DNA from: Alphaproteobacteria bacterium
Lineage (GTDB): Bacteria > Pseudomonadota > Alphaproteobacteria > ATCC43930 > CGMCC-115725
Assembly: GCA_030041335.1 (NCBI GenBank)
Contig: JASHOB010000082.1
Coordinates: forward strand, 1 to 64,000
Length of the DNA stretch: 64,000 nt
Direction: 5' to 3'
Part shown: positions 1-64,000 of the stretch, in pieces
Position numbering within the stretch: position 1 is the stretch's first letter
Layout: every line of letters starts with the position of its first letter
Program-made: the position numbers and the translations under genes
The notes under the pieces: model-generated
The model's input: only the letters and a program-made list of their open reading frames with translations
The model's database searches: none
What the model was told of the DNA's origin: nothing

Positions 1-184
1 TGACGCGATAATTCTTGGCCAGCGCGACCGTCGGATCCATCCAGGCTCGGGGCGTGCCGTCAGGCTGTGGATGCCACCAGGAGATCGCCGAGCGCAGGCC
101 ACCCGGTGCGAACAATAGTACCGGATAGCCAGAACCAAATTCCTCATAATAGATTTCGACACCGTCGCGGCTGAAGGTGGGCAT
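1..184 (-). CDS. alpha/beta hydrolase, N-terminal part (runs off the window)
   Basis: The first 61 codons of a minus-strand gene are present, beginning with an ATG whose complement is at 182-184; the rest lies outside the window. The protein starts MPTFSRDGVEIYYEEFGSGY and continues into a hydrophobic strand followed by APGG. This is the typical first beta-strand and oxyanion-hole region of the alpha/beta hydrolase fold. The nucleophile and the rest of the triad are out of view, so the substrate cannot be guessed. It is divergent from the monooxygenase/hydrolase/VOC genes that begin at 515 and may share their regulation. Confidence 0.75.
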   Translation of the reverse strand, partial: MPTFSRDGVEIYYEEFGSGYPVLLFAPGGLRSAISWWHPQPDGTPRAWMDPTVALAKNYRV

Positions 185-514
185 ATCCGATCTCCTCTCG
201 ATTTCTCCGCCGATCTTCCCGTGCCTAAGGTCGCCAAGAAAGGTCATCGATCGCGCGAACGCGCATTCCTGTCATCTTGGCCAGCTTCGGCGAGGATTGC
301 TGCCGGGCATTTTGCCGCCTTCCTCGCGCACCCGCCCTTCGTCTTACCTTGACAACGTCGGAAGCCCAAAGCTTTAATTCCTCAATAATCACAAGATGTC
401 CCGGCGAGGAACTCACGATCGCCCATTGAAAAAGCGACGATCCTGCTCTGTACCCCCGAGCGATCGGCTGGCGCGATTCGCCGGTCGACGAACGTCACCC
501 CCTAGGAGGATTCC
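185..514. other. intergenic region between divergent genes
   Basis: This 330-base stretch separates the truncated hydrolase from the flavin monooxygenase. I see no convincing gene in it. It becomes AT-rich around 365-395 and holds a good sigma-70-like promoter candidate on the plus strand. An AGGAGG ribosome binding site lies at 504-509, five bases before the ATG at 515. Confidence 0.6.
349..378 (+). promoter_or_regulatory. predicted sigma-70-type promoter for the monooxygenase operon
   Basis: A perfect TTGACA at 349-354 is followed after 18 bases by TTTAAT at 373-378, one mismatch from TATAAT. It sits in the AT-rich part of the gap and points toward the gene at 515, leaving a leader of roughly 130 bases. 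This is a match by eye only. Confidence 0.4.
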
Positions 515-1705
515 ATGGCGAAATGGCAAGACGATCTACAATTCTACACTTTCCATTTCATGCATTACACGGATCTGCCTGCCGACCATAAAAAGTACGA
601 TTCGCTGTGGGTCGACTTCTCCAACAAGCATTTTGACGCCCGCAAAGGCTACGACTTCTATCAGCGCTACATGGCGGAGATGGTACTGGCCGACAAGCTC
701 GGCTACGACGGGCTCGCGCTCAACGAGCACCACAACACAGTCTACAGCCTCAATCCCGTCGTGACTCTCATGGCGGCGGCACTCATCCCGCAAACGCACA
801 ACGCCAAAATTTGCGTGTTCGGCGTACCGCTCAATCTCGAAATGCCGAACCGTCTCGCCGAGGCCTATGCCATGCTCGACGTCATGTCAAACGGGCGCTT
901 GGAGATCGCGCTGCCGCTAGGCACCGGCATGGAATATTGGGCCAATTCGATCAACCCGGCCGTCGCGCGTGCTCGCTTTCGCGAAGGCCTCGAAGTCTTG
1001 CTGCAGGCCTGGACCAAGGATGGGCCGACCGCCTATGACGGCGAATTCTTTTCCTATCGCTACCTCAATCCGTGGCCGCGGCCGATGCAAAAGCCGCATC
1101 CTAAGATCGCGATCGTCGGCACCGGCAGCCCTGAAACGATTCAAATTGCCGCCGAGCGCGGCTATGCCTATTCGTCAGTGTTCGTGCCGATCGTGGCCCA
1201 GGAGAAGACCTTCCAGAAACTGAAGGAAGAAATGCCGAAATACGGCCACGAATTCACGCCCGACAAGGCGATCTTCAACGCCATCTGCTATGTCGCCGAG
1301 ACGGACGAGATCGCGGAACAGGAATGCAAGGACCATGTCCGTTTTTTCTTCGAGGACGCGACCCGCACCACCGCGCGCTATCTGGCTCCGCCGGGCTACA
1401 TCTCGACCGAGCAGCTTCGCTTGCGCGCCGCCGCGACGGCATCGCACGGCAGCTTCGACTGGGACGCGCTGACGCAGCAGTGGCGGGTGGTATTCGGCAC
1501 GCCAGACAAGGTCGCGAACACACTCGGCAAATGGTGCGAGAGCGCCAATTCATCGCGCGTCCTGGTCCATCATCACATCGGCAACATGCCGCATTGGAAG
1601 GTGGTCAAGAACATGACCCTGTTTGCCGAAGAGGTCATCCCGCGTCTGCGCGGCAAAAAGACCGCGGCCGCGGCCGAGACACGGGTCCCGACGGGGGCCA
1701 AATAA
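515..1705 (+). CDS. LLM-class flavin-dependent monooxygenase (luciferase-like)
   Basis: The 396-residue product looks like a bacterial luciferase-like FMN/F420-dependent oxidoreductase. Features include an early MHYTDLP segment, a LADKLGYDGLALNEHHN stretch of the kind that lines the flavin site in this family, and the later IAIVGTGSPETIQIAAERGY region. The start is fixed by an AGGAGG ribosome binding site five bases upstream. The next gene, an alpha/beta hydrolase, begins directly after the stop codon (TAAATG), so the two are surely co-transcribed. Such pairs commonly oxidise and then hydrolyse a small organic substrate, but the substrate cannot be read from the sequence. The C-terminus is Ala/Lys-rich and probably disordered. 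Confidence 0.85.
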   Translation: MAKWQDDLQFYTFHFMHYTDLPADHKKYDSLWVDFSNKHFDARKGYDFYQRYMAEMVLADKLGYDGLALNEHHNTVYSLNPVVTLMAAALIPQTHNAKICVFGVPLNLEMPNRLAEAYAMLDVMSNGRLEIALPLGTGMEYWANSINPAVARARFREGLEVLLQAWTKDGPTAYDGEFFSYRYLNPWPRPMQKPHPKIAIVGTGSPETIQIAAERGYAYSSVFVPIVAQEKTFQKLKEEMPKYGHEFTPDKAIFNAICYVAETDEIAEQECKDHVRFFFEDATRTTARYLAPPGYISTEQLRLRAAATASHGSFDWDALTQQWRVVFGTPDKVANTLGKWCESANSSRVLVHHHIGNMPHWKVVKNMTLFAEEVIPRLRGKKTAAAAETRVPTGAK

Positions 1706-2473
1706 ATGGCGGTTCAATGGCAATCGGAACTGCATGAGGTCAACGGCGTCACGACACAAGTCCTGACCGCCGGCCGCGGCGAACCGCTCATGTTTTGGCA
1801 CGGCGCCGGCACCGGCGGGGGCTGGGATTTTCTCGCGCCCTTGACCGAGGAGTTTAAGGTTTTCGTTCCCTACCATCCTGGCTGGGGCGGATCGGCCGAC
1901 GATACGAGCATGACGACCGTGCAAGATTACGTCATGCATTACCTCGAGTTGTTGGACTTGCTCAAAATCGGCAAATTCAATCTGGTCGGGCTGTCGATGG
2001 GTGGCTGGTTTGCCTCGACCTTCGCCACGCAGCACAGCCTGCGGCTGAAAAAGCTGGTGCTGGTGGCGCCAGCGGGACTGCGCGTAAAGGAGCATCCGAC
2101 CGCCGATTTGTTCCGCATCAAACCGGAGGAATTGGCGCCCTATCTCGCCGAGAATCTAGCGGCGCTCGGTCCACCGCCCGATCCCCATGATGTCGATTTC
2201 GTGGTCAATTCGTATCGTGAGGCGACGAGCTTCGCCCGACTCGCCTGGGAGCGCGTCTACGACGTCAAGCTGCCCAAATATCTCCACCGCATCAGCGTCC
2301 CGACGCTGTTAATCTGGGGAAGACAGGACAAGATCGTGCCCGAGGCCCAGTCCGCGACTTGGTCCAAATTGATCAAGGGTTCAACGGTCAAGACCTTCGC
2401 ACCGGCGGGTCATCTTGTTCTGAACGAAAAACCCGAAGCGGTGAAGGCGATCGGCGAGTTCCTCACCGCCTGA
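1706..2473 (+). CDS. alpha/beta hydrolase
   Basis: The 255-residue protein has the complete alpha/beta hydrolase layout. An oxyanion-hole segment HGAGTGGGWDF is near residues 26-36, the nucleophile elbow GLSMGG is near residue 97, an acidic residue sits in WGRQDKIVP, and the catalytic histidine is in PAGHLV near the end. The start codon abuts the stop of the monooxygenase gene, which implies translational coupling. The two probably act in sequence, for example on a Baeyer-Villiger or C-C cleavage product. The sequence resembles C-C bond hydrolases of aromatic meta-cleavage pathways only in general fold, so I leave the substrate open. Confidence 0.85.
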   Translation: MAVQWQSELHEVNGVTTQVLTAGRGEPLMFWHGAGTGGGWDFLAPLTEEFKVFVPYHPGWGGSADDTSMTTVQDYVMHYLELLDLLKIGKFNLVGLSMGGWFASTFATQHSLRLKKLVLVAPAGLRVKEHPTADLFRIKPEELAPYLAENLAALGPPPDPHDVDFVVNSYREATSFARLAWERVYDVKLPKYLHRISVPTLLIWGRQDKIVPEAQSATWSKLIKGSTVKTFAPAGHLVLNEKPEAVKAIGEFLTA

Positions 2474-2522
2474 CCGGCGTCGGATCCCTTCCATCGGAGA
2501 CAGCACCGATGTCCGTTAAGAG

Positions 2523-2888
2523 ATGACAATGAACGTCAAGATCCAGAACGTCTACCAGGTGACGCGCGACATGAGTCGCTCATTGGGCTTCTATCGCGAC
2601 CTCTTGGGCATGAAGGTCAAATTTCAAGACGGCGAGAAATGGGCGCAGCTCGACGCGCAAGGCGCGCGCCTTGCCCTGAGTTCTCCGGAGGAAGCCGGTG
2701 CCGCCGCGGCATCGAGCACCGTCATCGTGTTCGAGGTCGACAATCTCGGCCCCGCCCGCGCGGCGCTCGAAGCAGCCGGCGCGCCGATTTTGGCAACGCG
2801 TGACATGGGCAACCACGGCAGCACCATCACCACGCGTGACCCCGATGGCAACATCATACAGTTTTTCGCACGGGCACCTTCGTCCTGA
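2523..2888 (+). CDS. VOC-superfamily (glyoxalase/dioxygenase fold) protein
   Basis: The 121 residues form one vicinal-oxygen-chelate module. It begins KIQNVYQVTRDMSRSLGFYR, continues with a strand pair around WAQLDAQGARLAL, and ends TTRDPDGNIIQFF, the classic C-terminal VOC motif with its metal-binding or structural acid. It follows the hydrolase by 49 bases and may belong to the same operon. VOC proteins of this size include glyoxalase I, antibiotic-resistance proteins and extradiol dioxygenases, and nothing here chooses among them. A second ATG lies two codons downstream. Confidence 0.8.
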   Translation: MTMNVKIQNVYQVTRDMSRSLGFYRDLLGMKVKFQDGEKWAQLDAQGARLALSSPEEAGAAAASSTVIVFEVDNLGPARAALEAAGAPILATRDMGNHGSTITTRDPDGNIIQFFARAPSS

Positions 2889-3000
2889 GCCCTACCGGCT
2901 GCCAGAGCAAAACGACGTGAAGCGGTCATGGTTCACGATTAGCTTGCGGCTGAATATTGCCTTAGGCTGACCCGAACCGACGCCTCATCTTGCGCCCATC

Positions 3001-3043
3001 GCGGTTTTCCGCGGGCAGCGACCGTCATGCCCGCGAAAAACGC
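3001..3043. repeat. imperfect long hairpin (REP-like palindrome or terminator)
   Basis: GCGGTTTTCCGCGGGCA at 3001-3017 and TGCCCGCGAAAAACGC at 3028-3043 are inverted copies with small differences, separated by about ten bases. The hairpin lies 110 bases after the VOC gene. No T-run follows, so it may be a REP-type palindrome rather than an intrinsic terminator. Confidence 0.5.
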
Positions 3044-3135
3044 GCTTTCGGGGCGGCGGGCTGAACCTATCAAGCGCTGCCGATCACGATGCGCTTGCGT
3101 CTAACCGAGTCGCTGGCGCGCATCGCGCGAAGCTC

Positions 3136-3147
3136 CTATTTAAATAG
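3136..3147. promoter_or_regulatory. AT-rich perfect palindrome upstream of the oligopeptidase gene
   Basis: CTATTTAAATAG is a perfect 12-base palindrome in otherwise very GC-rich DNA. It lies 17 bases before the ATG at 3165 and just upstream of an AGGAG ribosome binding site at 3154-3158. It could be an operator or part of a -10 element; nothing further supports a specific regulator. Confidence 0.3.
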
Positions 3148-3164
3148 AGCGTCAGGAGAGAAGT

Positions 3165-4952
3165 ATGGCCACGACCGCGAAGCAAATGGATCCCGATCCG
3201 TTGCCCGAATGGGACTTGAGCGATCTCTATTCCGGTCCGGACTCGCCGGAGCTCAAGTCCGATCTCGACCGTTCGGCCGCCGCCGCTCGGGGCTTCCAAG
3301 ACGAGTATCGCGGCAAGCTCGCTCGGCTCTCGGGCGAAGAACTCGCGGCCGCGATTGCGCGTTATGAAAAACTGGAGGAGACACTCGGCCGCGCGGTGAG
3401 CTATGCCTCGCTTCGCTACGCCGCGAATATGAGCGACCCCGAACGCGGCCGCTTTTTCCAAAACGTCCAGGAACGGATCAACGCGATCTCGACCGAGCTT
3501 TTATTCTTCACCCTCGAAATCAACCGTATCGACGAGGCGACGCTCGATCGCAGGCTCGAAAGCGCCGCGCTTGCGCATTACCAACCCTGGCTGCGCGACA
3601 TTCGCGCATTTCGGCCCCATCAGCTTTCCGACGATCTGGAAAAATTGCTGCATGAGAAATCGGTGGCCGGCGCCGTAGCCTGGCAGCGCCTCTTCGACGA
3701 GACCGAGGCGGCACTGCGGTTTCCAGTCGATGGTAAGGAGCTGACCAGCGCCGAGGCGCTTCACCTCTTGTCGGACGCCGATCCGGCTGCACGCAAAAGT
3801 GCCGCCAAGGCCATCGGCAAGGTGCTGGGAGCCAATGTTCGGATTTTCACACAGATTACCAACACTTTAGCTAAGGACAAAGAGATCGAGGATCGCTGGC
3901 GCGGATTCAAGCGGCCGATCTCGTCGCGCAACCTCGGCAATTTTGTCGAGGACGAGGTGGTCGACGCGCTGATCGCAACCGTACGGCAATCCTATCCACG
4001 ACTCTCGCACCGGTATTATCGGCTGAAGGCGAAGTGGTTCGGTGTCGAGGCACTGTCTTACTGGGACCGCAACGCGCCGTTGCCCGACGCCGAAGACCGC
4101 AGCATCGCTTGGCCGCAAGCGGAGCGGATCGTGCTTGATGCCTATGCCGGCTTCTCGCCGGACATGGCGGTAGTGGGCCAACGGTTTTTCGAGCGGCGCT
4201 GGATCGACGCGCCGGTGCGTCCGGGCAAGGCACCCGGCGCCTTCGCCCATCCGACGGTGCCGAGCGCACACCCTTATATCTTGCTGAACTACCAGGGCAA
4301 AACGCGCGACGTTATGACCCTGGCTCACGAACTCGGCCACGGCGTCCATCAGGTCTTGGCGGCGAGACAAGGACAGCTCATGGCCGACACGCCTTTGACG
4401 CTGGCCGAGACCGCGTCGGTGTTCGGCGAGATGCTGACCTTTCAGGCGATGCTAAAGGCCGAGACCGACCCGAAGCGGCAGAAGTCAATGCTCGCGGCGA
4501 AGGTCGAGGACATGCTCAACACCGTGGTGCGACAGATCGCCTTTGTCGAATTCGAGCGCCGCGTCCACGACGAGCGCCGACAGGGCGAGCTGTCGGCCGA
4601 CCGCATCGGCGACATCTGGCTTGACGTTCAGGGCGAGAGCCTTGGCCCTGCGGTCAAATTCGACAGCGAGTATCGCTATTACTGGACGTACATCCCGCAC
4701 TTTATTCACTCGCCCTTCTATGTTTATGCCTATGCGTTTGGTGATTGCCTGGTGAATTCGCTCTACGCCGTCTATCAGAACGCGGCGCCTGGCTTCGCCG
4801 AGAAATATCTCGATCTGCTGCGCGCGGGCGGCAGCAAGCGGCACAGGGAATTGCTGGCGCCGTTCGGCCTCGATGCCTCTGACCCAGATTTCTGGCAGCG
4901 CGGCCTTAACATGATCTCCGGTCTCATCGACCAGCTCGAGACGTTGGGATGA
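3165..4952 (+). CDS. pepF: M3-family oligoendopeptidase F-like metallopeptidase
   Basis: The 595-residue protein is a full-length M3B (thimet-like) oligoendopeptidase. The zinc motif HELGH starts at residue 388 and the third ligand is a glutamate in LAETASVFGE near residue 415. The N-terminal third is helical, as expected for the M3 clamshell, and the family's conserved HSPFYVYAYAFG segment lies near the C-terminus. It should cleave short peptides in the cytoplasm. An AGGAG site 6 bases before the ATG supports the start. It belongs to the alphaproteobacterial pepF/M3 group by overall look. Confidence 0.9.
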   Translation: MATTAKQMDPDPLPEWDLSDLYSGPDSPELKSDLDRSAAAARGFQDEYRGKLARLSGEELAAAIARYEKLEETLGRAVSYASLRYAANMSDPERGRFFQNVQERINAISTELLFFTLEINRIDEATLDRRLESAALAHYQPWLRDIRAFRPHQLSDDLEKLLHEKSVAGAVAWQRLFDETEAALRFPVDGKELTSAEALHLLSDADPAARKSAAKAIGKVLGANVRIFTQITNTLAKDKEIEDRWRGFKRPISSRNLGNFVEDEVVDALIATVRQSYPRLSHRYYRLKAKWFGVEALSYWDRNAPLPDAEDRSIAWPQAERIVLDAYAGFSPDMAVVGQRFFERRWIDAPVRPGKAPGAFAHPTVPSAHPYILLNYQGKTRDVMTLAHELGHGVHQVLAARQGQLMADTPLTLAETASVFGEMLTFQAMLKAETDPKRQKSMLAAKVEDMLNTVVRQIAFVEFERRVHDERRQGELSADRIGDIWLDVQGESLGPAVKFDSEYRYYWTYIPHFIHSPFYVYAYAFGDCLVNSLYAVYQNAAPGFAEKYLDLLRAGGSKRHRELLAPFGLDASDPDFWQRGLNMISGLIDQLETLG

Positions 4953-5093
4953 GCCAGGTTTCCGCGTACGTGCGCAGCGTCCTGGACAGATCGAGTCGAT
5001 CCGGCACCTTCCAATCGGCACCCTTGAGTCGGAATTCGAAGCGTGCGGGAACCGCGGTCTCAGTCGCGGCCGCGAGGTCCAGCGGCGCTCCCA

Positions 5094-6464
5094 ATGAACG
5101 GTGACAGCTCAATCGCCGGTCGCGTGCGCCGCTATGCCCGCGTCTCGACCGCAATGGGCGGGCTCGCCGCCCGGCTGGCAGGCGAGCGTTATCTGGGTTT
5201 GCCACTCGACCGTGCGCGTCACGCCAGCGATCTGCGCCAAGCCTTGGGGGGCATCAAAGGGCCTCTGATGAAGGTGGCGCAGCTGCTCGCCACGATTCCT
5301 GAAGCGTTGCCGGAGGACTATGCCCGCGAACTTGTGACATTGCAGGCCGATGCACCGGCGATGGGTTGGAGCTTCGTCAAGCGCCGCATGGCGAGCGAAC
5401 TCGGGCCCGACTGGGAGAAAAAGTTCTCGCGCTTCGCCCATGAGGCGGCACACGCCGCTTCGCTCGGCCAGGTGCATCGTGCGCGTGGTCGCGATGGCGC
5501 CGAACTCGCCTGTAAGCTGCAATATCCCGACATGGCTTCCGCCGTCGAGGCCGATCTCAGTCAGTTGAAACTGGTCCTGTCGCTTTACGAACGCTTCGAC
5601 CGGGCGCTCTCGACCGATGAAATTCACGCCGAGATCGCCGAGCGGTTGCGCGAAGAACTCGACTACACGCGCGAAGCGGCGCATTTGCGGCTCTATCGCG
5701 CCATCCTCAAGGATGAAGAGCTGGTGACCGTGCCGGAACCGGTGGCGTCGCTGTCGACGCGACGTCTGCTCACGATGAACTGGCTCAACGGCAAGTCGCT
5801 TCTCGAATTTGCTGCGGCGCCGCAAGAGCGCCGCAACGCCATCGCCATCGCCATGTTCCGCGCCTGGTATGTGCCGTTTTACAGTTACGGCGCCATCCAC
5901 GGCGACCCGCATCTCGGCAACTACACGGTGCGCGCCGATGATGGCATCAACCTGTTCGATCTCGGCTGCATCCGGATTTTCCCGGCGCGCTTCGTCAAAG
6001 GCGTGATCGATCTTTACCGCGCCTTCGAGACCGGCGATGGCGAGCTGGCAGTTTCGGCTTACGAAAACTGGGGTTTCAAGAATCTGAACCGCGAGATGGT
6101 TGCGGTTCTGAATCGTTGGGCGCGGTTCCTTTATGCCCCGCTGCTGGATGACCGCAAGCGCGAGATTGACGATGATCAAGACGGCAACGGCCGTGCGGTC
6201 GCGGCAGAGGTGCACCGCGAGGTCCGGCGGCTCGGCGGCGTCAAGCCGCCGCGCGAATTCGTGTTTATGGATCGTGCCGCCGTTGGCCTTGGCTCAGTGT
6301 TCATGCATCTGCGCGCTTCGATCAACTGGCATCGCCTGTTCAACGATTTGATCGAGGATTTCGACGTCGACGCACTGGCGAAGCGTCAGGCCAAGGCTTT
6401 GAGAACAGCGAACGTGCCGGCGGCGGTCGACGGCGGCGCCATGAAAAACCGGCGTCGCCGGTAG
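5094..6464 (+). CDS. ABC1/AarF (UbiB-like) atypical protein kinase family protein
   Basis: From the ATG at 5094 the product is 456 residues and carries the ABC1 kinase-like fold. The signature helix reads LMKVAQLLATIPEALPEDYA, so the KxGQ motif has an alanine in place of glycine. The alanine-rich loop is AAHAASLGQVHRA, the ATP-site lysine is in ELACKLQYPDM, the catalytic-loop is HGDPHLGNY, and FDLGCIR replaces DFG. Relatives support ubiquinone synthesis or lipid homeostasis. No C-terminal membrane helices like those of classical UbiB are evident, so I would not call it ubiB. The frame extends 17 codons upstream, but that part is poor in homologous character. It ends exactly where the convergent uxs gene ends. 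Confidence 0.8.
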   Translation: MNGDSSIAGRVRRYARVSTAMGGLAARLAGERYLGLPLDRARHASDLRQALGGIKGPLMKVAQLLATIPEALPEDYARELVTLQADAPAMGWSFVKRRMASELGPDWEKKFSRFAHEAAHAASLGQVHRARGRDGAELACKLQYPDMASAVEADLSQLKLVLSLYERFDRALSTDEIHAEIAERLREELDYTREAAHLRLYRAILKDEELVTVPEPVASLSTRRLLTMNWLNGKSLLEFAAAPQERRNAIAIAMFRAWYVPFYSYGAIHGDPHLGNYTVRADDGINLFDLGCIRIFPARFVKGVIDLYRAFETGDGELAVSAYENWGFKNLNREMVAVLNRWARFLYAPLLDDRKREIDDDQDGNGRAVAAEVHREVRRLGGVKPPREFVFMDRAAVGLGSVFMHLRASINWHRLFNDLIEDFDVDALAKRQAKALRTANVPAAVDGGAMKNRRRR

Positions 6465-7454
6465 TCAGGCCTGGAGGCGCGTTATCGTCTTGGCGTGCTC
6501 GTCGCCCTTGCTGATCAGCTGCTCGAAATAGGCGATGGTGCGCTTGAGCCCGGTCTCCAGCGCGATTTTCGGCACCCAGCCGAGGATTTCCCTGGCGAGG
6601 GTGATGTCGGGGCAGCGCTGCGTCGGATCGTCCGCGGGCAGTGGCCGGTAGTCGATGGTGGAGCGAGAGCCGATCAGGTCGATGATGCGCTTGGCGAGAT
6701 CGGCGACGGTGATCTCGACGGGGTTGCCGAGATTGACCGGGCCGGTGACCGTGTCGGGTGTGGCCATGAGTCGCATGAAGCCGTCGATCAGATCGTCGAC
6801 ATAGCAGAAGGCTCGGGTCTGCGAGCCGTCGCCGAAAAGCGTGATCGGCTCGCTTTTGAGCGCCTGAAGAATGAAGTTCGATACCACGCGCCCGTCATTG
6901 GGATGCATGCGCGGGCCGTAGGTGTTAAAGATGCGCGCCACCTTGATCCGGACGCGGTGCTGGCGCTGGTAATCGAAGAACAAGGTCTCGGCGCAGCGTT
7001 TGCCTTCGTCATAGCAGGCGCGCGGCCCGATGGTATTGACGTTGCCGCGATAGTCCTCGGTCTGCGGATGGACATGCGGGTCGCCATAGATTTCCGAGGT
7101 CGAGGCCTGAAACACCTTGGCCTTCACCCGCTTGGCCAGGCCCAGCATGTTGATGGCGCCCATCACGCTGGTCTTGGTGGTCTGCACCGGATCGAACTGA
7201 TAATGGATCGGCGACGCCGGACAGGCGAGGTTGTAGATCTCGTCGACCTCTACGTAGAGCGGGAAGCAGACGTCGTGGCGCAGTGCCTCGAAGCGTGCAT
7301 TGCCGAGATGTCGGGCGATATTGTCCTTGCGCCCGGTGAAGTAATTGTCGACGCACAACACATCGTTGCCATCGGCGATCAGCCGGTCGCACAGATGCGA
7401 GCCGAGAAACCCGGCGCCGCCAGTGACGAGTACACGCTTGGTGGAGAGGCTCAT
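6465..7454 (-). CDS. uxs: UDP-glucuronate decarboxylase (UDP-xylose synthase)
   Basis: The 329-residue extended short-chain dehydrogenase has the NAD motif [12 protein letters not shown] at the N-terminus. It also has the UXS-specific segment [20 protein letters not shown] and the catalytic YDEGK pair. It converts UDP-glucuronate to UDP-xylose, with NAD+ recycled in the active site. The gene begins 16 bases after the end of the UDP-glucose dehydrogenase gene on the same strand, and that enzyme makes its substrate. I chose the ATG at 7454; the open frame runs 46 codons further upstream but there it only overlaps the dehydrogenase gene. UDP-xylose would feed exopolysaccharide or LPS glycosylation. 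Confidence 0.9.
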
Positions 7455-7470
7455 CGCTCTTTGTCTTTCG

Positions 7471-8820
7471 CTACGCGCGGGTGCGCAACCGGTCCTGGCC
7501 TTCGCTCGGTTCGACCGAGCGGCGGCCAATGCTGAAATAGTAGAAGCCCCTTTGCGCCATGTCGGCGGGCCGGTAGATGTTGCGCAGGTCAATCACCGTC
7601 GGCGAGCGCAGCAGCGATTTCACGCGGCCCAGATCGAGCGCGCGGAACTCGTTCCATTCGGTGAGGATGACCAGCGCGTCGGCACCATCCATGGCCTCAT
7701 AGGCATTGCCGCAATAGGTGATGCCCGTCAGCAGCTTCTTTGCCTCCGTCATGCTTTCGGGATCGAAGGCGCGAATGGTGGCGCCCGCTTCCCGGAGGCG
7801 CGGAATGATGGCGAGGCTCGGGCTGTCGCGCATATCGTCGGTATTAGGCTTGAACGCGAGGCCCAGAATGGCGATGGTCTTGTCGGCGACGCTGCCGCCG
7901 CAGTGGCGGATGATCCGCGCGGCCATTGCCGATTTGCGGCTGTCGTTGACTTGGGCCGCCATCTCGACGATGCGTGCCGGCACGCCGTGCTCGGCCGCGG
8001 TACGGGTCAGCGCCAGGCAGTCTTTGGGAAAGCACGAGCCGCCATAGCCCGGCCCGGCGTGGAGGAATTTACGGCCGATGCGGCCGTCGAGTCCGATGCC
8101 GCGTGCCACATCTTGCACGTCGGCGCCGACGCGCTCACACAAATCGGCCATCTCGTTGATGAAAGAGATCTTGGTCGCGAGAAACGAATTAGCCGCGTAT
8201 TTGATCAGTTCGGCGGTTTCGAGCCCGGTAAAGATCATCGGTACTTCGATTAGATAGAGCGGGCGGTAGAGCTCGCGCATCACCGCCGCCGCGCGCTCGC
8301 TCTCGCAGCCGATGATCACGCGGTCGGGCCTCATGAAATCCTGGATCGCCGAGCCTTCGCGCAGGAATTCCGGATTGGATACGACGTCGAATTGTGCCTC
8401 TGGTCGGGCCTTGCGCACGATCTCGGCGACGCGGCGGCCGGTGCCGACCGGTACGGTCGACTTGGTGATGATGACGGTGTAGTCCGTCAACGCCTGCGCG
8501 ATTTCCTCGGCGGCACCGAAGACATAGGAAAGATCGGCATGGCCGTCGCCACGGCGCGACGGCGTGCCAACGGCAATGAACACGGCATCGGCGCCTGCCA
8601 CCGCCGCCTGGAGATCATGGGTGAAGGACAAGCGGTCGGCCCGGCGATTGGCGTCGACAACCTGCTCGAGACCGGGTTCGAAAATCGGGATTTGACCCTT
8701 CTCCAGGCGCGAGATCCTGTCCGCATCCTTGTCGACACAGACGACATTGACGCCGAACTCGGAAAAGCAGGCGCCTGAGACCAAGCCGACATACCCCGCT
8801 CCGATGACCGCAACCCGCAT
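7471..8820 (-). CDS. ugd: UDP-glucose 6-dehydrogenase
   Basis: The 449-residue protein has the N-terminal Rossmann motif [17 protein letters not shown], the central [11 protein letters not shown] motif and the catalytic cysteine in GGSCFPKD. This is the full signature set of UDP-glucose/GDP-mannose dehydrogenases of normal length. It oxidises UDP-glucose to UDP-glucuronate with two NAD+. It is the first gene of a two-gene minus-strand unit, and the next gene decarboxylates its product to UDP-xylose. It is divergent from the carboxylesterase gene, and the 184 bases between them should hold both promoters. Confidence 0.95.
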
Positions 8821-9004
8821 ATCGCCTCCGCGTCATAGCTCCAATTAAAACCGTCGCCACCCGTGGGACGGCGTCATCCAAAGCCGGTAGATCATAAGCG
8901 CACTTTGCTGCGCCCCTGGCTCACTGTCGATCGCATTATACATCCGATTTACGCTGGCGGCTTTGCGGCGTGACTTTGGAACCGCCATCCTCTATGCCAT
9001 CGTC

Positions 9005-9649
9005 ATGCTGCCAAGACTCACCGGCCCTTGGGCGACGTATCCAAAGGACGCTACGCCAAAACGCCTCGTCGTGCTGCTCCATGGTCTAGGCGCGGACGGC
9101 AACGATCTGTTCGGCCTGGTGCCGGCCCTGGCTCCTGCGTTGCCAGAGACCGCCTTCGTCGCGCCCGACGCGCCCTTTCCCTGCGACATGGCGCCTTTAG
9201 GCCGCCAATGGTTCAGCTTGCAGTCGCGAACGCCGGCGGCGATCGAAGCCGGTGTCCGCGCCGCGGCAGCGATCCTCGACGGTTTTCTCGACGAGACGCT
9301 GGAAAGATTGACACTCGACGCTTCGCAGCTTGCCCTCGTCGGCTTCTCACAAGGCACGATGATGTCGCTTTATGTCGGGCCGCGCCGCGCCAGGCAACTC
9401 GCCGGGATCGTCGGTTATTCGGGCCGCCTCATCGGCGATACCAGCGAGTTTAGAAGCAAACCGCCAATTTTGTTGGTGCATGGCGATGCCGATCCCGTCG
9501 TGCCGCCTGATTCGTTGCCGTTGGCGTTGAAGGCGCTGGAACAGGCGGGCACGCCGGTCGAAGCGGTGACTCGGCCTGGCCTTGGTCATGCCATCGACGA
9601 GGAGGGTCTGCGCCGCGGCCGCGACTTCCTGGTCAGGATTTTTGCTTGA
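9005..9649 (+). CDS. carboxylesterase/phospholipase-family alpha/beta hydrolase
   Basis: From the ATG at 9005 the product is 214 residues, matching the short phospholipase/carboxylesterase (acyl-protein-thioesterase-like) family. It has the HGLGADGNDL oxyanion region, the nucleophile GFSQGT, the acid in HGDADPVVP and the histidine in GLGHAID. Enzymes of this group cleave small esters and lysophospholipids and have broad specificity. An in-frame start at 8963 would add 14 residues with no homologous look. The gene overlaps the convergent tlpA-like gene by 17 bases at its 3' end. Confidence 0.85.
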   Translation: MLPRLTGPWATYPKDATPKRLVVLLHGLGADGNDLFGLVPALAPALPETAFVAPDAPFPCDMAPLGRQWFSLQSRTPAAIEAGVRAAAAILDGFLDETLERLTLDASQLALVGFSQGTMMSLYVGPRRARQLAGIVGYSGRLIGDTSEFRSKPPILLVHGDADPVVPPDSLPLALKALEQAGTPVEAVTRPGLGHAIDEEGLRRGRDFLVRIFA

Positions 9650-10214
9650 CGATCATCAGTCCGCGCAGCGTTGCCAGCGTCGGACCAATATCCCATGTCG
9701 CCGCGCCCTCGAGCCTCGCAACGACGCTGCCTTGCGGGTCAATGAGGAACGTTGTCGGCAGGCCCTCAACATGCAGCGCGCTGGCGATACGCCCCGTCTG
9801 ATCAAGCCCGATCGCCAACGATTTGACGGCGTGGTCGGCAAGGAAACGGTCGACGGCAGTGACGCCACCGCGATCTTCGGAAATCGCAACCACGTCGACT
9901 ACCGAGCCTAGCCGCGCCTGCATCCGGTCAAGCGACGGCATTTCCTTGATGCAGGGTGCGCACCACGTCGCCCATAAATTCAGCAGCAGCCAATGTCCCT
10001 TGAAATTGGCCAACTGCTTTGCCGCGCCGTCGCGGGCCATGTAACCGAGCGCCGGCACCGGCAGCGGCGGTGAGACCACCGTAAACTTACCGAGAACCGG
10101 CATTGGTGGCGCCTCGCGCGCCGGCGGAGGGGTCAAGCTCCGATCGGCGGCATAGCCGACAATTCCGACGGCAACGCAAAGCAGAAGGATCGTTACAATG
10201 GCGCGACGCGGCAC
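9633..10214 (-). CDS. TlpA-family thioredoxin-like protein, membrane-anchored
   Basis: The 193-residue protein starts at a GTG (complement at 10212-10214). It has one N-terminal hydrophobic segment at about residues 5-22, which would anchor it to the inner membrane facing the periplasm. The thioredoxin fold follows, with the redox motif WCAPC (Cys85 and Cys88) and the cis-proline region GLPTTFLID. It should act as a periplasmic thiol-disulfide reductase, for example in cytochrome c maturation or metal-centre assembly. A tlpA-like gene divergent from argH is a common alphaproteobacterial arrangement and supports both calls. Confidence 0.9.
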   Translation of the reverse strand: MPRRAIVTILLLCVAVGIVGYAADRSLTPPPAREAPPMPVLGKFTVVSPPLPVPALGYMARDGAAKQLANFKGHWLLLNLWATWCAPCIKEMPSLDRMQARLGSVVDVVAISEDRGGVTAVDRFLADHAVKSLAIGLDQTGRIASALHVEGLPTTFLIDPQGSVVARLEGAATWDIGPTLATLRGLMIVKQKS

Positions 10215-10583
10215 GAATTAACTCCTCGGCTCCTTCGCTTGATTGGCGTACCGCGGCTCTGCCAAAACGTGAGGTCCGACCCCGCGCACCATGCCCACGC
10301 CTCCTGGTGATCAAGGTCGGCTGCCACAGCGCGCATTGGAGCATACTTTGGGCCGGCCTCGGTTACCACGATCCACGACCTCACCCGGGCAAGGCTTTCA
10401 AAGACCGGGAAGACGATCAGAAAGCGTTAACGGCACTCGAAACGGCCGTCTTAGGCCGGACGCAGCACTAATGCAACACACACCTCAGAAAATGGCGGAT
10501 TTCAGCCTTCTATAGTAGAACAGAGCAATGCTGAACGTATACGCCGAGTCGATGCTTCGTTCGCTTTGCCGCGGATTCAAGGG
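10215..10583. other. intergenic region between tlpA-like gene and argH
   Basis: This 369-base divergent gap contains no reading frame I trust in any frame. It must carry the promoters of the tlpA-like gene and of the argH-lptM-lysA unit. An AT-richer patch lies around 10485-10545 just before argH. I could not pick out clear promoter boxes. Confidence 0.5.
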
Positions 10584-11981
10584 ATGAGTAAGCGATCCGC
10601 GGCCAATGCGGCCTGGGGTGGACGCTTCGCCGGCGGTCCATCCGAACTCCTCCAGCGCATTAACGTCTCGCTCGACTTTGACAAGCGGCTCTATACCCAG
10701 GATATCGCGGGTTCGGCGGCGCATTGCGCCATGCTCGTGCGGCAGGGGATCATCGCCAAGGAGGATGGCGAGCGCATCGCCCGTGGTCTGGCACAGATCA
10801 AGGAAGAGATTGAAGCGGGCGCGTTCCCATTTAAGGTCGAACACGAGGATATTCATCTCAACATTGAGGCGCGGCTCGCCGAGCTCGTCGGCCCGGCGGC
10901 AGGCCGTCTTCACACCGCGCGCTCGCGCAACGACCAGGTCGCGACCGACTTCCGCCTTTGGGTGCGTGACGCGATTGATCGGCTCGACCGACAAATGCAC
11001 GCCTTGCAGGCTGCTCTGCTTGACCGTGCCGAGGAACACGTGGCAACGGTAATGCCCGGCTTCACTCATTCGCAGCCGGCGCAGCCTGTTACGTTCGGAC
11101 ATCATTTGATGGCCTATGCCGAAATGCTGGGCCGCGATCGTGGGCGTTTCCGCGATGCTCGCGTGCGGCTCAACGAATCGCCCCTGGGCGCGGCCGCGCT
11201 GGCCGGCACCGCGTTTCCCATCGACCGCGCCGACACGGCGCAGGCGCTCGGTTTTGACCGGCCGATGGCTAACTCAATGGACGCCGTATCGGACCGCGAT
11301 TTCGCCCTCGAATTTCTGGCGGCCGCGGCGATCTGCGGCACCCATCTGTCGCGCCTTGCGGAGGAAATCGTCCTGTGGTCGGGCCCCAATTTCGGCTTCA
11401 TCAAGCTCAGCGATGCCTTCACGACGGGCAGTTCGATCATGCCGCAAAAGCGCAATCCCGATGCGGCAGAGCTGGTGCGCGGCAAGGCCGGGGGCTTCAT
11501 CGGCGATCTCGTCGCGCTCTTAACCGTGCTAAAGGGCTTGGCGCTCACCTATGCCAAGGATTTGCAGGAGGATAAGCGGCCGGTGTTCGCGACTGCCGAC
11601 AATCTCGAACTCTGCCTCTTGGCGACGACCGGCATGGTGCGTGATCTCGCCGTTGACGCCGCGGCAATGCGCCGTGCCGCCGCCGCCGGGTTCAGTACCG
11701 CGACCGATCTCGCCGATTGGCTGGTGCGGGTGCTGGGTATGCCATTCCGCGAGGCGCATCACCGTAGCGGGGCGCTGGTCAGGGTCGCCGAGCAGTTAGG
11801 CTGCGACCTTGCGTCGTTGCCGCTCGCCGAAATGAAGAAGGTCGAGCCGCGAATTACCAAGAATGTGTTCGAGGTGCTGAGCGTCGATCGCTCGGTGGCA
11901 AGCCGATCGAGCTTTGGCGGCACCGCGCCGACCGAAGTGAAACGCGCAATTGCCGCCGCCCGGAAGAGGTATATGTCATGA
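10584..11981 (+). CDS. argH: argininosuccinate lyase
   Basis: From the ATG at 10584 the product is 465 residues, the usual size. It begins with the WGGRFAGG motif typical of ArgH and carries the superfamily signature [20 protein letters not shown]. The [14 protein letters not shown] segment and the catalytic histidine region [12 protein letters not shown]-like sequence are also present. It makes arginine and fumarate from argininosuccinate in the cytoplasm. A TTG six codons upstream is an inferior alternative start. Its last codons overlap the start of the lipoprotein gene by four bases, so the two are translationally coupled. Confidence 0.95.
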
Positions 11982-12121
11982 GGCGCTGGACTGCTTGGCT
12001 GGTGATGCTCGCCATTGCCGTGCCGCTGGTCGCGTGCGGCAAGCGCGCGCCCCCCGACCCGCCGCCGGGCGAGAAGAACACCTACCCCAAATTCTATCCC
12101 AACCCGAATGAGCAGCCCTGA
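11978..12121 (+). CDS. lptM: small lipoprotein LptM (YifL-like)
   Basis: This 47-residue gene lies between argH and lysA. It starts inside the argH stop codon (ATGA) and overlaps the lysA start by 14 bases. The product begins [20 protein letters not shown] followed by GKR. That is a signal peptide with a lipobox ending at Cys20, so it should be a lipoprotein with a short proline-rich tail ending YPNPNEQP. Position and pattern match the conserved LptM/YifL lipoprotein that assists LptD maturation in the outer membrane of Proteobacteria. Confidence 0.85.
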
Positions 12122-13394
12122 CAATTTGGCCGGCGCGCCCGACCTCGCTTATCGCGAGGGCGCGCTGGTGATGGAAGAAGTCGGGGTGGCAGCCATGGCG
12201 CAGCGGGTCGGCACACCCTTCTACGCTTATTCGAGCGCCTATCTGGAGCGTCGTTACCGTGCCTTCATGGCAGCGTTCGGGGGCGAGGCGCTTTTGTGTT
12301 TCGCGGTGAAGGCCAATTCAAATCTGGGCGTGCTGCGCCATCTGGGCCGACTGGGCGCCGGCGCCGATCTCGTGTCGGAGGGCGAATTGCGTCGCGCACT
12401 CGCCGCTGCCATCCCCGCGAACCGCCTCATCTTTTCCGGCGTCGGCAAGACGGAGGCAGAATTGGGTGCTGCCCTTGCCGCCGACGTGCACCAGATCAAC
12501 ATCGAATCGGAAGCCGAGCTCTCGCTCCTGAGCGAGGTTGCCAAGCGTGTCGGCAGGACTGCGCGCATCGCGATCCGCGTCAACCCCGATGTTGACGCGA
12601 ACACCCACGCCAAGATTTCAACTGGGAGGAGTGGAGACAAATTTGGGATCGATCTGGCGCGCGCGCCGGAGGTGCTCCGTCGCGCCAAAGAGCTGCCGCG
12701 AATCGAGCCGGTCGGCCTTGCCGTCCATATCGGCTCGCAAATTACCAGCCTTGCGCCGTTCGAGACGGCATTTTCGCGGGTCATCGACCTGCTCAAGGCG
12801 CTGCGCAGCGAAGGCATTGCGCTGACAAGGCTCGATCTCGGCGGCGGACTCGGCATTCGCTACAAGGACGAGACGCCACCTTCGGTTGAGGATTATGCGG
12901 CGCTGGTGATGCGACTAACCCGCGGCCTTAGGCTCGAACTCGCCTTCGAGCAAGGTCGCTGGATTGCCGGCAACGCCGGCATCCTGGTGTCGCGCGTGCT
13001 CTACGTTAAAGAAAGCACGGCGCGACGCTTCGTCATTGTCGACGCGGCGATGAATGACTTGATGCGGCCGGCACTGTACGAGGCCTGGCATGAGATCGTG
13101 CCGGTTGCGGCGCCGGAGAGCAAGGCGCCGCTTGCCGCTGTCGACGTGGTCGGCCCGGTGTGCGAGACTGCCGACGTGTTCGCCGCCGGGCGACTGCTGC
13201 CGCCCTTGGCGGCGGGCGACCTTGTCGCGTTTCTATCGGCGGGGGCCTATGGCGCGATCATGAGCTCGGGCTACAATTCGCGCCTGCTGGTTCCGGAGGT
13301 GATGGTGCACGGCGGAGAGTTTGCCGTTGTCCGTCCGCGCCCGACTTATGATGAGATGCTGGCGCAGGAAAGGGTGCCGTTGTGGCTGCTGTAG
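12108..13394 (+). CDS. lysA: diaminopimelate decarboxylase
   Basis: The 428-residue product has the PLP-lysine segment FAVKANSNLGVLRHL, the glycine-rich phosphate-binding motif LDLGGGLGI, and the C-terminal VCETADVF motif with the active-site cysteine of the partner subunit. It decarboxylates meso-diaminopimelate to lysine. The ATG at 12108 lies within the end of the lipoprotein gene; the frame is open 31 codons further upstream but that part is an antiphase read of lptM. It overlaps the next gene by 13 bases, making argH-lptM-lysA-TIGR02302 one coupled unit. Confidence 0.95.
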   Translation: MSSPDNLAGAPDLAYREGALVMEEVGVAAMAQRVGTPFYAYSSAYLERRYRAFMAAFGGEALLCFAVKANSNLGVLRHLGRLGAGADLVSEGELRRALAAAIPANRLIFSGVGKTEAELGAALAADVHQINIESEAELSLLSEVAKRVGRTARIAIRVNPDVDANTHAKISTGRSGDKFGIDLARAPEVLRRAKELPRIEPVGLAVHIGSQITSLAPFETAFSRVIDLLKALRSEGIALTRLDLGGGLGIRYKDETPPSVEDYAALVMRLTRGLRLELAFEQGRWIAGNAGILVSRVLYVKESTARRFVIVDAAMNDLMRPALYEAWHEIVPVAAPESKAPLAAVDVVGPVCETADVFAAGRLLPPLAAGDLVAFLSAGAYGAIMSSGYNSRLLVPEVMVHGGEFAVVRPRPTYDEMLAQERVPLWLL

Positions 13395-15790
13395 GTCCGC
13401 CTAAACCGTTCGCGCCGTCGCGGCGCGTGTGGCTCGCTGCCGCAGCCTTGCTCTGGGAGCGTCTGTGGCCGGCACTAGCCCCGGCGCTGGCGGTCGTGGG
13501 CCTGTTCCTGGTGCTGGCGCTATTCGATCTGCCCGAGCGTTTGCCGGGCTGGCTTCATCTCGCCTTGCTGATCGCGCTAGGCGCCGCTCTGATCGTGGCG
13601 CTGGTGGACGGTTTGCGCCGCTTTCATTTGCCACGCCGCACCGCGGCGCGACGGCGGATCGAACGCGAAAGCGGACTCGAACATCGGCCGCTGGCGGCGC
13701 TCGAAGATCGCATCGCCAGTGGCGGCGACGATCCTGAGACGCTCGCGTTGTGGAATGCTCATCAGGCGCGCATGGCGCAGGCGGCACGCCGGTTGCGCGT
13801 CGGCTGGCCCAAAGCGGGTTTCGCCGGGCGCGATCCCTGGGCATTGCGCGCGCTACTCGTGCTGCTGCTGGTGCTTGGCGCGATCGATGCCGGGCAAGAT
13901 TGGGCCGAACGCATCGGCCGTTCGCTGACCCCCAATATTGCAAGCGCAGCGGTGGGACCAGGGGCGAGCCTCGATATCTGGCTCACGCCGCCAGACTATA
14001 CCGGGCTGCCGCCGCAGTTTTTGCCGGCGGGCGTCAATCGCACGCCGATCGCGGTCCCGACGGGTAGCGTGCTATTGGCGCAGGTCCATGGCGAAGGCGA
14101 AGTGCCACGTCTTTTCCGTCCTGGGCATGACACCGACTTCGACCGCATCGATGAAAGCAATTTCAAGGCGCAGGCGACTCTGACCAAAAGCGGCAAGCTC
14201 GCCGTGTGGCAAGGCGGCGCTTTGCTTGGTAGCTGGCCCATATCCATCGTGCCCGATTTGCCGCCCACGATCGCCATGATCGGGTTGCCGCGCCAGACCG
14301 AACACGGCGCGTTGCGCCTCGAATATCGCGCCACGGATGACTATGGGGTCGAATCGGCGCGAGCGGTCATGACGCTCGTCGACAATCCCAAGGCCGATCC
14401 CCTGGTGCTCGATCTGGCGCTGCCGGGTCTTCACCTCAAGGAAGCGCACGGCGTCAGCTATAGCGATTTGACCGCCAACCCGTGGGCAGGGCTGCCAGCA
14501 AGGATCCACCTTGTGGCGCGCGATGCGCTCGGCCAGGCAGGCACCAGCCAACCCGTCACCTTCACCCTGCCGGAGCGCCCGTTCCGCAACGCGGTGGCAC
14601 GCGCCATTATCGAGCAGCGGAAGCAGCTTACCGTTCATCCCGAAGACCGCGATCTGGTGGCGGAAGTTCTTTCCGATCTGTCGCTGCGGCCCGACCGGTT
14701 CGATGGCGACATCGTCGTTTTCATGGCGCTGCGGACGGCGCAGGCGCGCCTGCAGATCAATAGCGATGCCGAGACCATTCCCGACGTGCAGAAACTGTTG
14801 TGGCAGACCGCCATTCGGATCGAGGATGGGCGCACGCCGTTGATGCAGGAAAACCTGCGGCAGGCGATGCAGGCATTGCAGGACGCGCTCGCTCGCAACG
14901 CGCCCAATGCCGAGATCGAGCGGCTGATGCAGCAACTGCGCCAGGCGATAGACCACTATCTCCAGGCGTTGCTGCAGAATGCTCTGAAGCAGGGCGCGCA
15001 GAATCTTCAGAACATGGATCCATCACAGACGGTAATGACCGGCCGCGATCTCGAGCGCATGCTGGATCGCGCGCAGGAGCTCGCGAAGACCGGCGCGCGC
15101 GACGCGGCGCGAGACTTGCTGCAACAATTGCAGGAGATGCTCGAAAACTTGCAGCTCGGCCGGATGAATCCGTCGCAGAACGGCGCCGAGCGCATGATGG
15201 GCGCGATGCAGAACATGATGCGGCGGCAGCAGCAATTGCTCGACCAGAGCTTCCGCGATTCCCGGGCCGGCAAGACCGAGGAACAGTCTGCCGCCCAATC
15301 GCAGGATGATTTGCGCCGCATGCTCGGCGAGATGATGCGGCGGTTGGGCGAGAGCGGCGATATTCCGCAGCCGTTGCAACGGGCTGAACGCGCCATGCGC
15401 AATGCCGGTGAGGCGCTGAAGCGCGGCAACCCCGGCGATGCGATCGGCCCCCAATCGGAAGCGCTCGATCAGTTGCAGCAGGGTGCGCGCCGTCTCGGCG
15501 AACGCATGCTCGGCCGCAATAATAATGGCCAGAATGATTACGGCGAACCGGATGACCAGGCCTCACCGCGCCAAGCCCAACGCGACCCGTTCGGCCGCCA
15601 GCGGCCGTATGATGAGGGTGACGGTTGGGTCGACGATGGCGGGCCGATGCGGCGCGGCACCGGCCCGGAGGTCGATACCGCGTTGCACCGCGCCAAGATC
15701 ATCCTCGACGAGCTGCGCCGCCGCGCCGGCCAGCGCGCGCGCCCGCAAATCGAACACGACTACATTGACCGGCTGCTCAAGGAATTCTAA
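13382..15790 (+). CDS. TIGR02302-family (DUF4175) membrane protein
   Basis: The 802-residue protein starts at a GTG inside the end of lysA. It has hydrophobic segments near residues 30-75 and 155-170 and a beta-rich middle, presumably periplasmic. The second half is a long stretch rich in Gln, Met and Arg with coiled-coil character, ending in charged repeats rich in Gly, Asp and Arg. This order matches the TIGR02302/DUF4175 family found downstream of lysA in many alphaproteobacteria. Its role is not established; the architecture suggests an envelope-associated structural or assembly role, which is inference. Confidence 0.85.
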   Translation: MAAVGPPKPFAPSRRVWLAAAALLWERLWPALAPALAVVGLFLVLALFDLPERLPGWLHLALLIALGAALIVALVDGLRRFHLPRRTAARRRIERESGLEHRPLAALEDRIASGGDDPETLALWNAHQARMAQAARRLRVGWPKAGFAGRDPWALRALLVLLLVLGAIDAGQDWAERIGRSLTPNIASAAVGPGASLDIWLTPPDYTGLPPQFLPAGVNRTPIAVPTGSVLLAQVHGEGEVPRLFRPGHDTDFDRIDESNFKAQATLTKSGKLAVWQGGALLGSWPISIVPDLPPTIAMIGLPRQTEHGALRLEYRATDDYGVESARAVMTLVDNPKADPLVLDLALPGLHLKEAHGVSYSDLTANPWAGLPARIHLVARDALGQAGTSQPVTFTLPERPFRNAVARAIIEQRKQLTVHPEDRDLVAEVLSDLSLRPDRFDGDIVVFMALRTAQARLQINSDAETIPDVQKLLWQTAIRIEDGRTPLMQENLRQAMQALQDALARNAPNAEIERLMQQLRQAIDHYLQALLQNALKQGAQNLQNMDPSQTVMTGRDLERMLDRAQELAKTGARDAARDLLQQLQEMLENLQLGRMNPSQNGAERMMGAMQNMMRRQQQLLDQSFRDSRAGKTEEQSAAQSQDDLRRMLGEMMRRLGESGDIPQPLQRAERAMRNAGEALKRGNPGDAIGPQSEALDQLQQGARRLGERMLGRNNNGQNDYGEPDDQASPRQAQRDPFGRQRPYDEGDGWVDDGGPMRRGTGPEVDTALHRAKIILDELRRRAGQRARPQIEHDYIDRLLKEF

Positions 15791-15895
15791 GAGACCGCGC
15801 GTCCATCCCTTGTGGTTCGCGAGGCAGGCGTCGCGTGCCGTGCAGCCCGATCACCTCCCGGCCCGCACGTGGTCTTTAGCCTGACGACGTATGCT

Positions 15896-16306
15896 CTAAG
15901 GCGCCGCCGCTTCGCTCAGCACCTTGCTGGCAACGCGGAAACTGTCGACCGCCGCGGGCACGCCGCAATAGACGGCGGCTTGCAGAAAGACTTCGGCGAT
16001 CTGCTCCGGCGTCAGGCCGTTCCGCAACGCACCGCGAACATGGACCTCGATTTCATGGGGACGGTTGAGCGCCGTCAGCATGGCAAGGTTGATGATGCTG
16101 CGGGTCTTGCGGTCGAGTGCCGGCCGGCACCACACCGTTCCCCAACAATATTCGGTCACGAATTCTTGCATCGGCCAGTTGAAGTCGGTGGCATTGTCGA
16201 TGGCGCGGTCGACATAATCGGGCCCGAGCACTTCCTTTCTGACTTTCAATCCTTCGGTGAATTGCTTGCTCGTCGGCAGGGTGCGTTTTGCTTTGGCTTG
16301 TGCCAT
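15896..16306 (-). CDS. carboxymuconolactone decarboxylase family protein
   Basis: The 136-residue protein matches the small gamma-carboxymuconolactone decarboxylase/AhpD-like fold. Signature residues include EFVTEYCWGTVWCRPALDRK, the histidine motif NRPHEIEVHVRGALRNG and the C-terminal AAVYCGVPAAVDSF. Length and motifs fit 4-carboxymuconolactone decarboxylase (PcaC-like) rather than AhpD, which has a CxxC. No other protocatechuate pathway genes are nearby, so the actual substrate is uncertain. I use the ATG at 16306; the longer frame reaches into the divergent dehydrogenase gene. Confidence 0.8.
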   Translation of the reverse strand: MAQAKAKRTLPTSKQFTEGLKVRKEVLGPDYVDRAIDNATDFNWPMQEFVTEYCWGTVWCRPALDRKTRSIINLAMLTALNRPHEIEVHVRGALRNGLTPEQIAEVFLQAAVYCGVPAAVDSFRVASKVLSEAAAP

Positions 16307-16364
16307 CCCGGTTTCTCCCGTTTGATAAGGCGGTTTAGGAAGGCTGCGATTATGAGAGGCAAGC

Positions 16365-17264
16365 ATGAGCAAGGACAAGATCGGCTTTATCGGTGTCGGC
16401 AATATGGGCGGCCCGATGGCGCTCAACATGGTCGCGGCCGGGCATCAGCTCGTGGTTCATGATATTCGCCCGGATGCGCTGAAACCGTTCGGCAACAAAA
16501 TCGAAATCGCAGCATCGCCAGCCGAGGTCGCGAGCGCGGCCGAGGTCGTCATGGTAAGCCTGCCCCGACCAGAGATCGTGCAAAATGTGGTGCTCGGCAG
16601 AGATGGAATCACCTCGGGGACGCGCCGAAGAATTTTCGTCGACCTCTCGACAACGGGTCCGCGCCTGGCGCGCGCTGTAGCGGAGGAACTGAAGAAAGAA
16701 GACGTGGTGGCGCTCGATGCACCGGTCTCCGGCGGCGTGGCCGGTGCGGTCAAAGGCACGGTCGCGGTCATGCTATCAGGGCCGAAGCCGGCGGCCGACA
16801 TAGTGACCCCGCTGCTGGCATCGATCGGCAAAGTGTTCTATGTCGGTGCCGAGCCGGGCATGGGTCAAACCATGAAGCTCATCAACAATCTGCTGTCGGC
16901 GACAGCGCAGGCCGCGACCGCCGAGGCAATCGTAATGGGCGCCAAGTTCGGCCTCGATCCGAAATTGATGATCGAGGTGCTGAACGCCGGCACCGGCCGC
17001 AATACGGCGACCGAGGCAAAATTCCCCAACGACATTTTGCCACGCCGCTTCAAAGGCGGCTTTGCCCTCGGGCTCATGGTGAAGGATTTGAAATTGGCGC
17101 TCGAGACCGCGGAAAACCTGCATGTGCCAATGTGGATCGGTCAGACGGTGAAGGAGCTGTGGCTCTATGCCGAAGGTCGGGGTGGGCCGGACCAGGATTC
17201 GACGGAGCTCATCAAGCATCTCGAAGCCTGGACCGGCGTCACCGTGGCGGAGAAGCAGCCATGA
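16365..17264 (+). CDS. 3-hydroxyisobutyrate dehydrogenase-family oxidoreductase
   Basis: The 299-residue protein has the beta-hydroxyacid dehydrogenase layout. The Rossmann motif GFIGVGNMGGPMALNM is at the N-terminus, the substrate-binding DAPVSGGVAGAVKGT is near residue 118, and the catalytic lysine lies in GQTMKLINNLL. It should reversibly oxidise a beta-hydroxy acid such as 3-hydroxyisobutyrate, tartronate semialdehyde or a relative, using NAD(P). It is the first gene of a three-gene unit; its stop overlaps the start of the MetE-like gene by four bases. Confidence 0.88.
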   Translation: MSKDKIGFIGVGNMGGPMALNMVAAGHQLVVHDIRPDALKPFGNKIEIAASPAEVASAAEVVMVSLPRPEIVQNVVLGRDGITSGTRRRIFVDLSTTGPRLARAVAEELKKEDVVALDAPVSGGVAGAVKGTVAVMLSGPKPAADIVTPLLASIGKVFYVGAEPGMGQTMKLINNLLSATAQAATAEAIVMGAKFGLDPKLMIEVLNAGTGRNTATEAKFPNDILPRRFKGGFALGLMVKDLKLALETAENLHVPMWIGQTVKELWLYAEGRGGPDQDSTELIKHLEAWTGVTVAEKQP

Positions 17265-18397
17265 AACGCAGTACCCACAAAATCCTGACGACCCATGTCG
17301 GCGCGCTGCCGGAGACATCGCCGCTCGATCGCGAGGCTCCGGATTACCCGGCGAAGCTCGCGGCCGAGGTCGCGGCGATCGTGGCCAAACAGCGCGCGGT
17401 CGGCCTCGATGTCATCAATGAAGGCGAGTTCACCAAGGGCGGCGATTGGCTGGGCTACGTCGAGCATCGCTTCGGTGGATTCGAACAGCGTCCGGCCAGC
17501 GCGACGCCGCTGATTGCACAGGGCCGGGACCGAGAAGCGTTCGCGGACTTTTATCGTTACGCCACCGAGCGTGGCACGCTGTTCTTCATGCCCGGCCGCC
17601 GCAACAGCATGGCGCGGCCCAGTTGGGTATGCACGGGTCCCGTGACCTATCTGGCGCGCGCCGAAGTCGAGCGCGAATTGGCGGTGCTTAAATCACTGGT
17701 ACCGCCGGAGGACGCGTTCCTGACCGCAACAGCACCGGCAAGCCTCGAAGTGTATCGCCGCAACGAGTTTTACCCCAGCGAGGAGGATTATGTCTTTGCC
17801 ATCGCCGAGGCGATGCGCGTCGAATACGAAACCATCGCCCAGTCCGGCGTTCTGCTTCAGATCGACGACGCCTGGCTGCCGGCGCTGTGGGACCGCATTG
17901 GCATTGCGATGGGATTGGAGGCATTTCGCCGCCGATGCGAAATCCGCGTCGAAGCGCTGAACCACGCCCTGTCAAACATTCCAGAAGAGCAGATTCGCTA
18001 CCATCTTTGTTGGGGGAGTTGGCACGGACCGCATGTCTATGACCTCGAGATGAAAAACCTCGTTGACATCATGCTTAAGGTGAAGGCGCAAGCCTATCTG
18101 TTCGAGGCCGCCAATGCCCGGCACGAGCACGAATACGAGGTGTGGGAGACCGTGAAATTGCCGGCCGGCAAGATCATCGTGCCAGGCTGCGTCACTCATT
18201 CGACCGACGTGGTCGAGCATCCGGAGCTGGTGTCACAGCGCCTGCAGCGCTTCGCCAAATTGGTCGGCAAGGAGAACGTCATGGCCGGCACCGATTGTGG
18301 CTTCGGCTGGCGCTCCCATCCCGAAATCGCCTGGGCGAAACTAGAGGCTCTGAGCGATGGCGCTGCCCGAGCAACCAAGGCCCTAAAGTTCAATTGA
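17261..18397 (+). CDS. cobalamin-independent methionine synthase (MetE C-terminal-like) family protein
   Basis: The 378-residue protein corresponds to a stand-alone C-terminal TIM-barrel of the MetE/UROD superfamily, not full MetE (about 750 residues). It opens with ILTTHVGALP and has a candidate zinc site in YHLCWGSWHGPH. The conserved end is MAGTDCGFGWR, supplying a second cysteine. Stand-alone homologues include archaeal-type methionine synthases, vitamin-B12-free methyltransferases and epoxyalkane:CoM transferases. The methyl donor and acceptor here are unknown. The ATG lies in the stop of the dehydrogenase gene, and its own stop overlaps the alkB start by one base. Confidence 0.85.
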   Translation: MKRSTHKILTTHVGALPETSPLDREAPDYPAKLAAEVAAIVAKQRAVGLDVINEGEFTKGGDWLGYVEHRFGGFEQRPASATPLIAQGRDREAFADFYRYATERGTLFFMPGRRNSMARPSWVCTGPVTYLARAEVERELAVLKSLVPPEDAFLTATAPASLEVYRRNEFYPSEEDYVFAIAEAMRVEYETIAQSGVLLQIDDAWLPALWDRIGIAMGLEAFRRRCEIRVEALNHALSNIPEEQIRYHLCWGSWHGPHVYDLEMKNLVDIMLKVKAQAYLFEAANARHEHEYEVWETVKLPAGKIIVPGCVTHSTDVVEHPELVSQRLQRFAKLVGKENVMAGTDCGFGWRSHPEIAWAKLEALSDGAARATKALKFN

Positions 18398-19035
18398 TGA
18401 AAAGCGGAAGACCGTCACTCCCGGAGCGGGAAGGCAATGCAAGGGAGCTCATCGAACCCGGCGCTGTTCTGTTGCGCGGTTTCGCCCAAAGGGAAGCGGC
18501 GACGTTGATGGCCGAAATCGCCGGTATTGCCATCGCGGCGCCCTTTCGCAACATGGTCACCCCGGGCGGATTTCCCATGTCGGTGGCAATGACAAATTGC
18601 GGGCACTTCGGCTGGATCACCGACCGCAGCGGTTACCGCTATAGCTCGGCCGACCCCGATGGCAGGCCCTGGCCCGCAATGCCTGCACGGTTTCGCGGTC
18701 TTGCGGCCTGCGCGGCGGCGGCCGCCGGCTTTGCCGACTTCGATCCGGATTCCTGTCTCATAAATCGCTATATTCCCGGCGCGCGCATGTCGCTGCATCA
18801 AGACAAGGACGAAGCTGATTTCGCGGCACCCATCGTTTCGGTATCGCTCGGCCTGCCGGCAACCTTCCTCTGGGGCGGCGCCAAACGCTCCGATCGGCCG
18901 CGCCGCGTGCCTTTGGAGTCAGGCGATATCGTGGTTTGGGGCGGGCCGGCGCGGCTCAATTTTCATGGCGTCGAACCGGTGGCAAACGGCGACGTCGCGT
19001 GCCGCTATAACCTCACCTTGCGTAAGGCGAAATAG
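18397..19035 (+). CDS. alkB: DNA/RNA oxidative demethylase AlkB
   Basis: From the ATG at 18397 the product is 212 residues, the size of E. coli AlkB. Iron ligands are visible as His134 and Asp136 in SLHQDKDE and His190 in RLNFHGV, with 2-oxoglutarate-binding arginines Arg203 and Arg209 in CRYNLTLRK. This closely follows the spacing in the E. coli enzyme. It removes 1-methyladenine and 3-methylcytosine lesions using Fe(II), oxygen and 2-oxoglutarate, releasing formaldehyde. It is the last gene of a coupled trio rather than part of an ada operon, so regulation by Ada is not suggested by context. Confidence 0.93.
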   Translation: MKSGRPSLPEREGNARELIEPGAVLLRGFAQREAATLMAEIAGIAIAAPFRNMVTPGGFPMSVAMTNCGHFGWITDRSGYRYSSADPDGRPWPAMPARFRGLAACAAAAAGFADFDPDSCLINRYIPGARMSLHQDKDEADFAAPIVSVSLGLPATFLWGGAKRSDRPRRVPLESGDIVVWGGPARLNFHGVEPVANGDVACRYNLTLRKAK

Positions 19036-19051
19036 TCGGTCGTTCCCCGCT

Positions 19052-20080
19052 TCAGCTTTCGGTGGCCGACAACCGACGGCTGACGACGGCGGGCTGCGTC
19101 GGTTTGTGCGCGACCGGGACGATGTCGTCGGCAAGAAGGCGGCGGAACAGGCCCCACAGACCGCGCCGCTCTATCAGAATCACGACAATCGAGAACGTTC
19201 CGAGCAAAATCAGGTTCCAGGTACCCAATTCGGAGAGATACTCACGCAACAGGAAATAGACGATGGTGCCGATGATTGGCCCCTCGAAGCTGCCGATGCC
19301 GCCGATCACCACGTTGAAGATGATGAACACGGTGAAGTCGGTAATGCTGAACGAGGCCGGCGGCGCGATGCGCAACTTCTGCATGGTGATGATGGCCCCC
19401 GCCATGCCGAGGAACGGCGCCGTGCCAAGGAAGCAGAGGATGCGCGCGCGGGTGATGTTGACGCCGATCGCGGCGGCGCCTTCCTCGTTGTCGCGCATCG
19501 CGGTTAAGCCGACCCCGATCCGGGAGCGCAGCAGAAAATAGGTCACGAACATCGCCGCCGCGGCCAGCGCGAAGGCAAGCCAATAGATTACCGCGAGCCG
19601 GTCGTTGCGCGCGCGGCCCAGGCTCAACACGATCGAAATCGGAAGCGATGTGCCGGAGCCGCCACCCCAGGCTTGGAGCTTGCCGGCGACAAGCATCAGG
19701 ACTTCCGCCACTACCCAGGTGCCGATGGCGAGATAGGCGGTGCGCAATCGGAACACGAGGATCATCGCCGGCACGGCGATGATCAGCGCCACGAGGCCGG
19801 CAAGCGGGATCGAGCTGTAAGGGTCAAGGCCGGCCAATGCCGAAAACCCGAAGAATGCGTAGGCGCCGACGCCGACAAAAGCGTGCTGTCCCACCGTCAC
19901 GATATCGGCATAACCCGCCAGCAAGTTCCACATGATGGCGAGTACCAGCATCGACAGGAACTCGGTCACTATCACCACTTCGGTCGGGTCGAGGAAATAG
20001 GGGCCGGCCGCCATCGCGATCACCACGGCGGCAAACAACAGACGCAGCCCGCTGAGAAGGAGGTTCGGAGCGGTCGGCAT
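19052..20080 (-). CDS. livM: branched-chain amino acid-type ABC transporter permease (LivM)
   Basis: The 342-residue protein has about eight to ten hydrophobic segments and the LivM-family pattern GYADIVTVGQHAFVGVGAYA near residue 60, followed by TRARILCFLGTAPFLGMAGA. It is one of two inner-membrane permeases of the Liv-type importer encoded here. I use the ATG at 20080, three bases after the livH stop codon; the longer frame would overlap livH. It is the last gene of the five-gene minus-strand unit. The C-terminus is an extended cytoplasmic tail rich in Arg, Pro and Ala. Confidence 0.9.
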   Translation of the reverse strand: MPTAPNLLLSGLRLLFAAVVIAMAAGPYFLDPTEVVIVTEFLSMLVLAIMWNLLAGYADIVTVGQHAFVGVGAYAFFGFSALAGLDPYSSIPLAGLVALIIAVPAMILVFRLRTAYLAIGTWVVAEVLMLVAGKLQAWGGGSGTSLPISIVLSLGRARNDRLAVIYWLAFALAAAAMFVTYFLLRSRIGVGLTAMRDNEEGAAAIGVNITRARILCFLGTAPFLGMAGAIITMQKLRIAPPASFSITDFTVFIIFNVVIGGIGSFEGPIIGTIVYFLLREYLSELGTWNLILLGTFSIVVILIERRGLWGLFRRLLADDIVPVAHKPTQPAVVSRRLSATES

Positions 20081-20082
20081 GG

Positions 20083-20949
20083 TCAGTATTTCGGAAATAG
20101 GCCCTGCGGTCGGACCGCTAGCACGATCAGAAACACGATGTGGCCGGCCAACATCTGCCAGGCAATGTCGAACTGCGCCCCGACCGACTGCGCGATGCCG
20201 AGCACGATGCCGCCAACGAGCGAGCCCCACAGGCTGCCAAGGCCGCCGAGCACGATCGCTTCGAAGGCGATCAGCAGTCGCGTACCCCCCGAAGCCGGAT
20301 CGAAATCGGTCCAGATCGACATGAAGCCCGCGGCGATACCGATCGTCACGAACGAGATGCCCATCGCGATGGCGTAAATGCGCGCCGAGGACAGGCCGAT
20401 CAGGTCGGCGGCGACGACGTCATCGGATACCGCGCGGATCTTTGCCCCGATGCCGGAGCGATAGAGGATCAGGTCGAGCACTGCAACCATCGCCACTGCG
20501 GCGACGAAGGTGATGACCTGGAACACGCCCATATTAATGCCGTCGCCCAGCGCGATCGTCGCCGTCTCGAGCGACCCGCCGGAGATTTTCTGCGGATCGG
20601 CGCCAAAGCCCTCGAGCAACCCGTTCTCAATGATGATCGACAGACCGAAAGTGACGAGAATAACCAGCAGCACATTTTCGCCGACGACCCGCTGCAACAA
20701 GAATCGCTGCAGACCGAAACCGAAGACGAACGCGATCGGCAGCACAATGATGGTTGCAATGGCGGGATTGATACCGAGCGACGTCACCAGCACCAGCAGG
20801 ATGAAGCTGGTCAGAACGATGAAATCGCCGTGCGCAATGTTGACGAAGCGCATCACGCCTGCCGACAGCGACAGGCCGGTGGCGAATAGCGTATAGAGGC
20901 CGCCGAGCAGGATGCCCTGCAAAATCTGATTGATCCAAACCCCCGCCAT
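20083..20949 (-). CDS. livH: branched-chain amino acid-type ABC transporter permease (LivH)
   Basis: The 288-residue polytopic protein begins WINQILQGILLGGLYTLFA, a standard LivH opening. It has the permease motif SDDVVAADLIGLSSARIYAIA near residue 190 and ends in a hydrophobic helix followed by RPQGLFPKY, also typical. It pairs with LivM to form the membrane pore. The gene is 16 bases downstream of livF and 2 bases upstream of livM. Liv-type systems import amino acids, amides, urea or aromatic acids, so branched-chain amino acids are only the default guess. Confidence 0.92.
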   Translation of the reverse strand: MAGVWINQILQGILLGGLYTLFATGLSLSAGVMRFVNIAHGDFIVLTSFILLVLVTSLGINPAIATIIVLPIAFVFGFGLQRFLLQRVVGENVLLVILVTFGLSIIIENGLLEGFGADPQKISGGSLETATIALGDGINMGVFQVITFVAAVAMVAVLDLILYRSGIGAKIRAVSDDVVAADLIGLSSARIYAIAMGISFVTIGIAAGFMSIWTDFDPASGGTRLLIAFEAIVLGGLGSLWGSLVGGIVLGIAQSVGAQFDIAWQMLAGHIVFLIVLAVRPQGLFPKY

Positions 20950-20965
20950 CGCCCCCGCTCAGTTT

Positions 20966-21688
20966 CTAAATGCCGAAATAATTCTTGATCACATCGTCGC
21001 GGCTCACTTCCGACGGCCGGCCCGACAGCGACACTTTGCCCTCGAGGAGACAATAGAACCGGTCCGCCACCGCGAGCGAGCGCTCGATGTCCTGCTCGAC
21101 GATGAGAATGCCGATGCCGCGCGCCTTGATACGCGGGATCAGCGCGTAGAGCTCATTCACGACCAGCGGCGCGAGGCCGAGGCTGATTTCATCGCACAAC
21201 AGCAGCTGGGGATTAGCGAGGAGGGCGCGGCCCAGCGCCACCATTTGCTGCTGCCCACCGGAGAGCAACCCTGCCTTTTGCTTACGCCGTTCATCCAGCA
21301 CGGGAAATTGTTTCCAGATATCGGCGAAACCGATATCGCCTTTGCCCTTGCGGCCGACGTCCCACCCGAGCCGCAGATTTTCCTCCACAGTAAGCGACGG
21401 GAACAGCCGTCGTCCTTCGGGCACCAACATGATGCCCGAGGCGACGATCTCCTTCGTGCTGCGGCCGACAATATCGTCGCCGGCAAAGGAGATCGTGCCC
21501 TCGACGCGATCAGCCTGGCCGATGATCGCCTTCAGCAGCGTCGATTTTCCGGCGCCGTTGGCGCCGATGATCGACACGATCTCGCCGGCGCCGACAGAAA
21601 TATCGATGTGGTTGATGGCGCAGAAATTGCCGTAGAAGACGGAAACGTCTTTCACCGCCAACTGAGCGCCGGTATCGGCGTCCACCAT
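20966..21688 (-). CDS. livF: Liv-type ABC transporter ATP-binding protein (LivF)
   Basis: The 240-residue ATPase has Walker A GANGAGKST, the signature LLSGGQQQMVALGRAL and Walker B LLLCDEISLG, so it looks fully active. It energises transport as a heterodimer with LivG. I use the ATG at 21688 rather than the longer frame to 21763, since the longer form overlaps livG and adds a basic, non-homologous leader. It starts 7 bases after the livG stop. Confidence 0.92.
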   Translation of the reverse strand: MVDADTGAQLAVKDVSVFYGNFCAINHIDISVGAGEIVSIIGANGAGKSTLLKAIIGQADRVEGTISFAGDDIVGRSTKEIVASGIMLVPEGRRLFPSLTVEENLRLGWDVGRKGKGDIGFADIWKQFPVLDERRKQKAGLLSGGQQQMVALGRALLANPQLLLCDEISLGLAPLVVNELYALIPRIKARGIGILIVEQDIERSLAVADRFYCLLEGKVSLSGRPSEVSRDDVIKNYFGI

Positions 21689-21695
21689 GTCCGGC

Positions 21696-22409
21696 TTAGG
21701 TCCCGAGATAGGCTTCCTTGACGCGTTGATCGGCCAGCACTTCCTGCGGCGCGCCCACGGCAATAAACCCGCCGCCCGACAGCACGGCGAGGCGTGTCAC
21801 CAGACGCCGCAGCGCGTGAATCACATGTTCGATCCACACGATGGTGACGCCGCTCTTATACACGTCGGCGATGGTGCCGAGCAGCACGTCGCATTCCGCC
21901 TCGGTCAGGCCGCCCGCGATCTCGTCGAGCAGCAACAGGCGTGGCTTCACGGCCAGCGCCTTCGCGAGTTCCAGCTGTTTGGTGTCGAGCAGGGCCAATT
22001 GTCCCGCGGGGGTCAGCGCGTGGCGCGCCAAGCCGGTTCGCGCCAAGATCGCCCCGGCCTCGGCCTTGGCTTGAGCCATCGAGGAGCGGCCACCATGGAT
22101 CGCGGCCACCATTACGTTCTCGAACGTGCTCATGTGCGTGAAGGGCTTTGGGATTTGATAGGTGCGGCCGATGCCGAGCCGGCATCGGTCCCACGCCTTC
22201 ATCGCTGTTACATCCCTGTTCTCGAACACGATACGACCGCCGCTCGGCGGCAGCACGCCGGCGATCATGTTGAAGAGGGTGGTCTTACCGGCGCCGTTCG
22301 GACCCAAAATGCCGACGATCTCGCCGGGCTCCAGGCGAAAATCCACCTTGTCGATGACTCGCAGGCCGCCAAAGGCGCGCGAGACCGATGCGAGTTCCAA
22401 CATTGCCAT
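21696..22409 (-). CDS. livG: Liv-type ABC transporter ATP-binding protein (LivG)
   Basis: The 237-residue ATPase has Walker A GPNGAGKTT and Walker B LLLLDEIAGG. The ABC signature is unusual: the place of LSGGQ is taken by LALLDTKQLELAKAL. Such a degenerate signature occurs in a subset of LivG-like proteins, and the companion LivF carries a canonical one, so at least one composite ATP site should be fully functional. It has a typical LivG start, MAMLELASVSRAFGGLRVID. The gene lies 32 bases downstream of the substrate-binding protein gene. Confidence 0.9.
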   Translation of the reverse strand: MAMLELASVSRAFGGLRVIDKVDFRLEPGEIVGILGPNGAGKTTLFNMIAGVLPPSGGRIVFENRDVTAMKAWDRCRLGIGRTYQIPKPFTHMSTFENVMVAAIHGGRSSMAQAKAEAGAILARTGLARHALTPAGQLALLDTKQLELAKALAVKPRLLLLDEIAGGLTEAECDVLLGTIADVYKSGVTIVWIEHVIHALRRLVTRLAVLSGGGFIAVGAPQEVLADQRVKEAYLGT

Positions 22410-22441
22410 CGTCTCGCCCCCACGCGCCCACGGCCGGGCGC

Positions 22442-23728
22442 TTACGAGTAGCGGATCACCTCGGGCTCGCCGCCCACCGGCACGCTCGGTTCGAGCTTAT
22501 TGTCGACGATCACTAATTCCAAGGGCCACTTCTCGCCTTTGCGCCATTGGCCGGCGACGCATTTGGTCTCGGAGGTGTTGGGAAACGGTCCGGTCTTGAA
22601 ATCGATGTGGCCGACGATCGTCTCGAAAGAATTGTCACGAACGGCGTCGCGGATCGACGCGGGATCGTCGATGTTGTGCGTCCGTTTCAGCGCCGCGATC
22701 GGCACTTCGAGCAACGAGTGGCGGAAGCCCAGCCCCATCGAGCCCTGTTGTTTGGCGTTCTGTTCGTATTCGCTATTGAATTCCATCGACGACTGGCCGG
22801 TCAGGCTCGACTTGAACGGATGGAATTTCGACCACCACACTTCGCTGAAGAAGTTGTTGGCGCGCTCGCCGAACGGATAGACGCCCTGCGGGAACTCGCT
22901 GACCTTGCCGGCTTGGACCGCCTTGGGCTTATAGCCTTGCTGCGCGCATTGGTTCCAGAACACGGTGAAATCGGGCCCCGGAATCACGGTGAAGCAGATC
23001 TCTGCGTTCTGCGCCTTGAACATCGTGATTTCCGAGGTGTAGTTGCTCGACGGCAGGTCGAAGCGCCCGGGATCGATGACGGTGAAGCCCGCCTTGTTGA
23101 ACACCGGCGGCATCACTTGGGCGAAAGTACGGCCGTCATCGTCGTTGGCCCATAGCACGCCGACCTTCTTGTTCGTCGGTACCCGCTGCCACCCCGCCAT
23201 GTTGGCCGCCGTCGCGCCGGCGCCCGTGAAGAAGAAATTGTAGGTCCACTCGAAGCCCTTCTTCGGGTCGCCCTTGCGACCAAAGAAATAGGACTCGAGC
23301 GGATCGTCGTTGGTCACGCACGGCATGCCGTTGATCTCGCATTGGTCGGAAACCGGGTTGACGGTCTCCGGCGTGGCGAAGGCGGTGACGATCTGGACCT
23401 TGTCCTGGAGGATCAGCTCCTGCGTCACCTCGGAGGCGCGGTTGGGATTGGACTGGCTGTCCTTCGCGATGATCTCCAGCGGATGGGTGGTGCCGTTGAT
23501 CGTGATCTGATTGTGCATCGTCTTCTTGGCGTGCTCGATGCAGTAGGACATCTCTTCGTAGAACAGCGCCAGCGGACCGGTGCGTGGCCCAACCAGTCCG
23601 ATCTTCACCGTCGCCGGCACCGCAATCGCGGGACGGAAAATTGCCGGCGTCGCCGCGGCCGCAAGACCCGCGGCCGCCGCGCTCTTCAATACCTGGCGGC
23701 GATTCATGGCATGAATTTTCTTACTCAT
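22442..23728 (-). CDS. Liv-type ABC transporter substrate-binding protein, Tat-exported
   Basis: The 428-residue protein belongs to the periplasmic-binding-protein type I (Leu/Ile/Val-binding-like) family: VKIGLVGPRTGPLALFYEE follows the signal peptide. The signal has twin arginines in NRRQVLKSAAAAGLAAAATP, so export is probably by Tat, as for many alphaproteobacterial binding proteins. It is the first gene of the livK-G-F-H-M unit and is divergent from a MarR regulator. The ligand is unknown; the diverse family includes amino acid, urea and aromatic acid binders, and the MarR neighbour slightly favours an aromatic compound. Confidence 0.88.
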   Translation of the reverse strand: MSKKIHAMNRRQVLKSAAAAGLAAAATPAIFRPAIAVPATVKIGLVGPRTGPLALFYEEMSYCIEHAKKTMHNQITINGTTHPLEIIAKDSQSNPNRASEVTQELILQDKVQIVTAFATPETVNPVSDQCEINGMPCVTNDDPLESYFFGRKGDPKKGFEWTYNFFFTGAGATAANMAGWQRVPTNKKVGVLWANDDDGRTFAQVMPPVFNKAGFTVIDPGRFDLPSSNYTSEITMFKAQNAEICFTVIPGPDFTVFWNQCAQQGYKPKAVQAGKVSEFPQGVYPFGERANNFFSEVWWSKFHPFKSSLTGQSSMEFNSEYEQNAKQQGSMGLGFRHSLLEVPIAALKRTHNIDDPASIRDAVRDNSFETIVGHIDFKTGPFPNTSETKCVAGQWRKGEKWPLELVIVDNKLEPSVPVGGEPEVIRYS

Positions 23729-23804
23729 CCCTATTCCTCCCTGCGCATCGTGGGCCTGGCGTCGACCTTCGTTTGCGCCCAGCGAAGACCCTACACGGGG
23801 GAAC

Positions 23805-23820
23805 GTTTGGTTTCAAACTA
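23805..23820. promoter_or_regulatory. possible MarR operator between divergent marR and transporter genes
   Basis: GTTTG at 23805-23809 and CAAAC at 23814-23818 form an inverted repeat. An overlapping 13-base near-palindrome TGGTTTCAAACTA (23808-23820) has half-sites differing at one position. Both lie in the short gap between the binding-protein gene and the MarR gene, where an autoregulatory operator would be expected. Size and spacing suit MarR dimers, but this is by eye. Confidence 0.35.
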
Positions 23821-23831
23821 TTTGCGCGGCA

Positions 23832-24401
23832 TTGGCGCGTAGCGGTATGGTGCCACCAAGCAAGGGTGGGAGGAATCCGCTGCGTAACGGTCGGGTCGAG
23901 GGAGCGGGTCGTGCGCCCACAGCGACGCGCGCAACCACGCGTGGCAAAAGCCGCGCCCGGACACTCGCAACGGAGGTCGATCTTGGCGCCTTGCAGAATT
24001 TCATCGGTTTCAACCTGCGCATCGCGCAGGATGCGTCGTTCCGCGTCTTCGCCCGCACCTCCGGCCAGAAGAGCATCCGCCCCGGACGGTTCGCGGCGTT
24101 GATGGTGCTGCGCGACAACCCCAATATCACGCAAAGCGCTTTAGGTCGTGCAATCGCCCGCGACAAATCGACGATCACGCCGCTGTTGCAGGACTTGCAG
24201 CGGCGCGGCCTGGTGAAGCGCACGCGCTCCACCGTCGATCGCCGCAGCGTGACCCTGACGCTGACCGCGGCGGGCGAGCGCGCGCTGCAGGAGTTGATGA
24301 TCCATGCCCGCGATCATGACCGGAAGCTCGACGCGATTGCCGGCCCGGTGAAGGCGGAGTTTGTCGCGATCCTCAGAAAGATCGCCGACGAGTTAGTGTG
24401 A
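23832..24401 (+). CDS. MarR-family transcriptional regulator
   Basis: The product is 189 residues from a TTG at 23832, or 184 from the ATG at 23847; neither start has a clear ribosome binding site. After a basic, probably disordered leader of about 45 residues comes a standard MarR winged helix. The recognition helix is ITQSALGRAIARDKSTITPLLQDLQRRGLV and the wing is TVDRRSVTLTLTAAGERAL. It is divergently transcribed from the ABC transporter operon and most likely controls it in response to a small, possibly aromatic, ligand. That is inference from position. Confidence 0.88.
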   Translation: MARSGMVPPSKGGRNPLRNGRVEGAGRAPTATRATTRGKSRARTLATEVDLGALQNFIGFNLRIAQDASFRVFARTSGQKSIRPGRFAALMVLRDNPNITQSALGRAIARDKSTITPLLQDLQRRGLVKRTRSTVDRRSVTLTLTAAGERALQELMIHARDHDRKLDAIAGPVKAEFVAILRKIADELV

Positions 24402-24553
24402 TCGGTCGCTCCGATCAAGCCCTCTGGACACGACACTATCAAACGTTCGTTCATATTCGGTCCGGCGAACCCATGCATTCGAGCGGTCGTCGCCCGGTCG
24501 CACGGCGTGCGGTCGATTCCGCGGCGGGCCGCACCGGCATAGCGACCGCCCGG

Positions 24554-26347
24554 TCAAAACGCTTCTGCCGCCAGTTCCATCACCGGCTTGGCGCCGGAGC
24601 CGATCGAGGCGAACAAGGCGCCGGTTTCCGGCAACAGCTTCGCCATGTAAAACCGTGCGGTGGCAAGCTTGGCGTCGTAGAACGCTGCCTCGCCATTGGC
24701 CATGCCGCGCTTTGCCAGCGCCACTTCGGCGATACGCGTCCAGACATAACCGAGCGCGACCAGGCCGAAAGCGCGGAGATACTCCGCGGCGGCGGCGGCG
24801 GCTTCATCCGGATTGACGAGGCCCTTCTGCGCCAGCAAGGCGGTCGTTTGCTGCAGGCGGCCGAACGCCCGGTAGGCGGGCAGCGCGAACTCGCCCAGCG
24901 CCGGATCGCTCATCTTTGCGCGCAGATATTGGTCGACCGGATGGAAAAAGCGCCGCAAGAGCCGGCCGGTATGCTGGCCCATTTTGCGGCCGACGAGGTC
25001 GAGCGCCTGAATGCCGTTGGCACCTTCATAGATTTGCGTGATGCGGCAGTCACGAACCAGCTGCTCCATGCCGTTGTCGTGAATATAGCCGTGGCCGCCG
25101 AAAATCTGCATGCCGAGATTGGTGACGAGGAAGGCGTTATCGGTCAGCATCGCCTTGACAATCGGCGTCAGCAGCCCGACCAATTCGTCATTGGCCGCGC
25201 GCTCGTCGGCGTCGGTCAAGCGGTGGGCCTTGTCCTCCGCCTGCATCACCCACGCCGCCAACGCACGACCGCCTTCCGTATAGGCGCGCATCGTTAGCAG
25301 CATGCGGCGAATGTCGGGATGAACGATCAGCGGATCGGCCGGCTTGTCAGGAAATTTGACGCCGGTCGGCGAGCGCCCCTGCAGCCGTTCCAAGGCATAG
25401 GTGCGGGCCGATTGATACGCCGTCTCGCCGAGTGCAAGACCTTGCAGTCCCACGCCAAGCCGTGCCGCGTTCATCATGGTGAACATGGCGCGCATGCCGC
25501 CATTCTTCTCGCCAACCAGATAGCCTTGGGCATCGTCGAAATTGATGACGCAAGTGGCGGACGCCTTGATGCCCATTTTGTGCTCGATGCCGCCGCAGCG
25601 CACGCCGTTGCGCGGGCCGCGTGCGCCATCGTCCGTCGCCAGGAATTTGGGTACGATGAACAGGCTGATGCCGCGGGTCCCGGATGGCGCATCCGGCAGC
25701 CGTGCCAGCACCAGGTGAACGATATTGTCGGTGAGATCGTGCTCGCCGGCGGAAATGAAGATCTTGGTACCGGTAATTCGGTAGACGCCGTCTCCATCGG
25801 TCGGCACCGCGCGCGTCTTGACCTGGCCGAGATCCGTGCCGCATTGCGGCTCGGTCAGGCACATGGTGCCCGACCAGGTGCCGTCGATCAGTTTCGGCAG
25901 CCAGGTCTTCTTTTGTACTTCGTCGCCGTGTTGATGAATTGCTTCGACGGCGCCGGCCGTTAAACCCGGATACATGCCGAAGGAAAGATTCGCCGACGCC
26001 ACCATTTCGCTGACGAAGAAATTCAAGGTCGCCGGCAAGCCTTGTCCGCCATAGTGGGGATCCGCCGCGAGCGCTGTCCAGCCGCCCTGGCGAAACAGGT
26101 CGTAGGCTTCCTTGAAGCCCTTGGGTGTGCGCACGACGCCATTCTCGAATCGACAACCCTCCGCGTCACCCGGGAGGTTCAGAGGGAACAACACCTCCTC
26201 GCAGAGTTTGGCGCCCTCTGCGAGCACCGCCGCGAAGGTTTCGGCAGTCGCCTCTTCGTAGCCGGGAAGCTTGGCGATCTCGCCAACATCGAAAACTTCT
26301 TCGAGCAGGAACTTATAGTCGCGCAGCGGCGCCCTATAGACGGTCAT
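24554..26347 (-). CDS. fadE: acyl-CoA dehydrogenase (FadE-type, long form)
   Basis: The 597-residue protein has the acyl-CoA dehydrogenase fold with the extended C-terminal domain. FAD-binding and signature segments include MCLTEPQCGTDLGQVKTRA and ITGTKIFISAGEHDL. The helical segment QIFGGHGYIHDNGMEQLVRD and the ITQIYEGANGIQALDL motif lie near residue 430. It catalyses the first step of beta-oxidation, passing electrons to ETF. It is the last gene of the merR-fadA-fadN-fadE minus-strand unit, following fadN by about 90 bases. Its length is similar to the 590-600 residue class acting on medium or long acyl-CoAs. Confidence 0.92.
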   Translation of the reverse strand: MTVYRAPLRDYKFLLEEVFDVGEIAKLPGYEEATAETFAAVLAEGAKLCEEVLFPLNLPGDAEGCRFENGVVRTPKGFKEAYDLFRQGGWTALAADPHYGGQGLPATLNFFVSEMVASANLSFGMYPGLTAGAVEAIHQHGDEVQKKTWLPKLIDGTWSGTMCLTEPQCGTDLGQVKTRAVPTDGDGVYRITGTKIFISAGEHDLTDNIVHLVLARLPDAPSGTRGISLFIVPKFLATDDGARGPRNGVRCGGIEHKMGIKASATCVINFDDAQGYLVGEKNGGMRAMFTMMNAARLGVGLQGLALGETAYQSARTYALERLQGRSPTGVKFPDKPADPLIVHPDIRRMLLTMRAYTEGGRALAAWVMQAEDKAHRLTDADERAANDELVGLLTPIVKAMLTDNAFLVTNLGMQIFGGHGYIHDNGMEQLVRDCRITQIYEGANGIQALDLVGRKMGQHTGRLLRRFFHPVDQYLRAKMSDPALGEFALPAYRAFGRLQQTTALLAQKGLVNPDEAAAAAAEYLRAFGLVALGYVWTRIAEVALAKRGMANGEAAFYDAKLATARFYMAKLLPETGALFASIGSGAKPVMELAAEAF

Positions 26348-26440
26348 GATCGTGCTCCTGTGCGCCGGTTATCTCCGCGCCGGGGATGCCGGGCGTGCCG
26401 AGTCGCAAGAGTGATGGGGGCCGCCCTGGCGACATCCGGG

Positions 26441-28762
26441 TTAATTCCTCAACGGCCGACCGGTTTCGAGCGTGTGCTCGATCCGGGCCAGGGTCTTATC
26501 GGTCCGGATTAGTGCGCCAAAAGCTCGGCGCTCGAGCGCCAGCAACTGGTCCTCGCTCGTCTCCTCGGTGATGTCCGTGTTACCCCCCGACAGCACTTCG
26601 GCGAGCCTTCCAGCGACGACAAGATCGTGGTCGCTGGCCTTCCCTTGTTTGTGCAAATCGTTGAGCGATAGGCCGATGGCGGCGGCACCGGTCGGACCGG
26701 GCAAGTGCAGTGTCAGCGGCTTCGGCGGCGTATAGTTACTGGCCAGCGCCAGGGCGCGCGCCTTGGCGTCGGCGAGGACGCGGTCTCGGTTCATGGTGAT
26801 GCCGTCGGTCGAACGGAGATACATGAGATCGCGGGCTTCCGCCGCCGATCGCGACACTTTGGCGAGACCGATGGTTTCGAATATGCCGGCGAGGGGGGCG
26901 ATCGGTCCTTGCGGGCCGTGCCGGTTGGTATAGGCGCGCGCCACCATCTCGGTGCAGCCGCCCCATCCCGGCACCAGGCCGACACCGACCTCGACCAAAC
27001 CGACATAAGATTCGGCGTGCGCTTGGACCGCGCCCGAGTGCAACAAAATCTCGCAGCCGCCGCCCAGCGCCATGCCCGACGGCGCCGACACGGTGGGGAA
27101 GGATGCGTATTTCATTTCCCTCAGGACCTTTTGTCCGGTGGCTTCCCAATCTTCGATCATCGGCCAGAACGCGATATTGGCCGCGAACAGCGCGAGGCCA
27201 ACATTGGCGCCGGCGGAGAAATGCTCGGCGTCGTTATGGATCACCAGCGCGACATACGTGCCGGCGCTTTTCTTGATCGTGTCCATTGCCGTCTTGATCA
27301 TGCCAATCGAATCGACATCGAGCGCATTCATGCGCGAATGAAATTCGACGCACAACACGCCGTCGCCAATGTCCCACAGGCTGGCACTGGCATTCTTTGC
27401 CACCGGCTGGCTCGCGCGCTTGATGTCGCCAAGCAACAGTACGCCGGGCCGCCGAGCGATCTTCACCCACTCGCCGGCGGGCGTGCGCTGGCGAGTGAAG
27501 CCGCCGTCGACACGATAGAACGGCAGGGGTTTCGCCAGGAGTGGCGGCACCGGCAGTTTCTGCGCCTCGATCATGGCGGCGACGGCGGAGGCGCCGATGC
27601 GATCGATCAACTCGAACGGGCCAGCAGTCCAATTGTAGCCGAGCTTCATGGCCTGATCGACATCGTCGACGGTGTCGGCAATCTCTGGCACCAGGGAGGC
27701 CGCGTATTGCAACGTGCAGGCCAGGACGCGGCGCGCATATTGGCCACCGCGATCCTGCGCGGCCAAGATCTTTGTCGGGTCGCGCTCATTGGCGCTCGCC
27801 AGCGTTGGCGCGGCGCTGATTCGATAATCCCCGGTCGTGAGGTCGATGCCTTCCTTGACCCGGCTGCCGTCGGCATTGCGTTGCAGGCGATAGAAGCCGC
27901 CCTTGCCTTTGCGTCCGGTGTAACCCTCGGCGATCATCTTCGCCAGGAGTTGCCGGTCCTTCATCGTGCTAAGATAGAGATCCCCTTGCGGTAGCGTCCG
28001 CTGCATCGATGCAGCGACCTGCGGCATCAGATCGAGCCCCACAAGGTCGAGCAACCCGAACACGCCGGTGCGCGGCATGCCGAAGGGGTGCCCCATGATT
28101 GCGTCCGCTTCCTCGACACTGAGCCCCAAGTCGAAGGCGGCCTGGATGGCCGCTTGAATCCACATGGAACCGATGCGGTTGGCGATGAAGCCGGGTGTGT
28201 CCTTGGCGTGAATCACGTGCTTGCCGAGCTTGACGTCGCAGAAATCGTCGATGGCGGTTACCGCCGTGGCGCCGGTCGTCGGCCCGGTCACGATCTCGAG
28301 GAGCCGCATGTAGCGCGGCGGGTTGAAGAAATGGGTGATGAGGAAATCCCGCGCGAAGCTGTCGGGCAGCCCCGAGGTCAAATCCTTCAACGGGATGGTC
28401 GAGGTGTTCGACGACAGGATCGCGCCGGGCTTCCGCACCTTCGCCAGCTGTTCGTAGGTCGCGCGCTTGACCTCGATTTTTTCCAGCACCGCCTCGACGA
28501 TCCAGTCGCAATCGTTGAGCTTCGGCAGATCGTCCTCGACATTGCCAGGGGTGACGAGGCGCGCATTTCTCGGCGACATGAAGGCCGCCGGCTCTGTCTT
28601 CAACATCCTGTCGATCGCAGTCTCGGCGATGACGTTCCGGCTGGTCGCCTTCGGCGGGACGATGTCGAGCAGCACTACCGGCACGCCGGCATTGGCAATC
28701 TGAGCGGCAATGCCGCTGCCCATGACGCCGGCGCCGATCACGGCGCATTTCGCGAACGCCAT
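26441..28762 (-). CDS. fadN: 3-hydroxyacyl-CoA dehydrogenase / enoyl-CoA hydratase fusion (FadN-type)
   Basis: The 773-residue bifunctional protein has the dehydrogenase first and the hydratase last. The NAD motif is AVIGAGVMGSGIAAQIANAG at the N-terminus, a helical dehydrogenase C-terminal domain follows, and then comes a crotonase domain with HFSAGANVGLA and GMALGGGCEILLHSG. This order is inverted relative to E. coli FadB and matches Bacillus FadN and many alphaproteobacterial homologues. It carries out steps two and three of beta-oxidation. I use the ATG at 28762, one base after the thiolase stop codon. Confidence 0.92.
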   Translation of the reverse strand: MAFAKCAVIGAGVMGSGIAAQIANAGVPVVLLDIVPPKATSRNVIAETAIDRMLKTEPAAFMSPRNARLVTPGNVEDDLPKLNDCDWIVEAVLEKIEVKRATYEQLAKVRKPGAILSSNTSTIPLKDLTSGLPDSFARDFLITHFFNPPRYMRLLEIVTGPTTGATAVTAIDDFCDVKLGKHVIHAKDTPGFIANRIGSMWIQAAIQAAFDLGLSVEEADAIMGHPFGMPRTGVFGLLDLVGLDLMPQVAASMQRTLPQGDLYLSTMKDRQLLAKMIAEGYTGRKGKGGFYRLQRNADGSRVKEGIDLTTGDYRISAAPTLASANERDPTKILAAQDRGGQYARRVLACTLQYAASLVPEIADTVDDVDQAMKLGYNWTAGPFELIDRIGASAVAAMIEAQKLPVPPLLAKPLPFYRVDGGFTRQRTPAGEWVKIARRPGVLLLGDIKRASQPVAKNASASLWDIGDGVLCVEFHSRMNALDVDSIGMIKTAMDTIKKSAGTYVALVIHNDAEHFSAGANVGLALFAANIAFWPMIEDWEATGQKVLREMKYASFPTVSAPSGMALGGGCEILLHSGAVQAHAESYVGLVEVGVGLVPGWGGCTEMVARAYTNRHGPQGPIAPLAGIFETIGLAKVSRSAAEARDLMYLRSTDGITMNRDRVLADAKARALALASNYTPPKPLTLHLPGPTGAAAIGLSLNDLHKQGKASDHDLVVAGRLAEVLSGGNTDITEETSEDQLLALERRAFGALIRTDKTLARIEHTLETGRPLRN

Positions 28763-28763
28763 G

Positions 28764-29903
28764 TCACGCCCGCTCCAGCACCGTCGCGATGCCCTGCCCA
28801 CCGCCAATACATTGTGTCGAGAGTGCGTATTTGCCGTTCTCGCGCTTCAAGAGCGCCGCCGCCTTGCCGGTGATGCGGGCGCCGGTCGCGCCCAAAGGAT
28901 GGCCGAGCGCGATGGCCCCGCCGTCCAAGTTGATTTTCCGGTCATCGAGATGCAGGTCGCGGATGCAGACAATGGCCTGGCTCGCGAACGCCTCGTTGAG
29001 TTCGATGACGTCGAGTTGATCGACGCCGATGCCGGCACGCTTAAGCGCTTTCTGGGCCGCCGGTACCGGGCCGTAGCCCATGATTTCCGGGGGGCAGCCC
29101 GCGACCGAGATGCTTTTCACCTGTGCCAGTACGTCGAGATTGTTCGCGTTCGCGTACGCCTCGGAGCAGACCAGCGTCGCGCTGGCGCCGTCGGTCAGCG
29201 GTGAGGAAGTACCCGCCGTCACCGTGCCATCAGCGTCGAAGGCTGGCGCCAGCGTCGCCAATACTTCGGCCGTGGTTTCCGGGCGGATGCAGCCGTCCTC
29301 GGTCACCACGCTGCCATCGCCAAGCGTGATTGGCACAATCTCGTCCTTGAACTTATTGGCGGCGCGCGCTGCCGCCGCCTTCTGGTGAGACGCGACCGCG
29401 AGCTTCTCCTGCTCGGCGCGCGTCACCTGATATTTGCGCGCAAGATTCTCTGCCGTCTGGCCCATCGAGATGTAGGCCTCGGGATACTCCTTGACGAGGC
29501 GGGGATTGGGCGATGGGTTGAATCCGGTCATCGGCACTCGTGTCATGCTCTCGATTCCGGCGCAGATGAAGGCATCACCTGCCCCCATTTGGATGGCACC
29601 TGCGGCCATATGGATCGCTTGCATCGACGAACCGCAGAACCGGTTGACAGTGGTACCGGCGACAGCCACCGGCAGCTTCGCCAGGAACGCGACCAAACGC
29701 GCGATATTGAGGCCTTGCTCGCCTTCAGGCATGGCACATCCCATGATTACATCTTCGATCGTCGCGGGGTCGATCCGAGTGCGCTCCACCAACGCCGCCA
29801 CAACCTGCGCCGCGAGATCGTCGGGGCGTACCTTGGCGAGACCGCCCTTTTTGGCGAAGTGGAACGGCGAGCGGACATAGCCGGCGACCAAGACGTTTTT
29901 CAT
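28764..29903 (-). CDS. fadA: acetyl-CoA acyltransferase (thiolase)
   Basis: The 379-residue protein is a degradative-type thiolase. The nucleophilic cysteine is in TTVNRFCGSSMQAIHMA near residue 90, the GHPLGATGARI segment holds the catalytic histidine, and the C-terminal cysteine is in CIGGGQGIATVLER. It cleaves 3-ketoacyl-CoA to acetyl-CoA plus a shortened acyl-CoA. Its ATG overlaps the stop of the MerR gene by a few bases, so regulator and thiolase are translationally coupled. It is followed by fadN with a one-base gap. Confidence 0.93.
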   Translation of the reverse strand: MKNVLVAGYVRSPFHFAKKGGLAKVRPDDLAAQVVAALVERTRIDPATIEDVIMGCAMPEGEQGLNIARLVAFLAKLPVAVAGTTVNRFCGSSMQAIHMAAGAIQMGAGDAFICAGIESMTRVPMTGFNPSPNPRLVKEYPEAYISMGQTAENLARKYQVTRAEQEKLAVASHQKAAAARAANKFKDEIVPITLGDGSVVTEDGCIRPETTAEVLATLAPAFDADGTVTAGTSSPLTDGASATLVCSEAYANANNLDVLAQVKSISVAGCPPEIMGYGPVPAAQKALKRAGIGVDQLDVIELNEAFASQAIVCIRDLHLDDRKINLDGGAIALGHPLGATGARITGKAAALLKRENGKYALSTQCIGGGQGIATVLERA

Positions 29904-30352
29904 GACTTGCTCCTTTTCCGGGACGTGCCGGTTTCCTTTTGGCGGATGAGGTCCCGCACCGCGCGTGCGCCGTCGCGCAATTCGTCGAGGGTCTGGGCAA
30001 TCGCTTGCTGCCGATGCTCCAATTCGGCGATGCGCGCCTCAGTCTTCTTCAGCGTAACACGCAGCTGTTCCAGATGGTCGGGATCGACATCGTAAAGCTC
30101 CAGCATTTCCCCGATGTCGGCGAGGGAAAAGCCCAGTCGCTTGCCGCGCAGCACCAGGATGAGCCGCGCGCGGTCGCGATGCGAATAAATCCGTTGATTG
30201 CCGATGCGCTGCGGCGCCAGCAGTCCCTGATCCTCATAGAGCCGCAGCGCGCGGTGCGTGACCCCGGTCTCGGCCGCCAGGTCACCGATGGAGTAGAGGC
30301 GCGGCTCCGCCGGCGCATCTTCCGGGTGCCTCAGTGCTCCGCTTCCGCCCAT
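29900..30352 (-). CDS. MerR-family regulator of the beta-oxidation operon
   Basis: The 150-residue protein has the MerR DNA-binding domain, YSIGDLAAETGVTHRALRLYEDQGLL, followed by NQRIYSHRDRARL and a dimerising coiled coil around ARIAELEHRQQAIAQTLDEL. No metal-binding cysteines are present, which is unlike the metal sensors and similar to acyl-CoA-responsive members such as LiuR. It is the first gene of the merR-fadA-fadN-fadE unit and probably controls it through the dyad directly upstream. The C-terminus is Lys/Arg/Ser-rich. Confidence 0.88.
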   Translation of the reverse strand: MGGSGALRHPEDAPAEPRLYSIGDLAAETGVTHRALRLYEDQGLLAPQRIGNQRIYSHRDRARLILVLRGKRLGFSLADIGEMLELYDVDPDHLEQLRVTLKKTEARIAELEHRQQAIAQTLDELRDGARAVRDLIRQKETGTSRKRSKS

Positions 30353-30357
30353 ATTTC

Positions 30358-30385
30358 CCTTAATGTCACTGTCCTGACGTTAAGG
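30358..30385 (-). promoter_or_regulatory. dyad operator upstream of merR-fadA-fadN-fadE
   Basis: CCTTAATGTCA (30358-30368) and TGACGTTAAGG (30375-30385) form an 11-base inverted repeat with one mismatch and a 6-base spacer, five bases upstream of the MerR start. The hexamer TAAGGT at 30381-30386 recurs directly at 30391-30396. On the minus strand a TTGACA (complement at 30410-30415) followed after 17 bases by TAGCTT would place a promoter just upstream. The dyad is the likely binding site of the operon's own MerR protein. Confidence 0.55.
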
Positions 30386-30574
30386 TAAGCTAAGGTTGAC
30401 CGCCGGCCTTGTCAATATGGCTCAATTCTCGACCGGGGCCGCGCGCGGGATTAGGAAGGTCGGCGGCGGGAACATGTCCCTGTCTGGCGTGCGCGTGCGA
30501 ACCCGATGCGGCCGAGCGCCGGGGGATCGCGGCACGCGATCGCGTCGTCTCAGGCAACAAAATGGGATACATCG

Positions 30575-31339
30575 ATGACGGTCAAACTCTATGCATTCAC
30601 CTGCGGCATCATCACCGGTCCCCGTGGTCATATGATGGTCGGAGAGGTAGGCGACATAACCTTCCCCGTGCCGGCCTACTTGATCGAACATCCGAAGGGC
30701 CGGGCGCTGTTCGACACCGGTCTCCATCCGGGGTTGCGTAGCCAACCCGAAAAGCGCTTCGGCGCGCGGCGCGCGGCGATGTTCCGTATTGACTTGCCGC
30801 CCGGCGCGGAGATCAGCGCGCGGCTCGCGGCGATCGGCCGCGACCCCGACGCGATCGATCTCATCATCAGTTCACATCTCCATTTCGACCATGTCGGCGG
30901 CAACGCGCTGGTGCCCAACGCCACGCTTGTGGTGCAACGTCGCGAATGGGCGGCGGGTATGGAGCCCGACGCCGCCGAAAAACGCGCCTTCTTCGCCGTC
31001 GACTACGATCTTGGCCACAAGCTGCGACTGGTCGATGGCGAGCACGACGTGTTCGGCGACGGCTCCGTGGTGTGCCTGCCGACGCACGGCCATACCCCGG
31101 GACATCAGTCGCTCAAAGTACGTCTCGATGGCGGCGACGTCGTACTCGCCGCGGACTCCTGCTATTTCTGCCAGACCCTGCGCGAGCGGCGCCTCCCCGT
31201 CATGGTTCACGACCGCGAGCAGTTTCTTGCCTCGCTGGACAAGCTCGAGGCGCTGGAACGTGCCGGCGCGCGCCTCTTCTTCGGTCACGATCCCGAATTC
31301 TGGAAAACCGTGCCGCAGGCGCCGGCGGTGATCGTTTGA
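30575..31339 (+). CDS. N-acyl-homoserine-lactonase-like metallo-beta-lactamase-fold hydrolase
   Basis: The 254-residue protein has the metallo-beta-lactamase motif HLHFDHVGG at residues 101-109, a further histidine in THGHTPGHQS, an aspartate in AADSCYF and a final histidine in FFGHDPEFW. This arrangement is that of the AiiA/AttM lactonase group, which can open N-acyl-homoserine lactone rings. Other members hydrolyse unrelated lactones or esters, so quorum quenching is only a possibility. I use the ATG at 30575. The gene abuts the convergent CMD-like gene with no gap. Confidence 0.85.
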   Translation: MTVKLYAFTCGIITGPRGHMMVGEVGDITFPVPAYLIEHPKGRALFDTGLHPGLRSQPEKRFGARRAAMFRIDLPPGAEISARLAAIGRDPDAIDLIISSHLHFDHVGGNALVPNATLVVQRREWAAGMEPDAAEKRAFFAVDYDLGHKLRLVDGEHDVFGDGSVVCLPTHGHTPGHQSLKVRLDGGDVVLAADSCYFCQTLRERRLPVMVHDREQFLASLDKLEALERAGARLFFGHDPEFWKTVPQAPAVIV

Positions 31340-31891
31340 CTACTCCTCGAGCGGCATTGGGTCGTGATCGGGCGGCGCGAGTTGAAATGCGACAGCGGTG
31401 AGGCAGGTCATCGAGAAATTGCCGACCGCCGCGACCAGCGCCACCAGATCGGCCACGCCCATGGTGTTTTCCGCTGCGGCGTAGACCGTGGCGCTCAAAC
31501 CCTTGCTCGCGAGCATGTCGTGCGCCACCGCGAAGCAAGTGCGCTCGCGCGGGTCCGGCAGGTCCGGCGTCCCGCGTGCGTTGATCGCCTCGATAACCGG
31601 CTCGGCGATTCCGGCGGCGCGCGAGCGTCGTACTTGCGCAAACCAGGGGTAACGCGCATTCCAGTGCCGAGCGACCGTAAGATTGACGATCTGCCGCTCG
31701 CGAAGGGAAAGCGGTCCAGCCGCCAGACAGGCTCTCAGCCGTTGCATGGCCGCGAATAATTTCGGCAACCGGATATAGACGGCGTAGGGGCCGGCACGCG
31801 GCGCGTCCGGGTCCTTGGTGGCGACGTCATAGACGCTCGCCTGCTCGGCGTTCATGTCTTTCCGGTCATCGATGAGAGCGATGCGTTGCAT
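31340..31891 (-). CDS. CMD-fold protein with altered active-site motif (paralogue 1)
   Basis: The 183-residue protein resembles the larger carboxymuconolactone-decarboxylase-like family through VARHWNARYPWFAQVR and the C-terminal VALVAAVGNFSMTCLTAVAFQ. Common members have Glu and His in the segment I would write as EWxxH; here the same place reads PWFAQ, so those residues are absent. It has a close paralogue about 8 kb away (39581-40126); by hand count they are about 67% identical over their full length. The function is unknown. The ATG at 31891 gives the same N-terminus, MQRIA, as the paralogue, which supports that start. Confidence 0.8.
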   Translation of the reverse strand: MQRIALIDDRKDMNAEQASVYDVATKDPDAPRAGPYAVYIRLPKLFAAMQRLRACLAAGPLSLRERQIVNLTVARHWNARYPWFAQVRRSRAAGIAEPVIEAINARGTPDLPDPRERTCFAVAHDMLASKGLSATVYAAAENTMGVADLVALVAAVGNFSMTCLTAVAFQLAPPDHDPMPLEE

Positions 31892-31970
31892 GCGGTTGCT
31901 CCGGGCGGCGGTTTCGATCGCCTGGCGGCGACGGTGTGGCCGGCGCGCAAGCCCAGCCGAAACGCAGCGG

Positions 31971-32390
31971 TTACCGCCCCGCCTTTTGCATGAAGCGCCG
32001 CAGATCCTCGATCGTGATGTAGCCCTTGTGATCGAGGTCGATCTTCTCGAATTCGAGCGCATAGATCATGTCGACGCCGTCCAGCTTGCCCTTGTGATCG
32101 GTATCGGCGGCATTGAAGAAGGCGCGGTTGAACTGGGTTTCCTCGTAGGTCAATTCGCCCAGCCCTGCGGTGCCGGTTTTGGGGGTCCAAAACATCGCCG
32201 CGACTTTGTTTTGGTCATACTCAGGCTTGTCGACCTTCCCCGTCTTGTTGCTATCCAAGATCGCCCAGACTTGATCCACCTGTTGCTCGGTGAACGCGGA
32301 TGCCCGGTAGCTGGGTATCGTGAGCGCCGCCATGCCGGCGACGAGGACGATGAGGACGCTGCGCGACAGCGACAGGGAAGTGCGAGCCAT
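31971..32390 (-). CDS. secreted EF-hand calcium-binding protein
   Basis: The 139-residue protein starts with a signal peptide (SRSVLIVLVAGMAALTI) that probably ends near SYRASA. At least two and probably three EF-hand loops follow, each beginning with Asp: DSNKTGKVDKPEY, DTDHKGKLDGVDM and DLDHKGYITIEDL. It should bind calcium in the periplasm or outside. No enzymatic domain is attached. The start at 32390 excludes a 16-residue upstream extension with no signal character. Confidence 0.8.
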   Translation of the reverse strand: MARTSLSLSRSVLIVLVAGMAALTIPSYRASAFTEQQVDQVWAILDSNKTGKVDKPEYDQNKVAAMFWTPKTGTAGLGELTYEETQFNRAFFNAADTDHKGKLDGVDMIYALEFEKIDLDHKGYITIEDLRRFMQKAGR

Positions 32391-32827
32391 TTCGATCTGC
32401 CAGTACTCGGTGAAGATGCCACGATCTGATATTAGCACGGGTCATGGCGGGTTGCAGCCCTCTGCTACATTTGCGCGACCGAAGGTTCAGGGGTTCCAGC
32501 GGAACTCGGCGATTGCGCCGCGGCAACGACGCAGAAGCGCCGTGCCGTGCCCCGCGGATCATGTCGGCGATGCGCATCTCCAACATGGCGGTCCAAGCCG
32601 GTGCTTGGCGGCACATGGCAAGCGGCCAGGGCAGCCGTCCCTGAGCGCCAGCCAACCCATGCCGGGCAAGACCACCAGAGACGCCGGCCTTCCTTGACTC
32701 GGGGTGGGGTGGATTGCGGCGAGGTGCAGATCTTTATCGCAACCAACGGAATCCTTCTCGATAGTGCCGCCGACGCCGCTCATCGTGTATGATCCGAGTC
32801 GGCATGGAAAAAATGGGAGGAAACTTC
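32391..32827. other. gene-free stretch upstream of the cupin gene
   Basis: This 437-base region lies between the divergent EF-hand and cupin genes. The short reading frames in it are compositionally poor and share no recognisable domain, so I see no gene. The last part holds the cupin ribosome binding site, GGAGG at 32816-32820, eight bases or so before the ATG at 32828. Confidence 0.5.
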
Positions 32828-33256
32828 ATGATAACACGGCGGCAGTTTACCGGCGTAGCGAGCTGCGCGATCTGCGCAGCCGCCGGTCTTGTTCCGGTCG
32901 AGGCGGCGGCGCAAGGCGCAACCGCCGGGACCCAAACCCCGGGCCTCAAGCGCAAGTTCCTGTCGCACATGGAGGGGCCGATGCCGGGCTATGTCACCAT
33001 CATCGCCGAGGTCGAGATCGAGCCCGGGGTGACGGTGGCGCGGCACACGCATCCCGGCATCGAATCGGGCTATGTCGTGGCCGGTGGCACCGACCTCTAT
33101 ATTCAGGGCAAAGGCAGCCTAAGCCTCAAGCCGGGTGACGGGTTCCAGGTTCCGCCGGAAACGCCGCATGCCGGAAATAAAAACGGTCCGCACAAGACCG
33201 TTGTCGTCAGCACCTACGTGGTCCAGAAGGGTAAGCCGTTGGCGTCGCCGGCTTAG
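32828..33256 (+). CDS. Tat-exported cupin-domain protein
   Basis: The 142-residue protein begins MITRRQFTGVASCAICAAAG, a twin-arginine signal, and the mature part is a single cupin barrel. The first cupin motif gives HTHPGIESGYVVAGG with metal-binding histidines, and the second ends QVPPETPHAGNKNG with another histidine. It should be a periplasmic metal-binding cupin of unknown substrate. A GGAGG site upstream fixes the start at 32828; the frame upstream has another methionine but lacks this support. It precedes the PanE-like gene by 67 bases. Confidence 0.85.
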   Translation: MITRRQFTGVASCAICAAAGLVPVEAAAQGATAGTQTPGLKRKFLSHMEGPMPGYVTIIAEVEIEPGVTVARHTHPGIESGYVVAGGTDLYIQGKGSLSLKPGDGFQVPPETPHAGNKNGPHKTVVVSTYVVQKGKPLASPA

Positions 33257-33323
33257 GTCAGCACGGCGCGCGGCTGGTTGCGAGCCCTCGTCGCGGGTCA
33301 AGAGAGATGGGGAAGGGCGGGGT

Positions 33324-34385
33324 ATGTCGAAAAGGATCGCGATTGTGGGCGCAGGTGCCGTCGGCGGCTATACCGGCGCGCATATGGTCAAGGCGGGGGA
33401 AGACGTGACCTTCGTCGATCCTTGGCCCGAGCACGTCGAGCACATGCGCCGGCACGGTCTGCGCATCACCCATGCGAGGGATGTCGCGGCCTTCACCGTG
33501 CCGGTGCGCGCCCTGCACGTTACCGACGCGCAGTCACTGGCCAAGGAACCGCCGGTCGATGTCGCTTTCGTGTGCATGAAATCCTACGATACCGCTTGGG
33601 CCGCGACCTTGATTCGGCAATACCTGGCACCGGACGGCTATATCGTCTCGCTGCAGAATTGCATGAACGAAGAGACGATCGCCAATGTTGTCGGCTGGGG
33701 CAAGACGTTGGGCTGTGTCGCGAGCCAGATTACGGTCGGTCTCGTCGAAGCCGGCCATGTCCATCGCGGCGCCGGCAAAGGCGGCGCCGCGCATACGGTC
33801 TATCGCGCGGGCGAGGTACATGGCCGCATCACGCCGCGAGCGGAAGAAGTCTGTCGCCTCGTTGGCACCGCCGACAGCGCCAAGGTCACGGCCAATCTGT
33901 GGGGCGAGCGTTGGTCAAAGCTCGTAGCCAACGTCATGCAGAACGGGCTTTCTGCGGCGACCGGCCTTGCCGGCCAGGCGATGCTTGATAACGCGCCGAT
34001 CCGCCGCTTTGCCACACGGCTCGGCAGCGAAGCTATCCGCGTCGGGCAGGCGCAGGGTTATGCACTAGAAGAGATCTTGCACCTGCCGCCCGAAATCCTG
34101 GCGCGCGCCGGCGAAGGCGACGCCGAAGCAGAGAAGATCGTCGACGCGCAGCGTTTCAAGGATGCGGGCCGCGTTGCCGCCGAGCAACGGCCGTCCATGG
34201 GTCAGGACATGGTCAAGGGCCGACGCACCGAAATTCAATTCCTCAACGGCTTGGTTGTGCGCGAAGGCGAAAAGGTCGGCATGCCGTGTCGCGCCAACGC
34301 CCTCCTTACCGATCTGGTGCTGCACGTCGAGCGCGGCGAGTTGCGACCCGATCCGGCGCATATCGTGAACCTGAAGCTGAATTAG
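33324..34385 (+). CDS. ketopantoate reductase-family (2-dehydropantoate 2-reductase-like) protein
   Basis: The 353-residue protein starts with a Rossmann motif, IAIVGAGAVGGYTGAHMVKAG, and has the ApbA/PanE segment SLQNCMNEETIANVVG. The C-terminal helical domain contains WSKLVANVMQNGLSAATGL, where the lysine and asparagine are catalytic in the family. It should reduce a 2-keto acid with NADPH. It is longer than E. coli PanE (303 residues) and the family includes many paralogues with other substrates, so the pantothenate role is uncertain. Its stop is seven bases from the convergent TPR gene. Confidence 0.82.
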   Translation: MSKRIAIVGAGAVGGYTGAHMVKAGEDVTFVDPWPEHVEHMRRHGLRITHARDVAAFTVPVRALHVTDAQSLAKEPPVDVAFVCMKSYDTAWAATLIRQYLAPDGYIVSLQNCMNEETIANVVGWGKTLGCVASQITVGLVEAGHVHRGAGKGGAAHTVYRAGEVHGRITPRAEEVCRLVGTADSAKVTANLWGERWSKLVANVMQNGLSAATGLAGQAMLDNAPIRRFATRLGSEAIRVGQAQGYALEEILHLPPEILARAGEGDAEAEKIVDAQRFKDAGRVAAEQRPSMGQDMVKGRRTEIQFLNGLVVREGEKVGMPCRANALLTDLVLHVERGELRPDPAHIVNLKLN

Positions 34386-34392
34386 CGTCGCG

Positions 34393-34965
34393 TCAGATCG
34401 ACTTGCGTTTCAGAACCGCGTTGATCATGTCGAGATCTTGCTGCGCCGCCTCGCTCCGGGGATCGATGGCGAGCACCCGCTCGAACGCCTGTGCCGCGGC
34501 GGCCATGCGATCGAGCTTGAGATTTACCAGGCCAAGACCGGACAGCGCGCCGAAATGCCTCGGCTCGAGCGCCAGCGTGCGGGCGATGTCGTCGAGCGAC
34601 TTCTGGTATTCCCCCATCAGATAGTAGAGCGTTGCTCGCCGGTTCCAGCCTTCAGCGAAATCCGGCCGCTTGTCGACGACACGGTTGAAGGCGTCAAGCG
34701 CCGCCGGGAAGTCTTGCACCGCCATCGCTTGCGAACCGGTGTCCAGCAATTTGTCGATCTCGGCGTCGCCGCTTTCGAACCAGATTGCCCAAATCCGGCT
34801 CTCGATCGCCGACGCAACGTCGTTTGAGGGCGCCGCTTTGAGCCGCGCGAATAGGGCAGGGAGCCGAGGGTCCTTTTGGTCTGCGTTGGCGGCCACAGCG
34901 AAAGCCAGAACGGCGAAGACTAAGACGCCGGCGGTGGCGGCCTTGGCGAAAAGCTGCCGTACCAT
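34393..34965 (-). CDS. periplasmic TPR-repeat protein
   Basis: The 190-residue protein has an N-terminal signal segment (about residues 8-28, ending near ANADQ) and two to three tetratricopeptide repeats. Visible repeats include DFPAALDAFNRVVDKRPDFAEGW, QKSLDDIARTLALEPRHFGAL and AAAQAFERVLAIDPRSEAA. It should be a secreted or periplasmic scaffold protein. Small TPR proteins of this type are common in alphaproteobacteria, and I do not recognise a specific role. Confidence 0.82.
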   Translation of the reverse strand: MVRQLFAKAATAGVLVFAVLAFAVAANADQKDPRLPALFARLKAAPSNDVASAIESRIWAIWFESGDAEIDKLLDTGSQAMAVQDFPAALDAFNRVVDKRPDFAEGWNRRATLYYLMGEYQKSLDDIARTLALEPRHFGALSGLGLVNLKLDRMAAAAQAFERVLAIDPRSEAAQQDLDMINAVLKRKSI

Positions 34966-35187
34966 CCAATATAGTCTAATCCGTTCGGCTGCTGGGCGTC
35001 ATCACCGCGACGCGACCCGGCGATCCTCACTCACGGCGGGCACGCAGGGTGGCCGGCACGAATCGGGGACCTAGCGTGCCGGTCGCCGCCGGCATGACCC
35101 GGCGTGCCACGACCGTGCTCGGCGTTGTTGGTTGCCGGCCGTTGTCCGCACCTGGCCCGCCGCTTTCGACGGCAGCGCCATCGCGAC

Positions 35188-35215
35188 TTGACATTGCATT
35201 ACATGTTGGTATCAA
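35188..35215 (+). promoter_or_regulatory. predicted promoter of the MFS transporter gene
   Basis: TTGACA at 35188-35193 is followed after 16 bases by TATCAA at 35210-35215, in a locally AT-rich stretch that ends 28 bases before the ATG at 35243. Four of six -10 positions match the consensus. This is by eye. Confidence 0.35.
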
Positions 35216-35242
35216 CGTATTCAATCAACCGGGTCAGGAACT

Positions 35243-36454
35243 ATGAACGACTCTTACCGCTGGGTGATCGTGGGGGCGGGCGCGCTGATGACTTGCGTCG
35301 CCATCGGCGCGATGTTTTCGCTCGCGGTTTACCTGACGCCGCTGGCAGCGGCGACCGGCTGGTCTCGTGCCGGAATCTCAAGCGCCATGTCCATCGACTT
35401 TATGGCCATGGGAATCGCGGGTTTCGGCTGGGGCGCGGCGAGCGACCGTTGGGGGCCGCGCCTCGTCGTGCTGAGCGGCGCGGTGCTGCTCGGACTGGGT
35501 CAGGTGCTCGCCAGCCAAGCCCATTCGCTGATAGCGTTCCAGCTCACCTACGGCATCCTGGTTGGCACTGCCGGAGGCGCCTTCTTTGCGCCGCTGATGG
35601 CGACGGTTACCACTTGGTTCGAAAAGAACCGCGCGCTTGCGGTCTCGCTGGTCTCAGCCGGCATGGGTGTCGCGCCGATGACGATTTCGCCGTTCGCGCG
35701 CTGGCTGACCTCCGCTTATGACTGGCGCACGGCAATGCTGATCATCGGCATCGCGGCCTGGTGCCTGCTGATACCAGCCGCGCTCCTGGTGCGCCGAGCG
35801 CCCGTCTTGGCGCATTCCGGCGGTGCCGTTCCCCAACCCGGCGCCGGGGTGATCACGTCGGTCAGCCAGGCGTTTCGATCGCCGCAATTCATCGTGCTGG
35901 CGCTGACATTCTTCGCCTGCTGCTGCGCCCACTCGGGACCGATCTTCCACATGCAGAGCTACGCCATCATATGCGGGGTGTCGCCGCTGGCAGCGGTCAG
36001 CATATACAGCGTCGAAGGCTTGTCCGGATTAGGGGGGCGGTTGCTTCTGGGCGTGCTCGGTGACCGCTTCGGCGCCAAGCGCGTATTGGTCGGCGGCTTG
36101 GTCGTGCAGGCGTTGTGCATCGGCACCTACCTCTATGTCCGCCGGCTCGAGGATTTTTATGCGCTGGCGGTGGTGTTCGGCACCGCCTATGGCGGCGTCA
36201 TGCCGCTTTATGCCGTATTGGCGCGCGATTATTTCGGCCCTCGCATCATCGGCACGGTATTCGGCGCGGCGACGATGATGTCGAGCCTCGGCATGGCAAT
36301 CGGCCCGTTGGCCGGCGGCTGGATATTCGACACTTTCCACGCCTATACCTGGCTCTATATCAGCGCGATGAGCGTCGGCTTCGGTGCCGTGGCAATCGCG
36401 TTGTTCTTCCCGCCCCAGCCGTCGCGGGTGGCACTCCAGCCGCGTCCGGCGTGA
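35243..36454 (+). CDS. MFS transporter (OFA/oxalate-formate-like)
   Basis: The 403-residue protein has about 12 hydrophobic segments. The loop after helix 2 reads GWGAASDRWGPRLVVLSGA, the classic MFS motif A. The general look is of the OFA (oxalate:formate antiporter) or monocarboxylate group, with an early acidic/aromatic pattern and YAIICGVSPLAAVSIYSV in the second half. It probably exports or imports a small organic anion. No enzyme of oxalate metabolism is adjacent, so the substrate is unassigned. Confidence 0.85.
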   Translation: MNDSYRWVIVGAGALMTCVAIGAMFSLAVYLTPLAAATGWSRAGISSAMSIDFMAMGIAGFGWGAASDRWGPRLVVLSGAVLLGLGQVLASQAHSLIAFQLTYGILVGTAGGAFFAPLMATVTTWFEKNRALAVSLVSAGMGVAPMTISPFARWLTSAYDWRTAMLIIGIAAWCLLIPAALLVRRAPVLAHSGGAVPQPGAGVITSVSQAFRSPQFIVLALTFFACCCAHSGPIFHMQSYAIICGVSPLAAVSIYSVEGLSGLGGRLLLGVLGDRFGAKRVLVGGLVVQALCIGTYLYVRRLEDFYALAVVFGTAYGGVMPLYAVLARDYFGPRIIGTVFGAATMMSSLGMAIGPLAGGWIFDTFHAYTWLYISAMSVGFGAVAIALFFPPQPSRVALQPRPA

Positions 36455-36519
36455 GGCCGCAGCGCGTGAACTAGGCCTGCAGACAACAACATCGCGCCCA
36501 CGCAAGCGACCGTTCGCTC

Positions 36520-37824
36520 CTACGCGAGCCGCCAGACGGTCACTGGCCGTTCGTAGCCGCGCACGGGCAACGGGCCGAGCGGGTCTGCGTCGCCGATCGC
36601 GCCGCCTGCGGCCGCATGGACGGCGTCGGAGACCAGGAATTGCGAACCCACTTCCTTGTTCAGGGTTTCGAGCCGGGCGGCGAGATTTACCGTGTCGCCG
36701 ATGACCGTATATTCCTTGCGGCGGGGCGAGCCAACCGTTCCGGTTACGGCGTCGCCGATATGGATGCCGATGCCGATGCGGATTGGCCACGGATTGCCGG
36801 CATTCCCCTCGGCGATCACGCGCAGCATCTCGCGTCCCGCCGCGACGGCGTCCGCCGCGGCAGCGGGATCTTCAATCGGTGCCCCGAACATGGCGAGGAA
36901 GCCGTCGCCGAGGAACTTGTTGACGATGCCATGGTATCGGTCGACGATCTCGACCAGAAGCGCGAACGCCGTGTCGAGGCGGGCGACAACTTCGGCTGGC
37001 GACCGCTCACGCGCCGCGGCGGTGAACCCGCGGATGTCGACGAACATGACACAAACACGGCGCATCTCGCTGAGTTCGGCCGCGCCAAAGGCGAGCAGCC
37101 GGTCGACCACTTGCGGCGAGACGTGCTGGCCGAAAAGATTGGTGACCCGGTCGCGTGCCGAAGCCGCCGCCAGTGCTCGCGCGAAATAGTTCTTGATCGT
37201 CAATCCGACGGAGCCGGCGAGCAGCCCGGCAGCGAGCAGGACGGCGCTGCGCGCCAGATAAAAGACAATGGCGTGGTCCGGCTCATCGGTACCCCAGGCC
37301 AGAGGCAGCAGAATATAGGCGAGGCCGAAGGACTCGACGGCGGCAACGGCACCGGTGAAGGCCGATAGAGCGAAGTCCAGCCGCATGGTCGAGAGCACGA
37401 TGAAGAGGGAGTAAAGCAGCATCGGCCATGAGTTGAGGGCGGTCACTGCATCGAGATATTGGGTGGCAAGAATATAGGTCAGCAATGTCGGGAAGCTGGT
37501 TTCGATGAAGGCGTTGACGTAGCGCCCGACCGTCGGAAAGGCGCGTCCGCGCCGGGCCAGCACCGTCACGATACCGGCCGCCAGCAATTCGTAGGCAATG
37601 AAGGGCAGGAAAATCAGGAGCGGCACGCGGCTCGGCCGCTGCCGATGAAGGATCCTCGCCACTAGGTCGGGAGCGATCGTCGTCAGCACCAGAATCAGGG
37701 CAAGAATGACGGTGAATACGACGGCGACATTTAGCATGCGCCGCCGTTCGCTCCGCAACACCTCGCGACTCAAGAGCCGTGCAAAATCACCGGCGGCATG
37801 GTCGACGGGTGCTGGCTGCGGCAC
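36520..37824 (-). CDS. class III adenylate/guanylate cyclase with membrane domain
   Basis: The 434-residue protein has six hydrophobic segments in its first half (about residues 30-220) and one cyclase catalytic domain in the second. Catalytic features are FVDIRGFTAAA (metal aspartate), NKFLGDGFLAMFG (second metal aspartate and a substrate lysine) and EYTVIGDTVNLAARLE (base-selecting Asp/Thr and the transition-state Asn/Arg). The lysine and aspartate favour ATP as substrate. The start is a GTG (complement at 37822-37824). The membrane half, with no sensor domain I recognise, may act as a receptor. Confidence 0.88.
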   Translation of the reverse strand: MPQPAPVDHAAGDFARLLSREVLRSERRRMLNVAVVFTVILALILVLTTIAPDLVARILHRQRPSRVPLLIFLPFIAYELLAAGIVTVLARRGRAFPTVGRYVNAFIETSFPTLLTYILATQYLDAVTALNSWPMLLYSLFIVLSTMRLDFALSAFTGAVAAVESFGLAYILLPLAWGTDEPDHAIVFYLARSAVLLAAGLLAGSVGLTIKNYFARALAAASARDRVTNLFGQHVSPQVVDRLLAFGAAELSEMRRVCVMFVDIRGFTAAARERSPAEVVARLDTAFALLVEIVDRYHGIVNKFLGDGFLAMFGAPIEDPAAAADAVAAGREMLRVIAEGNAGNPWPIRIGIGIHIGDAVTGTVGSPRRKEYTVIGDTVNLAARLETLNKEVGSQFLVSDAVHAAAGGAIGDADPLGPLPVRGYERPVTVWRLA

Positions 37825-37843
37825 GGGTTAGCGAGCGGCCGCG

Positions 37844-38773
37844 CTAGGCCGGCACGGAGGCTCGCGCGTTTGGCAATGCCCTTGGGTCTGCAGTCGGATC
37901 GAACTGCTCCAGCGTCGAGGCCACGTCGGCGATCGTGGCGCGGCGCATGTCGCGAACACCATCGCTCTCGCGCGGCCGTGCCCGGTGCATGGTGCAACGG
38001 TCGTCCCACCATACCAGATCGCCGCTGCGCCATTCGTGGTGATAGACGAATTGCGGCTGGGTGGCGTGGTCGATCAGGTCGAGCAACAGGCTGCGCCCTT
38101 CGGGAATCGGCCACCCGACAATGTGCGAGGCATGCGACGCGAGGTACAGTGTCATCCGGTGCGATCCGGGATGAAAACGCACGACGCGTTGCCTCACCGG
38201 CGGATGGAATGCCTGTTCGTCCGCTGAATATTCGAAACCGATGATGCTGCGCGAGCGTGCAATCGAATGTTCGGCCACCAGATCGGCGATGCGCGCCTTG
38301 GTCGCGTCGCCGAGCGCATCATAGGCGGCGCGGAGATCCGCGAACTCGGTGGCATGTCCGGCGGGCGGAAGCGTATCGGCGTAGAGCATCGAGTACTTGG
38401 CAGGCACCGGCTTGAACGAGCTGTCGGTATGCCACAGCCGATCCCCCAGCCCGGCCAAACGGCGGCGATCGGTCCGGGCCAGCGGCCTGCCTTCTTGATC
38501 GAGATTGGAAATATCGGCGAGATGCTTGTGTGTGCGGCTGCGGAAATTGTCTTCCTTCAAATTGCGGCCGGCGATCTCGAGCGGTCCGAATCGGGCGGCG
38601 AACGCCACCTGCTGTTCTTTGTCGATGTCCTGTTCGGGCAATACCAGCACCGGATAGCGATTGCTGGCCGCCACCAGCTCCGCCACGGTCGCCGCGTCCA
38701 CACCCTTGGCGATGTCGACGCCGCTGACCTCGGCGGCCACCGTCGGATGCAGCGGACGGACCGTCAGCGTCAT
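37844..38773 (-). CDS. TauD/TfdA-family Fe(II)/2-oxoglutarate dioxygenase
   Basis: The 309-residue protein has the TauD fold. The HxD iron motif is in LWHTDSSFKPV and the distal histidine in DRCTMHRARP, which is followed by arginine residues. The VLPEQDIDKEQQVAFAARFG opening also fits this family. Members hydroxylate sulfonates, phenoxyacetates, quaternary ammonium compounds or other small acids. The substrate here is not identifiable; no sulfonate transporter is adjacent. I use the ATG at 38773. The next gene upstream (rlpA) is on the same strand, 75 bases away. Confidence 0.87.
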   Translation of the reverse strand: MTLTVRPLHPTVAAEVSGVDIAKGVDAATVAELVAASNRYPVLVLPEQDIDKEQQVAFAARFGPLEIAGRNLKEDNFRSRTHKHLADISNLDQEGRPLARTDRRRLAGLGDRLWHTDSSFKPVPAKYSMLYADTLPPAGHATEFADLRAAYDALGDATKARIADLVAEHSIARSRSIIGFEYSADEQAFHPPVRQRVVRFHPGSHRMTLYLASHASHIVGWPIPEGRSLLLDLIDHATQPQFVYHHEWRSGDLVWWDDRCTMHRARPRESDGVRDMRRATIADVASTLEQFDPTADPRALPNARASVPA

Positions 38774-38848
38774 TAACCGCTCCTCTCGAGCCAGCAATTT
38801 ATGCCGATCCCGGCCGGCGCGCCACTGCTACGCTGCCGGGATCGTCCT

Positions 38849-39430
38849 TTAGACGTCGATCACCAGCGTCCAGGTGCCGATCGCCGCCATCATGGCGCAG
38901 GCAACCGCCAGCACCAGCGGCCCCGACAATTGGATGCTGCCGCGGCCGGCGGCGGCGGCTACCTTGAGCGAATCGGTGACGTCGATCTTGACCCGCACTT
39001 TGGCCACGCCGGACCGCTCGAACCCCAATAAACGGGCGGCGCGGCGGGACACGTCGATAATACGACCCTCGGCAAACGGGCCCCGATCATTGACGCGCAG
39101 CTTGAGAGAGCGGCCATTGTCAAGATTGGTCACGCGCACCACCACTGGCAAAGGCAAGGTGCGATGCGCGGCGGTGAGGTTCTTTAGGTCGAAGGTTTCG
39201 CCATCGGCCGTGGACCGGCCCTGGAACTGTTCGCCATACCAAGAGGCGATGCCGGTCTCGTCGTAAGACCAGTCTTCCTTCGGATAGTACCAATTACCCG
39301 CAATCCGGTAAGGCTGGCCGATCATATAACGGTGATGCGACTGCCAGTCGTCGAGCGACGCATTGCCCGATGAGGCAAGCGTCACGGCGCATACGCCCAT
39401 TAGCGCCCATTTCGACGATCCCAGGGACAT
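38849..39430 (-). CDS. rlpA: RlpA-like septal ring lytic transglycosylase
   Basis: From the ATG at 39430 the product is 193 residues. It has a signal peptide and a double-psi beta-barrel domain: GIASWYGEQFQGRSTADGE, MTAAHRTLPL-like NLTAAHRTLPLPVVVRVTN, and the conserved NDRGPFAEGRIIDVS. It should cleave denuded peptidoglycan at the septum or bind it. There is no SPOR domain; instead the last 30 residues form a hydrophobic segment (GPLVLAVACAMMAAIGTWTLV). The TTG at 39451 is an alternative start seven codons upstream. Confidence 0.85.
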   Translation of the reverse strand: MSLGSSKWALMGVCAVTLASSGNASLDDWQSHHRYMIGQPYRIAGNWYYPKEDWSYDETGIASWYGEQFQGRSTADGETFDLKNLTAAHRTLPLPVVVRVTNLDNGRSLKLRVNDRGPFAEGRIIDVSRRAARLLGFERSGVAKVRVKIDVTDSLKVAAAAGRGSIQLSGPLVLAVACAMMAAIGTWTLVIDV

Positions 39431-39580
39431 GGCGCACCGCGATGCCCGCAATTTCGGTCGCTCACAGGTTATCGAAACCAGCGCTCATTCGTCAAGCAGA
39501 CTCGTAAATATCGCAATACGTTACGGCCACTTCTCGCAAAGTTAGTTACGGAAATGCGCGCAACTAAACAGGATCGTGCG

Positions 39581-40126
39581 CTAATCCGCGAGCGGCGTCG
39601 GGTTGTCGACAGGCGGCGCAATTTGGAAGGTGGCGGCCGTCAGGCAGGTCATCGAGAAGTTGCCGACGGCCGCAACCAGTGCCACGAGGTGTTCGAGGCC
39701 GAGGACCCGTTCCGCCGCCGCATAGACCGCATCGCTAAGTCCCTTGTGCGCCAGCATGTCGCGCGCCACGACGAAGCAGCTCTGCTCGCGCGCGTCGGCA
39801 AGGTCAGGGGTGCGCCGCGCGTTGATCGCGTCGATGACCGCCTGCGGTAGACCGATGGCGAGCGACGCGCGCACCTGCGCGAACCATGGATACTGCGCGT
39901 TCCAGTGTCGCGCGACCACCAGGTTGACGATCTGCCGCTCGCGACCCGACAACGGTCCACTTCCCAGGTAAGCCCTCAGATTTTGTGCCGCCTCGAACAA
40001 TCCGGGCAACCGGATATAGGCATAATACGGCCCGCCGAGCGGGCCGCCCGCCTTTTGCGCTGCATCGTACACGCGTGCCTGTTCGGCATTCATGTTGGCG
40101 CGCTCGATGATGGCGATGCGCTGCAT
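39581..40126 (-). CDS. CMD-fold protein with altered active-site motif (paralogue 2)
   Basis: The 181-residue protein is a full-length paralogue of the product of 31340-31891. It shares the start MQRIA, MNAEQA, the GPY..YIRLP block, RERQIVNL, ARHWNA, PWFAQVR and the long GNFSMTCLTA block. By hand count the two are about 67% identical. As in the first copy, the Glu and His expected in this carboxymuconolactone-decarboxylase-like family are replaced (PWFAQ). Keeping the same substitution in both copies suggests it is functional rather than decay. The cellular role is unknown. Confidence 0.8.
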   Translation of the reverse strand: MQRIAIIERANMNAEQARVYDAAQKAGGPLGGPYYAYIRLPGLFEAAQNLRAYLGSGPLSGRERQIVNLVVARHWNAQYPWFAQVRASLAIGLPQAVIDAINARRTPDLADAREQSCFVVARDMLAHKGLSDAVYAAAERVLGLEHLVALVAAVGNFSMTCLTAATFQIAPPVDNPTPLAD

Positions 40127-40427
40127 GCGATTTCTCCCGCCTTGGTGTTGTCGACGGTTCGAGGTTACCAGTGACGCAGGACCGAAGCGAGCCAAGGCGG
40201 ACGGCGCGCGCGAAAAATCTGGTATCGCCCTGATCGCCGCACGGTGCGACACGGTGGGGACAATGCGTCGAGGCGGAGGCCCCTTGTCACCGAGCCTGTG
40301 CCCAAATGTCGGCCGCGCTCGGCGCGATGTCGTGGCGTGGGGCTATTCGCCCGCCGCCAAGCGCCATCCCAATGCGCGTCCCGTCCAGACTAATCCTGCG
40401 CGTCGCGCGGCGCATCCAAGTCGACGC
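40127..40427. other. intergenic stretch between CMD-like gene and sucD
   Basis: This 301-base region sits upstream of the minus-strand CMD-like gene and downstream of sucD. I find no convincing gene in it. It probably holds the CMD gene promoter and the end of the sucCD transcript. I could not make out a clear terminator hairpin. Confidence 0.4.
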
Positions 40428-41303
40428 TTAACCCTTCAGCACCTTCACCATGGTCGAACCGAGGGCGGCGGGTGAATCGGAGATGGTGACGCCGGCGCCT
40501 TTCAACGCCTCGATCTTGTGCGCGGCGGTCCCCGCGCCGCCGGAGATGATGGCGCCGGCATGGCCCATGCGACGACCCGGCGGGGCGGTCGCGCCGGCGA
40601 TAAATCCGACGACCGGCTTCTTGACTTTGTTGTGGCGCAGGAAATCGGCTGCCTCCTCTTCCGCGCCGCCGCCAATCTCGCCAATCATGACAATGCTCTC
40701 GGTCTCGCGGTCGCCAAGGAACATGTCCAGCACCTCGACGAAATTGGTGCCGTTGACCGGATCGCCGCCAATGCCGACGCAGGTCGATTGGCCGAGCCCT
40801 GCCGCTGTCGTCTGCGCCACCGCCTCGTAGGTCAGCGTGCCGCTGCGTGAAACGATTCCGACCGAGCCCTTCTTGTGGATATGACCCGGCATGATGCCGA
40901 TTTTGCATTCGCCGGGGGTGATCACGCCTGGACAGTTTGGGCCAATGAGCCGCGTCTTAGACCCGGTCAGAGCGCGCTTCACACGCACCATGTCGAGGAC
41001 CGGAATGCCCTCGGTGATGCAGATCACCAGCGGGATCCCGGCGTCGATTGCTTCGAGGATGGCATCCGCGGCGAAGGGTGGCGGCACGTAAATCGCGCTC
41101 GCGACTGCGCCCGTCTTCGCGACGCATTCGCGGCTGGTGTCGAATACCGGCAGGTCGAGATGGGTCGTGCCGCCTTTGCCTGGCGTCACGCCGCCGACCA
41201 TCTTGGTGCCATAGGCAATCGCCTGTTCGGAATGGAAGGTGCCTTGGGCGCCAGTAAAGCCTTGACACATCACCTTGGTGTCTTTGTTGACGAGGACCGA
41301 CAT
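40428..41303 (-). CDS. sucD: succinyl-CoA synthetase alpha subunit
   Basis: The 291-residue protein has the CoA-binding Rossmann domain starting [20 protein letters not shown], the [11 protein letters not shown] segment, and the phosphohistidine loop in [14 protein letters not shown] near the end. With SucC it interconverts succinyl-CoA and succinate in the TCA cycle with NTP formation. The ATG at 41303 overlaps the sucC stop by one base. It completes a sucC-sucD pair; mdh or sucAB, often adjacent in relatives, are not in this window. Confidence 0.95.
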
Positions 41304-42499
41304 CACGCGGCTTCCTTCACCGCATTGACCACCTTGTGCGCAGCGTCCCCCAGGTCGTCGGCGCTGAGGATCTGTAAGCCGGATTCGGCGAGGATCTTCT
41401 TACCCTGCTTGACGTTGGTGCCTTCGAGACGAACCACCAGCGGCACATGTAATGCCACCTCCCGCGCGGCGGCCACGATGCCTTCCGCGATGATGTCGCA
41501 GCGCATGATGCCGCCAAAAATATTGACGAGAATGCCTTCGACTTGTGGGTCCGAAAGGATGAGCTTAAAGGCGACCGTGACGCGCTCCTTATTGGCGCCG
41601 CCGCCGACATCGAGGAAGTTCGCGGGATTGCCACCATAGAGCTTGATAATGTCCATGGTCGCCATTGCCAACCCGGCGCCGTTAACCATGCAGCCGATAT
41701 TGCCGTCCAACTTCACATAGTTGAGCTCGTGCTTGCTGGCCTCGAGTTCGATCGGGTCGATTTCTGCATCGTCGCGCATCGCGTCGACATTCGGGTGGCG
41801 GAAGAGCGCGTTGTCGTCGAAATTCATCTTGGCGTCGAGCGCGATTACCTGACCGGCGCCAGTCACCACCAGCGGGTTGATCTCCACCACCGACGCATCG
41901 AGCGCCGCGAACGCTTCGGCCATTGCAGCCATTAACTTGCTCGCGGCCTTGACCTGGTCACCTTCGAGGCCCAGACCATAGGCCAGCCCGCGCGCATGGA
42001 ACGGCTGGAACCCGGTGGCGGGGTCGATGACGGCGCGCAGGATCTTCTCCGGATGCGCCGCCGCTACTTCCTCGATCTCGACGCCGCCTTCGCTCGAGGC
42101 CATCATGGTGACGCGACCAGTCGCCCGATCGACCAGCATCCCGAGGTATAGCTCGCGTTTGATATCGCAACCCTCCTCGATATAGACGCGCTTCACTTCG
42201 CGGCCTCCGGCTCCGGTTTGTTTGGTGACGAGAACATGGCCCAGCATTGCGGCCGCCTCGGTCTTCACTTCGGTCGGCGAACGGGCGAGGCGTACCCCGC
42301 CTTTGGCGTTGGGCTGGTCCTTGAACTTGCCGGCGCCACGCCCACCGGCGTGGATCTGCGCCTTGACGACATAAACCGGCCCCGCCAGCGTGCCGGCGAC
42401 TTTCTCCGCTTCTTGGGGCGTGTAGGCGACACCACCTTTGGGCACCGCAACACCGAATTTTTGCAGGAGCGTTTTGGCCTGATATTCGTGGATATTCAT
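41303..42499 (-). CDS. sucC: succinyl-CoA synthetase beta subunit
   Basis: The 398-residue protein has an N-terminal ATP-grasp domain starting [20 protein letters not shown], the [14 protein letters not shown] segment, and the C-terminal CoA-ligase region with [17 protein letters not shown]. This is normal for SucC. It lies upstream of sucD with a one-base overlap. Its upstream gap of 374 bases is the likely site of the promoter. Confidence 0.96.
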
Positions 42500-42873
42500 G
42501 TTTCGGCCCGGAAATCATGTGAGTTACGCCGGTGTCATGCCGGCATGCGAGCGCGCACGGTGCTTGGCGCCGGCCCATAGGATTAGGCCGGTATTGCGCT
42601 GCGGTAAAGAGGTTTGGGCGAGAAAGCCTCGGGTGGTCGATGCGGCTCGCTCCCGCTCTTCTGCTGCTAGGATGGCGTTGGGCCCGGCGGCGTGGCCCGC
42701 CAAGGCGACGCCAAACGTCGGATCGAGCCGGCTCGGAGTGACAAAACAGGAGCGGCGGCGCAACCGCGTTCGCAAAGCTTCGAGCACGCTTCCCGCGATC
42801 GAGCGCCGGCATCGTGCCCGGTTCAGCTCCGGCCGTATTCCGCGCGCGACGGTGATTTGCCTAACAAATGACC
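42500..42873. other. intergenic stretch between sucC and the ThDP enzyme
   Basis: This 374-base, GC-rich stretch contains only short frames that read like shadow translations, and I see no gene. It must hold the promoter of sucCD on the minus strand. I did not find a convincing promoter or hairpin by eye. Confidence 0.45.
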
Positions 42874-44502
42874 TTATCGGACCCGCGGCATCATGATCAT
42901 GTCCCAAGGGCTCGGCATTTCGCCGCATGGCACGTGGACGAGCGCCGGTCGACCCGACGCAAACGCGCTCCGCACCGCGCGTTCGAGCTCGGCCGCTGTC
43001 CCGGCACGGAATGCGGCGACGCCGAAACTTTCGGCGAATTTGACAAAGTCTGGGTTGCTGAGCGCGTCGGCGATCAAGCGGCCGCCGAAGCGTTCTCTCT
43101 GGATCAGTCGCACATTGCCGAAGGCGCTGTTGTCGAAGACCACGACGACGACGGCGATGTGATGATGGATGGCGGTGGCGAGCTCGGTCGCCTGGTAGAG
43201 GAAGCCGCCGTCGCCTGAGATTGCCAGTACCGGCAGATCCGGGCGTGCGGCCTTCACGCCAAGCGCCGTGCCGTAGCCCCAGCCGAGCGCATCCTGATAG
43301 CCGGGCGACAGAAAAGTGCGCGGTGCGTAGACCGGAAAGGCGAGGCGACTGGCAAAGCCGAGTTGCGTCACCTCATCAACGAACACGCCGTTCTCGGGCA
43401 GCGCGTGGCGCAGCGCGCGGAGAAAAGAGACCTGTGGCTCCAGTCGCGACAGCCGCTCGAAGAGCCAGGCACGATAGGGCGCGAGATCTATCGCCGGTCG
43501 CTTGATATTGTGCGCAGGGACGGCGCCGAGCAGCGCCGCGGCGTAATCCCCGGCGTCTCCAACGAGCGACACTGCGGGCGGCGCGAGCCGCGCCGGCTCT
43601 TCGGGCTCAATGTCGATACGCACGATCGGTAGGCTGGCGTCGACACCCCATTGCGTTTGCTGGATCAGGAGCCGGGTGCCGATCGCCAGCACCGCGTCAG
43701 CGTCTTTCCACAGACGGTGACCGATCGGCATATTGACGCTGAGCCGGTGGCGAGCCGATAGCACGCCTTGGCCGCGGCGGTAGGCGATGACCGGCGCCTC
43801 GAGCAGCTCGGCTAGCGCGGTCACTTCGTTGCTGGCGTCTTGGGCGCCGCCGCCGACCACGATGATCGGTCGTTTCGCTTTGCCGAGGATCGCGGCAGCG
43901 CGTGTCACCGCCTCCTCGTCGACGGGGGGCCGCGCGGTCGCGACGGGCGCAGCGAGCGGCGCGACCGCCCCCTTTCGGCCCCACACATCCATGCCGCATT
44001 CGAGGATGGCCGGACCCGGCCGGCCCCGCTGCGCCGCGGCAAAAGCCTCGGCGACAAGTCGCGGGGCATCGGCCGGCGAAGCGATCCGCGCCGTGAACTT
44101 CGCGATGTGGCGGGCAAGTCCCACCTGATCGCGTATCTCATGGAGATAACCGTGGCCGCGATCGATCTCGCGCTCCGGAATTTGCCCGACCAGGCCGATC
44201 ACCGGTGCGTTCATTGCTTGCGCCGTGAGCAAAGCCGCGCCGGTATTGAGGAGGCCTGGCCCCGGTACCACGGTGAATACTTGCGGCTTGCCGGTAATCA
44301 GCGCGGCGCCCAGCGCCATGAAGGCAGCGGCCTGCTCGTGCCGCGTATGGATGAAGCGTAGACGGTCGCGCACGCCGTAGAATGCGTCGAACAGGTCATC
44401 GTTGTGCGTGCCCGGCAGGCCGTAGACTTGATCGACACCCTGCGTCAGCAGCGTGGTGCAAACCGCCTCGGCGGTCGTCATGATAGCACTGCGATCGGTC
44501 AT
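42874..44502 (-). CDS. thiamine-diphosphate-dependent enzyme (acetolactate-synthase-like)
   Basis: The 542-residue protein has the three ThDP-enzyme domains. An N-terminal Pyr domain has VYGLPGTHNDDLFDAF and the cofactor-activating Glu56 in RHEQAA. A central domain carries IVVGGGAQDA, and the C-terminal PP domain carries GDGGFLYQATELATAI and the DNSAFG turn. It belongs to the acetolactate synthase / benzoylformate decarboxylase / oxalyl-CoA-like superfamily. No small regulatory subunit is adjacent, so a catabolic carboligase or decarboxylase is more likely than IlvB. It is divergent from the encapsulin pair. Confidence 0.85.
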   Translation of the reverse strand: MTDRSAIMTTAEAVCTTLLTQGVDQVYGLPGTHNDDLFDAFYGVRDRLRFIHTRHEQAAAFMALGAALITGKPQVFTVVPGPGLLNTGAALLTAQAMNAPVIGLVGQIPEREIDRGHGYLHEIRDQVGLARHIAKFTARIASPADAPRLVAEAFAAAQRGRPGPAILECGMDVWGRKGAVAPLAAPVATARPPVDEEAVTRAAAILGKAKRPIIVVGGGAQDASNEVTALAELLEAPVIAYRRGQGVLSARHRLSVNMPIGHRLWKDADAVLAIGTRLLIQQTQWGVDASLPIVRIDIEPEEPARLAPPAVSLVGDAGDYAAALLGAVPAHNIKRPAIDLAPYRAWLFERLSRLEPQVSFLRALRHALPENGVFVDEVTQLGFASRLAFPVYAPRTFLSPGYQDALGWGYGTALGVKAARPDLPVLAISGDGGFLYQATELATAIHHHIAVVVVVFDNSAFGNVRLIQRERFGGRLIADALSNPDFVKFAESFGVAAFRAGTAAELERAVRSAFASGRPALVHVPCGEMPSPWDMIMMPRVR

Positions 44503-44582
44503 GGTTTCGCCAATTCAGCCTTGCTGGGGCGGAACACGCAAGCGGGAACGCCACAGTCACTAGCATTGTTGCACGGAAGGCC

Positions 44583-44592
44583 CCAATATTGG
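44583..44592. promoter_or_regulatory. short perfect palindrome before the encapsulated ferritin gene
   Basis: CCAATATTGG is a perfect 10-base palindrome, 30 bases upstream of the ferritin ATG, in the 119-base gap to the divergent ThDP enzyme. A GAGGGGAA ribosome binding site follows at about 44606-44613. It could be part of an operator, but I find no Fur- or Irr-type box and the match may be chance. Confidence 0.25.
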
Positions 44593-44621
44593 CTGCTCAC
44601 AGAAGCGAGGGGAAGTCAAAG

Positions 44622-44990
44622 ATGTCGAGCGAAAACCTGCACGAAAATCCGGAAACACTTGGCACCGAGGTCATCGATCAGCATCGCGCCATCGTCTCGA
44701 TCATCGAGGAGCTGGAGGCGGTCGATTGGTACAATCAGCGTGCCAAGGGAACCGTTGATGATGCGCTGCGCGGCATCCTCGAGCACAATCGCGACGAAGA
44801 AAAGGAGCACATGGCGATGGTGCTGGAATGGCTGCGGCGGCACGACGCGGTGCTCGACAAAAACCTGAAACAATATCTGTTCACGACCGAACCGGTACTG
44901 GAGATCGAAGAAGCAACGGCGGCGGGCAGTACCGGCGCTGGTTCCGGTGACCTCGGCATTGGCGACTTGCGCGAGCAGGTGATGAAATGA
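44622..44990 (+). CDS. encFtn: encapsulated ferritin-like protein (EncFtn) cargo
   Basis: The 122-residue protein has the two-helix half-ferritin architecture of EncFtn. Helix 1 contains HRAIVSIIEELEAVDWYNQR and helix 2 NRDEEKEHMAMVLEWLRR. Glu30, Glu60 and His63 correspond to the iron ligands reported for Rhodospirillum rubrum EncFtn, and Trp36/Tyr37 are also kept. It oxidises Fe(II) at the dimer interface. After a Gly/Ser/Ala linker the C-terminus reads SGDLGIGDLREQVMK, which fits an encapsulin cargo-loading peptide. The gene overlaps the shell gene start by four bases. A GAGGGGAA site supports the start. Confidence 0.95.
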   Translation: MSSENLHENPETLGTEVIDQHRAIVSIIEELEAVDWYNQRAKGTVDDALRGILEHNRDEEKEHMAMVLEWLRRHDAVLDKNLKQYLFTTEPVLEIEEATAAGSTGAGSGDLGIGDLREQVMK

Positions 44991-45808
44991 ACCATCTTTT
45001 TCGCGGGCATGCACCGATCTCTGACGCCGGATGGCAGGAGATTGACAAGGAAGCGGCCCGCACGCTCAAAACCTCATTGGGCGCGCGTCGCGTCGTCGAT
45101 TTTGTCGGGCCCAAGGGCTGGGAATTCTCCGCAGTCGGCACCGGCCGCAACCGGCCGGTGACGTCGCCGGAAAAGACCAAGGTCGAGGCGCGGTTGCGGC
45201 AGGTCCTGCCGCTGGTCGAGCTCCGCGTGCCGTTTGAGATGAAGCGAAGCGAGCTCGACGCGATCGATCGGGGCGCCAAGGATCCGGATACCGATCCGGT
45301 CATTGCCGCAGCTCGCCAAATCGCGATCGCCGAGGATCGCGTCATCTTTCACGGCTATGCCGCAGCCGGCATTCATGGCATTGCCGAGACGCAGCAAGCG
45401 CAGGCGATCTCATTCGGCGAAAATTTCGCCGAGTTTCCTAACGCCATCGCCGGCGCCAAGACCAAGCTGCGCGACAGCGGCGTCAGCGGCCCCTACGCGG
45501 TGGCGTTGAGCGAGCATGCCTATGCCGGCCTGACTGAGACCACGAGCGGCGGCTATCCGGTGCTGGAGCATGTGCGCCACATCGTCGACGGACCGCTGGT
45601 CTGGACGCCGGGGCTCGACGGCGCGGTGGTGCTGTCAATGCGCGGCGGCGATTTCGAGCTCACCATCGGCCAGGATTTCTCCATCGGTTATCTCGATCAC
45701 GATGCGCAGACAGTGCGGCTCTACATCGAGGAAAGCTTTACCTTCTGGCTGTTGTCGGCGCAGGCGGCCATCCCTCTCAATCGTCAGGCTGCTGCGCGGA
45801 GGCGCTAG
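44987..45808 (+). CDS. enc: encapsulin shell protein (family 1)
   Basis: The 273-residue protein is a family 1 encapsulin, an HK97-fold nanocompartment shell. Its start MNHLFRGHAPISDAGWQEID matches the N-terminal helix that receives cargo peptides, followed by AARTLKTSLGARRVVDFVGP and a later GGYPVLEHVRHIVDGPLVWTP. The C-terminus ends in an Arg-rich tail, NRQAAARRR. With the EncFtn upstream it should form an iron-storing compartment in which the ferritin is the ferroxidase and the shell holds the mineral. No DyP peroxidase or other cargo gene is adjacent. Confidence 0.96.
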   Translation: MNHLFRGHAPISDAGWQEIDKEAARTLKTSLGARRVVDFVGPKGWEFSAVGTGRNRPVTSPEKTKVEARLRQVLPLVELRVPFEMKRSELDAIDRGAKDPDTDPVIAAARQIAIAEDRVIFHGYAAAGIHGIAETQQAQAISFGENFAEFPNAIAGAKTKLRDSGVSGPYAVALSEHAYAGLTETTSGGYPVLEHVRHIVDGPLVWTPGLDGAVVLSMRGGDFELTIGQDFSIGYLDHDAQTVRLYIEESFTFWLLSAQAAIPLNRQAAARRR

Positions 45809-46563
45809 TGAGTGATGAAAAATGCCGCGGTGATCGCGGTGGCAATGGCGATGACGACATAGCGCAGCAAACCCGGATTGACTTTCTTTGCGCCCCACGC
45901 GCCGGTCCAGCCGCCGAAGATTCCGGCGGCCATCATGAGCACGCCCGGACCCCAGGCGATCTTGCCGGCGATGACAAAGATCACCACCGCCAGCCCGTTG
46001 AGCAGCCCTGCGAGAAGCGTCTTCAAAGCATTCATGCGGTGGAAATTGGTCATGCCAAAGAGGCTGAACGAGGCCAACATCAGGATTCCCATCGCGCCGC
46101 CGAAATAGCCGCCGTAAATCGCAATCACGAATTGCACCGCCATCAGCGTCGCCGGTCCGAGGCGGACGAACCGGCGCAAAAACGGCGTGACCGCCGGCCC
46201 GAACGCGAACAACAGCGTCGCCGCCAACAATAGCCACGGCACAATGGCGTCAAACCGGCGCTGAGGCGTGAAGATCAGCAACCCCGAACCGATCGCGCTG
46301 CCGGCAAAGCTGACCGCAATAAGATTGCCCGTGGAAATGCCTTCGATCTGTGGCAGATCGCGGCGATAGGTCCATGCGCTAGCCAGCGCCCCGGGAAACA
46401 GCGCGACTGCGCTGGTGGCGTTCGCCACGATCGAGGGAATGCCGACGAATACCATCGCGGCAAAGGTCAGAAATGAGCCGCCGCCGGCAATCGCGTTCAG
46501 CGCACCGCCCGCCAATCCGGCGATCGCAAGGAGAGCGAGGGCGGGAAGGCCTTCCGTCAACAT
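45805..46563 (-). CDS. TauE/SafE-family (sulfite exporter-like) permease
   Basis: The 252-residue membrane protein has about eight hydrophobic segments with the family's duplicated motif: GLAGGALNAIAGGGSFLTFA near the N-terminus and YGGYFGGAMGILMLA in the second half. Members move sulfite, sulfoacetate, formate or similar anions, and no substrate is evident here. It is convergent to the encapsulin gene. The two genes end in the same CTAG palindrome, so each reads a TAG stop. Confidence 0.88.
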   Translation of the reverse strand: MLTEGLPALALLAIAGLAGGALNAIAGGGSFLTFAAMVFVGIPSIVANATSAVALFPGALASAWTYRRDLPQIEGISTGNLIAVSFAGSAIGSGLLIFTPQRRFDAIVPWLLLAATLLFAFGPAVTPFLRRFVRLGPATLMAVQFVIAIYGGYFGGAMGILMLASFSLFGMTNFHRMNALKTLLAGLLNGLAVVIFVIAGKIAWGPGVLMMAAGIFGGWTGAWGAKKVNPGLLRYVVIAIATAITAAFFITH

Positions 46564-46607
46564 GTCCAGTTCTCAACGGGGGGACGAAAGAGGCGGACGG
46601 ATAACAA

Positions 46608-47255
46608 TCAACCGGCCACGGTCTTGGAACCTTGCGCTTCGTGATTCCGGATCCCGGATCGACGATAGCGCCATACTGAGGCGGGCGGGAAATTGCGCCA
46701 TACCCGCCCCGTCACCTCGGCGACGAGCCCGATCCGCGCTCGACCCATCACCGGCGACATCGGACCATAGGTGAATTGCACGAAGGTACCGTCTTCGCCC
46801 ATCAGCGCAAACGCCTGCTCGACGATGCGCTGCTGAGTCTCCGGCGGCATAGACAAAAGCGGCAGGCCCGATACCACCGCCGAGGCCTGCGTCACGCCGA
46901 ACGGAGCGAGCAGCGCGAGCAGATCGCGGGCGTCGCCTTGGACGATCGAGAGTTGCGGGAACCGGACCCCGAGCAGCGAGGCCAGCTTCTCGTCGTTCTC
47001 GATAACGATCAGGCGCTCCGGCGCCACGCCGGCGTCGAGCAAAGCGCGCGTGATGCGGCCGGTACCACCGCCGAGTTCGACTACCAGCTTGGCCGCCTGC
47101 GCGTCGATGGCGCGGGCCATCTCGCGGCCAAGATGTGGACTCGACGGCGCCAGGGCGCCGATCCGCAACGGCGCCCTGATCCAACGCGACAGGAAAAGCG
47201 CTAAATCGTTGTCGGCCTTGGATGGCTTGGCGCGTATATGGCGAAAACTATTCAT
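46608..47255 (-). CDS. SAM-dependent methyltransferase, phospholipid N-methyltransferase (PmtA)-like
   Basis: The 215-residue protein has methyltransferase motif I VVELGGGTGRITRALLDAG near residue 58 and a following acidic residue in LIVIENDE. The overall look, including an N-terminal basic segment and the late YGPMSPVMGRARIGL, fits the Rhodobacter/Sinorhizobium PmtA family that methylates phosphatidylethanolamine to phosphatidylcholine. Related rRNA- or quinone-type enzymes cannot be excluded. The ATG at 47255 is preferred over a longer frame. The gene is divergent from the DHA2 carrier. Confidence 0.75.
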   Translation of the reverse strand: MNSFRHIRAKPSKADNDLALFLSRWIRAPLRIGALAPSSPHLGREMARAIDAQAAKLVVELGGGTGRITRALLDAGVAPERLIVIENDEKLASLLGVRFPQLSIVQGDARDLLALLAPFGVTQASAVVSGLPLLSMPPETQQRIVEQAFALMGEDGTFVQFTYGPMSPVMGRARIGLVAEVTGRVWRNFPPASVWRYRRSGIRNHEAQGSKTVAG

Positions 47256-47434
47256 ACCCCCGGCCTGGGTTCTGTCCCGCGTCCTTGTTGCCGGACGCAA
47301 GCGGGAATTGAACGGCTTTTGCCGCTTTACGGCAAGGGCGGAGATGGCGATGCGGCGGCAAAGGGCTCCCTGCGCGGCCGGCTCTGTGCCAGAGTGGCCG
47401 CTGCGCCCCTAAGAAAGAGTTCCCAGGCACTGCC

Positions 47435-48841
47435 TTGCCCCAATTGCGTAATCCGATGTTCGTGGCGGCGATCGTGGCCTGCGCCTTTTTCATGGAGACG
47501 CTCGATTCGACCGTGATCGTGACCGCCTTGCCGCGGATGGCGGTAGCGTTCGACAGTTCGCCGGTGCGGCTCAGCCTCGGTCTCACCGCCTATATTATCA
47601 CCCTTGCCATAATGATTCCCGCGAGTGGCTGGATCGCCGACCGGTTGGGCACCCGCAACCTGTTCTGCGGCGCCATCGGCGTATTTACGTTGGCATCGAT
47701 CGGGTGTGGCTTCAGCAATTCGCTAGACCAGTTCGTCCTGGCGCGCATCCTGCAAGGCACCGGTGGCGCGATGATGTCGCCGGTCGGGCGGCTCGTCGTC
47801 CTGCGCTCGACCGAACGGAAGGACCTGGTGCGGGTCATGAACTTCGTCACCCTGCCCGGGCTGATCGGGCCGATCATCGGGCCGCCGGTTGGCGGCTTCA
47901 TCACAACCTACCTGTCGTGGCGCTATATCTTCTTTCTCAACGTACCCGTGGGGCTGATCGGCATGGCGATGGTGTTTGGCTGGATCCGCAATTTCTACGG
48001 TGCGGCGCGGCGACCGTTCGACGCCATCGGCTTCCTGTTGAATGGCGTCGCGCTCGGCATTCTGATCTATGGCATGGATTTGCTCGGCAATCGCGGCGTC
48101 GGTCGCGATGGCGCGACCCTGGTTGCCGTTGGGTTGGCGCTCAGCGTTCTCGCGGTATGGTATGCGTTGCGCGCGCGACATCCGCTGGTCGACCTTTCGG
48201 CTTTGCGCGTCAAGAGCTTCAATGTTGTCAATGCCGGAGGGTCGTTTTTTCGCATCGCCATTTCGGGTCCGACTTTTCTCCTGCCGTTGCTGTTCCAGGT
48301 TGGGCTCGGCCTGAGTGCGTTCGCTTCCGGCTTGTTGCTCCTCGTCCATGCCAGCGGGGATTTTGCCGCGAAGCTCGTGACGACGCGGCTAATCCGCAGC
48401 TTCGGCTTTCGCGCCGCCCTGGTCTGGACCACGGTTGGGTTCGCGGTGTTGATCGGTGCCTGCGGCTTTTTCACCACCGCGACACCGCTTTACCTGATCT
48501 TGCCGGTTCTGTTCGTCAGCGGCGTGTGCCGTTCGCTGCAAATGACATCGCAGACCGCCTTCCAGTTCGCCGAAATTCCACCTGGTGGCGTCACCGCGGC
48601 TTCGACCTTGTCGAGCGCCTTGCTGCAGATCGTGCGCGCTATTGGCGTGGCTCTGGCGGCGGCAGTGTTGAGCCTGTCATTGGCACTGCGTGGCGGAATC
48701 GCCCTCGATCTGGCCGATTTTCGCGCTGGACTTGTCGCCATCGCCGCGATGGCACTGGGCTCATTGTTTTGGTATTGGCCGCTTCATCCCCACTCCGGCG
48801 CGGACTTGAGCGGCCATCGCGTCGACGAGACGGCACAATGA
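47435..48841 (+). CDS. DHA2-family (EmrB/QacA-type) multidrug MFS transporter
   Basis: The 468-residue protein (461 from the ATG at 47456) has about 14 hydrophobic segments. The DHA2 motif ETLDSTVIVTALPRMA is in helix 1, and GWIADRLGTRNLFCGAIGVF is the loop motif A. The helix 5 antiporter motif appears as PGLIGPIIGPPVGG. It should be a proton-driven drug exporter. The first start is a TTG; the later ATG is equally plausible. No EmrA-type adaptor or regulator is adjacent. Confidence 0.88.
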   Translation: MPQLRNPMFVAAIVACAFFMETLDSTVIVTALPRMAVAFDSSPVRLSLGLTAYIITLAIMIPASGWIADRLGTRNLFCGAIGVFTLASIGCGFSNSLDQFVLARILQGTGGAMMSPVGRLVVLRSTERKDLVRVMNFVTLPGLIGPIIGPPVGGFITTYLSWRYIFFLNVPVGLIGMAMVFGWIRNFYGAARRPFDAIGFLLNGVALGILIYGMDLLGNRGVGRDGATLVAVGLALSVLAVWYALRARHPLVDLSALRVKSFNVVNAGGSFFRIAISGPTFLLPLLFQVGLGLSAFASGLLLLVHASGDFAAKLVTTRLIRSFGFRAALVWTTVGFAVLIGACGFFTTATPLYLILPVLFVSGVCRSLQMTSQTAFQFAEIPPGGVTAASTLSSALLQIVRAIGVALAAAVLSLSLALRGGIALDLADFRAGLVAIAAMALGSLFWYWPLHPHSGADLSGHRVDETAQ

Positions 48842-49414
48842 CAAGCGTTTGGATGTCAAGTCCGCTGCAAATGGCGCATTGCGGCGGTCTTTTCCCATGT
48901 GTTGCATCGATGTAGTGTAACACAAAGAGCGTCACGATTTTTGGTTGTGTAAGTTGCGCCCCAATTTCACCGCCAGTTCAGGAGCACGAATGGAGGGACC
49001 GATCCCGGTGACGCGCCACTTGGCGCAGCCGGTTGGCCGGCGAGCGGCCGTCGCGCAGGACGCGCGCTGCCTGGCCATGTTCCCCGGTTTCGGCGTCTTG
49101 ACCTGGGCCGGGAGGCTGGCTTCGGCGATCTCCTCGCCGTCGCGCTTGCCAGGAGCTGACTTTCAATGTCTTCACGTCAAGTTGGCGCGTGCCACCCTCG
49201 AACATTGGGCGCGGCGGCAACGGCGGCGCAGGCAGCGAGGCGCCGGCTTCGATCGAGGGGTTCAAGCGGAGCGTCACCTTGCGCGCACCTGTGTAAGTCA
49301 AATACGCACTCGTGTCACGGGCGCGTGTCTAACTCGCTTGAACCTTGAGGGTCGCGCCGCGCCGTCGTAGGCGCGTTTCTTCGCCGAGGTTGTCAGCCGC
49401 TCGGCCGTGTCGTC
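48842..49414. other. gene-poor stretch
   Basis: This 573-base gap follows the drug transporter gene and precedes the 3' end of a minus-strand gene. Open frames exist in both directions, but none shows a recognisable domain or a good start. An inverted repeat TGTGTT (48898-48903) / AACACA (48919-48924) lies near its beginning with a 15-base loop. I call no gene here. Confidence 0.4.
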
Positions 49415-49930
49415 TCAAAATAGACGAACCAGCTCGGTTTCGCGGTCGTAATGGAAGAGACCCGCATATCGCCCCCACTCCATCACGTGATCGAAGACGC
49501 GATCGGCATCTGACGGGCACGCATGCGCGCCGAGGTCACTTAACAGCTTGTTGCGTGGCAGCGAGCGACTCGGTTGCGCGCCGAGCGCTTCCACTATCTC
49601 GCGAACGATGGGCAGGCGCCGAGCGGGCTCCGCGAACAAACGGCGTCGAGCCTGCATGTTTGACGCTGAAATGCTCTTCCCCGATTCGGTAAGAGCGATC
49701 TCGCTTCCAATGGCCTCGACCAAACCCAAACGCGACAGGAAATCCATGAGGCCAACCATGTTCTCGTCAGCGATGTGCAGCGCCGCTGCGAGCTCGCGTG
49801 GGCTCATGCGCGAGCCCGCCCGGGCGATTACTCGGGTCGCGCCGATGAGCTGGTCGACGCTCGTGGTTGGGAGCCGGCTGCAGATTGGGACGAGATCAAT
49901 CAGTTGCGCGGTGGATTTCTCTGCCGGCAT
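49415..49930 (-). CDS. stand-alone AAA-associated C-terminal-domain protein
   Basis: The 171-residue protein matches the AAA-associated C-terminal domain that normally follows the ABC ATPase in nitrate/sulfonate/taurine importers. It reads ADENMVGLMDFLSRLGLVEA, IALTESGKSISASNMQARRRLF and VMEWGRYAGLFHYDRETELV. Here it stands alone without Walker motifs. A helix-turn-helix-like N-terminal half, IARAGSRMSPRELAAALH, suggests a winged-helix fold. No permease or ATPase genes are adjacent, so it may be a free regulator or a relic of a broken transporter. Confidence 0.7.
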   Translation of the reverse strand: MPAEKSTAQLIDLVPICSRLPTTSVDQLIGATRVIARAGSRMSPRELAAALHIADENMVGLMDFLSRLGLVEAIGSEIALTESGKSISASNMQARRRLFAEPARRLPIVREIVEALGAQPSRSLPRNKLLSDLGAHACPSDADRVFDHVMEWGRYAGLFHYDRETELVRLF

Positions 49931-51009
49931 CGATCATCTCCCACACCGCGTTGCCATGCTCCAAAATCGGATGCCCACGTCCGGTTCGCAGCGCGCTATC
50001 TGCGCGGTCGAAAGCGTGCGACAAATCTCAACCCAATCCCGATGATGGGTCCTCCCCGTTATATCAGACGCGCGGCCGACAAGTTCAATACGGGATTAGC
50101 AGTACCCGACGATCGAAAAAGACGCGCCAGCCGCCGGCCGCCGCTCCAGCATTGATCCTGGCGCCGACACTGCGCCGGCATCGGAACGAAGGAATCATCG
50201 GTAACCGATAAAGTCGGTTGGCGCGACCGCGCCGATTTACACAATCCGTGCTGATTTGCAGAACGGCGCGCGCGACATGACGATGTCCAATGAACACCTC
50301 TCACCGCCGACGGGCGAGGCGATCCAACCCGTCGCGCAAGCGTTCGCGGTCAGCCTCATCCTATTGTGTCTTAACAAGATCGCTCAGAAATCGCATGGAT
50401 ATTTTATGCGGCGTCGGCCTAGAGTCCGCTGCATTCGTGATTCGGGCCGACACCATTCGTGGTTTTCCGCGAGAACCGTCGGGCCAACGCGCGTATCGCG
50501 ATGGATCTAGCGATCTCGTTCCTCGCCAGCGTTGTGCCTGGCGTTGATAGTCATGGCCAGGTGCCTCGCCTTCGCTGACGGCATCGGCGCGATCGAGGCA
50601 TGGTGCCGATGCCGTTTGACTTGCCATCGACGCCGCCGCGTCTGACCCATTGGCGCGGCGTTTTGCCGCTGGCATGCTATCGGGCCGCTTTTGCCGACTA
50701 CGCCAACGCCGCAGAAACGCTGGCGCTGCGCCGGGTTACTTCCGTCTGCCACACACGCCGGGGAAGTGCAGCGCGCCCGACCCGAACGCCTCGCCGTCGC
50801 GCAGAAGCGCGGCCATGATCTCGTTCCAGTGTGTGGATAGATCATGGCAATTGCTGTGAGCATCGGGGCAGACAAATCATCCTAACCGTGTTGCATGCAT
50901 GTTGTATGGGAGTATGTCGGATCGTCTGGAGAAGGGCGGGAATGAACCGCTTTCTCAGGGGACGAGATGCAACGCGTTTTTTGCGGCTCGGAGGCTCGGA
51001 GGCACCTAA
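49931..51009. other. long gene-poor stretch
   Basis: This 1,079-base gap holds only short frames in all directions. The best, 50277-50510 on the plus strand, encodes an unremarkable 77-residue peptide with a single hydrophobic patch. Just before the deaminase gene there is a tandem GGCTCGGA duplication, and the GGAGG ribosome binding site of that gene is at 50998-51002. The stretch may contain regulatory DNA or gene remnants; I cannot assign it. Confidence 0.45.
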
Positions 51010-52389
51010 ATGCTTGATTTGGCGCATTTTTCGACGGGTCGCGAGGTCAAAAGCCTGTGGATCAAGGATCCTCTGGCAATTCTGGCCGACGGCGCCGATC
51101 GAGGCGTGGTGGTGCGGAATGGCATCATCGCCGAGCTGGTGCCCAGGGGTGGCATGCCCACGACGCCCGATGTCGCGATTTTCGAAGCGGCTCAGCATGT
51201 CATTCTGCCGGGCCTGATCAATACCCACCATCACTTCTATCAGACGCTGACGCGCGCCGTGGCGGGAGCCAGTGACTGTGAATTATTCGCGTGGCTGAAG
51301 ACGCTCTACCCGATCTGGGCGAGGCTTACGCCCGACGCACTCGAGAGCGGCGTTACCACGGCGATGGCGTCCCTCATGCTGTCGGGATGCACGACGACGA
51401 CCGACCATCACTATGTCTTTCCGCCGGGATTGGAGAATGCGATCGACGTCGAGGTCGCGGTCGCGCGACAGCTCGGCATGCGCGTGGTGCTGACACGCGG
51501 TTCCATGAACCGCTCGCAGCGTGACGGCGGGTTGCCCCCAGACAGCGTCGTGCAGGACGAGGACACGATCCTTGCCGACTGCCAACGCCTCGTCGACACC
51601 TATCACCAACGCGGTCCGGACGCGATGATTCAGATCGCCTTCGCGCCCTGCTCACCCTTCACTGTCACCGCGTCCTTGATGAAAAACACCGCGGCGCTGG
51701 CCGAGAAGCTCGACGTCCGCTTGCACACCCATCTCGCCGAGACCGCAGACGAAACACGCTATTGCGGCGAAGTTTATGGCTGCCGGCCGCTCGATTACAT
51801 CGAACAGTGTGGCTGGCTGTCCTCCCGTGTCTGGGTAGCCCACGGCGTGCATTTTTTGCCCGCCGAAATGGCGCGCCTGGCCCGCGCCCGGGTCGCGGTC
51901 ACCCACTGCCCATGCAGCAACCAGCAACTCGCGGCCGGCCATTGTCCGGTCTGCGATCTCGAGGCAGCCGGCGTCCGCGTCGGGCTCGGGGTCGACGGCT
52001 CCGCCTCCAATGAGAAATCGAATCTGATCGAGGAAGCATACGGCGCCTGGCTGGTTCAGCGCGCCCGATACGGGGCAGGCCGCGTGTCCTATCGCGATGC
52101 GTTGCGCTGGGCCACGCGCGGCTCGGCCGCTTGTATCGGCCGCGAACACGAGCTGGGCGACATCGCCGTCAACAAGGCCGCCGATCTCGCGCTATTCAAA
52201 CTCGACGAACTGCGGTTCGCCGGATATGGCGATGCGCTCGCGGCGGTTGTTCAGGGCTCGGCCCATCGCGCGGACCGCGTCATGATCGCTGGGCGTTGGG
52301 CGGTCGAGGAAGGCTTCATCCCCGGTTTGGATCTGCCGAGGCTGATTGCGCGGCAAAACGAGATGGGGCGGCGTCTTCAGGGCGGATAG
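51010..52389 (+). CDS. 8-oxoguanine deaminase-like amidohydrolase
   Basis: The 459-residue protein is a metal-dependent amidohydrolase of the 8-oxoguanine deaminase / chlorohydrolase group. Metal ligands are in GLINTHHHFYQTL (histidines 73-75), LHTHLAET and VAHGVHF, with the Asp in GLGVDGSASNEKSNL. The HHxFYQTLTRA and DGSASNE patterns are those of 8-oxoguanine deaminases such as that of Pseudomonas, which convert 8-oxoguanine to urate. Guanine, melamine and thiomethyladenosine deaminases are related. A GGAGG site seven bases upstream supports the start. Confidence 0.85.
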   Translation: MLDLAHFSTGREVKSLWIKDPLAILADGADRGVVVRNGIIAELVPRGGMPTTPDVAIFEAAQHVILPGLINTHHHFYQTLTRAVAGASDCELFAWLKTLYPIWARLTPDALESGVTTAMASLMLSGCTTTTDHHYVFPPGLENAIDVEVAVARQLGMRVVLTRGSMNRSQRDGGLPPDSVVQDEDTILADCQRLVDTYHQRGPDAMIQIAFAPCSPFTVTASLMKNTAALAEKLDVRLHTHLAETADETRYCGEVYGCRPLDYIEQCGWLSSRVWVAHGVHFLPAEMARLARARVAVTHCPCSNQQLAAGHCPVCDLEAAGVRVGLGVDGSASNEKSNLIEEAYGAWLVQRARYGAGRVSYRDALRWATRGSAACIGREHELGDIAVNKAADLALFKLDELRFAGYGDALAAVVQGSAHRADRVMIAGRWAVEEGFIPGLDLPRLIARQNEMGRRLQGG

Positions 52390-52702
52390 CGGCATTTTGC
52401 ACTTGTCCTCGACATTCCCGCGAGCGGCAGGAACCCGAGATTTGTCGATCGTGCTTTGGTGCTGGTCTTGCCTTTGTTGTCCTCTTGAAACCATCTTCAT
52501 TGTTACCTTACTACACTGGCATCTTTTTGTGTCACGAACGGAACGAAATCCCCTGCGGAGCGATTTTTGCATTACGTGGGTCCTCGCGTCGCTGCCGGGA
52601 ATCTCTTTTTGGCGCAGATGACGGCGTCGATCGTTAGCATTTCGTCAATCCATTCTTCGCCTGACTCTATTCTGCTGACGGCGCGGTCGACCGCGGTCTA
52701 AA
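52390..52702. other. intergenic region upstream of the ferritin-like gene
   Basis: This 313-base region is clearly less GC-rich than its surroundings and shows no gene. It probably holds the promoter of the ferritin-like/hpnL/hpnM unit. A perfect 14-base palindrome sits at its end. Confidence 0.5.
52682..52695. promoter_or_regulatory. perfect palindrome at the start of the ferritin-like gene
   Basis: CGCGGTCGACCGCG is a perfect 14-base palindrome ending seven bases before the ATG at 52703. It occupies the place of a ribosome binding site, which is not otherwise visible. It could be a repressor operator or an RNA hairpin limiting translation. Confidence 0.4.
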
Positions 52703-53653
52703 ATGGGCAAGAGAGTGCTGTCGATGCTTGATAACCCTGCGGCCAATTATCATTCTGGGGCGCGTTCCGCCCGGAACCACGTGCCCCGACGGCCACGTCC
52801 CGGGAGCCCGGAACATTTGCAAGCATTTTGTCGAATGCTCCTCGACACCCACGATCCTTACCGACCGAGAGTACTCGACTGGCCGAAGCTCGAACCCGAC
52901 GCATTGGCGCGTCTTCAGAGCCTGCCGATCTGGGATATTGCGGTGAAGACGGAGGGTTTGGCGAGCAGCCGCGTCAACGCCTACGCGCAACGCGTCTTCG
53001 ATCCGTTGCTGCGGCAGGCGGTCGAGTTGAACGGCTTCGAAGAGGGGCGCCATAAGACCGTTCTGGCGAATCTAGTCGAGGCCTACGGCATCAAATTGGC
53101 GCCTGAGCAATCCTACCCCCAGCCGCGCCACGTCGAATGGGCGTTCATGGTGACCGGCTACAGCGAGTGTATCGACAGCTTTTTTGCCTTCGGCTTATTC
53201 GAGTTGGCCAAACGGTCGGGATTTTTTCCGACGGCGCTCGTAAGCACGTTCGAGCCGGTCATGCGTGAGGAAGGCCGTCACATCCTATTCTTCGTCAATT
53301 GGGTGGCCTGGCATCGCCGCAATCTCCCTTACTGGCGCCGACCGATGTTCCAGGCGAAGATAGTTGCGGTTTGGGCGTTCCTTATTTGGGAGCGAATCGG
53401 CCTCGCGCGCGGCGTTGACGCCAAGCAAGACAATAATTTTACCGTATCCGGAAGCCGCTCGCTGGATATCAATATCTCGCTCGCGGACCTGATCGATGTC
53501 TGTTTGAGCGAAAACGCCCGTCGGCTTGACCCGTACGATCCGAGACTATTGCGTCCGACCTTCGTGCCCCGAATGGCCCAGTTTGCCCGCTGGATTCTGG
53601 TTTGGCCGAAACGGCGCGGCGGGTCACTTAAGGCCGCGGCGCCGAAACATTGA
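52703..53653 (+). CDS. ferritin-like diiron-domain protein in hopanoid locus
   Basis: The 316-residue protein has a four-helix diiron pattern. Candidate ligands follow the E / ExxH / E / ExxH order: Glu84, Glu114-His117 (in EEGRH), Glu155 (in YSECID) and Glu190-His193 (in EEGRH). This is the pattern of ferritin-like oxygenases and hydroxylases such as fatty-acid desaturases of the acyl-ACP type or rubrerythrin relatives. I do not recognise an exact family. It is followed at once by hpnL and hpnM, suggesting work on a hopanoid or another envelope lipid. The start at 52703 lacks a clear ribosome binding site; ATG 52724 is an alternative. Confidence 0.7.
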   Translation: MGKRVLSMLDNPAANYHSGARSARNHVPRRPRPGSPEHLQAFCRMLLDTHDPYRPRVLDWPKLEPDALARLQSLPIWDIAVKTEGLASSRVNAYAQRVFDPLLRQAVELNGFEEGRHKTVLANLVEAYGIKLAPEQSYPQPRHVEWAFMVTGYSECIDSFFAFGLFELAKRSGFFPTALVSTFEPVMREEGRHILFFVNWVAWHRRNLPYWRRPMFQAKIVAVWAFLIWERIGLARGVDAKQDNNFTVSGSRSLDINISLADLIDVCLSENARRLDPYDPRLLRPTFVPRMAQFARWILVWPKRRGGSLKAAAPKH

Positions 53654-53667
53654 CCGGTAGCCGGCTC

Positions 53668-54675
53668 ATGAGGCGCCTGACGATCGCGTTTCTCGCGGGC
53701 GGCTTTGCCCTGACCGCCTGGCTCGTCTGGCGCTCGGGCGCCCCTACCATCGGCTCCGCGCTCCGCACGGTCGGGTTGACCGGCCTGGTCGCGATTGCGG
53801 CGTTTCACCTCATCGGTACCACGCTCATGGGATTGGCATGGTGGCGGCTTCTGCGCGTGGGCAAGCCGAGAACCTTTATCTGGGCACGTCTGGTGCGTGA
53901 CGCCGGGTCCGAGGTGTTGCCTTTGTCGCAGATCGGCGGGTATGTGTTGGGCGCACGCTCGGTGATTGTTCAAGGGATCGGTGGCATCGGCGTCGCTGCC
54001 TCGACCGTTGTCGATGCAACGCTCGAGTTTTCGGCGCAGATAACCTACGCCGCGATCGGGTTGGCCTTGTTCATGTGGCTTTCGCCGGACCGCGCCATTG
54101 CCGAGTTGGTGGTTGCCTTCCTCTGCGTCGCCGTCATAGTCGCCGGAATCTTTATTACCTTGCAGCGGCGCCGGTCGGATTTTCTGCGCCGGCTCGCCGA
54201 GCGCCTCGCCGGCCGCCGGTTCGGCCGTATCGTAAACAACGCAGCTGCGGTGCAAGCGGAGATTCAGCGCCTTGCCCGCTTCAAGCGCGTTTGGCTGTCT
54301 TATTTGCTGCACCTCGGAGCTTGGTTCGTCAGCGGCTTCGAAGCCTGGTTGGCGCTGCGGCTGATGGGGGTGGCTTTGGGTTTCGCCACCGTCCTGGCGA
54401 TCGAAAGCCTGGTTCACGCCGTACGAGCGATGGCCTTCGCTGTTCCCAGTGCACTTGGCGTGCAGGAGGGCGCCTACATCATCCTCGGTGCGGCGTTCGG
54501 TCTGCCGCCGGAGTTCGCGCTAGGCGTGTCACTCATAAGGCGGGGGCGAGATCTCATACTCGGCGTGCCCGCGATACTGACGTGGCAAATTTCGGAGAGC
54601 CGCAAACGGTGGTCTGGCGGCGATCTCAGACCGATCGCGATTCCGGTGGACACGTCCTCGGCCGAACGACGCTGA
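53668..54675 (+). CDS. hpnL: HpnL-like membrane protein (UPF0104/LPG-synthase TM family)
   Basis: From the ATG at 53668 the product is 335 residues; a TTG at 53650 would add six and overlap the diiron gene. It has about seven or eight hydrophobic segments and the family motif near LGVQEGAYIILGAAFGLPPE. The lysylphosphatidylglycerol-synthase transmembrane family includes HpnL of hopanoid clusters, and the neighbouring hpnM, hpnN, hpnI and hpnJ genes support that name. It may flip or move a lipid across the inner membrane, which is inference. The hpnM gene begins seven bases after the stop. Confidence 0.85.
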   Translation: MRRLTIAFLAGGFALTAWLVWRSGAPTIGSALRTVGLTGLVAIAAFHLIGTTLMGLAWWRLLRVGKPRTFIWARLVRDAGSEVLPLSQIGGYVLGARSVIVQGIGGIGVAASTVVDATLEFSAQITYAAIGLALFMWLSPDRAIAELVVAFLCVAVIVAGIFITLQRRRSDFLRRLAERLAGRRFGRIVNNAAAVQAEIQRLARFKRVWLSYLLHLGAWFVSGFEAWLALRLMGVALGFATVLAIESLVHAVRAMAFAVPSALGVQEGAYIILGAAFGLPPEFALGVSLIRRGRDLILGVPAILTWQISESRKRWSGGDLRPIAIPVDTSSAERR

Positions 54676-54682
54676 ATCGCGG

Positions 54683-55318
54683 ATGAACGGGCACCGAACC
54701 ATGCGCCTGGTCACCGCGAGACTATTCTTCGCGTTCGCTGCGGCGCTGATCCTATGGGCAGGGGGCGCCCAGGCGGCCTCTGGGAGCGCGTCAGACGCGA
54801 TCCGCAAATTCTATGACGTGCTATTGCAGACAATGAAGACCGGCCCGACGTTGGGGGCGGGGGGACGCTATCGCGCTCTCCAACCGGCGGTGGCTGAAAC
54901 GTTTGATCTCCCCTACATGACCACGCTGGCAGTAGGACCGAAATGGGCCGACCTCACGCCATCCGAGCGTGCCCAGGTCATCAGCGCATTCCAACATTAT
55001 ACCGTCGCGAATTATGCCAACCAATTCGATGCCTATAACGGCCAGCAGTTTCGAGTCAGCGGCGAACAGCGGCGGGACACCGACACCATCGTCGACACGG
55101 ACATTGTCAAAGGCGATGGCACCTCGGTGGCGGTGAAGTACCGTATGCATTCGGCGGACGGAAATTGGCGCATCATCGATGTCTATCTCGACGGTTCGAT
55201 TAGCCAACTGGCGATTCGCCGCTCCGAGTTCTCCTCGGTCTTGAATCAGCAGGGTGTCGATGGCTTGATCGCAACGCTGAACCAGAAAGCGGACGCCCTG
55301 GTCGGGCCGTCGCGGTGA
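54683..55318 (+). CDS. hpnM: HpnM, MlaC/Ttg2D-like periplasmic lipid-binding protein
   Basis: The 211-residue protein has a signal peptide (LFFAFAAALILWAGGAQAASG) and the MlaC/toluene-tolerance fold. YDVLLQTMKTGPTLGAGGRY is near the start and VAVKYRMHSADGNWRIIDVYLDGSI in the second half, where W and DV are highly conserved. HpnM-type proteins accompany HpnN in hopanoid clusters and are thought to bind lipids in the periplasm. No mlaFED partners are here. It is convergent with hpnN; nine bases separate their stops. Confidence 0.9.
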   Translation: MNGHRTMRLVTARLFFAFAAALILWAGGAQAASGSASDAIRKFYDVLLQTMKTGPTLGAGGRYRALQPAVAETFDLPYMTTLAVGPKWADLTPSERAQVISAFQHYTVANYANQFDAYNGQQFRVSGEQRRDTDTIVDTDIVKGDGTSVAVKYRMHSADGNWRIIDVYLDGSISQLAIRRSEFSSVLNQQGVDGLIATLNQKADALVGPSR

Positions 55319-55326
55319 CGCTTGGC

Positions 55327-57921
55327 CTAGCGGCGCGGTGGGCCGAGTAGTGCCGGCTCGAACAATAGGGCGACAATCAGCGTCCACAGTATCGAAATGA
55401 TCAGCAGCCGTCCCGTGCCTGCGGTGCCCGGGTGCGTCGACAGCGATAACGTGCCAAAAGCGGTTCCGGTGGTGAGCGCACTAAACAGCACCGCACGCGC
55501 CAGGCTCGACTGGAGTGGTTTTGACTCGCCCGTCCGCCAGGCAATGACGAAATAGATGTTGAAGGCAACGCCGACACCGAAGAGCAGCGGTAGTGCAATG
55601 ATATTTGCGAAGTCGAGTGCCTCCCCGGTCAGCACGCAAGTGGCCAGCGTCAGGAGCCCGGTTAGAAAGATTGGCACCATGGTCAAGACGACGTCCCGGA
55701 TTCGGCGCAGCACGAGAACAAGCAGGGCGACGATGCCAAGAAATGACCAGAGACCTGCCTGGGCGAAAGCGTTCACCATCATCCGTGCCGCCTCTTGAGT
55801 CGTCACGGGCGGCCCGGTCGCGTCGGGCGCAACGGCAAGGACGGCGCGCACGAAACGTCGCAGCGTTCGATTGTCGTTCGAATCGCCTCGTGGAACCACG
55901 TTAATTCGGGCACGACCGTCTGGCGTCAGCCAATCGCGAACCAAATCGGCCGGCATCGTTTGTCGGGTCACCGGTTTCGCCTGAAGCAGGTCGTGCAATT
56001 GCCCGATCAGAATGCGAAAGGGATCGATCAAAACCCGTGATGCACGATCGCGATCCGCCTTTGGCGCGGCTGCTAACTCGCTGAGCACCGAGGCGAGCCG
56101 GTTGGCACGGTCCGCCGATTTGCCGCGCGCCGTGCCTGCTGCCTGCCGCAGCGCTGCCGCAGTGGCGCGAAGACTGTCGATGGTTTCGCGATCGCTTGGC
56201 GGCGGTTTGGTATCGAGCGGCGTGAACACCGAATCGAGCAGCATGGCCGCGTTCTCGATCATCGCCAGCTTTTCCGGCTGATGCTCGGGGATGAAGCTGC
56301 TCAGCGTCGTCGCGCGCTCTACTTCGGGCAGCGCCGCGAGACGCTCTGCCAGAGCGTCCGCGGCCTTCAGGGAGGGCGCTATGATGTCGACGGTATTGGG
56401 TGTGTGATCCGGATCCGACATCAGATCGGCAAGCGTCGCCACCGACTCGACCTTCGGGCTACGAAGATGAAACGGATTGAAGTCGAACCGCAACCACGGC
56501 AGCGACAATAGCGAGACCAGCGCCGCCGCCGTTGCGATCGCAAGAACGAGCCGTCGGCGTTTGACCAGAAAGCGGTCAAGCGGCGCCAACGCGGCGAAGC
56601 CGACGGCCTCGGCTTCGCCGGCCGGACGAACCACTGTCAAGAGCGCCGGAAGAAACGTGATGGCGAGCACGAAGGCGACCACCATACCCATCCCGGCGAT
56701 CACCCCAAGTTCAGCCGCGCCGATATAGCTCGTCGGCAGGAAGGCGAAGAAACCGATCGCGGTCGCCGCCGCCGCGAGCGCCAACGAGCCGCCGACCCTC
56801 CTTCCCGCTTCGACCAGCGCGGCTCTCAAATTCGTCTGCAGCAACCGCTCCGCCCGGTAGCGGACACTGAATTGGATCGCAAAATCGATCCCGAGCCCAA
56901 CAAATAGCGGCACGAAGCCGACGGAGAGCACGTTGAACGTTCCGAACGTCGCAAGGCCGAGACAGGTTGTGATGGCGAGGCCGGCGAGAGTCGTTGACAT
57001 GATGCACACAATCACCCGAATCGACCGGACGGCGAACCACAACATCAGCAGCACGCCAGCGATCATGACCCCGGTCATCAGCCAGGCACGCTCGGCGATG
57101 GTCGCGAACTCGTCGTCCGCGAGCACGGCCTGCCCCGTTAGCCGAACGCTAACGCCGCCTTGACGAGTGAGATCGAGATCCCGGACCGTCTGGCGGATAA
57201 CGTCGATCGCGGTGTCGGCGGCCAGCAACTTGGTAAAATCAAGCTTTGGCTCGACCAGGATGAAGCGTCGGGTCTCCCGGCGGCTCGGCGGCTGATTCGA
57301 GATTAATTCGCGCCACGAAAAAATCGCGGGCTTGCCCTGAAGCACAGCGCTGATCGCGTCGGCAACGGCTTGGAAGGGCCGGTCAAACGTGGCGAGCTTG
57401 GTGTCGCCGTGGCTGACGCCGAGAAGCGCGTTCGACAGGGTCGCGGTCACGCCGCGCAGGCTGGGATCCGCTGCTATCGGCCCCAAAAACGGTTGCGCGG
57501 CGATCAACTGCGTCGTGTTGGTGTCGAGCTCCGCGGGCGACAAGAATAAGAGCCCTTCATGGCTGAAAAAGGGACCGGCATCCGGCCGGCGCACAGCGTC
57601 GAAACTGTCCGACCGCTGCGCGAGCTTTGCCGCCAACGACGCGGCGGCGGCTTCGGCAAGCTCGGGCGTAACACCGTCGATAACCACCACGATGTTAGTG
57701 TCGAGCTGCGGGAAAGCGCGGTCGAAGGCCGTTTGGTTGCGTCGCCATGGCACGTCGGGCGAGATCAACGCCAGCGAGTCGCTGTTGATGGCGAAATGCT
57801 GGCGCGTGTAGGCGACCGACAAGAGGGTGAGTATGGCGACAAGAATAATGACCAGCGCCGCACGCTCGCAGCTCGTGCGGACGAGCCGTGCGACAGTCGC
57901 TCCGATCCAGTCCGACGCCAT
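55327..57921 (-). CDS. hpnN: HpnN, RND-family hopanoid transporter
   Basis: The 864-residue protein is an RND/MMPL-type exporter with about 12 hydrophobic segments in two halves. Each half is preceded by a large periplasmic loop, the first beginning RQHFAINSDSLALISPD. The GLGIDFAIQFSVRYRAE motif in the first half is typical of HpnN, which in Rhodopseudomonas palustris moves hopanoids to the outer membrane. It is the last gene of the sulfotransferase-hpnI-hpnJ-hpnN unit, 34 bases after hpnJ. Confidence 0.92.
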   Translation of the reverse strand: MASDWIGATVARLVRTSCERAALVIILVAILTLLSVAYTRQHFAINSDSLALISPDVPWRRNQTAFDRAFPQLDTNIVVVIDGVTPELAEAAAASLAAKLAQRSDSFDAVRRPDAGPFFSHEGLLFLSPAELDTNTTQLIAAQPFLGPIAADPSLRGVTATLSNALLGVSHGDTKLATFDRPFQAVADAISAVLQGKPAIFSWRELISNQPPSRRETRRFILVEPKLDFTKLLAADTAIDVIRQTVRDLDLTRQGGVSVRLTGQAVLADDEFATIAERAWLMTGVMIAGVLLMLWFAVRSIRVIVCIMSTTLAGLAITTCLGLATFGTFNVLSVGFVPLFVGLGIDFAIQFSVRYRAERLLQTNLRAALVEAGRRVGGSLALAAAATAIGFFAFLPTSYIGAAELGVIAGMGMVVAFVLAITFLPALLTVVRPAGEAEAVGFAALAPLDRFLVKRRRLVLAIATAAALVSLLSLPWLRFDFNPFHLRSPKVESVATLADLMSDPDHTPNTVDIIAPSLKAADALAERLAALPEVERATTLSSFIPEHQPEKLAMIENAAMLLDSVFTPLDTKPPPSDRETIDSLRATAAALRQAAGTARGKSADRANRLASVLSELAAAPKADRDRASRVLIDPFRILIGQLHDLLQAKPVTRQTMPADLVRDWLTPDGRARINVVPRGDSNDNRTLRRFVRAVLAVAPDATGPPVTTQEAARMMVNAFAQAGLWSFLGIVALLVLVLRRIRDVVLTMVPIFLTGLLTLATCVLTGEALDFANIIALPLLFGVGVAFNIYFVIAWRTGESKPLQSSLARAVLFSALTTGTAFGTLSLSTHPGTAGTGRLLIISILWTLIVALLFEPALLGPPRR

Positions 57922-57955
57922 GTCAGACCGTCAAGCTCGTCCCTGGCCGTGGAGT

Positions 57956-59383
57956 CTAATGAGCCGCCGCGCGGTCGCGCAGGAAGTGAAAAAACTCAAC
58001 GCCTTCTCGCAAGCGCCTGACCATCATCTCGGGACTCATTACCATCTCAGCCACGATCGATGCGATCTTGTCGGTGCGGAAATAGAAACGGCGATAAAAC
58101 GCTTCGACCGAGTTGAAAATCTCTGTATGCGTCAGATTTGGATAATTCAGGGGCGCGATTTGGATGCCGCGTTCGTCGGTCATTTCCGGATGGTCGAAAT
58201 CGAACCAGCCATTCTCCATCGCCTGGCGATAAAGCTCGGTGCCGGGATACGGCGCCGCCAGGGAAACCTGTATGGTGTGAGGATTGATCTCTCGCGCGAA
58301 TTCGATGGTCTCCTCGATCGTCTCTTTGGTTTCTCCTGGGAGGCCCATGATGAAAGTGCCGTGAATCACGATGCCGATGTCGTGGCAATCCTTGGTAAAC
58401 CGCTTGGCGACGTCGATCAGCATTCCCTTCTTGATATTGTGTAGAATTTGCTGGTTTCCCGATTCGTAGCCTACGAGGAGAAGGCGCAGACCGTTGTCGC
58501 GCATGATCTTGAGCGTCTTGCGCGGGACATTGGCCTTGGCGTTGCACGACCACGTCACGCCCAGTTTTCCGAGTTCGCGCGCGATCGCCTCGGTGCGCGG
58601 CAGGTTGTCGGTAAAGGTATCGTCGTCGAAGAAAAATTCCTTCACCTGCGGAAAGTATTGCTTCGCCAACCGGATCTCGTCGATGACATGACCAACGCTA
58701 CGGACACGGTAACGGTGGCCGCCGACCGTCTGCGGCCATAAACAGAAGGAGCAACGCGACTTGCAGCCGCGACCGGCATATAGCGACAAATAAGGATGTT
58801 TCAGATAGCCGATAAAGTAGTTGGCGATTTGCAGGTCGCGCCTATAGACCTCGGTCACGAACGGCAGCTGGTCCATATCCTCGAGAATCCCGCGCTCGGG
58901 ATTATGGACAATGGCACCGGACGCGGTGCGGTAGCTCAATCCGTCGATCGAGGCGAACGGGCGGCCTTCCGCCACTTCCTTGACCGTGAAATCGAATTCG
59001 TTGCGCGCGACGAAATCAATGATCGGCGAGGCGCGAAGACTGACGTCCGGTTCGACTGCGACTTTGGCGCCGACAAAGCCGACCGTGAGGTTCGGATTGG
59101 TCGCATGCATTGCTTCGGCGACCTTGACGTCGCCCGGGAATGACGGCGTCGAGGTGTGGATGACCAGGAGCTCGTAGTCGCGCGCCAACGGCAGCAGCGC
59201 ATCGAGGCCGATCCCCGCGGGCGGCGCATCAATCAGCCGACTTCCCGGCACCAGCGCCGCGGGCTGCGCGAGCCAGGTCGGATACCAGAATGAGCGGATT
59301 TCTCGCCGGGCCTGATATCGTGATCCGGCGCCGCCGTCGAATCCCTCATAGGAGGGGGGTTGTAGGAATAACGCCTTCATCAT
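57956..59383 (-). CDS. hpnJ: HpnJ, hopanoid-associated radical SAM enzyme
   Basis: The 475-residue protein opens with FLQPPSYEGFDGGAGSRYQA, the HpnJ hallmark, then a B12-binding-like Rossmann domain. The radical-SAM cluster motif is CKSRCSFC (Cys207, Cys211, Cys214) in YAGRGCKSRCSFCLWPQ. HpnJ is needed to form the cyclitol-ether head group of bacteriohopanetetrol in Burkholderia. It starts 12 bases after hpnI stops. HpnK, which supplies the deacetylated precursor, is not encoded in this window. Confidence 0.93.
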   Translation of the reverse strand: MMKALFLQPPSYEGFDGGAGSRYQARREIRSFWYPTWLAQPAALVPGSRLIDAPPAGIGLDALLPLARDYELLVIHTSTPSFPGDVKVAEAMHATNPNLTVGFVGAKVAVEPDVSLRASPIIDFVARNEFDFTVKEVAEGRPFASIDGLSYRTASGAIVHNPERGILEDMDQLPFVTEVYRRDLQIANYFIGYLKHPYLSLYAGRGCKSRCSFCLWPQTVGGHRYRVRSVGHVIDEIRLAKQYFPQVKEFFFDDDTFTDNLPRTEAIARELGKLGVTWSCNAKANVPRKTLKIMRDNGLRLLLVGYESGNQQILHNIKKGMLIDVAKRFTKDCHDIGIVIHGTFIMGLPGETKETIEETIEFAREINPHTIQVSLAAPYPGTELYRQAMENGWFDFDHPEMTDERGIQIAPLNYPNLTHTEIFNSVEAFYRRFYFRTDKIASIVAEMVMSPEMMVRRLREGVEFFHFLRDRAAAH

Positions 59384-59395
59384 GCCGAAAATACC

Positions 59396-60535
59396 TCAAT
59401 TCGAGACTAGAGTACCATCGGATCGCACACGAAATGTCTGGTCGCGCCAAGTCACCGCTTGGGCGAAAAAGCTGGAAAGGAATAAGGCAAAAGTTAAGGC
59501 ATCACGAATCGGTAATAGCCAGATCGCAATTTGACGCAACCGGAGCGCACGGTTGTTCGCAATTGCCGTCAAAACCCGCAAGGCGAGTGCCACCAGGAGC
59601 GTCCCCGCCGCCAGTGCCGGCTGGGCACCGAGGATCAGAGCCAGCAAGGCCAGCATCATCGGATGGGTAATGACCGAGCCCGCATATCCCAAGGGCGCGA
59701 CCGACCTCAAGGTCCGCGCCCAACGCAGCTCGTGGCGGAACAGGCTGCCGAGGCCCGGCTCGACCACGATGTTATCGATAAGGTGCCGCGAGATCACGAC
59801 GCGCCCGCCTCCGGTTCGGACGGCGTTGCCCAGAGCGTGGTCGTCAGCCAACGTGTTGGCCGCAACCGCGAATCCCCCGATCGCTTCCAATGTCCGCCGC
59901 CGCAGCGCCAAGGTCGCACCAAAACAGCCGGCGCCGACATTGAGGCCGGCGCCGACGACGGCTTGCGGCAGGAAGCTGTGATTGATGTAGAGGCAGGCGA
60001 CCCGCGACCAGAAGCCGCCGCCGCAGATCCCGCGATAGAGACAAGTGACCAGCGCGACGCCCGGTTGCCGTAGCGTCCAGGATATTTCGCCGAGATAGGT
60101 GGGCGATACCCGCATATCGCTGTCGGAAATAACCAGAAGCTCGTGCTTCGCGGCCGGCAACATGTTGCGAAGGTTGGCGATCTTGGGATTGGAGCCGCTG
60201 GTGCGGTTATCGATGACGAGAGCGACGTCGACCTTCGGGAACTCGGCGCAAAGGCGCCGGACGATCGGCACGGCCGGGTCTTCGCCGTCTGAGACCCCGA
60301 ATACGATCTGAAACTCCCCGATATCTTGCCGAAAAAACGAGGCGAGATTGTCATAGAGACCGGGGTCCTCGCCCCGGAGCGGCTTTAATACGCTGACGGG
60401 TCCGCGCTCGTCGCGCGCCGTGGTTCGCCCGCGGACAAAATGGCCGACCGCGACGCTGGCATGGATCAGGTAGACGCATCCCGCCATACTGGCTGCAATG
60501 AGCAGCTCGCCGATGACACTGATCCAGTTGTGCAT
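59396..60535 (-). CDS. hpnI: HpnI, hopanoid-associated glycosyltransferase
   Basis: The 379-residue protein is a GT2-type transferase similar to ceramide glucosyltransferases. The N-terminal membrane segment is ELLIAASMAGCVYLIHASVAV, the DSDMRV motif binds metal and nucleotide, and LRWARTLRSV takes the place of the Q/RxxRW motif. Several C-terminal hydrophobic segments follow. HpnI attaches N-acetylglucosamine to bacteriohopanetetrol. It lies 11 bases downstream of the sulfotransferase gene and 12 upstream of hpnJ. Confidence 0.92.
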   Translation of the reverse strand: MHNWISVIGELLIAASMAGCVYLIHASVAVGHFVRGRTTARDERGPVSVLKPLRGEDPGLYDNLASFFRQDIGEFQIVFGVSDGEDPAVPIVRRLCAEFPKVDVALVIDNRTSGSNPKIANLRNMLPAAKHELLVISDSDMRVSPTYLGEISWTLRQPGVALVTCLYRGICGGGFWSRVACLYINHSFLPQAVVGAGLNVGAGCFGATLALRRRTLEAIGGFAVAANTLADDHALGNAVRTGGGRVVISRHLIDNIVVEPGLGSLFRHELRWARTLRSVAPLGYAGSVITHPMMLALLALILGAQPALAAGTLLVALALRVLTAIANNRALRLRQIAIWLLPIRDALTFALFLSSFFAQAVTWRDQTFRVRSDGTLVSN

Positions 60536-60546
60536 CGAGGCACCCC

Positions 60547-61767
60547 TCAGACCCCAAAGCAGGCTACGTAACCGCTAAATCGGTACCTCTCCTCCCGCAA
60601 ATCGATCCCATAGTCGCTGGCGAGGGCCTTGTTGCCTCGGTAGCCCGCGTTCGGATCTCCCGCGACGAGTGACTGCATATCCTTCGCGACGCTTGGCCTC
60701 AGAGGCAGGCCGAAATAGCGGTAGAGCGAGGTGACGCTGGCGATCGGATCGCGGATGAATTCCGGGAAGCGCATATGGAAGACCCGCTCGGGCGCGATGC
60801 GGGCGGTTTGCGCCGCTTCCATCATGGTGAGAGCGCCCGATTCCCAGCGTCGGGTCACCTGGCGGCCAATCGCGGCGCGGTCGATGTGGCGGGCAAAAGG
60901 CCGCCGCAGCACCTCGGTCAGCCGTGCAACCGATGGCAAGACCTGGAGAGGGTCACGATGCGTGAAGACAAAACGGGCATCCGGGTAAAGGCTGAGAATC
61001 GCATCCAAGGCGAAAACATGGTCGGGACTTTTCAAAACCCAACGCCCGGAGCCCTTGCGCAATTGCAAATGCCGCAGGAAACGTCGATGGAACGCGTAGG
61101 CGACGAAATGGCCGGTGTCGTCGAGCCATCGCTGATAACTGGGAACGTGATGCGTGGTATCGAAGCGCAGGCTGCGAAACACGTGCGCGGTAATCTCCGT
61201 GCACTCTTGCGGCGACTGCGCGGTAATGGGGTGGACGTGTTGAAAGTCGGGTGCCATTTTCGCGAATATCGCCAACTGCCGATCGACCGCGCGTGCCTTT
61301 GCCACGGCACCGCCCTCTTCCTCCGGCAAGGGATAGATCGTCTCCCAACTGCGAACCACCAGGTTCGAACGGTCCTGTCCGAGGAGACGGTGCAGAAAAG
61401 TCGAGCCGCTGCGCGGCAGTCCCGTAATGAAGATCGGCTGTTCAATCGATTGATCGAGAATCCCGGGTGTACGCCTTTCCGCTTCGCGCAGTCTGAGCAG
61501 ATTGGAAAGGAAGCGGACAATGTCCCACTTCGCGGCCATGCGGCCGATGACGCTGAGATCGGCCTCGCGTTCGAAACTCTGTAACAGCAGCGCCAGCGCT
61601 TCCTCAAAATTGGCGTCTTCGAACTCGCGCAATCCGGTAATCCGCTGCGCTATTGCGATAAGATCGGACGGCAGCAATGGCTGGCGCAATAGGCCGAACG
61701 CCTCAGCACCATAGTCAATTGCCCGAACAATTCTAGGGATCACCACACCGCACTCCCGAAGAGTCAT
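60547..61767 (-). CDS. PAPS-dependent sulfotransferase-family protein heading the hpnI-J-N unit
   Basis: The 406-residue protein has a sulfotransferase fold after an N-terminal helical extension of about 110 residues. The 5'-phosphosulfate loop is GLPRSGSTFLHRLL at residues 116-129, and the 3'-phosphate region looks like FTHRDPLQVLPSVARL. The family (Sulfotransfer_3-like) includes carbohydrate and lipid sulfotransferases and some inactive relatives. It is first in a tightly spaced unit with hpnI, hpnJ and hpnN, so a hopanoid or hopanoid-linked sugar is the natural guess for its acceptor. That is inference. Confidence 0.82.
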   Translation of the reverse strand: MTLRECGVVIPRIVRAIDYGAEAFGLLRQPLLPSDLIAIAQRITGLREFEDANFEEALALLLQSFEREADLSVIGRMAAKWDIVRFLSNLLRLREAERRTPGILDQSIEQPIFITGLPRSGSTFLHRLLGQDRSNLVVRSWETIYPLPEEEGGAVAKARAVDRQLAIFAKMAPDFQHVHPITAQSPQECTEITAHVFRSLRFDTTHHVPSYQRWLDDTGHFVAYAFHRRFLRHLQLRKGSGRWVLKSPDHVFALDAILSLYPDARFVFTHRDPLQVLPSVARLTEVLRRPFARHIDRAAIGRQVTRRWESGALTMMEAAQTARIAPERVFHMRFPEFIRDPIASVTSLYRYFGLPLRPSVAKDMQSLVAGDPNAGYRGNKALASDYGIDLREERYRFSGYVACFGV

Positions 61768-62153
61768 CTTGCCTCAGGCAAGTCGACATTCACTGCCGGG
61801 CGCCCGATCGCTAGACGAGAAGGATTGTCTAAAATCATGGTCATTTCAAGATAGAGTAGTTTTGGCGAGTTTGAATTCGGGTAAAGCCTTATTTCCTGAA
61901 AAAAACGGAGTATTTCGCAAGCGGCACGGCAAATTCGCGAAGGGCTGCTGTAACCGCGTGTAGAACGGGGTCCCAGCCTCAAAGACCATGAACCGACCGG
62001 CGCGCCGCGTTGGCTGCCATCGGCAATCTTGCACCCTTAATCCGCGCCGTCGACCATGCCCTCCAAGTTGGTGACGCAGGATCTCATGACAATCGGCCGA
62101 AACCGCATCCGCCGCCGCCCGTCTTGGCCGCGAAGCCGCGGCTTGTCAAATGT
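61768..62153. other. intergenic region upstream of the hopanoid unit
   Basis: This 386-base gap includes an AT-rich patch (about 61840-61930), which likely holds the promoter for the minus-strand sulfotransferase-hpn unit. A 26-codon minus-strand frame (61764-61844) ends with its stop overlapping the sulfotransferase ATG, a possible leader peptide with no visible ribosome binding site. I see no other gene. Confidence 0.45.
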
Positions 62154-62369
62154 TCAGGCCGCCTTGCCGCGTGCGCTCTTGCCGTGGTCGTCAACGATGC
62201 GATAGCGCACGGTAGCATCATCAATCGTGGCGCGGGCACGCGCTTGCCAGGCCTGATAGGCTTCGCGGTAGCTCTTGAACGGGCCGAGCCGCTCCTCCTT
62301 GGCGCCGGGCGCCATTTTCCTGAAACTGGTGTCGGTGAATTCGCCGCCGATCACCCAATAATTTGACAT
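62154..62369 (-). CDS. DUF4170-family small protein
   Basis: The 71-residue protein begins MSNYWVIGGEFTDTSFRKM and continues GPFKSYREAYQAWQARARAT, then ends with a strand pair, TVRYRIVDDHG, and a basic tail. This fits the alphaproteobacterial DUF4170 family, a short conserved domain with no known function. It is divergent from ubiD, with 104 bases between them. The ATG at 62369 gives the family's usual start. Confidence 0.82.
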   Translation of the reverse strand: MSNYWVIGGEFTDTSFRKMAPGAKEERLGPFKSYREAYQAWQARARATIDDATVRYRIVDDHGKSARGKAA

Positions 62370-62473
62370 ATGATTCCCTCGCCATCGCTAAAGCACCCTG
62401 AACTGGCTCGCTATCCCCGTGCCCTCTATAGTGCGCGGGGTTCAATAGCATAAATCGACCTAAAGCAAAGCGA

Positions 62474-63982
62474 ATGCCATATGCTTCTTTGCGCGATTTT
62501 TTGGCGCATCTAGATGCCAAAGGCGCGCTCAAACGGGTCGCGGTGCCGGTATCGCCCGATCGCGAGATCACCGAGATCCAGACCCGCCTTCTGGCCGAAC
62601 ACGGTCCCGCGGTGCTGTTCGAACAAGTGGTGCGCGCCGACGGTTCTCGCTACCCGATGCCGGTGTTGGCCAACCTGTTCGGTACGGTGGAGCGGGTCGC
62701 CTGGGGCATGGGCCGCGAGCCGGCGCAGCTGCGCCAGGTTGGCGAGACGCTCGCCTTCCTCAAGCAGCCCGAGCCGCCAGGCGGCTGGCGCGAGGCGCTC
62801 GAAATGCTGCCCTTGCTCCGGACCGTGATGGCCATGAAGCCGCGCACGGTCGCCAACGCGCCTTGTCAGGAAGTAGTGGTGCGCGGTGATCAGATTGATC
62901 TCGGGTATCTTCCGATCCAGACCTGCTGGCCGGGCGAGCCGGCGCCGCTTATTACGTGGCCGCTGGTTGTTACCAAAGGGCCAAGCGAACGGCCCGAGGA
63001 TGCCTATAATCTCGGCATTTACCGCATGCAGGTCACCGGCCGCGATAGCACGCTCATGCGTTGGCTGGCGCATCGCGGCGGGGCGCAACACCATCGCCGC
63101 TGGAAGGAGGCGAACACCGAGCCGTTGCCGGCGGCCGCGGTGATCGGTGCCGATCCCGCCACCATTCTTGCCGCTGTCACGCCGGTGCCCGACACGCTCT
63201 CCGAATATCAATTCGCCGGGCTGCTCCGCGGCCGCAAGGTCGAGCTCGTTGAATGCAAAACCGTCCCGCTCAAAGTGCCGGCGCATGCCGAGATCGTGCT
63301 CGAGGGCCGTGTCTCGCTCGACGAATTCGGAGACGAGGGCCCCTATGGCGACCATACCGGCTACTATAACGCGGTCGAGCGCTTTCCCGTTTTCAAGATC
63401 TCGGCCATCACGATGCGCCGCGACCCGATCTATCTCACGACCTTCACCGGCCGCCCGCCCGATGAACCGTCAGTGCTCGGCGAGGCGCTCAACGAAATGT
63501 TCATTCCGCTGTTGCAACAGCAATTCCCGGAGATTGTCGATTTCTGGCTGCCGCCGGAAAGCTGTTCCTATCGGATGGCCGTCGTGTCCATCCGCAAAGC
63601 CTATGCCGGCCATGCCAAGCGTGTGATGCTCGGGGTGTGGTCGTTCTTGCGTCAGTTCGTCTACACCAAGTTCGTGGTCGTGGTCGATGACGACATCGAC
63701 GCGCGCGACTGGAAGGACGTCATCTGGGCGATGTCGACACGCATGGATCCGGTGCGTGACGTCACGCTGATCGCCAACACGCCGATCGACTATCTCGACT
63801 TTGCCTCGCCCGAGCCAGGGCTGGGAGGCAAGATCGGCTTCGACGCCACCACCAAATGGCCGCCCGAAACGCAGCGCGATTGGGGTCGCAAGATCCGCAT
63901 GGACGATGACATGATCAGAACGGTCAGCCGAAAGTGGCCGGAACTTGGTCTGCCGGGCAGCGGTAAACCGGTGTGGAAGTAG
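62474..63982 (+). CDS. ubiD: UbiD-family decarboxylase
   Basis: The 502-residue protein is a full-length UbiD-like prenylated-FMN decarboxylase. It has [19 protein letters not shown] and the catalytic Glu/Arg/Glu region in [20 protein letters not shown]. The conserved [15 protein letters not shown] segment and [14 protein letters not shown] are also present. The likely role is decarboxylation of a 3-polyprenyl-4-hydroxybenzoate in ubiquinone synthesis, although aromatic-acid decarboxylases share this family. UbiX, which makes the cofactor, is not in the window. The stop is 18 bases before the window end. Confidence 0.88.
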
Positions 63983-64000
63983 CAGGCCGGCAACCGTCTG

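Follow-up and report, generated by a model that had tools for sequence, protein, structure and literature searches.

Hopanoids are the bacterial counterparts of cholesterol and are major geological biomarkers. To our knowledge, the head groups of the known composite hopanoids are neutral or basic. The described HpnI/HpnK/HpnJ head-group pathway ends at the bacteriohopanetetrol cyclitol ether, with no sulfation step described, and what HpnL and HpnM do has yet to be settled (PMC12583986). A 2025 study searched next to the hpn clusters of alphaproteobacteria for additional genes and did not report any. We searched a large open-access literature library and found no report of a sulfated hopanoid, nor anything relevant that linked a hopanoid with APS kinase or a sulfate ester. 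One mention of a sulfotransferase in a survey of Acetobacteraceae clusters was set aside, since it concerned polyketide clusters.

The closest solved relatives, by sequence and by fold, of the sulfotransferase examined here are two mycobacterial Sulfotransfer_3 proteins, STF1 of M. tuberculosis (2zq5; sequence E, 7e-53) and STF9 of M. avium (2z6v; sequence E, 2e-38). Their PAPS-binding loops are the same as that of our protein, but identity in the structural alignment is 25 to 29% and the clade of our protein has 17 diagnostic positions (see below). A functional analogue is provided by the SULT2A1 hydroxysteroid sulfotransferases, which likewise use PAPS to sulfate a polycyclic terpenoid alcohol but are eukaryotic, belong to another subfamily, and act on a sterol rather than a hopanoid.

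The sulfotransferase gene and its hpn neighbors

An earlier note on this DNA described a sulfotransferase with an intact PAPS-binding loop at the head of a minus-strand unit, with spacers of 11, 12, and 34 bases leading in turn to hpnI, hpnJ, and hpnN. We confirmed this arrangement in the window (the whole 64,000-nucleotide stretch that was analyzed): the coordinates are exact, the three hpn genes score above curated cut-offs, and the loop is present in full (Table 1). We found no terminator-like site in the three spacers and no promoter-like site in a sigma-70 consensus scan, although host promoter types may differ from sigma-70. The spacing suggests that the four genes are transcribed together. 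Next to this unit, hpnL and hpnM are encoded on the plus strand and run toward hpnN, and hpnK sits elsewhere in the genome, on another contig (C155). The same genome has a CysN-CysC fusion whose APS kinase domain (233 bits; contig C153) could supply PAPS.

Table 1. Features of the window referred to in the text
Feature	Position	Strand	Basis
P316, just upstream of hpnL	52703..53653	+	No relative found in Pfam, NCBIfam, or PDB
hpnL, flippase-like membrane protein	53650..54675	+	TIGR03476, 252 bits (cut-off 196)
hpnM, MlaC-like periplasmic protein, convergent with hpnN	54683..55318	+	TIGR03481, 201 bits (cut-off 160)
hpnN, RND-type hopanoid transporter	55327..57921	-	NF052374, 1100.5 bits (cut-off 1100); TIGR03480, 1014.6 bits
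hpnJ, radical SAM protein of cyclitol ether formation	57956..59383	-	TIGR03471, 814 bits (cut-off 577.6)
hpnI, bacteriohopanetetrol glucosamine biosynthesis glycosyltransferase	59396..60535	-	TIGR03472, 438 bits (cut-off 310)
Sulfotransferase gene, 406 aa, Sulfotransfer_3, heads the unit	60547..61767	-	ORF; Pfam PF13469; fold; conserved PAPS-binding residues
PAPS 3'-phosphate-binding motif, R271 to S279	60931..60957	-	Family alignment
PAPS 5'-phosphosulfate-binding loop, residues 115-129 (TGLPRSGSTFLHRLL)	61379..61423	-	Sequence and family alignment

The protein matched the Sulfotransfer_3 profile at 159 bits (cut-off, 27), and its AlphaFold2 model (pLDDT, 92.2) matched 2zq5 (TM score, 0.80; E, 8e-22) and 2z6v (TM score, 0.82; E, 4e-20) over the whole length, with TM scores taken by query length; similarity to the hydroxysteroid sulfotransferase structures 1ov4 and 1efh was weak. 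The R271/S279 motif is invariant across 35 orthologues and is common to outgroup sulfotransferases too. R119 and G121 of the 5' loop occur both in the clade and in outgroup sulfotransferases; R119, K246, R271, and S279 are also present in other Sulfotransfer_3 proteins. What sets the hopanoid-linked clade apart is a group of 17 diagnostic positions, including F168, Q187, R201, H331, and G375-Y376, whose residues 20 outgroup proteins seldom have. The family, the conserved PAPS residues, and the predicted fold point to a PAPS-dependent sulfotransferase.

Linkage and co-occurrence with hopanoid genes

The earlier note took a lack of linkage to hpn genes in other genomes as one observation that would count against it. 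We looked at 80 orthologous loci from public genomes, counting an hpn gene if it lay within 2.5 kb, and found one in 47 of them, in several different arrangements; 33 had none within that distance. The outcome that would have spoken against the note was not seen. Together with the window protein, the 80 orthologues form a single clade (SH-aLRT, 99.9, in a tree with 20 other Sulfotransfer_3 proteins) whose members score at least 420 bits, with lower-scoring homologues reaching no more than 282 bits. The state of linkage requires 14 changes on the tree, compared with 34 when shuffled. Linkage spans Alpha- and Betaproteobacteria, outside the window's own lineage. Since it recurs in 47 of 80 loci and in several arrangements, the context seen in the window is not a local accident. 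We found no close orthologue on a plasmid, the plasmid proteins being at most 34% identical.

The neighbors most often seen were hpnL (24 loci) and hpnM (22), followed by hpnN (6), hpnK (4), and hpnI/hpnJ (1), and hpnL orthologues were the commonest same-strand neighbors outside the window. Each member of a sample of these neighbors that was checked against curated TIGRFAM models reached the cut-off for at least one model. Adjacency to hpnI, hpnJ, or hpnK is thus not the usual arrangement; hpnI linkage is limited to two lineages, that of the window and Caballeronia, and the hpnK cases are four other loci. The usual partners of the sulfotransferase in other genomes are the transport genes hpnL, hpnM, and hpnN, which are not known to depend on or move a sulfated cargo. 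When only the 53 loci flanked on each side by 2.5 kb or more were counted, 19 had neither an hpnI-N gene nor P316 adjoining the sulfotransferase.

Co-occurrence was assessed in 51 genomes bearing the sulfotransferase, 32 of them picked for having no hpnI-N gene beside it, against a class background of 386 genomes. HpnH was found in 50 of the 51, compared with 99 of the 386, and HpnI in 49, compared with 30 of the 386. All the co-occurrence figures are inflated by shared ancestry, many of the loci being from Acetobacteraceae, where hopanoid genes are general. HpnI was present in about 30% of the hpnH-bearing genomes of the class sample. HpnJ was found in 50 of the 51 genomes, two of the matches being fragments below the cut-off. 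The only genome lacking HpnH (L105) has HpnI and HpnJ, and hpnL adjoins its sulfotransferase gene. APS kinase was found in 47 of the 51 genomes and not in the other 4, some of these assemblies being incomplete. Most HpnI-bearing genomes in the window's order do not have the sulfotransferase gene, which is therefore an optional addition.

These associations are not a general trait of Sulfotransfer_3 proteins, an explanation that we rejected because homologues at or below 282 bits track HpnH no better than background: HpnH was found in 5 of 16 class genomes with only such a homologue. No hpn gene was found at 20 loci of lower-scoring homologues, in flanks of about 1 kb, a shorter range than the 2.5 kb used for the clade.

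In Caballeronia calidae the order is hpnL-K-J-I, a divergent sulfotransferase gene, and a convergent gene for APS kinase, the enzyme that makes PAPS, the sulfate donor. This APS kinase is the only one found in the genome, and the hpnI-J-K-L set is an extra one, a second copy of HpnI and HpnJ being present elsewhere. No hpnM or hpnN was seen within the fetched flank.

Predicted reaction and acceptor

Taken as a whole, the evidence is best explained by a cytosolic PAPS sulfotransferase that acts on a bacteriohopanepolyol, most likely the HpnI/HpnK/HpnJ head group, before export, a reading to which we give a probability of roughly 0.78. That the gene encodes a sulfotransferase of the hopanoid pathway at all is, in our judgment, probable. 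In the window's organism, the APS kinase domain of the CysN-CysC fusion would produce PAPS, and on the cytoplasmic side of the inner membrane the sulfuryl group would be passed to a hydroxyl (or the amine) of a bacteriohopanepolyol. The likeliest acceptor would be glucosaminyl bacteriohopanetetrol or its cyclitol ether, and the anionic product would then move through HpnL, HpnM, and HpnN to the outer membrane, with sulfation presumably preceding export. Activity, acceptor, site, and product are all predictions from the genomic data. The earlier note's proposal that it is the aminosugar or cyclitol head group which is sulfated is favored because of the co-occurrence with HpnI and HpnJ and because of the Caballeronia island; we put the odds on this head group, rather than on another bacteriohopanepolyol, at even or slightly better.

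The strongest competitor, which we nevertheless consider rather unlikely, is that the same enzyme places the sulfate on the side-chain polyol of bacteriohopanetetrol, -pentol, or -hexol (or ribosylhopane). Consistent with this idea, hpnL and hpnM, and not hpnI or hpnJ, are the commonest neighbors, and a cytochrome P450 family found near the gene in 9 loci would fit an added hydroxylation ahead of sulfation. One sulfotransferase genome (G428) has HpnH with neither HpnI nor HpnJ, but it is a metagenome-assembled genome and possibly incomplete. Against a side-chain acceptor, HpnI and HpnJ occur far more often with the sulfotransferase than in HpnH-bearing genomes of the class, and it is an additional hpnI-J-K-L set that adjoins the gene in Caballeronia.

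It is less likely still that the enzyme modifies some other envelope lipid or glycan that shares HpnN/HpnM/HpnL or Mla-type transport, the hopanoid neighbors then reflecting shared export. Linkages are often to transport-type genes, MlaF-like and MlaD-like genes precede the sulfotransferase at one locus (L104), and in Acidocella and Acidiphilium it comes after lipid A-related genes (lpxD/fabZ) and glyoxalase-like genes. Mycobacterial relatives, moreover, use glycolipids as acceptors. Such a role sits poorly with the near-total presence of HpnH, HpnI, and HpnJ, including in all 32 genomes without an adjoining hpnI-N gene, and with an island in Caballeronia that has head-group genes and APS kinase but, within the fetched flank, no hpnM or hpnN. 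An unrelated or detoxifying sulfotransferase that came to lie upstream of hpnI by accident is highly improbable and was rejected: Sulfotransfer_3 proteins are common, their acceptors are many, and a sizeable minority of loci are unlinked, but hpnI-N neighborhoods make up about 1% of a genome or less, and linkage recurs across lineages and arrangements alongside the co-occurrence and the APS kinase island.

If the preferred reading, sulfation of a bacteriohopanepolyol, is right, there should be sulfated hopanoids with a negative charge, a class not yet reported. We lean toward the view that such lipids really exist and have been overlooked. On this view, a sulfotransferase dedicated to them acts in many acidophilic members of the Acetobacteraceae and related bacteria, in further lineages that are uncultured, and in Caballeronia, where the gene has an APS kinase of its own; the lipids would have been missed because standard intact-hopanoid methods favor neutral or positive species. 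If real, this sulfated pool would be underestimated by surveys of intact lipids. A sulfate would make a hopanoid a strong acid at any pH and could alter outer-membrane surface charge and proton permeability, particularly in acidophiles. The sulfotransferase gene offers an immediate genetic handle, and its cultured carriers include Acidiphilium rubrum ATCC 35905, Acidocella aquatica NBRC 112502, Acidisphaera rubrifaciens HS-AP3, Acidisoma silvae, Limobrevibacterium gyesilva, and Caballeronia calidae LMG 29321.

The P316 gene gave an AlphaFold2 model, built from two sequences, whose confidence was too low for it to be used (pLDDT, 40). A homologue of P316 that is 61% identical comes after the sulfotransferase gene in Acidisphaera rubrifaciens.

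The sulfotransferase and its gene unit

The earlier note had placed a sulfotransferase first in a minus-strand unit with hpnI, hpnJ and hpnN. The four genes were found where it had put them, the spacers of 11, 12 and 34 bases were reconfirmed, and no terminator-like site was found within these three spacers. Profile searches assigned the products to Sulfotransfer_3, HpnI, HpnJ and HpnN; no NCBIfam model matched the sulfotransferase in the family search. Three plus-strand genes converge on hpnN: hpnM, hpnL and P316, the last of which belongs to no known family.

The sulfotransferase has 406 residues. Its 5'-phosphosulfate loop, TGLPRSGSTFLHRLL, is whole, as had been claimed, and is kept in 35 aligned orthologues, as is the 3'-phosphate motif R271...S279. 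R119, G121, K246, R271 and S279 also occur in 20 outgroup Sulfotransfer_3 proteins. The AlphaFold2 model (pLDDT 92.2) is matched along nearly the whole chain by STF1 of M. tuberculosis and STF9 of M. avium, also the top PDB matches by sequence. Elsewhere the genome has one further Sulfotransfer_3 match, on contig C11, and its CysN-CysC fusion contains an APS kinase domain, so PAPS synthesis is possible.

The hpnH gene lies on a separate contig, C185, and hpnK on C155, apart from hpnI and hpnJ, beside branched-chain amino acid genes (ilvC, ilvB and leuA) and serB. This isolation contrasts with the close association usually described for hpnI, hpnK and hpnJ.

Positions of the features discussed
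Feature	Position	Strand	Remark
Sulfotransferase gene	60547-61767	minus	first in unit
P316 gene (316 aa)	52703-53653	plus	immediately upstream of hpnL
hpnK of the same genome	L016:15632-16429		contig C155
Second hpnI-J-K-L set, sulfotransferase and APS kinase	L085:4637-11902		Caballeronia calidae, a betaproteobacterium
MlaF-like and MlaD-like genes with sulfotransferase	L104:8035-11275

Linkage to hpn genes in other genomes

Ten of 43 genomes of the same order carry an orthologue (51-54% identity), and 4 of the 9 other orthologues adjoin hpnN or an hpnL-like gene. Relatives sought in 84,980 species genomes numbered 160, and the best 80 were fetched as loci. The linkage proposed from the one unit was seen outside it: 47 of these 80 loci have an hpn gene within 2.5 kb (hpnL 24, hpnM 22, hpnN 6, hpnK 4, hpnI and hpnJ 1), and one further locus has a P316 homologue as neighbor. 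Ten sampled neighbors scored above the cut-off of an HpnL, HpnM, HpnN, HpnK, HpnI or HpnJ model. Many loci come from incomplete metagenome assemblies. Flanks were complete in 53 loci, of which 34 show linkage, one through P316 alone, and the other 19 have neither an hpnI-N gene nor P316 beside the sulfotransferase.

The 81 proteins form one clade (SH-aLRT 99.9) apart from the 20 others, and linkage clusters on the tree (14 changes versus a shuffled mean of 34). Arrangements vary: hpnL lies downstream on the same strand in 18 loci, with a 4-base overlap in several, and a divergent hpnM lies upstream in 21; elsewhere hpnN or hpnK is on the opposite strand or hpnI is divergent. Because linkage persists through repeated rearrangement, it argues for a functional tie rather than frozen synteny.

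The most telling locus is that of Caballeronia calidae, where hpnL-hpnK-hpnJ-hpnI run in one direction and the sulfotransferase in the other, with an APS kinase gene converging on it. The kinase is intact (194-205 residues, depending on the choice of start) and is the only one found in this genome; a further HpnI/HpnJ pair is encoded with HpnH on another contig. Sulfate assimilation in many Proteobacteria can proceed directly via APS, so the simplest reading is that the sulfotransferase draws its PAPS from this kinase and its acceptor from the extra hpnI-J-K-L set. The locus is possibly an acquired hopanoid-sulfation island.

Co-occurrence and the proposed acceptor

We searched 51 genomes, the one studied here and 50 bearing fetched loci, 32 of them picked because no hpnI-N gene adjoins the sulfotransferase, against an even sample of 386 genomes of the class. 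HpnH was present in 50/51 versus 99/386 and HpnI in 49/51 versus 30/386; HpnJ was found in 50 of the 51, twice only as fragments below the cut-off, and APS kinase in 47. Fisher tests gave p values of 2e-25 (HpnH) and 3e-17 (HpnI given HpnH), which ignore shared ancestry and are descriptive only; the second value presumes HpnH in all 30 HpnI-positive class genomes. An internal control came from the 16 class genomes whose homologues all score lower (no more than 282 bits, versus at least 420 for the clade): 5 of them have HpnH, close to background. Within the order, HpnI occurs in 9 of 10 sulfotransferase genomes, once only as a fragment, and all five near-complete genomes without HpnI also lack the sulfotransferase. 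The majority of HpnI-bearing genomes there do not have the gene, which would make the modification optional.

From gene partners and co-occurrence we favor the head group as the putative acceptor, a reading in which all chemistry is inferred. Sulfation would occur at the inner leaflet, since PAPS is cytosolic, either following head-group assembly by HpnI/HpnK/HpnJ or acting on bacteriohopanetetrol itself, and export by HpnL, HpnM and HpnN would come after it.

No sulfated hopanoid was found in a text search of 5.4 million open-access papers, from which subscription journals were mostly absent, leaving absence unproven. Intact-hopanoid work usually relies on positive-ion methods, so sulfated hopanoids would be missed. 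A 2025 study of 52 Alphaproteobacteria looked in particular for unknown genes in the vicinity of hpn clusters, and the only candidates it reported were hpnA, hpnB, hpnL and hpnM (PMC12583986).

P316 and other neighbors

P316 has no relatives in Pfam, NCBIfam or PDB. Its conserved E..H motifs, EEGRH and EE.RH, are suggestive of a ferritin-like diiron site. In Acidisphaera rubrifaciens a homologue, 61% identical, overlaps the sulfotransferase by 4 bases. No genes have been assigned to the formation of bacteriohopanepentol and -hexol (PMC12583986), which makes P316 a speculative candidate oxidase.

In eight loci (L040, L043, L044, L051, L054, L059, L068 and L092), which often also have hpnM or hpnL, the sulfotransferase is one or two genes away from a member of a cytochrome P450 family (cluster c6) that possibly performs a hydroxylation ahead of sulfation. 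In locus L104, MlaF-like and MlaD-like genes lead into the sulfotransferase with a 4-base overlap, an order that suggests a link to Mla-type lipid transport. Finally, in the Acidocella/Acidiphilium group (L097, L098, L100, L101, L106, L107 and L109) the sulfotransferase has no hpn neighbors and follows a gene run including lpxD, fabZ and a glyoxalase-like gene; in most of these loci no more than a few bases separate it from the glyoxalase-like gene.
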